NCBI GenBank assembly: GCA_903928685.1
Contig: CAIYRS010000093.1
Coordinates: forward strand, 1 to 44,058
Direction of reading: 5' to 3'
Length of the DNA stretch: 44,058 nt
DNA from: an uncultured Methylococcaceae bacterium
GTDB lineage: Bacteria > Pseudomonadota > Gammaproteobacteria > Methylococcales > Methylomonadaceae
Below the pieces are notes generated by a model. The model made no database searches. It was not told the origin of the DNA and worked only from the letters and a program-made list of their open reading frames with translations. Shown one piece after another: positions 1 through 44,058 of the stretch (position 1 is its first letter; every line of letters starts with the position of its first letter). A program made the translations under genes and the position numbers.

Positions 1-528
1 CCGATTGATACTCATAGTGGAATTGGCTTTGAAAAATTAGATAATTTTAATGAATTAAAGGTCTATTTAGCCAATTCTGTAAATACCGAATTTTATGTTT
101 CTGAGTTTATTGACTATCAAAGCACGGATGGCAATTATCGAAAATTAAGAATCGCATTAATAGATAGAAAGCCGTATATATGCCATCAAGCAATTTCTGA
201 ACAATGGATGGTTCATTATATGTCTTCAGGTATGGAGCTCAGTGAATTCAAACGTAAGGAAGAGCAATGGGTTATGGAAAATTTTGATCTGGATTTTGCG
301 CTAAGGCATGGTGCAGCGTTATTTGCAATTGCTGAACGGTTTGAGCTTGATTATGTTGTGATTGATTGTGCACAAAGTAAAGATGGCGAATTAATATTGT
401 TTGAGGTTGATCCAAGGTGCTGGGTTCACGCCACAGATTCCGTTGAAATATTTCCCTATAAATTGCTAGTTATGCAAAAAGTATTTAATGCATTTAGAAA
501 CTTGTTATTGAAAAAGTCATCTGTTTAA
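1..528 (+). CDS. ATP-grasp family protein, C-terminal part (5' end outside window)
   Basis: The frame is open from base 1 to the stop at 526-528, so 175 codons of a longer gene are visible. The segment looks like the C-terminal half of an ATP-grasp ligase of the RimK/glutathione-synthetase type. A strand ending YVSEFIDYQ (about residues 41-49) corresponds to the hinge region. A later strand, LFEVDPRCW (about residues 133-141), sits where these enzymes carry the metal-binding Glu and Asn; here an Asp replaces the usual Asn. Such enzymes join a carboxylate to an amine through an acyl-phosphate; the substrate cannot be read from this fragment. The first ATG at 208 is internal and is not the start. 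The fold is fairly clear, the role is not. Confidence 0.6.
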   Translation, partial: PIDTHSGIGFEKLDNFNELKVYLANSVNTEFYVSEFIDYQSTDGNYRKLRIALIDRKPYICHQAISEQWMVHYMSSGMELSEFKRKEEQWVMENFDLDFALRHGAALFAIAERFELDYVVIDCAQSKDGELILFEVDPRCWVHATDSVEIFPYKLLVMQKVFNAFRNLLLKKSSV

Positions 529-616
529 TAAAAGAATTATGGGAATTTAATAATGTGTTTGTTAAAAGCAATCAAGTTGACAGTATAGTGGGTAAGAATA
601 TTTACCATGCCAACTT

Positions 617-1372
617 ATGAATTTAATAAATTTATTGCTATTTATTGTTGTTTTATTAAATAGTAGTATTCCTGTTTTGGCTGCACCCACAAGAAGTAGA
701 GATGCCAAGTCCCATAAGAAAGATGCTTCGTTAAACAAGGTTGATACAACACCCAACCTCGAAGATACAGATGTTTTTACAGTAACTTCAGAAGCCAATT
801 TATATCAAAATTCATTGTACGAAAATTTTGATATTGATTTTTCGTCTACAAATGGCTGGGATGTTCAGCTATCTTCCTATAATGTTCCTGTCTATCAAGA
901 TCCGAATTTAGATCTGCCTTACCAGGCGGATACCTTTATCAATGTATCCAAAACCTTTAAACTTAATAATTCATTAAATCTTATTTTTGGTTCCCAGAAC
1001 GGAACTTATCTTGCAGCAAAACCGACAGTTACACAATGGCAAAACCTGGATTATTCACAAGTATTGTGGCAGGTTAATTCATTGATATCACTTAGAGGAG
1101 GGCTTTATTGGGCCAATTCAATTATGTCGGGAACAACGGATGTGCTTGGATATATTCCAGGTTTTACTGTAAATTTAATTGAAGACAAGCTAACCTTGCA
1201 AGCTGATTATTATAGTGGTCAATCAAATCTTTCGGGAGCCATAGTAAACTTGCAATATCAGGCAAGCAGATATTTTCAGTCTTATATAGGAGTGGGTGTC
1301 CCGGAGCAAAATTCAGGTAATGAGTTTTATGGGATTGTGGGTTTTACTCTTTCATCACGAGGTTTATTTTAA
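617..1372 (+). CDS. Secreted beta-rich protein, possible outer-membrane barrel
   Basis: The protein has 251 residues and I do not recognise a named family. The first 22 or so residues are a hydrophobic signal peptide ending near PVLA-AP. A charged, low-complexity stretch follows (about residues 25-50). The rest alternates polar and hydrophobic residues in short strands rich in aromatic, Asn, Ser and Gly residues, with strand-like pairs such as LNLIFGSQNG and LTLQADYYSG, and it ends in Phe. That pattern suits an outer-membrane or periplasmic beta-barrel. It lies 88 bases after the ATP-grasp gene in the same direction and converges on the response-regulator gene with a gap of only 16 bases. No strong ribosome binding site is visible before the ATG. 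Confidence 0.55.
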   Translation: MNLINLLLFIVVLLNSSIPVLAAPTRSRDAKSHKKDASLNKVDTTPNLEDTDVFTVTSEANLYQNSLYENFDIDFSSTNGWDVQLSSYNVPVYQDPNLDLPYQADTFINVSKTFKLNNSLNLIFGSQNGTYLAAKPTVTQWQNLDYSQVLWQVNSLISLRGGLYWANSIMSGTTDVLGYIPGFTVNLIEDKLTLQADYYSGQSNLSGAIVNLQYQASRYFQSYIGVGVPEQNSGNEFYGIVGFTLSSRGLF

Positions 1373-1388
1373 ATTCAAAATTCTCTTG

Positions 1389-2069
1389 TTAGGTGATGTC
1401 CATTTTATAGCCAAAACCACGCACCGTTTTTAATAATTTAAGCTCAAAATCGTCATCAATCTTTCGTCGTAATTGGCGAATATACACATCAACCACGTTA
1501 GTTAAGGGATCTGCGCTGTAGCCCCAAACCTGTTCCAGTATGCGTGTACGGCTTAAAACCTTGCCGGGCATTCGCATAAAGCATTCCAATAAGGCAAATT
1601 CTTTTGGCGTCAAAATAATAGGTGTTTCACCTCGTTGAACTTCGTGGGTTTCTCCATTTAATACCAGATCAGCAATCGTAAACTCTCTGTTATCCGGTTT
1701 TGTCAGGCCACCACGACGACGCATCAGGACTTCGATACGTGCCATCAATTCTTCAAAAGCGAAGGGTTTGGTCATATAGTCATCGGCTCCAGATCTCAGA
1801 CCGGTAACTTTATCATGAACCGTGTCTCTTGCCGTTAGCATCAAAATGGGTGTGGTAACTCCCAGACTACGTAAACGCTCACAAACTTCTCGTCCATTAA
1901 GATCAGGCAACCCCAAATCCAGAATAATGACTTTGAATTTGCCTTCTTTGCCTAGAGCTATGGCTTCCATACCCGTTCTGGCAACCTCGACATTATAACT
2001 TTCAGCTTTAAGTCCTCGCTGAACAAAATCAACAATACGCTGATCGTCTTCCACTAGCAAAATTCGCAT
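1389..2069 (-). CDS. OmpR/PhoB-family response regulator
   Basis: The 226-residue protein has the standard two-domain layout. A receiver domain (about 1-115) has the acidic pair D8/D9, the phospho-acceptor D51 in ILDLGLPD, a Thr in MLTARD and the Lys of TKPF. A winged-helix DNA-binding domain follows (about 130-225) with the VVDVYIRQLRRKID recognition region. It should bind DNA after phosphorylation by a partner kinase. It is the last gene of the minus-strand operon with two kinase-like genes and a lipoprotein gene, 98 bases after the intact kinase. A good ribosome site (TAAGGA) lies just before the ATG. It is closest in style to the QseB/CopR group, but the regulon is unknown. GlrK/QseE systems normally use an NtrC-type regulator, so an OmpR-type one here is unusual. 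Confidence 0.9.
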   Translation of the reverse strand: MRILLVEDDQRIVDFVQRGLKAESYNVEVARTGMEAIALGKEGKFKVIILDLGLPDLNGREVCERLRSLGVTTPILMLTARDTVHDKVTGLRSGADDYMTKPFAFEELMARIEVLMRRRGGLTKPDNREFTIADLVLNGETHEVQRGETPIILTPKEFALLECFMRMPGKVLSRTRILEQVWGYSADPLTNVVDVYIRQLRRKIDDDFELKLLKTVRGFGYKMDIT

Positions 2070-2167
2070 ATAACTGATGTCCTTAAATTAAATGTAACAA
2101 GTATAAAGCGCTGAATCTCGATTACATGAGAAAATTAATTGTGCAGTTTATTTTTTAGGTCATAAAT

Positions 2168-3808
2168 TTAAACACTATGAAATAAACTTTTACGCTGACT
2201 TGTTTTTTCGTCAACGGGTTCAACCGAATTAAGCGGTAATGTAACAGTAAATGTCGAACCTGAATTTTCAACGCTAGTTACACTAATACTTCCGTCAAGT
2301 GCCGTAAGGATTGACTTAGCCATTGGCAAACCTAAACCAGTGCCATCGTCATTGGTACTGCGGGCATTTTGACTGCGAAAATGGCGATCGAATATACGTT
2401 CTAAATCCTGACTGGGAATCCCTATTCCAGAATCGGTAAGGCTTAATATCGCTTTATTTGCCTCAGAGCGCAAGGTGACGTTAATACATCCCCCCGACTT
2501 TGAATAGCGACAGGCGTTATCACCCAAAATGAAAAGTATCTGGCGCAGGCGCTGTTTGTCTGCTCGAACCCAAATAGGTTTATCTGGCGCTTCAAGATCA
2601 AGAGATACGGAAATTGATTTTTCCTGGGCCATGACTTCGAAATCTTCGACGGCGCTAATTACCAATTCGCAAAGATTAACCTTATCAGATTCAAATTGAA
2701 GATTCGCGGTTTCTGCACGAGCCAGAAACAAGAGATCGTTTACATATTTCCCCAGTTGCATTGCCAGTTCGACGATACGATGCAAAGTATCCCTATACTC
2801 TTCAGGTTCACGTTCCTTGCCTCTTAACGTCACCTCAGCTTCCCCTCGAATGACAGTGATTGGGGTGCGCAATTCATGGCTTATATCAGCCAGAAACTCT
2901 CGCCGTGCAATATCCATGCGCTTTAATTCTTCGTTTAAGTGGTGTAGTTCAAAGGTACGTTCGGCAACTTTTTTCTCAAGCTGGGCACGCCCTTGGCGAA
3001 GTTTATTTTGCTGAACTTCAAGTTCCTGTGCCATTTGATTGAAATGGCTGGCCAGGTATGAAAATTCATTGCGGGCCTCAAGCTCAATGCGGTAGTCCAG
3101 ATTTCCTGAGGCAATCTCGTCTGTACCTTTCATTAAAACTTCGATTGGTTTTCGAACACCATTTAACAGTAATAAGCCTGATGTAAGGCTAAATAGAGCT
3201 GCACTCAATGAAGCCAAAATAGCGATCCAACGAGATTGGGAAAGCAACTCTTTCATTTCTTGTTGGGCTATTCCAGCGTTATTTTTCTCAGCTTCGATTG
3301 CGGAATCAATAAGTGGCTGGAATTTCCCATCTATTTGTTCTTCAGAAAACTTTGAAAGTGCCTGCACGGCCAACTCATACTTACCTTGTTGACGCAAACG
3401 CTCGACTTCGTTAAAGCGATACTCGCTGGCTTCCAAAAACACCGTAAAATGGGCGACTCTTTCAAGTTCAGCTGAATTATCTGGACGATCTTCGTCTTGA
3501 TTTTCTGCATCCGAAGTCTTGATTGCCGTGTTTCTGAGCTCCTGCATTGCCTGGTATAGTCGTTGTCTGGATGATTCCACGCCGGCTTTGGCAGTTGGAT
3601 TGGCTGTTATCAAGCTATCCATACGTTGTTTAAAGTGACGATAGGCTTCCTGAGACAGACGTTCATAATGATCAAATGCTTCATAGGCCCGCTGGCTGCG
3701 ATGAAAATGTCGGGATACCTGATTTGCCCCCCAATAAAGAGCACCGCCCAAAAACAGGACAAAACTGAAGGAAACAATGATGACAACAGCTAGCCGTATA
3801 CGAAACAT
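2168..3808 (-). CDS. Membrane sensor histidine kinase with HAMP domain
   Basis: This 546-residue kinase starts with a transmembrane helix (about 7-28). A mostly helical periplasmic region of about 160 residues follows, then a second helix (about 194-216), a HAMP domain, a coiled coil (about 260-300), a HisKA domain with H311 in DISHELRTP, and a HATPase domain. The N box (GDNACRYS), G1 box (DSGIGI) and G2 box (GTGLGL) are all present, so it should be an active kinase. It is the only kinase in this operon with a phospho-acceptor His, so it is the likely phospho-donor for the OmpR-type regulator downstream. It begins 6 bases after the lipoprotein gene, which suggests coupled translation. The signal sensed is unknown. 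Confidence 0.9.
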   Translation of the reverse strand: MFRIRLAVVIIVSFSFVLFLGGALYWGANQVSRHFHRSQRAYEAFDHYERLSQEAYRHFKQRMDSLITANPTAKAGVESSRQRLYQAMQELRNTAIKTSDAENQDEDRPDNSAELERVAHFTVFLEASEYRFNEVERLRQQGKYELAVQALSKFSEEQIDGKFQPLIDSAIEAEKNNAGIAQQEMKELLSQSRWIAILASLSAALFSLTSGLLLLNGVRKPIEVLMKGTDEIASGNLDYRIELEARNEFSYLASHFNQMAQELEVQQNKLRQGRAQLEKKVAERTFELHHLNEELKRMDIARREFLADISHELRTPITVIRGEAEVTLRGKEREPEEYRDTLHRIVELAMQLGKYVNDLLFLARAETANLQFESDKVNLCELVISAVEDFEVMAQEKSISVSLDLEAPDKPIWVRADKQRLRQILFILGDNACRYSKSGGCINVTLRSEANKAILSLTDSGIGIPSQDLERIFDRHFRSQNARSTNDDGTGLGLPMAKSILTALDGSISVTSVENSGSTFTVTLPLNSVEPVDEKTSQRKSLFHSV

Positions 3809-3814
3809 GCTGGC

Positions 3815-4411
3815 TTAGTGCTTGTCGCCGCTTTCATCCAGGTGTTTCTCCATGGATCTTATCGCTTCCAGTTTTTCTCTTAGCAAGTCTGCTTCAGTTT
3901 TCTTGGCCCCGCTTACCTCTTTGGCCTCTGTTCCAGATTTATCTGTTTTTTGTTTGCGTTCTGATGTGACATTCTTTTTTGGTGCTGCTGGAGGCAGTAA
4001 GCGTTTTAAAGCTTCTGTTTGAATAATAAACATTTTCTGCATTCTTTCATCAGAAAAAACCTCAGGTTGAATTGTGCTTATCCCATCCAGAATTTTAGGA
4101 ACTTCGCCGCAGGTATCAGATAGTAAGCGGCCTAGCATAATTTGTAATTGTATTGCATCATCAGGTGAGCTCTTTTGGCGTTTTTGTAAGCTACGACATA
4201 TCTCTGTTCTTGCCGTTGGTGAACTTTTTGCCATGTTAACACCAAAAACGAGGAAATCATCAAAGTCAGATTGAACGTTTTGAACTGTTATTGGTGGAGG
4301 ACTCTCGTTCAAATTTGTATTGACCTTTGCACAGCCACTCAGTAATAAAGTAGCAAGCGTTAAACAGGTGGATATTTTTGGAAATGATGCCGTTGATGAA
4401 GGCTGTTGCAT
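3815..4411 (-). CDS. Small lipoprotein of a two-component operon (QseG-like position)
   Basis: The protein has 198 residues and a clear lipobox (LLLSGC, acylated Cys27), so it should be a lipoprotein anchored in a membrane of the envelope. The mature part is helical, with a Lys/Glu-rich charged stretch (about 140-165) and a coiled-coil-like C-terminus. It lies 5 bases after the degenerate GlrK/QseE-like kinase gene and 6 bases before the intact kinase gene. In enterobacteria the QseG lipoprotein is encoded directly after the QseE kinase and controls it. By position, size and lipobox this is a QseG-like accessory protein; sequence identity cannot be judged by eye. It may link an envelope signal to one or both kinases. 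Confidence 0.6.
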   Translation of the reverse strand: MQQPSSTASFPKISTCLTLATLLLSGCAKVNTNLNESPPPITVQNVQSDFDDFLVFGVNMAKSSPTARTEICRSLQKRQKSSPDDAIQLQIMLGRLLSDTCGEVPKILDGISTIQPEVFSDERMQKMFIIQTEALKRLLPPAAPKKNVTSERKQKTDKSGTEAKEVSGAKKTEADLLREKLEAIRSMEKHLDESGDKH

Positions 4412-4416
4412 ATTAG

Positions 4417-5883
4417 TCAGTTCTGTTGGGTTAGCGGTATTTGCACAAGGATACGAACGCCTTGTTGATCTTGTCTTGAATCAATAATATCGATCTTACC
4501 CTGGTGGTTGGTTATATATTCTTTAATTATTGCCAGTCCCAATCCAGGGCCTTGGCCAATTTCGTCAGCCAGCAAGTTTTTGCCATGGAAAAAAGGTTCG
4601 AACAAATGCAGCCTATCCTCGGGATCAATTCCAGGCCCTTCATCTTCAACTTCCAATTCCATTTGCATATCCGAATCTCGAAGCATGACTCGAATTTCAC
4701 CGCCTTCCGGTGAGTATTTAATTGCATTTGAAAGCAATTGTTCGATGATGACCTGTAACTGATCAGGAATACCTGAAATTTCAACCGGCCTGGCCAGATT
4801 TTTCATGCTTATTGATTTTGCTTGAATTCTGGGTTCAAAATTATTGATGACAGACTCCAGTAATACTTTCATATTAACAGATACCTTTGAACTCATCGTT
4901 GGCCTTATGGCAGCCTGACTGTAACGGAGCAAACTTTTCGAAACTGTTTCTATTTGTTCAACATCATTGATGAGTTGTTGCGCAATATCTTGGCAGATCG
5001 GATTTTGCTCTTGATCCAACTGTGTTTGTTCAAGCAGTAGTTCAGTATTGTCTTTGATATTCGCCAGAGGATCATTAATTTCGCGAAATACGTTGCCCAT
5101 AAACTGTTGTTTAGAAATCTCCATATCAATTAGGTAATTGCGTAGCCATTCAAGGCGATTACCCAGATAGCGAAGATCCGAAGGACCGGCAATGACAATC
5201 GGTTTTTCAAGCTGTCCCGACCCTAGTCGGCGTATGCCGTTATCCAATTGCTTTAGTGAGCGGGAAAGGATTATTAATAACAGTGCAATAAAAATGAACG
5301 ACATGACCAGAAGAATAGCTCCTTTGATTAGAAGTCCATGTTCAAGTGAGGCTGATTGTTTGCGTAATTCATTAAATTGGTTGTCAATGTAACTCTCGAA
5401 TTCACGGGAAAGTTTGCTTGATGATTCCCGCAATCCCTGGAACGCTTCATCGACCGGCAATTTAAGTGTGCTTTCACTTTCTGAGCTAATAATTTCTTGA
5501 TAAATCAGATTTTCTTTTTCCGATAATTCATTTACAGAGAGACTTATTTCATTATCGATGCGTAATTTTAACAGTTCGCTTAAAGCCTGTTTGAACGATG
5601 CTCTGGTATTTTCGTAGGATTGTTGTTCGTAAGGCTGCCGTACAGATGGATCTGATAAGAGTATGAATAACCGCGCCTTTCGTTCGATATCGGCGGTTTT
5701 TTGCAGAACCAAACGCACTGCTTTTGTTTGTTCAAAAACCTGATAATTGATGGTTCTGCCTAAGGTCGAGGTTTCACGCAAGCCAAATGTCGCATACATG
5801 ACCGCTAAATATAACGGAATAACCGCCAATAAAAAGCCAAGAATGATCAGTGATTTTAATGATAAAATTTTTTTTGACTTCAT
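4417..5883 (-). CDS. GlrK/QseE-like histidine kinase lacking the phospho-acceptor histidine
   Basis: The 488-residue protein has a transmembrane helix (about 9-30), a helical periplasmic region, a second helix (about 183-206), a HAMP-like linker with GPSDLRYLGNRLEWL, an H-box region and a HATPase domain. The linker and the stretch ending in NTELLLEQ match GlrK/QseE. In the H-box, where the family has an HELKTPL motif, this protein reads REINDPL: residue 267 is Arg (codon CGC at 5085-5083) instead of His. The ATP-binding boxes look intact (NAIKYS, DEGPGI, GQGPGLGL). It is therefore probably a pseudokinase sensor or a scaffold. It heads an operon with a lipoprotein, a second kinase and an OmpR-type regulator. 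The frame is intact and there is no sign of decay elsewhere. Confidence 0.85.
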   Translation of the reverse strand: MKSKKILSLKSLIILGFLLAVIPLYLAVMYATFGLRETSTLGRTINYQVFEQTKAVRLVLQKTADIERKARLFILLSDPSVRQPYEQQSYENTRASFKQALSELLKLRIDNEISLSVNELSEKENLIYQEIISSESESTLKLPVDEAFQGLRESSSKLSREFESYIDNQFNELRKQSASLEHGLLIKGAILLVMSFIFIALLLIILSRSLKQLDNGIRRLGSGQLEKPIVIAGPSDLRYLGNRLEWLRNYLIDMEISKQQFMGNVFREINDPLANIKDNTELLLEQTQLDQEQNPICQDIAQQLINDVEQIETVSKSLLRYSQAAIRPTMSSKVSVNMKVLLESVINNFEPRIQAKSISMKNLARPVEISGIPDQLQVIIEQLLSNAIKYSPEGGEIRVMLRDSDMQMELEVEDEGPGIDPEDRLHLFEPFFHGKNLLADEIGQGPGLGLAIIKEYITNHQGKIDIIDSRQDQQGVRILVQIPLTQQN

Positions 5884-6257
5884 TGGTGCATAAATAAGTT
5901 TGAATCATTATCCAGGATCGTTAGAAACATAGTAAATCCCGGCTTTATAAAGTTATACAAGAAGTTTGGGTGTTTAATAAAAGATTTTTAAGACAGATCC
6001 CTGTCTTGGAAAATGTAACCTGCATAGATAATTTAAGTTGTGTTCTATTATAACACCAGTGCAGATGCATCATCTTTCTGTAATAGTTTAAAGCGGTAGG
6101 GATGGTGACTGTATAACTGATTACAAGCCATCGGCTTAATATAAGTTTTTTAATATCTGGCTTTGTTCATATAAATTATAGATACTGCAGGAATGTGGCC
6201 TTAATCTAACTTATATTTACCTTAATAAGTCGATTGTTGCTCTTCGATAAATTCAAA
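5884..6257. other. 374-base gene-free gap upstream of the kinase operon
   Basis: No convincing gene is seen here. The gap is AT-rich and should hold the promoter of the minus-strand operon that begins at 5883, though I could not settle on one -10/-35 pair. A short inverted repeat (AGACAG, 4-base loop, CTGTCT) lies at 5991-6006. It could be a small operator or part of a weak terminator for the large PAS kinase region, but it lacks a T-run. Confidence 0.4.
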
Positions 6258-9071
6258 TCATTTTAATTCTATGGGCAGGGTAAAGTAAAACGTAGTGCCT
6301 TTTCCAGGTTCACTTTCAAAATTCAGCACGCCATTGTGCGCTTCAATCAATGAGCGACTGATCGATAACCCCATCCCCATACCATTTGTTTTAGTCGTAT
6401 AAAATGGCATTAATATTTTTTGTTGCTGCTCTATTTCAATCCCTGGCCCATTATCTTTAACCTGAACTATTATTTCATATCTTGCAGTCAAGTGACTGCG
6501 TATAGTTATCTGAAGGGGCTGTTCTTTAGTGTTGTTATCAAAGGCATCAATACTGTTTCTGATAAAGTTTAACAGCACTTGTTCAATTTGAATATGGTCG
6601 ACATGGATAGTCGGCAGATTCTCTTCCAGATCAAGATTTAAAGTAATGTTATTGTGTTTGAGTGCATCGGCACAGAGACTGACGCATTCATTGATCAATG
6701 AGTTAATATCTGTCGTTGAACGTTGGTGTGACTTTGATTTGCAGAAATTTTTCATGCGATGAATAATCTGGCCGGCACGCAAAGCCTGTTCTTTTGTTTT
6801 AACGATTACTTCGGAGAGCTTTTGCAGATCAGGATTTTCTTTGTTAATAAGATTCAGGCAAACTTGAGCATAGGTGGCAATTGCAGACAAAGGCTGATTG
6901 ACTTCATGGGCCAAACTCGACGCCATTTCCCCCATTAATCCAAGGCGAGTCACATGCGCCAATTGATCCAGATGTTCTTGATCCAGTTGCTCGCGGTATT
7001 TTCGTAAGCTCACATCACGCACTATATAGGTGAAAAACCGACTATTATCGATTTGGTATTCCGCTATGGTCAGGTCTAGATATATTACTGTGCCATTTTT
7101 ATGCAAGCCTTCAATCTCGATGACTTCAGAAATTGCGTTCGAGGTAAAGGAGTAGCGTTTGATAGTATGGATTTTTGCTATTAATGGTATGAGTTTAGTG
7201 GCTTTAGTATCCAATAACTCTTGCAGTTTATAGCCGAAAATACGTTCTACTGAAGGATTGGCAGTTGTAATCATACTGTTTAAGTTGACAGTGATGATGC
7301 CCTCCACAGAAGCATTGAATATCGAGTTGAACTTGCTTTCAAAATGTTTACGCCAGGTAATATCATACAGAATGATCAGACTCATACCATTTGATAAATG
7401 ATCTAAATTGGCGTTACTGGCCAATACAGTTTTATTTTGCTTGTTCTTGCAACATATTAAAACCTCGAGAGGTATTAGTTCATTACATTCATGTGTAATA
7501 TCTTCCTGAATAATTTTCCAGTTAGTTTGAACCCACTTGCTATACTCCGCATTTGGGTAGGCTTTCGGCCACCAAGCTTCAAGTGTTGGAATATCCTCAA
7601 GTTCATAACCAAAGGTCTGCACAAACATAGAATTGAGAAATACAATATTAGAGTGTTTATCGATCAATGCCATTGGCACAGGTGAGAGATCGATAATTGA
7701 GCGGGATTTTAATTCGCTGACTTTTAACTCCTGCTCAAATAATTTACGTTGTGATATGTCCCTGCAAAATACGGAAAACTGCTCAAATTCAGAGAGATAA
7801 GCGACAGAGATTTCGATATCAATAACATGACCGAGTTTATGGCGATGACGTGTTTCAAAGTGATCAAAACCCAGATTAATTACTTTATCGATATGTGCTT
7901 TTACTGACTGATTATCTTCAATAACTTCCAATTGACTAATGTGCATACCTACCAATTCATCTGGCAAGTAACCTATGATTTTTGAATAGCCAGGATTAAC
8001 CTTTAGGATGTTTCCCTGTAAATCATTAATCCAGAAGCCATCCAGAGAGATATCAACCATTGCTTCCAGTTGATTTAATGTTTGGTGATGCCTTTTATTC
8101 TCAGTGATATCGGTAATAAAGCCATGCCAGAGTGTTGCACCGTGAGATTCTTTTTGGGGTAAGGAATTACCACGCAACCAGCGAACCGAGTCATCTTCAA
8201 ACTTCACGCGATATTCAAAGAACCATGGCGTTAAGTTTTGAGCTGATATTTGAATCGATTTATAGACCTCTTCATAATCGTCCGGATGAATTAGATTAAA
8301 AACTTTACTCGCATCATCCTTGACTTCCTCCGGGTCGAGTCGATAAATGTCAGCCATAGCTTGACTGGCATAAGGAAAGCAGCAACTACCATCAGGATTC
8401 ATGAGAAATTGATAAATAACACCGGGGAGGGCGTTGGAAATCTCATGAAGTCGAGTATGCGCTTCATTTTGTATTTCGACTATCAGTAGTCGTTCTTCTT
8501 CGATGTTTGCAGATCGATCAAAAGCTATTGGGTCGGTATTGGATTCTAACTGTTGTATTGAACTGAGGTTGGTTAAGGTAATGCGCAGCAATGAATCAAC
8601 AAATGTACAGTTTAACTGGGCAGGAAATTCGCAGTTATCCTTACCTTTTATGGCAAGTTTGATATTCATGCACTGCTTGTACTTGAGTATATGGGCAAAA
8701 AACAGATGCCAATACTCGCAGTCTTTAACGCTAACCAGACCCGCAAATCGTCGGGTTATGAGTTTGTTTCTTTCAAATCCGAGCAATTCGGCTGAAGTAA
8801 AATTGGCTTGTTTTATTAATCCCTGTTTTGTTAGAACCAGGTAAGCAACGGGGGCGTTTTCAAACAGATCAAGGTAACAATTGCGAGATTCTTCAAGGGC
8901 ACTTTGGGTGCGACGCAGTTCTTCATTCTGCAATTCAAGTTCAAGCTGATATACCTGATGTATATGAGCTAAATCTTTAGTGGGATAATTCTCCGATGCA
9001 TCGATAGGTTCATGCTCTAGCAGTGCTTTGGTATTCGTCTGAATAGAAGTCGAATCATCTTTTTTTTTCAT
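6258..9071 (-). CDS. Multi-PAS sensor histidine kinase (orphan, soluble)
   Basis: The 937-residue protein has no obvious membrane segment. A coiled coil (about 35-65) leads into PAS domains at roughly 66-180, 205-330 (with a PAC-type end, FITDITENKR), 335-450 (FCRDISQRK), 455-580 (LYDITWRKH) and 585-705 (YIVRDVSLRK). A HisKA domain follows with H722 in LAHEVNQPLSAI, then a HATPase with NSIDAF, DNGPGI and GMGMGLS boxes. The NQPL form of the H-box is typical of NtrB/FixL/DctB-type kinases. All phosphotransfer residues are present. No regulator gene adjoins it, so it is an orphan kinase. The first region, opening with LFENAPVAYLVL, is a common entry PAS in kinases of this type. Ligands such as haem or flavin cannot be assigned. 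Confidence 0.9.
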   Translation of the reverse strand: MKKKDDSTSIQTNTKALLEHEPIDASENYPTKDLAHIHQVYQLELELQNEELRRTQSALEESRNCYLDLFENAPVAYLVLTKQGLIKQANFTSAELLGFERNKLITRRFAGLVSVKDCEYWHLFFAHILKYKQCMNIKLAIKGKDNCEFPAQLNCTFVDSLLRITLTNLSSIQQLESNTDPIAFDRSANIEEERLLIVEIQNEAHTRLHEISNALPGVIYQFLMNPDGSCCFPYASQAMADIYRLDPEEVKDDASKVFNLIHPDDYEEVYKSIQISAQNLTPWFFEYRVKFEDDSVRWLRGNSLPQKESHGATLWHGFITDITENKRHHQTLNQLEAMVDISLDGFWINDLQGNILKVNPGYSKIIGYLPDELVGMHISQLEVIEDNQSVKAHIDKVINLGFDHFETRHRHKLGHVIDIEISVAYLSEFEQFSVFCRDISQRKLFEQELKVSELKSRSIIDLSPVPMALIDKHSNIVFLNSMFVQTFGYELEDIPTLEAWWPKAYPNAEYSKWVQTNWKIIQEDITHECNELIPLEVLICCKNKQNKTVLASNANLDHLSNGMSLIILYDITWRKHFESKFNSIFNASVEGIITVNLNSMITTANPSVERIFGYKLQELLDTKATKLIPLIAKIHTIKRYSFTSNAISEVIEIEGLHKNGTVIYLDLTIAEYQIDNSRFFTYIVRDVSLRKYREQLDQEHLDQLAHVTRLGLMGEMASSLAHEVNQPLSAIATYAQVCLNLINKENPDLQKLSEVIVKTKEQALRAGQIIHRMKNFCKSKSHQRSTTDINSLINECVSLCADALKHNNITLNLDLEENLPTIHVDHIQIEQVLLNFIRNSIDAFDNNTKEQPLQITIRSHLTARYEIIVQVKDNGPGIEIEQQQKILMPFYTTKTNGMGMGLSISRSLIEAHNGVLNFESEPGKGTTFYFTLPIELK

Positions 9072-9252
9072 GGAACACTACCTTGCGAATTTGCGAAATA
9101 TGCAACGATATATATTGGGGATTTGTTTAGATAATCACTTCTTTGTTCAGGTCAAAAAAACTTCAATAACAGTAGTTTCTGTAGCGCACTATTTAAATAT
9201 TTGGGGATGCGCAGTTGGGTCGTTCGATACTTGAAGATGCGCTATGTACCCT

Positions 9253-10416
<1,164 letters not shown>

Positions 10417-10450
10417 TTATCGGGAGCTGTGCTTATTTGTAAGGTCGAAT

Positions 10451-10795
10451 TTACAGATTGTTGGTATAGCCACTCGCTTTGCTAAAACCAAGAATGAGTG
10501 TGTCGCCGGTATCTAAAATCGGGCGTTTAATTAGGGTAGGGCAGTCCAGCATCAGTTGCAGGGCTTTTTCTTGTGTCAGGTCGCTTTGTTGTTCTGCGCT
10601 TAGTTGCCGCCAGCTGGTACTGCTGCGGTTAAGCAGTTTGTTCCAGTCTAAATGGCTGGCAAAGTGCTGTAATAATTCAGGGGTTAACCCATCGGTTCTA
10701 AAATCGTGGAACCGATAGGCTATGCCGTTTTGATCCAGCCAGTTACGCGCTTTTTTGACGGTGTCGCAGTTTTTTATGCCATAAAGCGTGTGCAT
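10451..10795 (-). CDS. yffB: ArsC/Spx-family reductase-like protein YffB
   Basis: The 114-residue protein has the thioredoxin-like ArsC/Spx fold. It begins with LYGIKNCDTVKKA, in which Cys10 is the single conserved cysteine, and carries the late KRPIL motif (about 92-96). The family includes arsenate reductases, but YffB-type members are only presumed glutathione-dependent thiol reductases. In many gammaproteobacteria yffB sits next to dapE, as it does here. It starts 4 bases after the stop of the small acidic gene upstream, so it is probably co-transcribed. No second catalytic cysteine is present, so a glutathione partner would be needed. The link with lysine synthesis is by position only. 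Confidence 0.88.
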   Translation of the reverse strand: MHTLYGIKNCDTVKKARNWLDQNGIAYRFHDFRTDGLTPELLQHFASHLDWNKLLNRSSTSWRQLSAEQQSDLTQEKALQLMLDCPTLIKRPILDTGDTLILGFSKASGYTNNL

Positions 10796-10799
10796 GTTT

Positions 10800-11042
10800 T
10801 TACAATTGGCTGTTTAACAATTCTTCAATATCAGGCAATTGCTTGTCTGTTTTGCAACGGATTTTGTAAAGATCAACAAATTCCATGAAGGCCTGTTCAA
10901 GATCAGCCAGAATTTCTTCTTCGTTTTCTCGCTCATCTTCAGGAACATCTTCTGATTCAAGATATTCGTGTTGCAGGGCGACTTCGCTGTTTAAAGCAAG
11001 CGTGGCGTAAATGATCGCATTGTTTGAGATGTTGTCGCTCAT
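10800..11042 (-). CDS. Small acidic hypothetical protein
   Basis: This 80-residue protein is not recognised. It is strongly acidic, with a Glu/Asp-rich middle (about 24-48) containing VPEDERENEEE, and is otherwise predicted helical. It has one Cys, no signal peptide and no membrane segment. It sits 50 bases after the DUF1456 gene and 4 bases before yffB, on the same strand, which supports translation as part of the operon. Its acidic helical nature would suit a binding partner or regulator rather than an enzyme, but no function can be assigned. Confidence 0.6.
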   Translation of the reverse strand: MSDNISNNAIIYATLALNSEVALQHEYLESEDVPEDERENEEEILADLEQAFMEFVDLYKIRCKTDKQLPDIEELLNSQL

Positions 11043-11092
11043 GATATTAGCCTTGGTTAAGTGAAAGTGGGGTTAGGTGTTAACTGCGCTTT

Positions 11093-11566
11093 TTAATCTT
11101 GTTCTCTAAAGCGAACCGTAAGACCTTGTAAAAAATTTCTTAAGATCTGATCGCCGCATTCACGGTGATGTTTATGACCTTTTTGTCTGAAAAATGAGCT
11201 GAGTTCGCCTTTAGATAATTCAAAGTCAGCCAGTTTCAACGTGCTTAGCATGTCTTCTTCTTTAAATTCCAGCGCGATTCTCAATTTTTTGAGTATGGTG
11301 TTATTAGTTAACGGCTCCGGTTTTTTTGCCGGTTCCGTTGAAGGGGTTTCCTGCTTGCCTCTTTTGTAAATAATCAGACCGTCCAAAAACTGCCCAAGTA
11401 GTTTATTGTCCAGAGGGACAAAATCTTCTTCATTATCTTTTTTAAGTAACTTGAGCAATTCGTCCCGACTTACTTCGGCATCACACAAGGCAAAGATTTC
11501 AAGCATGGTTGGGTCTTTAAGCTCTAAAGCGTAACGCACCCGGCGTAATACATCGTTGTTGATCAT
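11093..11566 (-). CDS. DUF1456 (YehS-like) protein
   Basis: The 157-residue protein consists of two copies of the DUF1456 unit. Each opens with a similar segment: NNDVLRRVRYALELKD (about 3-18) and NNTILKKLRIALEFKE (about 88-103). Each then has a helix ending in a Phe/Leu-rich segment: LLGQFLDGLIIYKRG and ILRNFLQGLTVRFRE. This matches E. coli YehS in layout and size. The function of the family is unknown; it is a small cytoplasmic helical protein. Its ATG overlaps the stop of the Uma2-like gene (ATGA at 11563-11566), so the two are translationally coupled. A linker rich in Pro, Lys and Glu (about 72-86) separates the halves. Confidence 0.85.
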   Translation of the reverse strand: MINNDVLRRVRYALELKDPTMLEIFALCDAEVSRDELLKLLKKDNEEDFVPLDNKLLGQFLDGLIIYKRGKQETPSTEPAKKPEPLTNNTILKKLRIALEFKEEDMLSTLKLADFELSKGELSSFFRQKGHKHHRECGDQILRNFLQGLTVRFREQD

Positions 11567-12207
11567 GTTATTTCTGTGGCAAAGTGTTGTGATTGCTCAG
11601 CATTCTGAGCATCGGTGTTGTTTTTTTCCTGCAAATAAGCTAAGACATCTTCATTATTGACCTGGTAATAAATATCCTCAACAGGCACCGAAACACCTAT
11701 GGATTCGAAAGTTATCGTGTCACCCAGATAGTAATATGAAGATTGCCAATGTTCTTTTTTTCTGAAGACCTCAATTTCCCCGATGGCTTGTTCAATTAAA
11801 ACGTATTCTTCCAAAGTTGGAATTTGTAGATATTTTAAGCGTTTGGCGGTTTTATCAAAGCGTCTTGTCGATTTTGACAAGACTTCAATGACAATAACGG
11901 GCGCTTGTTGGTAATAGTCAGACTTTTTCGTCGTGTCATCCTGCTGACAAACCACCATGACATCAGGATAGAAGAAATCATGAGCGACCTTGACTTTCAT
12001 GTCAGCGATAAAAGCTCTACAAGGTGTGCCTTTTAATTGAGCTTTTAATTCAGTATATATATTACCTGAGAGAAAGTTATGTATCTCACTTGCTCGAGCC
12101 ATGGCATAAACTTCACCATCAATGAACTCATGCTTTATTTTTGCAACAAGCTCACCCTGAAGATACTCATTTTCCGTGATCCGGTTATCGGCATAATTCA
12201 GACTCAT
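11563..12207 (-). CDS. Uma2-family (DUF820) endonuclease-like protein
   Basis: The 214-residue protein belongs to the Uma2/DUF820 family, which has a PD-(D/E)XK nuclease-like fold. Visible landmarks are NYADNRITENEYL at the start, the GEVYAMARASEIHNFLSGN helix, the catalytic-looking Asp of FYPDVMVV (about 78-85) and the Glu of VIVIEVLSKSTRRFDK (about 104-119), followed by KYLQIPTLEEYVLIEQ. Uma2 genes are abundant in cyanobacteria and some proteobacteria, but their biological role is not established. It lies 46 bases after dapD and overlaps the DUF1456 gene by 4 bases. Its place inside a dap operon suggests later insertion. The last 20 residues are polar and not part of the fold. Confidence 0.9.
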   Translation of the reverse strand: MSLNYADNRITENEYLQGELVAKIKHEFIDGEVYAMARASEIHNFLSGNIYTELKAQLKGTPCRAFIADMKVKVAHDFFYPDVMVVCQQDDTTKKSDYYQQAPVIVIEVLSKSTRRFDKTAKRLKYLQIPTLEEYVLIEQAIGEIEVFRKKEHWQSSYYYLGDTITFESIGVSVPVEDIYYQVNNEDVLAYLQEKNNTDAQNAEQSQHFATEIT

Positions 12208-12253
12208 GATTCTTCCCCTGATTGACTTTAAGCGTGGTTCAAGTCTAACACAA

Positions 12254-13072
12254 TCAATCTCTTAGCAACTCATTAATGCCGGTTTTGCTACGGGTTTTTT
12301 CATCTACCTGCTTGATGATCACTGCGCAATACAAGCTGTACAAGCCATCCGCAGAAGGCAGGTTGCCGGGCACCACAACAGAACCGGCAGGAACGCGGCC
12401 ATAGATGATTTCACCGGTCATGCGGTTGTAGATTTTAGTGCTTTGGCCGATGTAAACGCCCATAGAAATAACTGCACCTTCTTCAACGACAACACCTTCG
12501 ACGATCTCGGAACGTGCGCCGATAAAACAGTTGTCTTCAATGATGGTTGGGCCGGCTTGCAAAGGCTCCAAAACACCACCGATACCGACCCCGCCGGAAA
12601 GATGCACGTTTTTGCCGATTTGTGCGCAAGAACCCACCGTTACCCAAGTATCCACCATCGTGCCGCTATCGACATACGCGCCAATATTGACATAAGACGG
12701 CATCAAAATCGCGCCGGGGGCAATGTAAGAACCACGGCGGGCAACAGCGTTTGGTACTACGCGCACACCAGCTGCGGCGAAATCTTCTTCACTGTAGTTG
12801 GAGAATTTACATTCAACTTTATCGTAATAACGGGTGTTGCCGCCGTCCATCAAACGGTTTTCGTTGATACGGAACGATAATAACACCGCTTTTTTCAGCC
12901 ATTGGTGGGTTACCCAGTCGCCATCGATTTTTTCGGCAACGCGCAGTTTGCCGCTATCCAGCAAGCTTAATACTTCATTGACGGCTTCACGCACTTCGGC
13001 AGTGGCGTTGGCAGGGGTAATGTCGGTGCGGATTTCAAACGCAGTTTCAATAATATTTTGTAGTGTGGTCAT
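12254..13072 (-). CDS. dapD: 2,3,4,5-tetrahydropyridine-2,6-dicarboxylate N-succinyltransferase
   Basis: The 272-residue enzyme transfers succinyl from succinyl-CoA to tetrahydrodipicolinate in the succinylase branch of lysine/diaminopimelate synthesis. The N-terminal helical domain (about 1-100) includes [18 protein letters not shown]. The middle is a left-handed beta-helix made of hexapeptide repeats (about 105-230), with [18 protein letters not shown] and [19 protein letters not shown]. Length and motifs match the family (about 274). The usual partners dapC and dapE are in the same operon. It lies 28 bases after the DUF29 gene. The start [13 protein letters not shown] is the usual one. Confidence 0.97.
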
Positions 13073-13100
13073 TTTTTGCTTTTATTTGTGGTTAAAAAAT

Positions 13101-13544
13101 TTATTGTGGTAGCCAATCGGTAGACATTATTTCTGCCATTGTCCAAGGGCATTGTTCAGGAAACTTATCATAAGGGATGGCGGTTTCCTTTTCCGCCAGC
13201 TCGCGGGCATCGTCCCAAGCGTCCGCCAACCAATCGCTATCGGTCAGGCAGTTTTTTAAACTGGGGGTTCTTACTAAACGGCGTTTAATGCGTTCGCGTT
13301 GCGATTTTATCGTCACTTGCCAGCTACTACCTTGACGGGCAGGTTGGTAGTGCCATTTCAACAAATGGCAAAGCAATACCGCCATGCGATTAGCTAATTC
13401 CCGTTGCTCGCTTTTACCCACGTCAATGATTTCCTCGGCAAGATGTTCTAAATCCAACAAAGCAAACTGCTTGCTGCGTAATAGGCCAGCTTGTTCATTT
13501 GCCCAACAGACAATGTCTTGTTCATAGCTACTAGTGGTCGTCAT
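13101..13544 (-). CDS. DUF29 family protein
   Basis: The 147-residue protein matches the DUF29 family in its features. These are an opening YEQDIVCWANEQAGLLRSKQF, LDLEHLAEEIIDVGKSEQREL in the first third, a hydrophobic LLCHLLKWHYQPARQGSSW helix in the middle, and a W-rich end with CPWTMAEI. The family is helical, cytoplasmic and of unknown function, and is common in cyanobacteria and in some proteobacteria, often in many copies. It lies 55 bases after dapC and 28 bases before dapD, all on the minus strand. Like the Uma2 gene in this operon, it is an unusual passenger among lysine genes. Confidence 0.88.
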   Translation of the reverse strand: MTTTSSYEQDIVCWANEQAGLLRSKQFALLDLEHLAEEIIDVGKSEQRELANRMAVLLCHLLKWHYQPARQGSSWQVTIKSQRERIKRRLVRTPSLKNCLTDSDWLADAWDDARELAEKETAIPYDKFPEQCPWTMAEIMSTDWLPQ

Positions 13545-13599
13545 GGTTCACCCCTAATCAATTACGCAAAAAACCGAAAGCAATGCTATCGGTGCTGAA

Positions 13600-14814
13600 T
13601 TATGCTGTTGCCAAGCTGTTAAGGAAATTTTTAATACGATGCGCGGCTTTAATACATTCATCCAAAGGCGCAACTAAGGCGATACGCACATAGCCCGTGC
13701 CAGGGTTGCTGCCGTGGGCATCGCGCGATAAATAACTGCCCGGCAATACCGTGACGTTTTCATGGGTGAACAAGCGTTGGGCAAACTCGGTATCGCTGAT
13801 CGGCGTTTGTAGCCAGACATAAAAGCCAGCAGCTGGTTTTTCTATCACGCAAACTTCATCCAGAATGCTGATGAAAGCGGCGAATTTTTCCCGATACAAA
13901 CGGCGGTTTTCGATGACGTGTTGCTCGTCTTGCCAAGCGCGGATGCTAGCGTGTTGGGTTGGTAACGGTAACGCGCAACCTTGGTAAGTCCGGAATTGGA
14001 AATAGCGTTGTAGCACTTCCGCATCGCCAGCGACAAAACCAGAGCGCAAGCCAGGCGCGTTGGAGCGTTTGGATAAGCTGTGGAATACCACGCAACGTTT
14101 GAAAGCGTTATTGCCGATGCGGTAGGCGGTTTCTAGCAATCCCGTTGGCGGCTGCTGTTCGTCGTCGTAAAGCTCGCTATAGCATTCATCAGAAGCGATC
14201 ATGAAATCATAGCGTTCCGCCAGTTTGATGAGTTGCGCTTGTTGTTCGCCAGACATCACCGCGCCTGTCGGATTGCCTGGCGAACAGATATAAAGCAGTT
14301 GGCAACGCTGCCATATCGCTTCAGGGATTTGGGAAAAATCCGGCAAAAAGCTATTTTCAGCGGTGGTGTTGACAAAATACGGCTCTGCACCTGCCAACAA
14401 GGCCGCGCCTTCGTAAATTTGGTAAAACGGGTTAGGCATGATGACAATCGGGCGGCTGTCGCTGTTGGCATCAATCACGCATTGGGCGAAGGAAAATAAG
14501 GCTTCGCGTGTGCCGCTGACAGGTAAAATCTGGCTGTCTGCATCAATGGCATCTGCCGGAATAGCAAATCGTTTCGATAACCAAGTCGCTATCGCCAAAC
14601 GCAGTTCCAGCAAACCTTTGGTGGTTGGATACACGCCCAAGCCGCTGATTTGTGCTGATAAAGTGTTGCCGATAAATGCTGGCGTCGGATGCGCGGGTTC
14701 GCCTATCGATAAGGTGATAGCGGTTTTATCAGCAGGCGGCACAATCCCTAATTTTAATTGCGCGAGTTTTTCGAAAGGATAGGGATGCAGTTGTGCTAAG
14801 TTTGGGTTCATCAT
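13600..14814 (-). CDS. dapC: Succinyldiaminopimelate transaminase
   Basis: The 404-residue class I/II aminotransferase uses pyridoxal phosphate. It shows TLSIGEPAHPTP near the start, ICSPGNPTGAVM (about 176-187), the ASDECYSELY segment with the cofactor-binding Asp and Tyr, the Schiff-base Lys in HSLSKRSNAPGLRSGF and the substrate Arg in YVRIALVAP near the end. The order and context with dapD and dapE identify it as DapC, which converts N-succinyl-2-amino-6-ketopimelate to N-succinyl-LL-diaminopimelate. It is the first gene of the dap operon, 8 bases downstream of the M48 protease gene. Two Met codons open the frame; either could be the start. Confidence 0.93.
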   Translation of the reverse strand: MMNPNLAQLHPYPFEKLAQLKLGIVPPADKTAITLSIGEPAHPTPAFIGNTLSAQISGLGVYPTTKGLLELRLAIATWLSKRFAIPADAIDADSQILPVSGTREALFSFAQCVIDANSDSRPIVIMPNPFYQIYEGAALLAGAEPYFVNTTAENSFLPDFSQIPEAIWQRCQLLYICSPGNPTGAVMSGEQQAQLIKLAERYDFMIASDECYSELYDDEQQPPTGLLETAYRIGNNAFKRCVVFHSLSKRSNAPGLRSGFVAGDAEVLQRYFQFRTYQGCALPLPTQHASIRAWQDEQHVIENRRLYREKFAAFISILDEVCVIEKPAAGFYVWLQTPISDTEFAQRLFTHENVTVLPGSYLSRDAHGSNPGTGYVRIALVAPLDECIKAAHRIKNFLNSLATA

Positions 14815-14822
14815 TTAGTACG

Positions 14823-15614
14823 CTATTTATTGCATTGCGGCTGTCTGCCAGCGGCTTGGGCTTGTTGGAATAAGCTCATGGCTTTTGGCAAATGTTGTTC
14901 TAGTTGTTGGATGCGGGTAGCGTGTGCCGGATGCGTGGACATAAATTCCGCAGGTTGTTGGCCTTGCGATGCCTGCGCCATTTTTTCCCAGAGTTTAATG
15001 CTTTGCTGGGGATTAAAGCCCGCTTTTGCCATCAATTCTTCGCCAATAATATCGGCTTCACTTTCTTGGGTGCGGCTGAACGGCATTAATACCCCGTACT
15101 GTGCGCCCAAGCCGAGCAGGCCGATAGTCATCGGGTTTTGTCCCAAGGTGGTTTGCTGCAAGATGCCCATGGTTTGCTGAGTGAGCATTTGTTGCGATGC
15201 GCGTTCGTTGCTATGCCGCGACAGCACATGGCCTATTTCATGCCCGATAACCGCTGCCAGTTGGTCTTGGTTGTCTACCAATTTAATCAGCCCAGTGTAC
15301 ACGCCAATTTTATTACCGGGCAGGGCGAAGGCATTAAGTGAGTCGTCTTGGAACACCACCACTTCCCATTGCCCGCCCGTTTGTTGGGTAAGAGCTTTGG
15401 CGATGCAATGGGCAAACTGGTTGTATTGCCCATTTTGGGTGACAGGTTTTTGTTTTTTTAAAGCACTAAAGGCTTGCAGACCCATTTGGTCTACTTGGGC
15501 ATCTGGCATGGCGATAAGCTGGCTTCTGCCAGTCATCGGGTTGGTAGCGCAAGCAGTCAAAACCAGTGTGGTCGCAGCCAGCAAGGCATAAGCAAGGTTT
15601 TTCATGGTAGACAA
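14823..15614 (-). CDS. M48-family lipoprotein metalloprotease
   Basis: The 263-residue protein has a signal peptide with the lipobox VLTAC (acylated Cys22). It has a zinc-protease motif HEIGH (H125, E126, H129) and a third ligand region RTQESEAD (Glu184). Length and layout resemble LoiP/YggG rather than the TPR-bearing BepA. It should be a periplasmic lipoprotein that degrades misfolded envelope proteins. The C-terminus is Gln-rich (about 205-260), which is variable in this family. It lies directly upstream of dapC and 84 bases after hemJ on the same strand. A second Met at residue 4 could also be the start. Confidence 0.92.
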   Translation of the reverse strand: MSTMKNLAYALLAATTLVLTACATNPMTGRSQLIAMPDAQVDQMGLQAFSALKKQKPVTQNGQYNQFAHCIAKALTQQTGGQWEVVVFQDDSLNAFALPGNKIGVYTGLIKLVDNQDQLAAVIGHEIGHVLSRHSNERASQQMLTQQTMGILQQTTLGQNPMTIGLLGLGAQYGVLMPFSRTQESEADIIGEELMAKAGFNPQQSIKLWEKMAQASQGQQPAEFMSTHPAHATRIQQLEQHLPKAMSLFQQAQAAGRQPQCNK

Positions 15615-15698
15615 AGCCGATAGATTAAAAAGGCGGGTATTTTAGCCTATGCGCTTAGCTTGAGGGGTAAAATCTTTAGGGATAGGATTCTTAGCGGC

Positions 15699-16124
15699 TT
15701 AAAACGGCTTTACCACTGCCAAGATAACAATCGCCACTAAAAACAAAACGGGCACTTCATTCATCCAGCGGTAATAAATATGGGAATGGCGATTGCGGTC
15801 ATGTTTAAAATCCGCCAGCCATTTACCGCAAATTAAGTGGTAAATCACCAGAACCAATAATAATCCCAGTTTGGCATGTAACCAGCCGCTGCTGCCGAAA
15901 CTGGCCCAAGCGTAATCGACCAGCATCCAAATGCCAAAGATGAAAGTGGCAATCATACCCGGCGTCATAATGCCAAAATACAACTTGCGCTCCATGACTT
16001 TAAAGCGTTCGTTGCTGATGTCATCGCTAGACATGGCGTGATAAACAAACAAGCGTGGCAAGTAAAACAGCCCCGCAAACCAAGTTACCATAAAAATCAG
16101 ATGTAACGCTTTTAACCAAAGCAT
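15699..16124 (-). CDS. hemJ: Protoporphyrinogen IX oxidase, HemJ type
   Basis: The 141-residue membrane protein has four hydrophobic helices. Helix one begins LWLKALHLIFMVTWFAGLFYLPRLFVYH, with a conserved His near residue 8 and an Arg in LPRLF. KVMERKLYFGIMTPGM carries the family's conserved ERKLY. A third segment includes WLHAKLGLLLVLVIYH, and the last helix follows RWMNEVPVLF. This matches HemJ (UPF0093), which oxidises protoporphyrinogen IX to protoporphyrin IX in haem synthesis in bacteria that lack HemG or HemY. It sits upstream of the M48 gene and is divergent from the barrel gene at 16430. Confidence 0.93.
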   Translation of the reverse strand: MLWLKALHLIFMVTWFAGLFYLPRLFVYHAMSSDDISNERFKVMERKLYFGIMTPGMIATFIFGIWMLVDYAWASFGSSGWLHAKLGLLLVLVIYHLICGKWLADFKHDRNRHSHIYYRWMNEVPVLFLVAIVILAVVKPF

Positions 16125-16393
16125 GGCTTATCCTTATTAGCTGATGTTAAGAAACGGGATATTGTCTACGAACGCCACCAAATGGCACGATTAATTTTTA
16201 TGATGTTTTTGGTGGTGGCAATGTAAAAATCCTATTTTTCTCGCTATAAAATAATAAAAACAATGGGTTATTGTTGTTTTTTTTCGTATCTTAGTAACAC
16301 TCCAAATATCACCAAAGGGATTCATTTGGCACAATGTGTTAAAAGCATCTTTTGTGCTAAAAACTTAGATAATCAAGTGAATGTGTGATAAAA
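16125..16393. other. Divergent promoter region between hemJ and the barrel gene
   Basis: This gap of about 270 bases lies between two divergent genes and should hold both promoters. It is AT-rich, with a run of Ts around 16275-16283. I see no clear gene, terminator or riboswitch. A sigma-54-like TGGCAC occurs at 16327-16332, but the matching downstream GC element is absent. Confidence 0.4.
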
Positions 16394-16429
16394 ATGCCGC
16401 CAAGCAATATTGCCCAGCCTTCACATACT

Positions 16430-17326
16430 ATGCTGAAAACCCTAACTCGCCACTTTGTTGTTGTTTTATCTGTTGCCAGTTCATTGTATTGTTCTACTAG
16501 CCGCGCTGAGTGGGTAGAGTGGTTAGCCGATGCCGCCGTAAGTGGGCAATTTGACAATAATATCAGTCAGTCGTTTTTCACTACTTCGCAACTGGAAGAC
16601 TACATCGGCAGAGCCTTTTTGTCAGGCGGACGTGTGTATCAATTCGATGCTTTTACCAGAGCCTACGCGACACTGGAATGGAGCGGTGAAACCCACGAAA
16701 ACTTTACCAAACTCAATCAGTATACTGTCGGCGGTAAAGGCGTATTGACCCACAAATTCGGTTTAGGCCAGAAAGCCCCTGTGTTGCGCGTGGATGTAGC
16801 GGACGGGGAAATCCTCTCCGATAGCCAATTACGTTCCGGCAACCAGTTGATTGCGGGGATGCGGTTATCGTCTTGGTATAGTGATTTCCAGCAAATTTAT
16901 ATTGGTTATCGCTTTGATAACCGTGATGCCGCCAGAAGAAACCTCAGGCTAAAAGATTACGCCGAATCTGTCTTTACCATCCAAGGCCACTGGTTGGAGC
17001 TGGGTAGCAACATCACCATCAATGAACGGATGCAATTGAATCTTGGCTTTAGTCACCGTTGGGGGGACATTACCAGTAATAACGCCTTGGACAGCCTCTC
17101 TCGTGCCACACAGGCTCAGGTTTCCAGTGCAAGCGATGATGACGCGCTTCCTGGCTGGGTTTATCGGGCTACTGGTAATACTAATCGCTATAACATCGGT
17201 TTGAATTATGCTTTATTTGATGGTCATGCGGCAACGGCGTTGAATTACAGTTATATTGAAACCGAAGCAGTGGGGATGGGTTATGAAAACCATAGCGTCC
17301 AACTCAGCGTCCACTACAGTTATTGA
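16430..17326 (+). CDS. Outer-membrane beta-barrel protein of a cupredoxin/cyclase operon
   Basis: From the ATG at 16430 the protein has 298 residues with a signal peptide (MLKTLTRHFVVVLSVASS onward, cleaved near SRA-EW). A GTG at 16385 and an ATG at 16394 are alternative starts, but they would put a polar stretch before the signal peptide. The mature part is built of amphipathic strands ending in aromatic residues and finishes HYSY, which suits an outer-membrane barrel. It contains WSDFQQIYIGYRF-like strand pairs and a long turn at about 220-245. I do not recognise a named family. It is followed 11 bases later by the cupredoxin-like gene and then the adenylate cyclase gene, so the three are probably one operon. 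Confidence 0.72.
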   Translation: MLKTLTRHFVVVLSVASSLYCSTSRAEWVEWLADAAVSGQFDNNISQSFFTTSQLEDYIGRAFLSGGRVYQFDAFTRAYATLEWSGETHENFTKLNQYTVGGKGVLTHKFGLGQKAPVLRVDVADGEILSDSQLRSGNQLIAGMRLSSWYSDFQQIYIGYRFDNRDAARRNLRLKDYAESVFTIQGHWLELGSNITINERMQLNLGFSHRWGDITSNNALDSLSRATQAQVSSASDDDALPGWVYRATGNTNRYNIGLNYALFDGHAATALNYSYIETEAVGMGYENHSVQLSVHYSY

Positions 17327-17337
17327 GACGGTGGGAT

Positions 17338-17982
17338 ATGCAAATTAAGATCATTGCCTTTGTTTTGGCATTCGTGTTCAGCCATGCAGAAGCCAGTATT
17401 TGGCGGATTAAGGTGACCGATACTGAAGGTGAGCCTATTTACCAAGCCGCTGTTTATGTGAAATCGCCATTGCCGTCCTTATCTAAGCCTAAAGCGGTCA
17501 CCATCAACCAAATGGATAAGGAATTTATCAACCACATTACTATTGTCAGGACTGGATCTGCTGTTATTTTCCCTAACCACGACAATATCCGTCACCACGT
17601 CTATTCTTTCTCGGAAGCGAAAAATTTCGAATTACCGCTATATGCAGGCATACCAGCCAAACCTGTTGTATTTGATAAGGCGGGCGTCGTCAATTTAGGC
17701 TGCAATATCCATGATTGGATGTCGGCATATATATTGGTTGTCGATAGCCCCTTTTTTGCTTTGACCGATAAACAAGGCATCGCGGAATTGAATTTGCCTG
17801 ATGGGGCTAATTATGTCCTTACAGCTTGGCATCCCCAACTAAAAAACCTAGCTCCCGAATCTTTAAACATAACGGCAAATACCGATCATGGTAGTGACTT
17901 AGGCTTATCAATGAGTTTAAAGCGGAATGCGCGGGCAATCCGTTTACCAACGGAATTGGGTCTGGATATTGGCTACCGTTAA
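17338..17982 (+). CDS. Periplasmic cupredoxin-like protein (methylamine-utilization type)
   Basis: From the ATG at 17338, which follows a GGTGGGA ribosome site, the protein has 214 residues and a signal peptide (cut near AEA-S). It has a cupredoxin-like core with FPNHDNIRHHVYSFS (His86/His87) and GCNIHDWM (Cys122, His125, Met128). His, Cys, His and Met are the classic type 1 copper ligands. A later segment, LTDKQGIAELNLPDGANYVL with an AWHP motif, looks like a small carboxypeptidase-regulatory-like domain. Relatives are often labelled methylamine utilization protein, without proven function. It may bind copper or sense redox state in the periplasm. It overlaps the following cyclase gene by about 56 bases and probably works with it. 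Confidence 0.8.
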   Translation: MQIKIIAFVLAFVFSHAEASIWRIKVTDTEGEPIYQAAVYVKSPLPSLSKPKAVTINQMDKEFINHITIVRTGSAVIFPNHDNIRHHVYSFSEAKNFELPLYAGIPAKPVVFDKAGVVNLGCNIHDWMSAYILVVDSPFFALTDKQGIAELNLPDGANYVLTAWHPQLKNLAPESLNITANTDHGSDLGLSMSLKRNARAIRLPTELGLDIGYR

Positions 17983-19885
17983 GCTGTTTCGGCCATTCAA
18001 ACGCTTCCGCAGCCGATTGTCGTTTTATATCATCGGCTTATTGTTGCTGATATTGGCGGGCGTATTTACTGTGGTAAACCACGTTTTCCGGCAAAATACC
18101 GAAGAAAGCATCCATCGTGAATTGTTGGTAACCGAACGGGTATTTCTAAGGCTATTAAGCGAACGAAGCCAACAACTTAGCCAACAAGCCACCGCCTTAG
18201 CCAGTGATTATGCGTTTAAACGAGTGATTGGCAGCCGAGATCAAGCCACCATCACCTCAGCCCTCAGCAATTTAAGCAGCCGCGCCCAAGCCAATAGCGC
18301 GTTTCTGGTTTCGTTAGATAATATTGTCCAAATCGACACATTGAACCCACAAAATACTGGGCAGGACTTTTTTGCGCCTGAATTGTTGGAACAAGCCGAA
18401 ACAGAAGGCATGGCAAGCCGATTGATGCTGATGGGACAAATGCCTTACCAATTAGTTATCGTGCCGATATTGGCTCCTGAACCCATTGCTTGGTTATGTC
18501 TGGGATTTCAAATTGACACGCCAGTATTGGCGCAGCTTAAGCAATTGACGCAAGTGGAAATCAGCGTGTTAAGTGAAAAAAACCAAGTTTGGCATGTCCA
18601 CGCCAGTACCTTATCAGCCCTCACACAGCAAAAATTGTCCTTATCACCAAGTCAAACGGATGGCTTTTTTTGGCATACCGACCAAGAAACCTACCTTAGC
18701 CGAATGATAGTTTTAGAGCCTAAAGCTAGCAGCAAATTAATCGCCCTAATTGAACGGCCTTGGGCGAAAGCCTTAGAAAATTTTTACAATTTGCAAGTGC
18801 TATTACTGGTGATTGCTTTGTTTAGTGTCGGCCTTGCCAGCTTGGCGGCGGCTTGGTTGGCAAAATCGGTCAGTAAACCCGTGCAAATTTTGGCAACTGG
18901 TGTGCAAGCTATCGGTAAAGGCGATTACCGCCATCAAGTAGCTATCAGCGGCGATGATGAAATCGGTCAACTGGGTTTGGCGTTCAATTCGATGGGTACG
19001 CAGTTGCTAGAAAAAGAAAAAATCCGCAACTTATTGGGCAAGGTGGTTTCGCCCGTGGTTGCCCAAGAATTGCTCAATCATGACGTGGTATTAGGCGGCG
19101 AAACGCGAGAAATATCGGCTTTATTTAGCGATTTGGCAGGCTTCACCAGCATTTCAGAACAAATGTCACCGCAGGATTTAGTTGCCTTGCTCAATGATTA
19201 TCTCACCCATATGAGCAGCGAAATCAGCCAACAAGCGGGCGTATTGGATAAATTTATCGGCGACGCCATAGTCGCGTTTTGGGGTGCGCCCGTCACCGCC
19301 GCCGATCACGCCCAACAAGCCGTGGCTTGCGCCCTCGCCATGCAGCGCAGTTTGCAAGTATTACGCAAGAACTGGCAGCAGCGCGGCTTGCCAATGTTGA
19401 CTATGCGTATCGGTATCAATACCGGGCAAGCGGTTGTCGGTAATATAGGCTCTATCGACCGCTTGGATTACACCATGATAGGTGATGCCGTCAACTTAGC
19501 AGCGCGTTTGGAAGGGGCAAACAAGTATTACGGCAGTGAGATTTTGATCTCTGAATATACCTATCGGCACGTCAAAGAGGTGTTCGCTTGCCGCGAATTG
19601 GACAACGTAAGGGTACAAGGCAAACAGCATCCGGTGGCAATTTACGAAGTGTTTGCAGAACATAGCCAAATCAGCCTAGCGCAACAACAGTTATGTGTGG
19701 TGTTTGCCGAAGCCTTAACGGCATTTAGGCAACAGCAATTTGAATTGGCTAAAGGTTTGTTTGGCAAGCTAGCTGAGCAACATAATGATGCCGCTAGTGC
19801 TTTGTATTTGCAACGCATAGCCACGATGGCAACAGCGGCGGACACAGGCACAGCGTTTAAGGCGGTTTATGATTTGGTTAAGTGA
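17927..19885 (+). CDS. Membrane-bound class III adenylate cyclase with HAMP domain
   Basis: The 652-residue protein has a transmembrane helix (about 31-52), an extracytoplasmic region of about 230 residues of Cache-like type, a second helix (about 288-312), a HAMP domain and a class III cyclase domain (about 395-580). Metal-binding Asps are D402 in LFSDLAGFTS and D446 in FIGDAIVAFWG. The base-selecting pair is K442 and T516 (LDYTMIGDAVNLAARLEG), the Lys/Thr type of class IIIb bacterial adenylate cyclases. It should make cAMP in response to an extracytoplasmic signal. A C-terminal helical tail of about 70 residues follows. The ATG used lies inside the previous gene; a TTG at 17969 is an alternative. 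Its partners are a periplasmic cupredoxin and an outer-membrane barrel. Confidence 0.9.
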   Translation: MRGQSVYQRNWVWILATVKLFRPFKRFRSRLSFYIIGLLLLILAGVFTVVNHVFRQNTEESIHRELLVTERVFLRLLSERSQQLSQQATALASDYAFKRVIGSRDQATITSALSNLSSRAQANSAFLVSLDNIVQIDTLNPQNTGQDFFAPELLEQAETEGMASRLMLMGQMPYQLVIVPILAPEPIAWLCLGFQIDTPVLAQLKQLTQVEISVLSEKNQVWHVHASTLSALTQQKLSLSPSQTDGFFWHTDQETYLSRMIVLEPKASSKLIALIERPWAKALENFYNLQVLLLVIALFSVGLASLAAAWLAKSVSKPVQILATGVQAIGKGDYRHQVAISGDDEIGQLGLAFNSMGTQLLEKEKIRNLLGKVVSPVVAQELLNHDVVLGGETREISALFSDLAGFTSISEQMSPQDLVALLNDYLTHMSSEISQQAGVLDKFIGDAIVAFWGAPVTAADHAQQAVACALAMQRSLQVLRKNWQQRGLPMLTMRIGINTGQAVVGNIGSIDRLDYTMIGDAVNLAARLEGANKYYGSEILISEYTYRHVKEVFACRELDNVRVQGKQHPVAIYEVFAEHSQISLAQQQLCVVFAEALTAFRQQQFELAKGLFGKLAEQHNDAASALYLQRIATMATAADTGTAFKAVYDLVK

Positions 19886-20479
19886 TGGGTTTTGTGTCTC
19901 AGCACATCCAATTTGGCTATTCCCTATGTTTATAGACGAATAGACAACATCCGCTTTTAAGTGATTGTCAACACGGGATTCTAAATCAGCAAAATCCAGT
20001 TTGCCGATTTGGCTGAAACTGATGCTGCCATCTGGGGCGATTAAGAAGGTGCTGGGGGTTAGTTGCACATCACCGAAGGCGTGGGCGTGTTGTCCGTGCA
20101 AATCTAAAACGACTGGGTAGGGCAGTTGTTGGGCTTGGGTCATGCTGACCACATGGCTTGGTGGGTCGTAATACATGGCGATGGCGATGATTTCTAAGCC
20201 TTGCGGATGATAACGCTGATATAGCGCTCGCCAATGAGGGATTTCGGCAATGCAGCTGGGGCAGTCGGTGGCCCAGAAGGTGACAATGACGGGTTTACCA
20301 AGTAACGCGGAGAGTTTGATGGTTGCGCCAGTGATGGTGGTGAATTGCTGTTGTTGGTAGCTGGCAGTGTTGTTGGTAAAAAATTTAACCCCAAAAAATA
20401 GGCTGATACTGACAATAAGCACGATAAGCCCCGCAATAATGGCTTTTTTGGGGTGTTTTTGGTGGGTTTTACTTGCCAT
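19769..20479 (-). CDS. TlpA/ResA-like membrane-anchored thioredoxin with run-on C-terminus
   Basis: From the ATG at 20479 (preceded by AAAGG) the protein has 236 residues. An N-terminal helix (about 15-33) anchors a periplasmic thioredoxin-like domain with FWATDCPSC (the CxxC redox motif), PHWRALYQRYHPQGLEIIAI and TPSTFLIAPDGSI including the cis-Pro. Relatives reduce or isomerise disulfides, for example for cytochrome c maturation. The domain should end near residue 170. About 60 residues follow that are Cys/Arg-rich and unlike the family, and the last 117 bases are antisense to the 3' end of the adenylate cyclase gene. A lost stop codon or frameshift near 19900-19960 is likely. Confidence 0.82.
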   Translation of the reverse strand: MASKTHQKHPKKAIIAGLIVLIVSISLFFGVKFFTNNTASYQQQQFTTITGATIKLSALLGKPVIVTFWATDCPSCIAEIPHWRALYQRYHPQGLEIIAIAMYYDPPSHVVSMTQAQQLPYPVVLDLHGQHAHAFGDVQLTPSTFLIAPDGSISFSQIGKLDFADLESRVDNHLKADVVYSSINIGNSQIGCAETQNPSLNQIINRLKRCACVRRCCHRGYALQIQSTSGIIMLLS

Positions 20480-20553
20480 TATTTTTGAGCCTTTCAATGT
20501 GAACGCGGTAGTTAAGGCATTTTTTTCGCCTTCGGTTTGTCGGGCTAAGACCA

Positions 20554-20586
20554 AGACTTGGCAGGTTTTTAAAACCTGCCAAGTCT
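20554..20586. repeat. 33-base near-perfect palindrome
   Basis: Two 16-base arms, AGACTTGGCAGGTTTT and its exact reverse complement, are separated by a single T. It lies between the glycosyltransferase gene ending at 20606 and the thioredoxin gene beginning at 20479, both on the minus strand. It could end the transcript of the glycan operon, since a T-run sits in the middle on either strand, or it could be a dispersed palindromic repeat. It is too regular to be chance. Confidence 0.75.
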
Positions 20587-20605
20587 AATTGCTCTCGTTA
20601 AAACC

Positions 20606-21607
20606 TTAGCTCAACCCCATAATTTGGGCGTCAAAATATTTCAATAACTGCTTACGTTGTTGGCTTAACGGCACCAAGATGCCTTTATCAATGTAGGCTT
20701 CCAAGTTCAGTAACCGCTGGTATTCTTCGGCGAGTTTTTCTTGTTTATAGAGGTTGTACCAACGCTTTACGTGCCAGGCGTTGACGGTGTTGCTGCCGAT
20801 AAATAAGTCTAAGTTTTCTAGGCCTTCGCCATTGTTGATGATTTTTTGCAGGAATTGTTCGTAGCCGCGTACTGGAAAATGCAAGATTTCAATATCGTAG
20901 GCATTTTGTTTGACAAATTCACGGTAGTCATGGCTGGGGACAATATCGTGGTTGCCTTGTACCACGTCAATGTAGCCACGGCGGGTTTTGTAAATGACTT
21001 TGTTGGGGTAGCGGTATAAAAAGAAGGAGCGCTGCGCGACTTCTTCCATGACTTTACGCACGGGCTTAATAATTGGCCTGTTAATTTCGTAACCTACATC
21101 GGCGGGAAAACGTTCTTCGCCGCCTTTATCGAACAGCATCATGTTTCTGACTGGGGCGGAAAGCACGTCGACCCTATCGCGTGAGGATAGCTCGCGTTTT
21201 AATGAGCCGCTGGCGGGATACCACAGTTCGTCGGCGTCGGCGTGGAAGATCAAGTCGGCGGCAAATTTGTTGCAAGCCAGTTGCCCCATGTGATTGACCC
21301 AAGCTTGTTGCTGGAAAATGCGGCTGGGTTGGTGAAGCAGATGTACTACGCCTTTTTTGGCGTATTCTTCTAATATTTCGGTGGTGCCATCGCTGGAGCC
21401 ATTGTCGGTGGCGACAATGAAATCTACGCCATGATCCAGATGGAAGCGCAGGTTGCCTTCTATGACGTCGGCTTCATTCCTGACCAGTAAGGTCATTACC
21501 AGACGGTTGTTGGCTTCAAATTTATAAGCCGGGCTGTTATCCAAACATTGCCGTAATGAATCGTGGAAACCTTCACCAACTGCGTCAAGAATGCTAAATA
21601 ATCTCAA
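20606..21607 (-). CDS. Family 2-like glycosyltransferase (Glyco_tranf_2_4 type)
   Basis: The 333-residue protein has the nucleotide-sugar binding start VTLLVRNEADVIEGNLRFHLDHGVDFI-type strand (about 39-65), then TDNGSSDGT and a DxD-like motif in HADADELWYP (about 120-129). This is the Glyco_tranf_2_4 group, in which NGS(S)D and DADE bind the donor and metal. No membrane segment is seen, so it should act on the cytoplasmic side. It is the last gene of the six-gene glycan locus and starts 1 base after the stop of the large two-domain gene, so it is co-translated. The sugar added is unknown. Confidence 0.88.
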   Translation of the reverse strand: MRLFSILDAVGEGFHDSLRQCLDNSPAYKFEANNRLVMTLLVRNEADVIEGNLRFHLDHGVDFIVATDNGSSDGTTEILEEYAKKGVVHLLHQPSRIFQQQAWVNHMGQLACNKFAADLIFHADADELWYPASGSLKRELSSRDRVDVLSAPVRNMMLFDKGGEERFPADVGYEINRPIIKPVRKVMEEVAQRSFFLYRYPNKVIYKTRRGYIDVVQGNHDIVPSHDYREFVKQNAYDIEILHFPVRGYEQFLQKIINNGEGLENLDLFIGSNTVNAWHVKRWYNLYKQEKLAEEYQRLLNLEAYIDKGILVPLSQQRKQLLKYFDAQIMGLS

Positions 21608-21608
21608 A

Positions 21609-23159
21609 TTAATTCTCTACTTTGGTGGTATTGCTTATTGCAAACAGCTGGCTAAGAATCTGCCGCAAAGCTTTTTGAGGAATGTGCTGTTGTTTGGTTT
21701 TAACCACCATAAAGGCTTTACCTGCTTTGCGTGCCGCTTGCATATGGTCTTGCATAATCATGTTGTCGAACGCGCCAGACCAGTCAATTTGCTGCATGCC
21801 GTTGTTGATAGGGTTATTTTCGGGTTGGATAAAAATTAGCGTGGCGTTGGGGTCGTATAGCACTACTTTTTCCATTTCATTGTCACTGGGCAAACGCAGG
21901 ATAAAACCGACAAAGTGGCTGCTATTGGTGGTTAGTAGATCAACTAAAAAATTAGGCCGTTTCATATTTCTTAAGGCGGGTTTATTTGCCGGATAAAAAG
22001 GATGCTCGTGGCCTAATAGGCTGTAATCGATATAACTGCCATGAAACAGTTCGCCAAAACAGCGGATACCCGGCAGTTGATTGAGCGCTGTTTGCAAGGG
22101 GTTTAGCTTGGCATCAGTATTGCTCAGTATGACAAAATACGGCTGGGTGTTCCATTCCAAATCCCCGTACCATGCATCGTTTTGTTTGCCTATAACCCGT
22201 CTATTGGGAATGCCGCGCCATTGGATGGCGCTGAATTTTTGGTAGTCATCCAGGTATTTGTTAATGCTTGTTGGCTTGGTTTTATTGGGGTTGTGGTCGA
22301 TATAGTCGTCTAATTGCTTACGTAGTTGTTTGGCTTCGGGCGATAATTTTCGGGCGAAAAAATAATTTTGCCGACACAGGAATTCTAAGTGGTCGTTGTA
22401 AAACACCAGCGGTTTGCCTGCGTTGTCGAAATGATAAAAAGTAAGCCCAGTCCCGGCTATTTGTTCTTTAGGGACAGTTGCTGCTATCAAGGTTTGGAAA
22501 AACAGTTCATCCGGCACCCAAGTGGCATTAAAAAACCGTCTTATGGCGCGGCGTTGGCTGATCGCTAAGATTTTCTGGCAGCTTGCCGCCGTTAATGCCC
22601 ACCACTGCGAACCAAAATGGGCTTTGAGGTTTTCGGGCAATTTACGGTTTATGCCCAGCTTTTTTTGTAGTTTGGTGGAAAAGTCGAACAGTCGCCTTTG
22701 GCTGCGCCAGCTAAACCAATGGTATTGGCAATAGCGTTCTTTTACCAAGCCTTGTACCACCCAAGGATTGATTTCGGGGTCTACGCATTCAATAAATTCT
22801 TTGCCTTGTTGTTGGCTTAAGAAGGCTTTTAATGCCGAAATGGATTGCAGCGGGTAGTCGGCACCGCTGAGCAGGATGACATAATCAATATTGGCATCTG
22901 CGGCTAGGCTGGTAGCCAATGCGGATAATGTGGCTTCAACCATGCTCCAGCGTCCCCATTGCACGGCAAAGCGTGGGCAGAAGTGCAGGTTGCTGAGCTG
23001 GTCTGAAGATAATTCACGCTTGGCAAGCGCTTGAAAATCCAACGGGTTGTTTTTGTCCCAATGTACGGTAACAAGATCGTCGTCACCCGTTAAACGGGTT
23101 ATCAATCGTAAAACATTGCAGGCGTCATTATGCGCCAGGATGATAAAAGCTAATTTCAT
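21609..23159 (-). CDS. GT14-like branching glycosyltransferase with a sulfotransferase-like C-terminal domain
   Basis: The ATG at 23159 gives 516 residues starting MKLAFIILAHNDA. It overlaps the upstream stop as TAATG, so an in-frame ATG 27 codons further up is less likely. The N-terminal half matches Core-2/I-branching (GT14) enzymes: VHWDKNN, the CPRFAVQWGRWSMVEATLSAL helix, YVILLSGADYPLQS and FIECVD (about residues 20-145), followed by the FFNATWVPDELFFQT motif. From about residue 315 a second domain begins with YFVILSNTDAKLNPLQTAL and FGELFHGSY, which resembles Stf0-type sulfotransferases. The combination suggests one protein that adds and sulfates a sugar. The second domain's usual RSGST-type PAPS loop is altered to NTDAKLN, so its activity is uncertain. 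Confidence 0.8.
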   Translation of the reverse strand: MKLAFIILAHNDACNVLRLITRLTGDDDLVTVHWDKNNPLDFQALAKRELSSDQLSNLHFCPRFAVQWGRWSMVEATLSALATSLAADANIDYVILLSGADYPLQSISALKAFLSQQQGKEFIECVDPEINPWVVQGLVKERYCQYHWFSWRSQRRLFDFSTKLQKKLGINRKLPENLKAHFGSQWWALTAASCQKILAISQRRAIRRFFNATWVPDELFFQTLIAATVPKEQIAGTGLTFYHFDNAGKPLVFYNDHLEFLCRQNYFFARKLSPEAKQLRKQLDDYIDHNPNKTKPTSINKYLDDYQKFSAIQWRGIPNRRVIGKQNDAWYGDLEWNTQPYFVILSNTDAKLNPLQTALNQLPGIRCFGELFHGSYIDYSLLGHEHPFYPANKPALRNMKRPNFLVDLLTTNSSHFVGFILRLPSDNEMEKVVLYDPNATLIFIQPENNPINNGMQQIDWSGAFDNMIMQDHMQAARKAGKAFMVVKTKQQHIPQKALRQILSQLFAISNTTKVEN

Positions 23160-24184
23160 TAAAACCAACGCCCAACATTCATTAAGCCTAATTCTACACA
23201 TTGTTGCCAATTGCGGAACTGTGTGGATGCCGATGTCCATAAAGTCTGTTGGCTGTTTAAGCCATCCAGATAACGCTGATATTCGCGCGAGCCAGCATAA
23301 TGCTGTTGGCGTTGCATTTCTTCTTCTACTTTGTCGCGTAGTAAAGCCAGATATTTAAAGTGCAACAGGCAGCCCGTTGGAGCCAAGGTGTCATGAAAAT
23401 GCGGGCGATTTAAGAAATTAGGCCAGACGATATGGGTAGAGGCGATATAGCCATAGTACCAACGCCATTTCACCAACACGGTTTTGTTGAGCGCAGGTGC
23501 TTGCCACGGCTGGTCAGCAAAAAACGCCCGCCGTCTTACGCCGCCGCGTAGCCACCACTCGCCATAATTGGGGCGCTTGTCTTGATAATAACCCGTGCCA
23601 TCAAACCACGGGCAAACGCTTAAGGGGTTTTCACCTGCGCGGTAGTGGGCTTGGTCAATATTGCCTTCGGGGTACATGTCTAACATGATGGAAAAAAACG
23701 ATGCTTTGCCTTCTTGGTCTAAATAAGCGGTCAGCTCGGTGAGTGTACGGCTGTCGCAGTGCGGATAAATTAAAAATTCATCGGGATCTAGGGTTAAGCA
23801 CCAATGTCCGCAGCCGTATTTTTTCAGCAAATGATTTAGCCAGTGGACACCATATTTGGCGTCTTTGTAGCTGGCGTTGGTGTGCCAAACCGAACAGTCC
23901 GCTTGTTCGCTGATGATTGCCATAAAATGGTCATCGGAAGCGTTATCAATAAACAAAAAATGTTTCACCCCTAATTTGCGGTAATAGCTTAGGAAGTAGG
24001 GGATGCGTACCGCTTCATTTCGCAATACCACAAAAGCCAGTAAATCGTTGCGGCGAATACTGGCAGTGCGGTCTTTGACCACTGACAACTCGCGCCCGTA
24101 TTTTTGGGCGCTATAGGCCAATGGCAATAGCTGCTTAAGGATGGGGATTAGGGAACGTATACGGATCATTGCGGGGTTGTCCAC
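23159..24184 (-). CDS. Family 2-like glycosyltransferase
   Basis: The 341-residue protein shares its layout with the last gene of this locus: LLAFVVLRNEAVRIPYFLSYY at about 49-69, the DNASDDHF donor loop and a DxD-like LTLDPDEFLIYP (about 131-142). These mark the Glyco_tranf_2_4 or GT92-like group. It should be cytoplasmic and transfer a sugar to a growing surface glycan. Its stop overlaps the start of the GT14-like gene and it begins 12 bases after the sulfotransferase gene. Although it and the gene at 20606-21607 are both of this group, they are not close copies. Confidence 0.87.
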   Translation of the reverse strand: MDNPAMIRIRSLIPILKQLLPLAYSAQKYGRELSVVKDRTASIRRNDLLAFVVLRNEAVRIPYFLSYYRKLGVKHFLFIDNASDDHFMAIISEQADCSVWHTNASYKDAKYGVHWLNHLLKKYGCGHWCLTLDPDEFLIYPHCDSRTLTELTAYLDQEGKASFFSIMLDMYPEGNIDQAHYRAGENPLSVCPWFDGTGYYQDKRPNYGEWWLRGGVRRRAFFADQPWQAPALNKTVLVKWRWYYGYIASTHIVWPNFLNRPHFHDTLAPTGCLLHFKYLALLRDKVEEEMQRQQHYAGSREYQRYLDGLNSQQTLWTSASTQFRNWQQCVELGLMNVGRWF

Positions 24185-24196
24185 GGCATTGCCAAT

Positions 24197-25036
24197 TTAA
24201 ATGGCATTGACAAAGTCGGCATCAAAATGAGTGCTTAAAAAATCGTATTGAGGTTGGCATTGTTGCTGTAAATAGGTTTTCACTTCTTCTGGTAAATCAA
24301 AGGATTGCGTGGCATGGATCTTTTTTTCTGGCGATGCGTAGCCATCCCAATTTTGGACGCCGATAAAGTCCTCAATGCCTTGTAAAACATGGCTTGCTTG
24401 GTCGGCAATGTGTTTGAAGGGGATATAGCGTAAGTTGTCGTGGCTAAATTGGGCTTCCCAGCGGGGGATATAATCCAAGTAGTTGCCACGGCTGAGTATG
24501 TCTGGCGAATAGGCTAGTTCCATCCACTTCTCTGTGGGCGAGGCTTCGTTAACACCTTGGCGTTCGGCGTTCATTCTTAATTGCGACAACATCCGTTCAA
24601 GCGGATCGCGGATAATCCACAGGATTTTAACGTCGTTAAGCAAGCCTTTTAAATAAGCGATACCTTCGTCACCAATTTGGCAATATTCGGGGGTTATGTC
24701 GCCGACTACTTTATTTTTGGCGGCTGGCCGGTCAAAAGCTTTTTCGTACCAGGCTTCGGTCAGCATCGGTTCTGAGGCCAATGAGGCGATATAGCGGATG
24801 TAATCGAAATTGGTGGCATTATTGCTATTGATTTCATGTTTAATGATGCGTTTGGCGCTGTGTTTTATGTGCCATTTGCTCCAGTTACGGCTAGATTCGC
24901 AATAAAGGTGGTCGAAATAATGCAGCTCTTTAATGGGCGGCATCCAAATATTAGGGTGCTGGCGAAGTTGTTCGTAAAGCCATGAGGTACCGGCTTTTTG
25001 TGTGCCGATACATAAGAAAGACGGTAATGTTTTCAT
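24197..25036 (-). CDS. PAPS-dependent sulfotransferase
   Basis: The 279-residue protein begins with the 5'-phosphosulfate-binding loop: LCIGTQKAGTSWLYEQL, with Lys14 in QKAGTSW. A second binding motif follows, ILWIIRDPLERMLSQLRM (about 137-154), in which the Arg and Ser contact the 3'-phosphate. The ELHYFD segment (about 37-42) is typical of sulfotransferases that act on glycans. It should transfer sulfate from PAPS to a hydroxyl group. Its ATG overlaps the stop of the upstream sulfotransferase gene (ATGA at 25033-25036), so the two are coupled. Target and position of sulfation are unknown. Confidence 0.9.
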   Translation of the reverse strand: MKTLPSFLCIGTQKAGTSWLYEQLRQHPNIWMPPIKELHYFDHLYCESSRNWSKWHIKHSAKRIIKHEINSNNATNFDYIRYIASLASEPMLTEAWYEKAFDRPAAKNKVVGDITPEYCQIGDEGIAYLKGLLNDVKILWIIRDPLERMLSQLRMNAERQGVNEASPTEKWMELAYSPDILSRGNYLDYIPRWEAQFSHDNLRYIPFKHIADQASHVLQGIEDFIGVQNWDGYASPEKKIHATQSFDLPEEVKTYLQQQCQPQYDFLSTHFDADFVNAI

Positions 25037-25722
25037 AAATCGATTGTTACTGCGCTTAATCCTGAAGCCATAATTTCCTGAGATTTAAAGTAGGTGTTGT
25101 ATATAAAGCTAATACATAAACTTAATGTGTAATTAAATCGCCGGAAATCTTCTTTGTAAAAAGCGGCAATCGAAGAGAGTGTCTCGTTACTGGGCAGTAC
25201 TGGTATTTTTTTACTTTTTTGCCGATGTGGTATGGGTTCATTTATTGGCGGTAATTCCAAACGGTATCTGATTTTATTGATGATTTTCGGAATGCCTTCC
25301 TCGAATTGGAATATCTCAAAGCTGTCGTCAACAAATTCCCATTGGGGCCGGATGTGGTTATCCCATATCCATGGGTTTTTAGAATAATTGTTGAAAGTCT
25401 CATCAACCCATTGGTCAAATGGCACTACAGGTACTTGATTGGAAAGTTTATTCAGCATTCTCATGCGATATTCACTAACCAGTCTGGTATATGGGTTTCT
25501 GATAATAGTGAATTTGTAACTGTACCAGTTAAAGGGCAGTAATTTTTTTAATTGGTCACAGTGAAAGTGTTGTGGTGAGCAGCGAAAGTCAGGGTTTAAA
25601 GGGCGATCATCAAACATATGTACTGTGGTGTGATGCCTAAAAAAACTTTCAACTGATGCGCCGCCAGTTTTGGGAATATGGACAAAAAGTACCAATTCTT
25701 CATCAATTTTGAATATAGGCAT
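25033..25722 (-). CDS. Sulfotransferase family 2 protein
   Basis: From the ATG at 25722 (MPIFKIDEELVLFVHIPKT) the protein has 229 residues. An earlier in-frame ATG at 25812 lies inside the upstream gene and would add a non-homologous stretch. The PAPS-binding loop is HIPKTGGASVESFF (about 15-28), and FTIIRNPYTRLVSEYRMRM carries the second motif. This is the Sulfotransfer_2 family, which in animals includes heparan sulfate 2-O and chondroitin 4-O sulfotransferases and in bacteria modifies surface sugars. It starts 19 bases after the GT61-like gene. Having two distinct sulfotransferases side by side suggests that two positions or two sugars are sulfated. Confidence 0.88.
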   Translation of the reverse strand: MPIFKIDEELVLFVHIPKTGGASVESFFRHHTTVHMFDDRPLNPDFRCSPQHFHCDQLKKLLPFNWYSYKFTIIRNPYTRLVSEYRMRMLNKLSNQVPVVPFDQWVDETFNNYSKNPWIWDNHIRPQWEFVDDSFEIFQFEEGIPKIINKIRYRLELPPINEPIPHRQKSKKIPVLPSNETLSSIAAFYKEDFRRFNYTLSLCISFIYNTYFKSQEIMASGLSAVTIDL

Positions 25723-25741
25723 AATGCTAAATAGTAGTATT

Positions 25742-26857
25742 TTAAAGTTGTAAATTTCGCAATAACAGTTCAGCTGTCTGCTTTGGATTAGTAGCGTAGA
25801 ACGTATTAACAAAGCGAGAGCGGTCGCAAAGTTTTGGATCCTTGCTTAAGGCGATGCTGCTTTGTTTACCGATAACGTATCTGGCGTTATTGCCGCAGAG
25901 TTTATCAATAATCAGATAGCTTGAATTTAATTTTTCCCCTAAGCAAACGCCAGAAATGACTTTGTTGCCAAGGCAAAATAAAAGATTATGAAAGGCTGAG
26001 CCCACTGCCCCCATAAGATATTTTCTGCTTGTTAACTCTTTAATTTGCGATGCTAAATCGAGTGTTTCAGGATGCCAGATTTCAATACCTTTGCTGGCTA
26101 ATGCTTCCTCAATAGCGGTTTCATTAAAAATTCTGGATACGCCGCCGGGCAATTTGGATTTGGAAATATACAGGGGGGTTAAATTGCTGTTATTGATTTC
26201 AGACAAATCCCCAGCCAGATGATTGCCTACATGCAGCATGGTTTCGCGGAATAGTTGGTTGCCTTGCCGACGTATTTCAAATGCGGGCAAGGGGATGAAG
26301 ACATTTTGTAATCGGCAAGGTTTGTTAAAGCGGAGAAAATTGTCGGGGCTTAGTGAAAAACTCCCATAAATGTCTTTGATAAAGGTTTTTTGCAGCAATT
26401 TTTCTGAAGCATCTTTACCACAATAGAGATAATTTTCGGCAAACCCGTTTGGTAAGTACAGTAATGGCCACAGTCTTGCTGTGGATTCAACGATAAAATG
26501 CCCATAGTGGTTATATATATCACCGATAAAAAAATATGGTTTGTCGCTGGTATGCAGAGGGAGCTTGTTTAAATCGATTGCTTCCTTTAACGGTGCGCCT
26601 AACCAGGTCTTGTTATCCCTGTGGGTAATGGCGTGGCTGATTGGTTGCAGTTGATTATCGTAAAGCCCGCCAGGATGGGAGTTGCTGGCTGGAATGTAGA
26701 TGACATCTGCTACAAAAGTCATTTCAAGTCGGGCATCGTTGACTTGTAGTTGGCCTGTAATATTCATTGCGTCCGCTTGGGTCAGGTTTTTATACCAATC
26801 GCTTATCTGCTGCCAATTAGCAAAATCGTATTTAATTCTGGCTAATAGTTTGTGCAT
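25742..26857 (-). CDS. Family 61 glycosyltransferase-like protein (DUF563)
   Basis: The 371-residue protein matches the GT61/DUF563 group. It shows YFFIGDIYNHYGHFIVESTARLWPLLYL (about 98-125), in which NHYGHF and the ARLWPLLY helix are the family hallmark. PLYISKSKLPGGVSRIFNETAIEEAL (about 230-255) follows, then GSAFHNLLFC (about 293-302) in the donor-binding region. GT61 enzymes include O-linked sugar and xylosyl transferases. It is the first gene of the glycan operon and lies 119 bases from the divergent serA gene, so the operon promoter should be in that gap. The sugar and acceptor are unknown. Confidence 0.85.
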   Translation of the reverse strand: MHKLLARIKYDFANWQQISDWYKNLTQADAMNITGQLQVNDARLEMTFVADVIYIPASNSHPGGLYDNQLQPISHAITHRDNKTWLGAPLKEAIDLNKLPLHTSDKPYFFIGDIYNHYGHFIVESTARLWPLLYLPNGFAENYLYCGKDASEKLLQKTFIKDIYGSFSLSPDNFLRFNKPCRLQNVFIPLPAFEIRRQGNQLFRETMLHVGNHLAGDLSEINNSNLTPLYISKSKLPGGVSRIFNETAIEEALASKGIEIWHPETLDLASQIKELTSRKYLMGAVGSAFHNLLFCLGNKVISGVCLGEKLNSSYLIIDKLCGNNARYVIGKQSSIALSKDPKLCDRSRFVNTFYATNPKQTAELLLRNLQL

Positions 26858-26976
26858 AAGCAGATAAGTGGTGTTTGTCAGTCGTCATGCAACACAGTTG
26901 CCGCCAACCAAAATTCCGCGATTATAACAAAGCTGCTAAACTAGCGCATTTTTAGCGCTTAGCTTGGGTTTCACTC

Positions 26977-28560
26977 ATGAAAAAAATCTTAATATCCGAC
27001 AAACTGGCTGAAGCCGGCATCAATTACTTGAATGAACAAACCGATATTCAAGTGCATATCAAAACGGGGCTTAATGAAGAGCAGCTTTGTGAAATTATCG
27101 GTGATTACGACGCGCTATTAATTCGCAGCGACACCCAAGTGACTCCGGCGGTGTTACATGCAGCAAAAAATTTAAAACTCATCGGTCGGGCAGGGATTGG
27201 CGTTGATAATGTCGACATCCCATTAGCAACCGAATTGGGCATTATCATCATGAACACGCCGGATGCCAATGCCACCACGACTGCCGAACTGGCTATCGCG
27301 CATTTGATGTCCTTAAGCCGACATTTGCCTGCTGCTGACAGTTCCGTAAGGGCAGGAAAATGGGAGCGCAGCAAATTGATGGGAACGGAAGTCGCCCATA
27401 AAACCTTGGCTATCGTCGGTTTTGGCACCATAGGCCGGATTGTTTCCCAACGTGGTTTGGGCTTGAAAATGCAGGTTATTGCTTTCGACCCTTTTGTCGC
27501 CCCAGAAGTATTTGCCGAGCTAGGCGTGGAATCGGTCGGTTTGGATGAATTGGCTAGCCGTGCCGATTATGTCACTTTACATTGCCCATTGATTGAAAAA
27601 ACCCGCAATATCATCAGCGCCGAACTGTTGGCGAAAATGAAAAAATCCGCCATGGTCATCAATTGCGCCCGTGGCGGTTTGATTGATGAAGACGCGCTTT
27701 ATCAAGCCTTAAAAAACAAACAGCTTGCAGGCGCGGCTTTAGATGTTTACGAAAATGAACCGCCTGTAGGCTCACCGTTATTAGAATTGGACAATATTGT
27801 TTTCACCCCGCATTTAGGTGCATCCACTATCGAAGCGCAAGTTGCTGTGAGTGTGGAAATCGCCCGTCAGGCGGTGACTTTCTTGAAAACAGGCGAGGCG
27901 ATTAATGCCTTAAACTTGCCTAGAGTTTCTGCCAAAGAATTGAAAAAATCCCATGAATATATGGGCTTGGCAACGATTCTTGGCAAAGTATTGGCAGGTC
28001 TTGCCAGTGCGCCGTTGGAAAAAATTGAAGTCGCTTTATTTGGCAGGGCAGCGGAAGTGGCGGTTCGCCCGGTTTCGGTGTCAGCGCTGGTTGGTATTTT
28101 AAGTGGCAATTTTTCCACACCAGTCAACCGTGTTAATGCCGAGAACATAGCCAAACGCCAAGGCATTACCCTGACTGAATCTGTCACTCACGAGTCGCAT
28201 GATTATATTTCGCTTATCAAATTGACGGGCTATTGCGGTAAACAAGCCATCTGCTTATCAGGCGCATTGCTGGGTGGTAGACAACCGCGCTTAGTTAGCA
28301 TCAACCAATTTGATATTGAAGTCGTCCCCGAAGGCACTTTATTGCTTACCCAACATGATGATAAACCGGGAGTGATTTCGGCAATCAGCAGCGTGCTGGG
28401 TAATGCCAATATCAATATCAGCCGTATGCAAGTCAGCACCGCCGACGATCAACTGCATGCCATGGCGGTCATCAGCGTTTCTGCGCCTTTATCTGAGCAT
28501 TTAATCCAACAACTTTGTGCGATAGCCGCCGTCCATCAGGTCACCCAAATTAACTTATGA
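26977..28560 (+). CDS. serA: D-3-phosphoglycerate dehydrogenase, long form with ACT domain
   Basis: The 527-residue enzyme oxidises 3-phosphoglycerate to 3-phosphohydroxypyruvate, the first step of serine synthesis. It has the NAD-binding fold with VGFGTIGRIVSQRG (about 147-160), RAGIGVDNVDI and INCARGGLIDEDAL with the catalytic Arg, then TPHLGAST with the catalytic His. A regulatory intervening domain (about 320-450) and a C-terminal ACT domain (about 453-527, with HDDKPGVISAISSVLG) complete the long form of the enzyme. Serine may bind the ACT domain as feedback inhibitor. Its stop overlaps the serB start (ATGA), so the two serine genes are coupled. Confidence 0.97.
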   Translation: MKKILISDKLAEAGINYLNEQTDIQVHIKTGLNEEQLCEIIGDYDALLIRSDTQVTPAVLHAAKNLKLIGRAGIGVDNVDIPLATELGIIIMNTPDANATTTAELAIAHLMSLSRHLPAADSSVRAGKWERSKLMGTEVAHKTLAIVGFGTIGRIVSQRGLGLKMQVIAFDPFVAPEVFAELGVESVGLDELASRADYVTLHCPLIEKTRNIISAELLAKMKKSAMVINCARGGLIDEDALYQALKNKQLAGAALDVYENEPPVGSPLLELDNIVFTPHLGASTIEAQVAVSVEIARQAVTFLKTGEAINALNLPRVSAKELKKSHEYMGLATILGKVLAGLASAPLEKIEVALFGRAAEVAVRPVSVSALVGILSGNFSTPVNRVNAENIAKRQGITLTESVTHESHDYISLIKLTGYCGKQAICLSGALLGGRQPRLVSINQFDIEVVPEGTLLLTQHDDKPGVISAISSVLGNANINISRMQVSTADDQLHAMAVISVSAPLSEHLIQQLCAIAAVHQVTQINL

Positions 28561-29195
28561 GTTTTGATGTCATCTGTTTTGACTGCGACAGCACGCTAAG
28601 CAAAATTGAAGGTATCGACGAACTCGGCAAGCGGGCAGGGTTAGGGGATGCACTGGTAAAGCTCACCAATTCAGCCATGAATGGCAGCGTGCCATTAGCA
28701 GCCGTTTATGGGCAAAGGCTAGCGTTGATAAAGCCAGATCGTGCCAGTATTGATTGGCTGGCAGAACGTTATATCGATGAATTGGTTGACGGCGTAGCCA
28801 CACTGTTTGAAGCCTTACATGCCCAAGGCAAGCAAGTGCATATCATCAGCGGTGGCTTACGGCCTGCCATTTTGCCATTGGCGCAGCAACTGGGTGTTGC
28901 TGAACAGTGCGTTCATGCGGTTGATCTGTATTTTAATGACGATGGCAGTTATGCCGATTATCAGCAAAATTCCCCGCTAGCGCGTAACGGCGGCAAAGCC
29001 GAAGTTTGTAAGCAACTCAACGTGCCAGCCAATCAATTAATGATGGTCGGCGATGGCAAAACCGATTTGGAAGCCAAGCAAGCTGGGGCGTTTTTCGTTG
29101 GATTTGGTGGTGTTGTTGATCGGGAAGTTGTCCGTGAAAATGCCGATGTTTTTATTTCCGGCAGTAGTTTATTGCCGATCTTGGCTTATGTTTAG
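28557..29195 (+). CDS. serB: HAD-family phosphoserine phosphatase-like protein
   Basis: The 212-residue protein is a HAD phosphatase: CFDCDSTLSKIEGIDEL at the start, with the nucleophile Asp9 and the acid Asp11 in DCDST, then HIISGGLRPAILPLA in the middle (motif II Ser) and MVGDGKTDLEAKQAG (motifs III and IV). This matches SerB, which removes phosphate from phosphoserine in the last step of serine synthesis. It is shorter than E. coli SerB (322), which has an extra N-terminal ACT-like part; the short form occurs in other bacteria and in eukaryotes. The ATGA overlap with serA strengthens the assignment. A related thiamine or methylthioribulose phosphatase is a less likely alternative. Confidence 0.9.
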   Translation: MSFDVICFDCDSTLSKIEGIDELGKRAGLGDALVKLTNSAMNGSVPLAAVYGQRLALIKPDRASIDWLAERYIDELVDGVATLFEALHAQGKQVHIISGGLRPAILPLAQQLGVAEQCVHAVDLYFNDDGSYADYQQNSPLARNGGKAEVCKQLNVPANQLMMVGDGKTDLEAKQAGAFFVGFGGVVDREVVRENADVFISGSSLLPILAYV

Positions 29196-29291
29196 GTTAT
29201 TATTGTCCGCAGTATTTAGTCGCTGATGTAGTGATTTATTGGCTTCGTCGTCTAGTTTTACCCTTCCTTAGCTTAATCGAGATAAACCGCT

Positions 29292-30206
29292 GTGCCTTTC
29301 ATCAAACAGTTTCTGGCAATTGCCACAAATGAAAAAAGCTTTGTCGGTATTATTGGCAATCCGCTTGCCAATCGATTCGGTTTGCATGTTTTTCGCATAC
29401 TCGTCAGCAACGTGATTTGCAAAATCAGAACCGCACCATTCTTTTTTCTGGAAAGGCGTTTACGGCAATCTTTTGCTAAAGATGGTGTTGTTGTCCTGGA
29501 AAACTTTTTGGATGAAGCTGCTTTTTTGCAAGTAAAAGCCGAGATATACCAAGTTTTAGATCAGTTACCACCAGCACCCGTCAATACTGAACGGGGATTT
29601 GGCAAAAGAATAAGCCACCCACAAGGCTTCGACCGATACGATGGCGGCACATTAAACCGCTTTGCATCCATCGAAAAAAATTCGCCAATCATGGAACACT
29701 TGGTGAAAAAATCGCGGCTATCCAAATTGACCTTGGCTTTGTTTGGCCTATTCAGCCGATCATCAAAATATTCAATTTACGAGCTGCGCCACGGTGACGA
29801 AGCCAGTAACCCTGATATACAAAAGCAATTGCACAAAGATACCTTCCACCATACCTACAAACTTTGGTATTTTGTCGATGAGGTCACTTATGAAAATGGG
29901 CCATTTGCCTATTCAGTAGGCAGCCACCGCTCCACTTTAAAAAGTCTGCAATGGGAATACCAAATGAGCTGCACGGCCAGTTCGGAAAAAGATCATCCCA
30001 ACCGTGGCGGCTCGTTTCGCGCCACTCCCGACGATCTAAACCAAATGGCGTTCCCCTTGCCTAAATGCTTTCAATTACCAGCCAATACTTTAGTTATTGC
30101 CAATACCAAAGGCTTTCACCAACGGGCTTTTGCGGAAATGGGCGCACGGCGTATTAGCATTTACGCCAACTTTAGGCCTTTGGCGTTTTTGCCATTTGCC
30201 ATCTAA
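29292..30206 (+). CDS. Phytanoyl-CoA dioxygenase (PhyH)-like protein
   Basis: The 304-residue protein has the PhyH-type Fe(II)/2-oxoglutarate dioxygenase fold. The opening FAKDGVVVLENFLDEAAFLQVKAEI (about 60-84) is typical of the family. The iron-binding HxD motif is LHKDTFHHTYKLWYFVDEV, followed by ENGPFAYSVGSHR. The second iron His is in NTKGFHQRAF and the 2-oxoglutarate Arg probably in ARRISIYANFRP. It would hydroxylate a small molecule or lipid; the substrate cannot be told from sequence. The start used is GTG at 29292; it has only a weak ribosome site, so the true start could be further in. It lies alone between serB and the structured repeat region. Confidence 0.82.
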   Translation: MPFIKQFLAIATNEKSFVGIIGNPLANRFGLHVFRILVSNVICKIRTAPFFFLERRLRQSFAKDGVVVLENFLDEAAFLQVKAEIYQVLDQLPPAPVNTERGFGKRISHPQGFDRYDGGTLNRFASIEKNSPIMEHLVKKSRLSKLTLALFGLFSRSSKYSIYELRHGDEASNPDIQKQLHKDTFHHTYKLWYFVDEVTYENGPFAYSVGSHRSTLKSLQWEYQMSCTASSEKDHPNRGGSFRATPDDLNQMAFPLPKCFQLPANTLVIANTKGFHQRAFAEMGARRISIYANFRPLAFLPFAI

Positions 30207-30593
30207 CTCACTGACGTTACGCAGTAACGCGCTTTTCTCCCGTTTGCCGCGTCGAGCACCGCAGCATTTGTCGGGAATAGCCCGAAGCACCCAAGGGCAT
30301 AAAGGGTGCGGCAGGGAAGCCGCACGGCGGCAGATGGGCAGGAAGCCCATTCTGCCGTCCCCCGACAAATACCCCACAGGGCACAAGTGCGAGGAGCGCA
30401 AGACATGAGCGGTAATCGGGCCGCCTTTTCTTTGATTACTTGCTTTTGGCGGCGCAAAAGAAAGTAACTCGCCTTCGGGTGCGAGAACCCGATTTAAAAA
30501 ACTTCGCGATAGCGATTCATTATTATTTATTTTCGCTTCACAAAAAGTGAGTGAGTAACATCAGTAACTCGTTCCAAAACAGGCAAACAACTC
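30207..30593. repeat. Gene-free region with a nested, hairpin-rich repeat-like element
   Basis: This 387-base gap carries several inverted repeats. TTTGTCGGG at 30267-30275 pairs with CCCGACAAA at 30361-30369. It encloses a GCACCC/GGGTGC hairpin (30287-30309) and a long hairpin of GGCAGATGGGC type (30328-30357). A second part at about 30400-30480 has GCCGCC/GGCGGC and CTTTTG/CAAAAG stems. The GC content is well above that of the flanks. Similar GC-rich segments with a TTTTGGCGGCGCAAAAG-like core occur, as far as I recall, between genes in many proteobacteria as dispersed repeats. Small open frames inside on both strands look like by-products. Confidence 0.6.
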
Positions 30594-31088
30594 ATGCGTA
30601 TACTTGGCATAGATCCAGGCTCGCGATTAACCGGATATGGTGTTATAGATACCACCGCCACCGGGTTTCGCTATGTTGCCAGTGGCAGCATTAAGGTCTT
30701 GGGTGACTATTTCCCGGATCGCTTAAAACAAATTTTTGATGGCATTATTACCGTGGTACAACTTTACCATCCTGATTGCGCGGCTATAGAGCAAGTCTTT
30801 ATGCACAAAAATGCCGATTCAGCCTTAAAACTGGGGCAAGCACGTGGCGCGGCTATCTGTGCCGTACAAAGCACTAACTTGTCTGTTGCAGAATATGCCG
30901 CTAGGCAAGTCAAACAAGCTTTGGTTGGTAAAGGCAGCGCGGATAAGATACAAGTCCAACACATGGTGAAAATATTGCTGAATGTACAAGGCCAAATGCA
31001 GATAGATGCCAGCGATGCGTTGGGGATTGCCATTTGTCACGCCCATTGGCAGCAAACCGCCAACCGCTTGACTGAGTTACGCCAATGA
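30594..31088 (+). CDS. ruvC: Holliday junction resolvase RuvC
   Basis: The 164-residue endonuclease cuts Holliday junctions made during recombination and repair. The four acidic catalytic residues are visible: D7 in ILGIDPGSRLTGYG, E66 in AAIEQVF, and D138 and D141 in QIDASDALGIAICH. Length is the usual 160-175. It is the first gene of ruvCAB: its stop overlaps the ruvA start (ATGA). It follows the structured repeat region, so its promoter probably lies in the last part of that gap. Confidence 0.97.
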   Translation: MRILGIDPGSRLTGYGVIDTTATGFRYVASGSIKVLGDYFPDRLKQIFDGIITVVQLYHPDCAAIEQVFMHKNADSALKLGQARGAAICAVQSTNLSVAEYAARQVKQALVGKGSADKIQVQHMVKILLNVQGQMQIDASDALGIAICHAHWQQTANRLTELRQ

Positions 31089-31693
31089 TTGGTTTTTTAC
31101 GCGGCAAATTAGTGCATAAAGCGCCACCATTATTGATGTTGGATGTGCAAGGTGTTGGCTACGAATTGGAAGCGCCGATGACCACCTTTTACAATCTACC
31201 GTTGCTTGGCGCAGAAATATTGCTGCACACCCATCTGGTGGTGCGTGAAGATGCCCACAGCCTGTTCGGCTTCATCAACGAAGCTGATCGCAGCCTGTTT
31301 AGGACCTTAATAAAAGTGAATGGCGTTGGCCCAAAACTTGCTTTGACTATTTTATCTGGCTTAACCGCTGAAGAATTTCATCGCAACATTCACAATAATG
31401 ATACCCAGGCACTGATACGCTTGCCGGGTGTGGGCAAAAAAACCGCTGAGCGTTTGGTGATAGAAATGCGTGACCGTTTGCCAAGTCCAGATGGCGTGGC
31501 GACTAATATGGATATAGGGCAGGGCGCTCAAGCCCCGCAAATCCTCAATAATCCTCGGCAAGAAGCGATTAGCGCTTTATGTTCATTAGGCTATAAGCCG
31601 ATTGATGCCAGCAAAATGGTGCAAAACATCGATACTGAAAACAAAACCTGTGAAGACATTATTCGCTTAGCCTTACAAGGCGCAGCCCGATGA
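31085..31693 (+). CDS. ruvA: Holliday junction branch migration protein RuvA
   Basis: The 202-residue protein binds the four-way junction as a tetramer and guides the RuvB motor. Visible parts are the N-terminal OB fold ([12 protein letters not shown] and [12 protein letters not shown]), two helix-hairpin-helix motifs ([16 protein letters not shown] and [19 protein letters not shown], about residues 77-130), and the C-terminal RuvB-binding domain after a flexible linker. Length is the usual 200. Both ends overlap neighbours by 4 bases (ATGA with ruvC and with ruvB), so the three are translated together. Confidence 0.97.
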
Positions 31694-32724
31694 TAGAAAG
31701 TGACCGATTAATCAGCGCCCGCAGCAGCACCGACGAAGAACGCCAAGATAGGGCAATACGGCCTAAGCGTTTGCAAGATTATGTCGGACAGCCAGAAATC
31801 CGCACCCAAATGGAAATTTTTATCAAAGCGGCGAGCTTACGCAAGGAAGCTTTGGATCATGTGCTTATTTTTGGCCCGCCGGGTTTGGGCAAAACCACAT
31901 TAGCCAATATAATAGCCGCTGAAATGTCGGTGAACATCCGGCAAACATCCGGGCCGGTATTAGAAAAAGCGGGCGATTTAGCGGCGTTATTGACCAATCT
32001 TGAAGCCCACGATGTCTTATTCATTGATGAAATCCATCGGCTAAACCCGGCAGTAGAAGAAATTCTCTATCCAGCAATGGAAGATTACCAGCTGGATTTA
32101 ATGATTGGTGAAGGCCCCGCCGCCCGTTCCATTAAATTAGATTTACCGCCATTTACCTTAATCGGCGCAACCACCCGCGCAGGCTTATTGACCTCGCCAC
32201 TGCGCGACCGATTCGGCATTGTCCAGCGGTTAGAGTTTTACAGCGTAGACGAATTGCGCGGTATTGTTACCCGCTCGGCAAACTTGCTGGGCATTGGTAT
32301 AGAAAACCAAGGTGCTATAGAAATTGCCAAACGCGCCAGAGGCACGCCACGCATCGCCAACCGTTTACTACGCCGGGTGCGTGACTACGCCGAAGTGAAA
32401 GGCGACGGTTTTATCAGCGAAGCCATCGCCGTGTTGGCACTGGACATGTTACGGGTAGACAGCAACGGTTTTGATGCCCTAGACCGAAAATTATTGTTAG
32501 CCATGATAGAAAACTTTGCAGGTGGGCCAGTCGGCTTAGACACCTTAGCCGCCGCCATCAGCGAAGAGCGGGGCACCATTGAAGATGTCCTTGAGCCCTA
32601 TTTGTTGCAACAAGGCTTCATCATGCGTACCCCGCGCGGTAGGATAGTCACCGAAAACACCTATTTGCACTTTGGTTTACAACCGCCGAAAACGTTGGGC
32701 ATTTCCGACGACTTGTTTAAATAA
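31690..32724 (+). CDS. ruvB: Holliday junction branch migration ATPase RuvB
   Basis: The 344-residue AAA+ motor drives branch migration as a hexamer on RuvA-bound junctions. Walker A is [10 protein letters not shown] (61-70), Walker B is [10 protein letters not shown] (about 109-118), sensor 1 is [11 protein letters not shown] and the arginine finger lies in LRDRFG. A winged-helix DNA-binding domain closes the protein, with [24 protein letters not shown] (about 297-320). Length matches the family. Its start overlaps ruvA by 4 bases and its stop is 10 bases before ybgC. Confidence 0.98.
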
Positions 32725-32734
32725 CCGATTTCTT

Positions 32735-33127
32735 ATGACATTTATCTGGCCTGTCCGCGTTTATTACGAAGACACCGACGCAGGTGGCGTGGTGTTTTAC
32801 GCCAACTATTTGAAATTTTTTGAACGCGCCCGTACCGAAATGCTTCGGTCATTGGGTTATGAGCTGGATGAACTCGTAGCGACCGCCAATATCTTATTTG
32901 TCGTCCGTTCCGTACAAGTTGATTACCTAAAACCAGCCCGCTTTAACCAACAACTTGCTGTCAGTGCTAAAATCGCTACAAGCAGCAAAACCAGCCTTAC
33001 TTTTGAACAAACGATCAGCCACGGAGACACTGTTTTATGCACTAGCCTCATTCGCATTGCCTGTGTGGATGCCAGCAGCCTGCGTCCTAAAGCGATTCCT
33101 GACTATTTACTTGAGCAGTTAACATGA
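32735..33127 (+). CDS. ybgC: Tol-Pal associated acyl-CoA thioesterase YbgC
   Basis: The 130-residue hot-dog fold protein starts at the ATG at 32735, 10 bases after ruvB; an in-frame upstream ATG at 32672 lies within ruvB. The active-site segment VYYEDTDAGGVVFYANYLKFFERARTE carries the 4HBT-family Asp in EDTDAGG. YbgC hydrolyses acyl-CoA or acyl-ACP thioesters and is associated with phospholipid enzymes; it is the standard first gene of tol-pal operons. Its stop overlaps the tolQ start (ATGA at 33124-33127). Confidence 0.95.
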   Translation: MTFIWPVRVYYEDTDAGGVVFYANYLKFFERARTEMLRSLGYELDELVATANILFVVRSVQVDYLKPARFNQQLAVSAKIATSSKTSLTFEQTISHGDTVLCTSLIRIACVDASSLRPKAIPDYLLEQLT

Positions 33128-33801
33128 ACACTGATTTATCCCTATTCCATCTAGTTACCGAAGCCAGCTTTGTGGTGCAATTTGTCATGCTGATTTTATT
33201 TTCAGCATCTATCGCCTCATGGACTTTCATTTTTATCAAACATAAAGAACTCAACCGTGCCGTAGAAATCACCGACGAGTTCGAAGGCCAATTCTGGTCT
33301 GGCGAAGCCCTTGCCGATTTGTACCGGAAGCTGTCCGCCAAAGATTTTGAACCCGAAGGCATCGAAAAAATCTTCCTTGCTGGCTACAAAGAATTTTCCC
33401 GTATGCGCCAAAGCGGCACAGTAGAACCGATGGTGCAAGTAGAAAGCGCCCAACGTACCATGCGTATCGAACTATCCCGCGAATTGGATAGGCTCGATGA
33501 ACATTTGCCGTTTTTGGCAACAGTGGGTTCCACCAGCCCTTATGTTGGCTTATTTGGTACCGTGTGGGGCATCATGAATTCGTTTATGTCGCTGGGTAAC
33601 ATCAAACAAGCCACCTTGGCTTTAGTTGCCCCAGGCATTGCCGAAGCCTTAATCGCCACCGCCATCGGCCTGTTCGCCGCTATCCCTGCGGTTATTTTTT
33701 ACAACCGCTTCTCTACCCGTCTGGATAAACTCACAGGCCGTTATGAGCTTTTCGTAGAAGAATTCGTAGTCCTACTGCAAAGACAGGCGCATAGCAAATG
33801 A
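33124..33801 (+). CDS. tolQ: Tol-Pal system proton-channel protein TolQ
   Basis: The 225-residue inner-membrane protein is a homologue of ExbB and MotA. It has a first helix (about 16-36), a cytoplasmic loop, then two helices with LPFLATVGSTSPYVGLFGTVWGIMNSF (about 126-152) and APGIAEALIATAIGLFAAIPAVIFYNRF (about 166-193), which contain the conserved Thr, Gly and Pro residues of the family. With TolR it forms the proton-driven motor that energises TolA. Its stop overlaps tolR (ATGA), and ybgC overlaps its start. Confidence 0.97.
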   Translation: MNTDLSLFHLVTEASFVVQFVMLILFSASIASWTFIFIKHKELNRAVEITDEFEGQFWSGEALADLYRKLSAKDFEPEGIEKIFLAGYKEFSRMRQSGTVEPMVQVESAQRTMRIELSRELDRLDEHLPFLATVGSTSPYVGLFGTVWGIMNSFMSLGNIKQATLALVAPGIAEALIATAIGLFAAIPAVIFYNRFSTRLDKLTGRYELFVEEFVVLLQRQAHSK

Positions 33802-34226
33802 GAAAACGACACGGCCGCAGAAAACCGATGGCTGAAATCAACGTCGTCCCCTATATTGACGTAACGCTGGTTTTGCTGATTATTTTTATGATTACCACGC
33901 CAATGTTGCAAACAGGCGTGGATGTTGACTTGCCACAAGCGGAATCCGCCAGTGTTGACCAGCAAGATGACACGCCGCCAGTGGTGGTGTCCATCAAGAA
34001 ATCTGGCGAATATTTCCTGCGGATAGACAACAAAGACGATGAAGCCGTGCAACAAGAAGCCATCACCGAGCGCGTTATGGCTGTATTGGCAGCCAAACCC
34101 TCTACCCAAGTGCTGATAAATGCCGATCGTGATGTTGATTACGGAACAGTGGTTACCGTCATGGCATCCCTAAAAAATGCAGGCGTAGCCAAAGTGGGAT
34201 TAATGACCAAACCAGAAGAACAATAA
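33798..34226 (+). CDS. tolR: Tol-Pal system protein TolR
   Basis: The 142-residue protein is an ExbD homologue with one membrane helix (about 16-36, INVVPYIDVTLVLLIIFMIT). The Asp in PYIDVTLVLLI is the proton-carrying residue of the family. The periplasmic part ends with ADRDVDYGTVVTVMASLKNAGVAKVGLMTKP, the peptidoglycan-binding domain region. It pairs with TolQ as stator of the Tol motor. It overlaps tolQ by 4 bases and ends 4 bases before tolA. Confidence 0.97.
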   Translation: MRKRHGRRKPMAEINVVPYIDVTLVLLIIFMITTPMLQTGVDVDLPQAESASVDQQDDTPPVVVSIKKSGEYFLRIDNKDDEAVQQEAITERVMAVLAAKPSTQVLINADRDVDYGTVVTVMASLKNAGVAKVGLMTKPEEQ

Positions 34227-34230
34227 GCGG

Positions 34231-35943
34231 ATGGCTAGTCAAAACCGATATTCAAAAGCATTCCTGCTGGCGATAGCCCTGCATGTGACGCTATTGTTGT
34301 TATTCACCCTGAGTGCTTGGTTAAAACCCGACAAACAACCCGTCAGCGATCCTAAGCCGGAAATCATTCATGCCACCATGATTGATGCTGAACAAATTTC
34401 CGAAATGGAAGCGCAAGTCAATGCTGAAAAACAAGCCGAACAGCAAAAACTGTTGGAAGAACAGCAACGCATAGCAGAAGAACAAGCGCGAAAACAAGCA
34501 GAATTGGCAGCTCAGCAACAGGCAATTGAAGAAGAGAAAGCCAAGAAATCCGAACTCGCCAAAGAAAAAGCTGAAGCTGCTGCTGAGGCAAAAGCCGAAG
34601 CTAAAAAAGCTGAGCTTGCCAAAGAAAAGGCCGAAGCCGCCGCTCAAGCGAAAGCCGAAGCCAAGAAAGCTGAATTAGCCAAAGAAAAAGCTGAAGCTGC
34701 CGCTGAGGCAAAAGCCGAGGCCAAGAAAGCCGAACAAGCCAAAGAAAAGGCCGAAGCCGCCGCTCAAGCGAAAGCCGAAGCCAAGAAAGCTGAACAAGCC
34801 AAAGAAAAAGCTGAAGCTGCTGCCGAGGCAAAAGCCGAAGCCAAGAAAGCCGAACAAGCCAAAGAAAAAGCTGAAGCTGCTGCCGAGGCAAAAGCAGAAG
34901 CCAAAAAAGCTGAATTAGCCAAAGAAAAGTCAGAAGCTGCCGCTCAAGCGAAAGCAGAAGCCAAGAAAGCCGAATTAGCCAAAGAAAAGGCTGAAGCCGC
35001 TGCCGAGGCAAAAGCCGAAGCCAAAAAAGCTGAGTTAGCCAAAGAAAAAGCCGAAGCCGCAGAACAGGCGAAAGCAGAAGCAAAGAAAGCAGAGTCAGCT
35101 AAGTCAAAATCAGAAGCTGCTGCAAAGGCTAAAGCGGAAGCCGAAGGTAAAGCTAAGGCCGAGGCTGCTGCAAAAGCCAAAGCGGATGCAGAAGGTAAAG
35201 CTAAGGCCGAAGCGGCTGCAAAGGCTAAAGCGGAAGCTGAAGGTAAAGCCAAGGCTAAAGCGGAAGCTGAAGGTAAAGCCAAGGCCAAAGCGGAAGCCGA
35301 AGGTAAAGCTAAGGCCGAAGCCGCTGCAAAGGCCAAAGCGGAAGCTGAAGGTAAAGCCAAGGCCGAAGCCGCTGCAAAAGCCAAAGCGGAAGCTGAAGGT
35401 AAAGCCAAGGCCGAGGCTGCCGCAAAGGCCAAAGCGGAAGCCGAAGGCAAAGCCAAGGCTGAAGCCGCTGCAAAAGCCAAAGCGGATGCAGAAGCAAAAG
35501 TTAAGGCCGAAGCTGCTGCAAAGGCCAAAGCGGAAGCTGATGCGAAAGCCAAGGCTGAAGCTGCTGCAAAGGCTAAAGCGGATGCAGAAGCAAAAGCTAA
35601 GGCAGATGCCGCTGCGAAAGCTAAAGCAGAGGCCGATGCAAAAGCCAAAGCGGCAGCTCAAGATGCTGAGTTAAATGAGTTGAAATTAGCCTTAAGGAAA
35701 AGGGTTACAGCTAAATGGATACGGCCAGCCTCTACTACACAAGACTTAAAGTGTACTTTGGAGGTTCGTCTTATGTCTGACGGAACGGTTATAGATGTCA
35801 GAACGGTAACCAGTAGTGGCGATGATATTTTTGATCGTTCAGCTGAGAATGCTGTTCAGGCGGCATCTCCATTACCTATACCTAAAGACAAGGAATTATT
35901 TTCCAAAGCATTTAGACCGCTTGTATTTACATTCAAGCCTTAA
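34231..35943 (+). CDS. tolA: Tol-Pal system protein TolA with an expanded repeat domain
   Basis: The 570-residue protein has an N-terminal membrane anchor (about 10-31), a very long helical domain II (about 65-480) and a C-terminal domain III (about 482-570) with LRKRVTAKWIRPAS and LEVRLMSDGTVIDVRTV. Domain III binds TolB and Pal at the outer membrane. E. coli TolA has about 421 residues, so domain II is about 150 longer. The first part of domain II is nine tandem 60-base units, each coding for 20 residues of KAEAAAEAKAEAKKAE type (34561-35100). A second array of shorter AEGKAKAEAAAKAK units runs to about 35660. The role is to span the periplasm and transmit energy from TolQR. Confidence 0.96.
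   Translation: MASQNRYSKAFLLAIALHVTLLLLFTLSAWLKPDKQPVSDPKPEIIHATMIDAEQISEMEAQVNAEKQAEQQKLLEEQQRIAEEQARKQAELAAQQQAIEEEKAKKSELAKEKAEAAAEAKAEAKKAELAKEKAEAAAQAKAEAKKAELAKEKAEAAAEAKAEAKKAEQAKEKAEAAAQAKAEAKKAEQAKEKAEAAAEAKAEAKKAEQAKEKAEAAAEAKAEAKKAELAKEKSEAAAQAKAEAKKAELAKEKAEAAAEAKAEAKKAELAKEKAEAAEQAKAEAKKAESAKSKSEAAAKAKAEAEGKAKAEAAAKAKADAEGKAKAEAAAKAKAEAEGKAKAKAEAEGKAKAKAEAEGKAKAEAAAKAKAEAEGKAKAEAAAKAKAEAEGKAKAEAAAKAKAEAEGKAKAEAAAKAKADAEAKVKAEAAAKAKAEADAKAKAEAAAKAKADAEAKAKADAAAKAKAEADAKAKAAAQDAELNELKLALRKRVTAKWIRPASTTQDLKCTLEVRLMSDGTVIDVRTVTSSGDDIFDRSAENAVQAASPLPIPKDKELFSKAFRPLVFTFKP
34561..35100 (+). repeat. Nine tandem 60-base repeats inside tolA
   Basis: Nine units of exactly 60 bases follow one another with only synonymous or conservative changes, each coding for a 20-residue Lys/Glu/Ala helix. 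Individual bases differ between copies at third positions, so the array is not newly formed. It keeps the reading frame and heptad-like charge pattern of a single long alpha helix. A second, less regular array of AEGKAKAEAAAKAK-type units follows to about 35660. Confidence 0.9.
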
Positions 35944-36005
35944 AGTAATTGTTCCATAATCTTTTTTAATTGTCGCATAGGTTTTTGTATCGATTGCTTT
36001 ACGAT

Positions 36006-36035
36006 CCGGAGTGAAAAACATGTTTTTCACTCCGG
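36006..36035. repeat. 30-base perfect palindrome between tolA and tolB
   Basis: The two arms, CCGGAGTGAAAAACA and its exact reverse complement, meet with no spacer. It lies 63 bases after the tolA stop and 61 bases before the tolB start at 36096. There is no T-run after it, so it is not a typical intrinsic terminator. It may be an operator for a dimeric regulator, or a hairpin that stabilises or separates the tolQRA and tolB-pal messages. Confidence 0.75.
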
Positions 36036-36095
36036 GATAACCGTTAATCAGTGTCAACGAATTCAACATTCTTTATTGAATACAAAGGTAAATAC

Positions 36096-37361
36096 ATGGT
36101 TCTTTTTAGAAATATTTTCTTGTTAATGCTTGCTAGCTTTAGCGTACAAACTAGTCATGCTGGATTGACAATAGAAATAACCGAGGGCATTGAAAGCGCA
36201 CTACCCGTAGCGATAGTGCCATTCGCCAACAATGGCGCACCAGTGGATATTCGGGCCATCGTTAATGCCGATTTGGAGCGCAGCGGCTATTTTAAAATGA
36301 TGGCTGAGCAAAGCATGCCGTCGCGTCCTAGCTCCGCACAAGAAACCAATCTAAAAGAATGGCAAGCTTTAAGCCAGAATTACATGGTAGTAGGGCGAGC
36401 GACCAATAATGGTGGGCTGTACGATGTCCAGTTCCAATTACTGGATGTCTACAAAGGCGGGCAAATGCTGGGTTACCGAATGAGCTCATCGGCGGCGGAT
36501 TTACGGCGCACGGCACACCATATTAGTGATTTGGTTTTTGAAAAATTGACCGGAAAAAAAGGCTCATTCAGTGGCAAAATCGCTTATATAACCAGTAGCA
36601 ATCCTAAAGCCCATCAACTGCAAGTGGCTGATGCTGATGGCTTTAATCCACAAACCGTCGCCTCTTCTCCTGAGCCACTGATGTCACCGTCATGGTCACC
36701 AGATGGCAAAAAATTGGCTTATGTGTCTTTTGAGCGTAAAACAGCGGCGATCTACATCCAAACTTTAGCTACTGGACAGCGCGAACGGGTTGCCGAATTC
36801 CCTGGCATCAATGGTGCACCATCGTGGTCGCCGGATGGTACCCGCTTGGCATTAACACTGTCCAAAGATGGTAGCCCCGATATTTATGTGCTGAATTTAG
36901 GTAGCCGTTCGCTGCAAAAAATCAGCAAAAGCGCCGCTATCGATACTGAGCCAACTTGGTCACCAGATGGCAGCAGTGTGGTGTTTACCTCAGACCGTGG
37001 CGGTAAGCCGCAATTGTATATTGCTTCTAGCCAAGGTGGCGGCGAAAAACGCCTGACTTTCTCTGGTGATTATAACGCCCGCGCCAGTTATTCGCCGGAT
37101 GGCAAATACATAGCCATGGTACATGGCGGTGGCGGTAGTTACCGGATTGCGGTTATGGATATGGCAACCCGTGCCATCAACGTGCTAACTTCGGGGCCAG
37201 CTGATGAATCCCCCAGCTTTTCACCGAATGGCAGTATGATTCTGTATGCTTCCAAAAAAGGCCGTACTGGTTTCTTATCGGCAGTATCAATCGATGGTAA
37301 AATGCAGCAAAAGCTGGTTTTTAATAGCGGTGAAGTTCGTGAACCCTCTTGGTCACCCTAG
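36096..37361 (+). CDS. tolB: Tol-Pal system periplasmic protein TolB
   Basis: From the ATG at 36096 (preceded by AAAGG) the protein has 421 residues with a signal peptide ([19 protein letters not shown], cut near SHA-GL). An ATG at 36051 would place a polar stretch before it. An N-terminal alpha/beta domain (about 25-150) carries VAIVPFANN, followed by a six-bladed beta-propeller with repeated [30 protein letters not shown]-like blades (about 190-420). TolB sits in the periplasm and binds Pal and TolA. The expected partners flank it: tolA upstream and pal downstream. Confidence 0.97.
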
Positions 37362-37395
37362 TTTTTATATTTATTAATTATTTTTGGAACAGACA

Positions 37396-37998
37396 ATGAA
37401 ACTGAATAAAACTCTAATCGCATTGGCTATCAGCACGGTTTTTTTATCGGCTTGTAGCGATACCGAAGACAAAGATCCTAATTTATTGGATGGTAGCCAA
37501 GCGGCAGCCAGTGGCATTAATGATGCCTCAACCAATGGCCTTAACGGTGCTAGTGGTTTAAACGGCACAGAAATGGGTGGCTCAGGAAATTATGGGGCAG
37601 GTGGCTATGGTGATGATATTGCTGCCAGCTTGGGGCCTGAATTTAGCGATCCTAACAATCCGTTGTCCAAACGCACTATTTACTTCATGTTAGATAGCAG
37701 CCAAGTACAGTCCGATTTTATTCCTGTTATTGCCGCGCATTCACAATATTTAGTGGCAAACCCTTCACAACGTATTATTGTTGAAGGCCACGGCGACGAG
37801 CGTGGTTCACGTGAATACAACATTGGTTTGGGTGAGCAACGCGCTAAGTCAGTCGCTAATATGATGAAATTACAAGGTGTTGGCGAAAACCAAATACAAA
37901 TCGTTAGTTATGGTGAAGAAAAACCCGTGGCATTCGGAAGTGATGAATCAGCTTGGGAACAAAACCGTCGCGCTGTTATTTCTTATCAAGGTAAATAA
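37396..37998 (+). CDS. pal: Peptidoglycan-associated lipoprotein Pal
   Basis: The 200-residue lipoprotein begins MKLNKTLIALAI and has the lipobox FLSAC (acylated Cys20). A TTG 12 bases earlier is in frame but is an unlikely start. A Gly/Asn/Ser-rich linker (about 25-80) leads to an OmpA-like peptidoglycan-binding domain (about 90-200), with IIVEGHGDERGSREYNIGLGEQRAKSV and the Asp and Arg contacts to the peptide. Pal anchors the outer membrane to peptidoglycan and is moved by TolA and TolB. The linker is longer than in E. coli Pal (173 residues). It ends directly at the cpoB start. Confidence 0.96.
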   Translation: MKLNKTLIALAISTVFLSACSDTEDKDPNLLDGSQAAASGINDASTNGLNGASGLNGTEMGGSGNYGAGGYGDDIAASLGPEFSDPNNPLSKRTIYFMLDSSQVQSDFIPVIAAHSQYLVANPSQRIIVEGHGDERGSREYNIGLGEQRAKSVANMMKLQGVGENQIQIVSYGEEKPVAFGSDESAWEQNRRAVISYQGK

Positions 37999-38904
37999 AT
38001 GAAAAACCGCTTTGCCACGTTGTTATGTTTGTCTGCGGGCTTATCCGCGCAGGCTTATGCCTTACCTGCGGTTATCGATAATTCCGCTTATCCCGCATCT
38101 GCAGCCCCCGCCAATAACATCACTTCAGCAACGCCTTCAAATTCGGCAATGGTTGAAATGATGACGCGTATGGAACAGATGCAAGCGGACATTCAACAAC
38201 TCAATGGCAAAGTGGAAGAGCAGGCTTATCAAATCGGTGAGTTAAAAAAGCAGCAAAAAAACTTAACTGCCGATTTTGATGAGCGCTTAGGTAGCTTGGA
38301 AAACAAAACTGATGGCAGTGCTACTGCTCCAGTAGCAACGCCCGCAGCGGTAGTAACCGATACGCCAGCGACACCTACCGAAGCTGCGCCAGTAACAAAA
38401 CCTGCTGCACCTGCGGTTGAAGAAAAGCGTCCTATTGATGCCGAACCCGTAGCAGGTAGTGCGAGTGGCAAACCCGCCGCAACTGCGGTTGATAAGCCGA
38501 AAGCAGAAGTGATTTCCGCGCCGGATAATGAAAAGCAAGCTTATCAACGAGCCTACGAATTGCTTAGAAAAGGAAAAACTGACCAGTCCATTACTGAATT
38601 GAACAGTTTTTTAGAGAATTACCCAAGCAGTAATTTGGCAAATAACGCCCAATATTGGTTGGGTGAAGCTTACCGGGTAAAAAAAGATAATGAAGCTGCC
38701 CGTAAAGCCTTTAATATCGTTATCGAAAAATATCCACAAAGCAGCAAAATCCCTGATGCCTTGTTAAAGCTCGGTTACATTGAAATGGATCAAAGCCATA
38801 CAGATCAAGCCCGAGAGTATTTTAATAAGGTAACCAGTAACTACCCCGATACCCCCGCAGCACTGTACGCGAACAAAAAGTTGCGCGCCATGAATGCCAA
38901 CTGA
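37999..38904 (+). CDS. cpoB: Cell division coordinator CpoB (YbgF)
   Basis: The 301-residue periplasmic protein has a signal peptide (MKNRFATLLCLSAGLSA, cut near AYA-LP). A coiled coil (about 50-100) with MMTRMEQMQADIQQLNGKVEEQ allows trimer formation. An Ala/Pro/Thr-rich linker (about 103-170) is followed by TPR repeats (about 180-300), including AYELLRKGKTDQSITELNSFLENYP and AQYWLGEAYRVKKDNEAARKAF. CpoB links Tol-Pal with the PBP1B peptidoglycan synthase at division. It begins one base after the pal stop. The linker is longer than in E. coli (263 residues total). Confidence 0.95.
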   Translation: MKNRFATLLCLSAGLSAQAYALPAVIDNSAYPASAAPANNITSATPSNSAMVEMMTRMEQMQADIQQLNGKVEEQAYQIGELKKQQKNLTADFDERLGSLENKTDGSATAPVATPAAVVTDTPATPTEAAPVTKPAAPAVEEKRPIDAEPVAGSASGKPAATAVDKPKAEVISAPDNEKQAYQRAYELLRKGKTDQSITELNSFLENYPSSNLANNAQYWLGEAYRVKKDNEAARKAFNIVIEKYPQSSKIPDALLKLGYIEMDQSHTDQAREYFNKVTSNYPDTPAALYANKKLRAMNAN

Positions 38905-38906
38905 TT

Positions 38907-39548
38907 GTGACTTCCTTACGTATCACTGAAATTTTTTATTCGCTGCAAGGTGAAGCCAACACTGTCGGCATACCCACGGTATTTATCCGTTTAACTGGCT
39001 GTCCTTTACGCTGTAGTTATTGCGATACTGCCTATGCTTTTACTGGCGGTACAAAAATGACTATTGATGCCATCATCGAAGAAGTCAAAAAATACCAGAC
39101 CTATTACATTACCGTCACAGGCGGTGAACCTTTAGCGCAACCCGCTTGCTTAGCCTTAATGACGGCATTAGTTGATGATGGTTATAAAGTTTCCTTGGAA
39201 ACTAGTGGCGCTTTAGATGTGGCAGGGGTTGATAGCCGGGTCGTTAAAGTGATGGATTTAAAAACCCCTAGCTCCGATGAAATGGATAAAAATCGCTATG
39301 AAAATATCCAGTATTTAACGCCACAAGATCAAGTTAAATTCGTTATCGCCAATAACGAAGATTACGAATGGTCAAAATCCATAGTAAGCCAGTATCAATT
39401 AGCGTCACGTTGCCAACTCTTATTCTCGCCAGTCATGGGAGAGCAATCCCCAACGGAATTAGCAGACAAAATTCTCCGCGACCAGCTACCAGTACGTTTT
39501 CAAATACAACTCCATAAATATCTATGGCAAGATGCCCAAGGTAAATAA
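38907..39548 (+). CDS. queE: 7-carboxy-7-deazaguanine synthase
   Basis: The 213-residue radical SAM enzyme makes 7-carboxy-7-deazaguanine from 6-carboxy-tetrahydropterin in the queuosine pathway. The iron-sulfur motif is C32-x3-C36-x2-C39 in [37 protein letters not shown] (about 6-29) binds substrate and [10 protein letters not shown] binds SAM. The start used is GTG at 38907, two bases after the cpoB stop; no closer ATG fits. It lies between cpoB and queC, a common arrangement in gammaproteobacteria. Confidence 0.95.
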
Positions 39549-39553
39549 GCGCT

Positions 39554-40225
39554 ATGCAAAAAAACGCCATCGTCCTCTTATCGGGCGGTCTTGATTCCAT
39601 AACAACACTCGCACTAGCCCAACAACAAGGCTTCCAGTGCTACGCCTTAAGTTTTGACTATGGACAGCGGCATACAGCCGAACTGGATGCTGCCGCCAGA
39701 ATTGCTGAAAAATATCAGGTTATTGAGCATAAAGTCATCAAGCTTGGTTTAGGTGCAATTGGCGGCTCGGCACTTACCGATGACCATATTGCCGTACCAA
39801 ACAGCGCACAGGAAGGTATTCCGGTGACCTATGTGCCAGCCCGAAATACTATTTTCTTATCGTTTGCTTTGGGTTGGGCAGAAGTATTAAATCTGCATGA
39901 TATTTTTATCGGCGTAAATGCGGTTGATTATTCGGGTTATCCCGATTGTCGGCCAGAATTTATCAACGCCTTCCAAAATTTAGCCACCTTGGCGACTAAA
40001 GCAGGTGTTGAAGGCAATCCATTCACTATTCACACGCCACTAATTTCACTAAGCAAAGCCGAAATTATTAAGCTAGGTACAGAATTAAGTGTAGATTACC
40101 AAAACACCGTTTCCTGTTATTCCGCAGACCAACAAGGCCGCGCCTGTGGAATATGCGACGCTTGTCGCCTAAGAAAAATAGGTTTTGATGCTGCTGGAAT
40201 TATTGATCCAACCAGATACAAATAA
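39554..40225 (+). CDS. queC: 7-cyano-7-deazaguanine synthase
   Basis: The 223-residue ATP-dependent enzyme converts 7-carboxy-7-deazaguanine to preQ0 using ammonia. The PP-loop is [16 protein letters not shown] (about 7-22), and [15 protein letters not shown] follows. Near the end, [25 protein letters not shown] (about 190-215) carries the four zinc-binding cysteines. Length matches the family. It begins 5 bases after the queE stop and is the last gene of this plus-strand block, just upstream of the tRNA promoter. Confidence 0.97.
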
Positions 40226-40229
40226 AAGC

Positions 40230-40257
40230 TTGCATGTTTAAAGAATATCCCTATAAT
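40230..40257 (+). promoter_or_regulatory. Sigma-70-type promoter for tRNA-Lys
   Basis: A -35-like TTGCAT at 40230-40235 and a perfect -10 TATAAT at 40252-40257 are separated by 16 bases. Transcription should start about 7 bases later, a few bases before the mature tRNA 5' end at 40272. Confidence 0.8.
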
Positions 40258-40271
40258 AGGCAATCTTTGTT

Positions 40272-40347
40272 GGGTCGCTAGCTCAGCCGGTAGAGCACCG
40301 CACTTTTAATGCGATGGTCATGCGTTCGAATCGCATGCGACCCACCA
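40272..40347 (+). tRNA. tRNA-Lys (anticodon TTT)
   Basis: The 76-base cloverleaf folds with acceptor stem GGGTCGC/GCGACCC, D stem GCTC/GAGC, anticodon loop CTTTTAA (anticodon TTT), T stem ATGCG/CGCAT with loop TTCGAAT, and an encoded CCA end. The anticodon stem CCGCA/TGCGA has a C-A mismatch at the outer pair (27-43), the only irregularity. It reads Lys codons AAA and AAG. Confidence 0.96.
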
Positions 40348-40364
40348 CTTAAATTATATAAATA

Positions 40365-40397
40365 AACCAGTTAGTCGAATAGTTAACTGGTTTTTTT
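40365..40397 (+). terminator. Intrinsic terminator after tRNA-Lys
   Basis: The arms AACCAGTTA (40365-40373) and TAACTGGTT (40384-40392) form a 9-base stem with a 10-base loop, followed directly by a run of Ts to 40397. It lies 17 bases after the tRNA end on the plus strand. Confidence 0.85.
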
Positions 40398-40496
40398 ATG
40401 TCCAAAATTACCCACTGGGTAAATTATGACGCTAGCCGCAACATGGTGACACCCTCGATGTGTGTCAATTTCTCGGCAGCCTGTAATTGTAGCCGC

Positions 40497-40536
40497 GTGA
40501 GATATTTGGCGGTCATTTTGTGAGATATTTGGCGGT
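40497..40536. repeat. Paired 17-base direct repeats at the edge of the phage region
   Basis: GTGAGATATTTGGCGGT occurs twice, at 40497-40513 and 40520-40536, with a 23-base period. The pair lies between the tRNA terminator and the end of the tail gene at 40587. Spaced direct repeats of this kind are typical of transposase binding sites at the ends of transposable phages and some transposons. A short palindrome GTTATTTCAAATAAC follows at 40541-40555. Confidence 0.75.
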
Positions 40537-40586
40537 TAAAGTTATTTCAAATAACAAAAATTAATTGCAAAAAAAAACACACTAAA

Positions 40587-41801
40587 TCACATCTCTGCAA
40601 CAAAAATTAAAGCACGCCCATCCAGCGACGGGACAGTAGAAGTTGGCGATGCTGTTTTATCTGTTGTCCACCAAAATACCTGCTCACCGTCATCTGTAAC
40701 ACCAATCATTTTAAATATAATACTACCCCCACCACCGCCACCAATATCCTCAAAGTCATTACCAGAGCTATTTGGCAAGCGGGCAAATAATGATTGCACC
40801 GCAGGGATGACATCAACCATTGCCCATGTGCAACTACCACTTGTTACAGTTCCAGAAGCAGGCCAAGTCGGCTCAGTCTCGTTATTCGTCCCTGCTGTAG
40901 TGCAAATGTATAACCTTGGGTTGGTGGCAGGATTTGTCGGAGAAACTATATCGCCCACAATAGATACTTTGCTTACTGACCATACATAATCAAAATATGG
41001 AGTGCAGTCGATACTATAAACTCCACTACCCGAATCAACACAATCAACACTATAAGCCCCCTTACTTGTCGTTACCAGCTCACCGACTTTTTGATTAGCA
41101 GCGGAATCAATAACACTGACTCTAAACTTATCTAACGCGCTTGTTAAATTTATTGAGCCAGATAAAGTATTTAAAACAGGCGTTTTAATACTGAAACTAT
41201 CTATATCAACTAACATAGGCTCAGAGCCGTAGTTGTTATTACCCAAATACCCATCAGTAGATGAGAGATTAAAACCGGAATGGGAGGAGTCTAGCGTTAC
41301 ACTGACTGGTTCATTACTATCAATAACAAGCGTCCAGAGCGAACCGACCCTCGAAAGTTTTAGAGCATGAAAGTCGTCAGTACTGATAGTGTAAGGTGTG
41401 GAAAGAAGAAAGTATGATCCACCCGATCCGTTGTAAAGAAAAATTGTAACGCCCATTGGGTTGCTGCTTGAAGTCTTAACAATACCTAAATTACCCGCAC
41501 TATTAATTGTGCCAATATTAAGCAACTTAACATAAGCACCACCAATATAAGATTTAGGTCTAAATACTAGATTTAACTCAAAATCATTTGTGCTGATAGG
41601 ATTAGTTACGCCAAACCGAAACCCAGCTCCAGCACAAGCTAAGCATTGTTTACCGTCAAGACCTCCCGATACAATGCCGCCTTGCCCCACGGGCTGTAGT
41701 GAACAAGGGTTACTTACTAGGCTTTTATCTACTACGCCACTCGACTTAGTGGCAGTAACATTATCAGCGAAGTCAAACTTTAAAGTTTCTACTAAGCTCA
41801 T
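40587..41801 (-). CDS. Phage tail-fibre-like protein with LamG-like domain
   Basis: The 404-residue protein looks like a distal tail protein of a phage. A jelly-roll region (about 60-200) includes ISTNDFELNLVFRPKSYIGG and VGSLWTLVIDSNEPVSVTLDSSHSGF, as in LamG or concanavalin-like folds. Then come an Ig- or carboxypeptidase-regulatory-like stretch (about 212-260) and a C-terminal part with WPASGTVTSGSCTWAMVDVIP, a Gly run (about 354-359) and VFWWTTDKTASPTSTVPSLDGRALIFVAEM. Such modular, Ser/Thr/Gly-rich endings are common in tail fibres. It starts with an ATG that overlaps the stop of the small upstream gene (ATGA). It is the last gene before the presumed phage end. Exact family not recognised. 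Confidence 0.6.
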   Translation of the reverse strand: MSLVETLKFDFADNVTATKSSGVVDKSLVSNPCSLQPVGQGGIVSGGLDGKQCLACAGAGFRFGVTNPISTNDFELNLVFRPKSYIGGAYVKLLNIGTINSAGNLGIVKTSSSNPMGVTIFLYNGSGGSYFLLSTPYTISTDDFHALKLSRVGSLWTLVIDSNEPVSVTLDSSHSGFNLSSTDGYLGNNNYGSEPMLVDIDSFSIKTPVLNTLSGSINLTSALDKFRVSVIDSAANQKVGELVTTSKGAYSVDCVDSGSGVYSIDCTPYFDYVWSVSKVSIVGDIVSPTNPATNPRLYICTTAGTNNETEPTWPASGTVTSGSCTWAMVDVIPAVQSLFARLPNSSGNDFEDIGGGGGGSIIFKMIGVTDDGEQVFWWTTDKTASPTSTVPSLDGRALIFVAEM

Positions 41802-41941
41802 AATATTCTCCCGCCAGTGATTATCGCAGTTGCCGCTTCATCGCTACCTACTAGATAAATATAAACAGTTGTATCTGCCTCTAGCGTAAAGTCGCCACTG
41901 CATTCATGTTGCGGAACGCTTAATTTGCGAAAAAATAACAC
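41798..41941 (-). CDS. Small phage-region protein (47 residues, GTG start)
   Basis: A 47-codon frame runs from a GTG at 41941 to a TGA that overlaps the ATG of the tail-fibre-like gene (ATGA at 41798-41801). It reads PQHECSGDFTLEADTTVYIYLVGSDEAA in two strand-like halves and ends TGGRIL. The sequence is protein-like and not repetitive, and translational coupling to the next gene supports it. The start is weak: a stop codon precedes the GTG and no ribosome site is evident. It may be a small accessory tail protein; family unknown. Confidence 0.5.
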   Translation of the reverse strand: MLFFRKLSVPQHECSGDFTLEADTTVYIYLVGSDEAATAIITGGRIL

Positions 41942-41953
41942 TTAATTTGCGAA
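41919..41953. repeat. Paired 13-base direct repeats
   Basis: CTTAATTTGCGAA occurs at 41919-41931 and again at 41941-41953, a 22-base period. The copies straddle the start of the small frame at 41941 and abut the stop of the gene at 41954. They resemble the short spaced repeats found at ends of Tn7-like or Mu-like elements, but could be an internal duplication around a start codon. Confidence 0.6.
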
Positions 41954-42181
41954 TCAAACCTCAATCACAAAATAACTCAAATTAGCTGCCGCCCCTTCGA
42001 CCACGCCATTGCGGATAAACGCATGGTTGCCGACCGCTACTGACTGACCACGAACCACCACAACAGCCCCGCCTGGTAACTGAATACTAGACCGATTACC
42101 CGTTAAATGCGCCACCACCTCACCAACCAATAACGGCTGTTGTGGCAACAAATCCTTTAGCTTTTTATATGGATTAGCCAC
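41954..42181 (-). CDS. Small phage tail-region protein
   Basis: From a GTG at 42181, which overlaps the stop of the upstream gene by 8 bases, the protein has 75 residues. It begins VANPYKKLKDLLPQQPLLVGEVV, with a Gly/Val-rich beta stretch (LPGGAVVVVRGQSVAVGN) typical of small baseplate or spike-associated phage proteins. An ATG at 42211 in the same frame is an alternative but would put more of the coding sequence inside the upstream gene. The overlap suggests coupled translation in a late tail operon. Function not assigned. Confidence 0.6.
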   Translation of the reverse strand: MANPYKKLKDLLPQQPLLVGEVVAHLTGNRSSIQLPGGAVVVVRGQSVAVGNHAFIRNGVVEGAAANLSYFVIEV

Positions 42182-44058
42182 GGCGCTCAATCTCCACAGT
42201 TTGCCGAACAACCAAGCTGTCGCCCCATAAGGCTGATATTTGGATAGACCGCGTCATGCCCCTAAATGTATCGCCGCCATCGTCAATCTCCAGCAGCTCA
42301 TTCAATGGCAGAATACCCAACGTCGGCTCAACGGGCATCACAAACGGGATAAGCTCAACAGCACCTGCCTCCGCTAAGATGCTTTCGCCAGCCATCCGGC
42401 AAGCATCGATATGTGTCAGTAATGGGTTAATCTTAGTCGGCGCAAGCACATCACCCGCCGTGCCTTGCCGCTTAACCAACGCCCCCACGCCAACCGACTC
42501 ACCAGCCACATAAACGCCATTGTAATCCGGCTTTTTATCCGATTCGCCACCTAAAAACACCATGACATCAACGGGGATTTGCGCGTATGGCGTAGCCGCT
42601 GCCCAATTCCACGGGAGCACGGGATAACGTTTAGCCAAAGAAACAGACTTAGCAGCAGGCGCACTAGCAACCACACCGCCCACACCATCGGCAATTTGCA
42701 ACAACCGTCCCATTGGCGCACCGCGATAATTCCACGCGCCTGCTAGCACCAGCCAATCCGTCAACTGCCAATCCACTGACCACCCTGTATTCAACACTGC
42801 TAAATCAGCAATCTGATTAGCCAGCACATCACTGGCATTACTGTCATCAGTAATCGGAGCAAACGGCTCAGCAAGATAAGCTGATAATGACCGCCCTTTA
42901 ATAGTAATGCTGCTATTACCAAACTCACGTGGCGTGCTGCGTCCTTCAACGATAAAATCCCACCACTCACCATTAACTATCACGCGTATTTCACGTGGAT
43001 TGCCACCAGTGTCCGGTTTGACCAAATCAAGCTGGCGGTGAGTCTTGAGCGTTGCTGTAAACGACCATGCCCAGCTATCAACATCCCCAGTGATATTAAC
43101 ACTCAAGACATCCAATAAGATCATCTCTGGCAAACGATAAACCGCAACCTCATTAACTATCACGTATGCCCTCTGCTTTTTGATAAACGGCAAAATCGGC
43201 CACGGGCAGCCGATTAACTTAAAGACTAAAATGGTTTGTTTACCATTAACCCATACAGGCTTTTGGCAGCCAAAAACCAAATCTGTTGACCAGTATTTAG
43301 GCGGTATAACAAATGGCACAATAGGCTTATTAACCACCCAAGGCACACTTGCTGCCTGCCACACGATAACATCAAGCTGCTGTAGCAATGCCGCCGCACC
43401 AGAACTATCAACTGCCATCTTTAAACCCAGTTTAATCGCCTTTTGAAAAGTGATTAAACCGCTATTAAATTTAGCGATCGGGCAGTACCAATCAGACGAT
43501 AATGACTGCAATGTAATAGATGGTAGCTGCCAAACCAGCACATCAGCAGCAAATTTAGCCGCAGGTGATTGATAAACGGTGCTTAATGCAGATGCAATTT
43601 GTTGCTGCCGATACTGCCAATTAACCAAAAAACCAGTAGCAATAATCGGCGGCAAATACCAATCGACATAAGCCACAGCATCTATAGTATCTGTATCTTG
43701 CCAACTAAAGTCACAAATAGGTGATAACGACAAGGGTTGCTGCCAATCGCCTTGTATTTCTGTAGTCAGCACAGATGGCGCAATGGCAAATATTGATTTA
43801 ATCACCGAGCCAATGCCACGCGATACATCTGGATCATAATCGGCCGTTGCCGTACAAATAACATCATCAACAAAAAAACTGATAACCGCATTAGCAACTG
43901 AACGTACTGAAACAGCTACAGACGATACAACCGCATCATCAGTCGTTATCTCAACAGCCGCATTAAAAACAGCAGGCGTACTTTGCGGGTTAAAATTTAA
44001 CTCAACTGACCGCCCAGAGCGCAGCTCATAAAGCCGCGTAAACAGCAAATCTATATTA
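42174..44058 (-). CDS. Large phage tail/baseplate-like protein (5' end outside window)
   Basis: About 627 codons are visible on the minus strand; the frame stays open to the window edge (N-I-D-L-L-F at the edge), so the true start may be outside. The early part (about 15-60) has VELNFNPQSTPAVFNAAVEITTDD and a Val/Ser-rich beta region. The middle (about 100-250) is unusually rich in Trp and repeats units such as DWQQPLSLSP and DWYLPPII. The late part (about 320-450) has NGEWWDFIVEGRSTPREFGNSSITIKGRSLSAYLAEP, which resembles baseplate hub or tail-tip proteins of Mu-like and B3-like transposable phages. Followed by two small genes and a tail-fibre-like gene. The family is inferred from context. 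Confidence 0.6.
   Translation of the reverse strand, partial: NIDLLFTRLYELRSGRSVELNFNPQSTPAVFNAAVEITTDDAVVSSVAVSVRSVANAVISFFVDDVICTATADYDPDVSRGIGSVIKSIFAIAPSVLTTEIQGDWQQPLSLSPICDFSWQDTDTIDAVAYVDWYLPPIIATGFLVNWQYRQQQIASALSTVYQSPAAKFAADVLVWQLPSITLQSLSSDWYCPIAKFNSGLITFQKAIKLGLKMAVDSSGAAALLQQLDVIVWQAASVPWVVNKPIVPFVIPPKYWSTDLVFGCQKPVWVNGKQTILVFKLIGCPWPILPFIKKQRAYVIVNEVAVYRLPEMILLDVLSVNITGDVDSWAWSFTATLKTHRQLDLVKPDTGGNPREIRVIVNGEWWDFIVEGRSTPREFGNSSITIKGRSLSAYLAEPFAPITDDSNASDVLANQIADLAVLNTGWSVDWQLTDWLVLAGAWNYRGAPMGRLLQIADGVGGVVASAPAAKSVSLAKRYPVLPWNWAAATPYAQIPVDVMVFLGGESDKKPDYNGVYVAGESVGVGALVKRQGTAGDVLAPTKINPLLTHIDACRMAGESILAEAGAVELIPFVMPVEPTLGILPLNELLEIDDGGDTFRGMTRSIQISALWGDSLVVRQTVEIERRG

Follow-up and report, generated by a model that had tools for sequence, protein, structure and literature searches.

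The locus described here raises the question of what a QseE/GlrK-like protein and its lipoprotein do when an intact kinase follows them together with an OmpR-type regulator. The window, the whole 44,058-nucleotide stretch of DNA that we analyzed, comes from an uncultured Methylococcaceae bacterium. ORFs and domain scans identified a QseE/GlrK-like pseudokinase of 488 amino acids (positions 4417 to 5883), an intact sensor histidine kinase of 546 amino acids (2168 to 3808), and an OmpR-family response regulator of 226 amino acids (1389 to 2069), all on the minus strand. Between the first two lies a lipoprotein gene in the QseG position (198 amino acids; 3815 to 4411, minus strand), recognized from its ORF, its lipobox, and its place in the locus. 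The gaps between the four genes are 5, 6, and 98 bases. The gene set and spacing of the original prediction were confirmed. From this spacing, the genes are probably co-transcribed. Against expectations of 12.4 promoter-like and 4.1 terminator-like sites, a motif scan found 9 and 10, respectively; three of the terminator-like sites were on the minus strand, all within genes and none in the three intergenic gaps.

The pseudokinase has two transmembrane helices and a helical periplasmic sensor. Its best match among solved chains was 9m08_C (E value, 4e-34; residues 8 to 485), from an entry titled as the QseG-QseE complex, which indicates a full-length relation to QseE; this was the only one of 53 solved-chain matches that started before residue 200. 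An AlphaFold model was of modest quality (pLDDT, 69), and the 50 fold matches listed for it were histidine kinases or parts thereof. The HATPase_c domain scored 82.6 bits and HisKA just 18.7 bits, below the Pfam cutoff of 26.9. The H-box reads FREINDP, with R267 (codon 5085 to 5083, minus strand) at the site of the QseE His and an Asp at H+4; Gln occupies the first N-box position, and the G boxes are kept. The phosphotransfer residues are thus missing, as in accessory pseudo-histidine kinases of the DivL/RocA kind.

We compared 62 loci from the window's family (f1) with 13 canonical loci, the latter made up of seven neighborhoods from 16 canonical-type f1 genomes and six loci from other families. 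Three contig-edge fragments (G068, G181, and G182), assigned from their scores to the 65 f1 genomes with a pseudokinase, were left out of the 62, and one protein (G098) is identical to that of the window, so the 62 loci represent 61 distinct proteins. The phospho-acceptor His was absent from 57 of the 62 pseudokinases and present in 13/13 canonical QseE-type proteins; the site held R in 48, H in 5, L in 4, and K, C, N, Y, or E in one each. The Thr at H+4 was found in 3/62 versus 13/13 and the first N-box Asn in 0/62 versus 13/13, and no f1 pseudokinase had both the His and the Thr. G-box residues were largely kept (D414 and G416, 62/62; G447, 59/62; G449, 60/62; G445, 46/62). The whole gene is under purifying selection (median dN/dS, 0.12), and the sensor is its most constrained part. 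Across 135 pairs, the median dN/dS of the sensor was 0.075 in the pseudokinase and 0.103 in the partner kinase, and that of the HAMP-DHp region was 0.144 versus 0.086; the catalytic domains were about equally constrained (0.141 versus 0.135).

Within the sensor, E67-R68-K69-A70-R71 (codons of R68 to R71, 5671 to 5682, minus strand) align with E69-R70 and R73 of QseE, the residues that bind QseG in the published complex (PMC12691602). R68 was present in 61/62 f1 pseudokinases (11/13 canonical), and position 71 was R or K in 60/62 (13/13 canonical). Another feature of the sensor, the segment RQPYE..SYE, is strongly conserved and is five residues longer than in six aligned canonical relatives.

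The lipoprotein gene directly follows the kinase-like gene, as in the QseG type, and its product is homologous to the lipoproteins of the canonical loci. It carries the lipobox LLSGC with C27 (codon 4333 to 4331, minus strand), and the lipobox Cys was found in all 62 f1 lipoproteins. C72 and C101, together with K180 and E188 of the conserved C-terminal helix (LLREKLEAIRSMEK), are shared with the 13 canonical loci. A domain scan of the lipoprotein returned no family, and sequence-profile searches from it did not recover QseG in the PDB. Its 212 fold matches included none at an E value of ≤0.001; 7x6f ranked 7th (E value, 0.94; probability, 0.57) and 9m08_A 16th (E value, 1.8; probability, 0.25). 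Position, lipobox, homology, and a weak fold match thus point to a QseG counterpart, a weaker assignment than that of the pseudokinase.

The partner kinase has the order TM-sensor-TM, HAMP, DHp, and HATPase_c, with a HisKA score of 67.5 bits. Its H-box, SHELRTP, contains H311 (codon 2878 to 2876, minus strand) and T315, and the His and H+4 Thr were kept in 62/62 f1 kinases. The regulator combines Response_reg with Trans_reg_C, a winged-helix output domain, and has D51 (codon 1919 to 1917, minus strand), kept in 56/56 f1 regulators, and K101. The pair therefore has the HAMP, the HisKA with its His, the HATPase_c, the receiver Asp, and the winged helix of an OmpR-type two-component system. Canonical-locus regulators were of another kind, being sigma-54 activators in all five scanned of the 13. 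We found no GlrR with its own standard GlrK elsewhere in the window's genome, in line with the original prediction. The genome yielded no second QseE-like kinase, the next match within it scoring just 65 bits. Nor was a QseF orthologue found there, since the three best matches showed ∼32 to 46% identity to the 13 QseF-position proteins, with none of the three standing out; among themselves, the 13 are 54 to 97% identical.

The gene order is conserved elsewhere and is hence neither a product of chance nor a peculiarity of this genome. All four genes occurred in the order pseudokinase, lipoprotein, kinase, and regulator in 56 of the 62 f1 neighborhoods, including those of Methylobacter, Methylomonas, Methylovulum, Methyloglobulus, and Methylicorpusculum. 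The regulator was out of view in the other six, five of which stop at a contig edge; the sixth (L122 of G175) has none within about 3.3 kb. The gap between lipoprotein and kinase was exactly 5 bases in 52/62. At an E value of ≤1e-120, the kinase was present in 63 of the 65 f1 genomes with a pseudokinase and in 0/172 others, a co-occurrence that linkage alone could explain. Only the best few candidates per genome were scored in such searches (six for the f1 co-occurrence and three to four in the others). An exported methanotroph protein of ∼1,220 amino acids is linked to the system; in f1 it goes with the pseudokinase in 47 of the 49 genomes that encode it. It matched no NCBIfam or PDB family; two such proteins were scanned against Pfam, and one gave a single subthreshold match (fn3_3, 13.9 bits; cutoff, 24.4) and the other none. 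Our impression is that it resembles a glycan-active enzyme.

A second family (f4) contains unlinked and reduced forms. Seven of its genomes encode a full-length pseudokinase that is not next to the kinase; each of these proteins lacks the His, and each of the genomes has the kinase at another site. At seven other f4 loci, the receptor lacks the DHp and catalytic domains, and in three of these the HAMP part is also gone, the protein stopping just after the second membrane helix. Each of these three still precedes a lipoprotein, an intact kinase, and a regulator. Four of the seven loci (L193, L251, L252, and L253) could be read far enough, and downstream they have the lipoprotein, the kinase (H-box SHELRTP in L251 to L253), and at least the start of the regulator; short receptors adjoin the kinase in G661, G662, and G664. 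In G650, a divergent pseudokinase, with N in place of the His, and its lipoprotein lie head to head with the kinase-regulator pair. A receptor or pseudokinase was present in 15 of 16 f4 kinase genomes, the exception being G651. In this genome (72% complete) and the distant G462, no such receptor was seen adjoining the kinase and regulator. The kinase was not matched at an E value of ≤1e-50 in two of the seven reduced-receptor genomes, G632 and G633; G633 appears to be G658, which is 99% complete. The first N-box Asn is retained in two f4 pseudokinases (L184 and L247).

These comparisons support well the original view of the system as rewired. We consider it probable that a QseE-QseG receptor module was cut from the NtrC-type regulator QseF and now serves, through its sensor and membrane parts, as the input of a separate kinase/OmpR-type regulator pair; contact and effect within this arrangement are our inference. 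As the conserved interface residues suggest, the outer-membrane lipoprotein would bind the QseE-like protein at its helical periplasmic domain, in the way known for QseG and QseE. In most species the QseE-like protein would be unable to carry a phosphoryl group, so a conformational signal would travel along its sensor and membrane helices and reach the partner kinase, where it would shift the kinase/phosphatase balance. Judging from the protein families, that kinase would phosphorylate D51 of the regulator, which would switch genes. Co-occurrence, gene order, and the reduced forms suggest that the pseudokinase modulates the active kinase. The tuning of a second kinase, the other part of the original prediction, is thus an inference, favored because receptors cut to sensor and membrane parts still precede lipoprotein, kinase, and regulator. 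Counting against the detached-module reading are the five f1 pseudokinases with a His, the two f4 proteins with the N-box Asn, the largely retained G boxes, the kinases of G651 and G462 without a visible receptor, the unmatched kinase in G632 and G633, and a QseG identity of the lipoprotein that sequence searches did not confirm.

More tentatively, at slightly under even chances, the kinase-dead receptor might be a pure transmembrane relay from the outer-membrane lipoprotein to the live kinase, reduced in some lineages to only a sensor and two membrane helices; on this view, the input modules of two-component systems could be swapped between circuits, in this case out of an NtrC-type and into an OmpR-type one, and the exported protein would be the signal source or the main target. 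The G boxes, mostly kept where the domain exists, count against a pure relay, which would have no use for them. Their retention favors instead a heterodimer of pseudokinase and active kinase in which the pseudokinase works through its retained ATP-binding domain, with H311 phosphorylated in trans or ATP sensed or sequestered in the manner of RetS-GacS; so does the catalytic domain, which is under much the same constraint as its counterpart in the active kinase. We regard such a heterodimer as quite unlikely, given that the first N-box Asn is lost throughout f1, that seven f4 loci lack the DHp and catalytic domains (three of them HAMP too), and that HAMP-DHp, the would-be heterodimer region, is under weaker constraint than its equivalent in the active kinase.

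It is also unlikely that two independent systems share the operon for co-expression, the lipoprotein and receptor acting elsewhere in the envelope (for example, on the exported protein) and the kinase and regulator acting alone. Kinase-regulator pairs without a visible receptor, the two reduced-receptor genomes in which no kinase was seen, and the tracking of the pseudokinase by the exported protein would fit this; however, unlinked full-length pseudokinases still have the kinase in the genome (7/7), no f1 kinase was found without a pseudokinase (0/172 genomes), and nearly all f4 kinase genomes (15/16) have a receptor or pseudokinase. Decay of the locus into a QseE-QseG remnant with an accidental neighbor, to which the variable His site and the outright loss of kinase domains in some f4 genomes might point, is so improbable that we reject it: the dN/dS values of the whole gene and above all of the sensor, the invariant lipobox Cys and conserved C-terminal helix of the lipoprotein, and a gene order shared throughout the family and by the reduced forms all speak against it.

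The likeness to QseE-QseG-QseF (GlrK-GlrR) thus lies in the full-length match, the QseG-contacting Arg pair, and the lipoprotein; the differences are the mostly missing His and H+4 Thr, the loss of the first N-box Asn, the longer sensor segment, the f4 forms without kinase domains, and a second, intact kinase with an OmpR-type regulator in place of QseF. Activation of a kinase by a lipoprotein is well described for QseG-QseE, and a small number of pseudo-histidine kinases are known. In these widespread methanotrophs, a single conserved operon combines both types. Natural steps are visible, from canonical QseEGF through a detached pseudokinase-lipoprotein pair and the joined four-gene operon to receptors without a kinase domain, and so receptor-to-kinase signaling without phosphotransfer and the rewiring of a sensor module between regulator families become directly testable. 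In Methylobacter and Methylomonas, genera relevant to methane removal, the locus is a candidate circuit for sensing the envelope.

Among known systems, DivL (Caulobacter) and RetS have sensors different from that of the pseudokinase, and RocA (group A Streptococcus) belongs to a Gram-positive system. To our knowledge, DivL has no outer-membrane lipoprotein partner and RocA and RetS have no lipoprotein; we also know of no operon that joins DivL to its kinase or RocA to covRS, nor of linkage between RetS and gacS. PMC12189002 describes DivL as resembling a kinase but lacking catalytic activity and as toggling the active kinase CckA, and RetS-GacS as a case in which one kinase controls another by heterodimerization, RetS, unlike the pseudokinase, being a hybrid kinase. 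RocA, according to PMC7028121, is a pseudokinase that interacts with the sensor kinase CovS and works through CovS activities, and changing its predicted His to Ala leaves its activity unaltered.

The original prediction of a four-gene set separated by gaps of 5, 6, and 98 bases was borne out by four minus-strand open reading frames (ORFs). They encode a kinase-like protein of 488 amino acids (aa), hereafter the pseudokinase (window 5883-4417), with a full HATPase_c match and a sub-threshold HisKA match in Pfam; a 198-aa lipoprotein (4411-3815); a second kinase of 546 aa (3808-2168) with Pfam HAMP, HisKA, and HATPase_c domains; and a 226-aa OmpR-family regulator (2069-1389) with Pfam receiver and winged-helix domains. 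Among solved structures, the pseudokinase matched best, at full length, to chain 9m08_C (E, 4e-34), from an entry titled as the QseG-QseE complex. Its H-box reads FREINDP, with R267 aligned at the position of the QseE His.

In the window's family (f1), the pseudokinase profile (E ≤ 1e-40) had hits in 81 of 237 genomes, once per genome. Of these hits, 65 belong to the window type and 16 to the canonical one (QseE-QseG-QseF), and the two types occurred together in 0 of 237 genomes; in a second family (f4), which includes a Methylocaldum strain, both may share one genome. We read the neighborhoods of 62 of the 65 window-type loci (including the window) and of 13 canonical loci (7 of the 16 from f1 and six from other families). 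The predicted gene order recurs in other genomes: pseudokinase, lipoprotein, and second kinase follow one another in all 62 f1 neighborhoods, and the regulator is also visible in 56. Of the remaining six, five are cut off by a contig edge, and in the sixth (G175) no regulator is visible. Exactly 5 bases separate the lipoprotein and kinase genes in 52 of the 62. At the 13 canonical loci, the lipoprotein is followed by a regulator of 452 to 472 aa (one truncated by the contig end), and the five of these regulators that were scanned all combine a receiver with a sigma-54 activator. Among 57 loci from named genomes, including Methylobacter, Methylomonas, Methylovulum, Methyloglobulus, and Methylicorpusculum, the full set of four genes was seen at 41 and the first three genes at six; another six showed just the pseudokinase and lipoprotein, and the last four just the pseudokinase, close to or at the end of a contig.

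The sequence of the first protein is that of a pseudokinase, and selection acts on it. Its phospho-acceptor site (n = 62) holds R in 48 cases, H in 5, L in 4, and K, C, N, Y, and E in one each, versus H in 13/13 canonical proteins. The first N-box Asn is found in 0/62 (canonical, 13/13) and Thr at H+4 in 3/62 (canonical, 13/13), and His and Thr never occur together (0/62). The second kinase has both His and the H+4 Thr in 62/62, and the regulator's receiver Asp is present in 56/56. On the tree, the His/non-His state requires at least three changes, a count that is blind to gain versus loss on a tree with several long branches; most simply, His would have been lost once at the base and regained twice, in a four-genome clade (that of locus L026) and in G097. 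Across 135 genome pairs, which are not independent, median Nei-Gojobori dN/dS for the pseudokinase and second kinase was 0.120 and 0.113 over the whole gene, 0.075 versus 0.103 in the sensor, 0.144 versus 0.086 in HAMP-DHp, and 0.141 versus 0.135 in the catalytic domain. Thus, the sensor is the part of the pseudokinase under the strongest constraint, and the dimerization/phosphotransfer part has relaxed.

The QseG-binding surface of the pseudokinase is kept, judging by aligned residues. According to the paper on the 9m08 complex (PMC12691602), QseE R70A abolishes QseG binding, R73A weakens it, and the C-terminal region of QseG is the part that binds QseE. Pseudokinase R68, aligned with R70, is Arg in 61/62 (canonical, 11/13), and position 71, aligned with R73, is Arg or Lys in 60/62 (canonical, 13/13). 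The lipobox Cys is present in 62/62 lipoproteins, which share with the 13 canonical ones C72 and C101 (gaps in 2/62 and 1/62, respectively) and, in the C-terminal helix, K180 and E188. Lipoprotein profiles found no QseG in the PDB by sequence, and the fold match to 7x6f was weak (probability, 0.57; E, 0.94). Adjoining the QseG-contact helix, pseudokinase residues 82-91 (window 5640-5611, minus strand) form a strongly conserved segment, RQPYE..SYE, that is five residues longer; the extra residues are missing from six aligned canonical relatives.

Profile searches of 38 f4 genomes placed the pseudokinase type, assigned by score and match range, in 13 and the second kinase in 16: 11 had both, 2 the pseudokinase only, 5 the kinase only, and 20 neither (Fisher P = 0.0003, uncorrected for relatedness and for the profile-search table only, short receptors having been sought at the five kinase-only loci). 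Read directly, three of those five loci (G661, G662, and G664) have short receptors before lipoprotein and kinase. In G650 (locus L255:3081-7615), the pseudokinase, whose His site is occupied by N, and its lipoprotein face the kinase-regulator pair in a head-to-head layout instead of forming one operon, and only G651 (72% complete) shows neither receptor nor pseudokinase. In seven other f4 genomes, a full-length pseudokinase has no adjoining kinase; the kinase lies elsewhere in all seven, ∼22 kb to >1 Mb away or on another contig. None of these detached pseudokinases has the His (G057 and G665, R; G634, E; G637, L; G638, I; G639 and G640, T), and the regulator adjoins the kinase in 5/5 genomes read at the kinase side. 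A search for the kinase (E ≤ 1e-90) in a class sample of 369 genomes detected it in just two, the window's own and G462; in the latter, separate contigs carry a kinase-regulator pair and a QseE-QseF-type locus. Given the unlinked pseudokinases and the G462 pair, kinase and regulator seem to form a unit in their own right, to which a receptor-lipoprotein unit was joined.

How the receptor might act on the kinase is addressed by seven f4 loci whose receptor has neither a DHp nor a catalytic domain. In four of them, L193 to L196, it stops after a HAMP-like region. The three short receptors of G661, G662, and G664 (L251 to L253) stop within ∼30 residues past the second membrane helix, without HAMP; their loci retain the MERKAR motif, a lipoprotein with KKLEAIRA.EKKID, and an intact kinase (SHELRTP). 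The four loci readable far enough (L193 and L251 to L253) continue with lipoprotein, kinase, and regulator, the last of which runs off the contig in L193 and L253. Should these forms be functional, the signal would exit via the sensor or membrane helices without phosphotransfer, and we therefore rank a conformational relay above trans-phosphorylation. The mostly kept G boxes of f1 pseudokinases leave room for ATP binding there. No second kinase was found (E ≤ 1e-50) in two other reduced-receptor genomes, G632 and G633, which counts against strict receptor-kinase coupling.

Open-licence literature on QseE/methanotrophs, QseG/pseudokinases, and accessory kinases yielded no pseudokinase-lipoprotein-kinase-regulator arrangement, nor did the matches listed from the broader literature. 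Known parallels are the activation of QseE by QseG (PMC6075780 and PMC12691602), RocA-CovS (PMC7028121), and DivL-CckA and RetS-GacS (PMC12189002).

A candidate partner is an exported protein of ∼1,220 aa (for instance, L185:1862-5527, minus strand; also L152, L160, L182, L184, and others), whose gene adjoins the pseudokinase gene divergently in many loci, including the detached pairs L181, L182, and L184. Of the 49 f1 genomes that encode it, 47 also have the pseudokinase, including cases where the exported gene is unlinked; 18 f1 pseudokinase genomes lack it. It was found in 0/369 genomes of the class sample, a set with no positive control, and was not found in the window's genome. NCBIfam and the PDB gave no match to it, and Pfam gave none above the cut-off.

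The first 11,883 bases of the window (1-11883) match a contig of a Methylobacter MAG (CAILCX010000014.1) at 99.9% identity. The window's assembly is classed in one genus group with Methylovulum miyakonense and M. psychrotolerans, and in the pseudokinase tree the window clusters with members of the group that includes Methylobacter tundripaludum. A contig has probably been misplaced or misbinned in one of these two assemblies, which casts doubt on statements about the window's own genome and leaves those about other genomes unaffected.

Upstream of the pseudokinase gene by 374 bases, on the same strand, lies a 937-aa multi-PAS histidine kinase (6258-9071, minus strand; best NCBIfam match FixL, under the cut-off); among the 62 f1 loci, it was called at just two, next to the window's set and next to its G098 copy. 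Elsewhere in the window, a gene that reads as TolA-like (34231-35943, plus strand) has a very long A/E/K repeat section, which also yields long overlapping ORFs on both strands.
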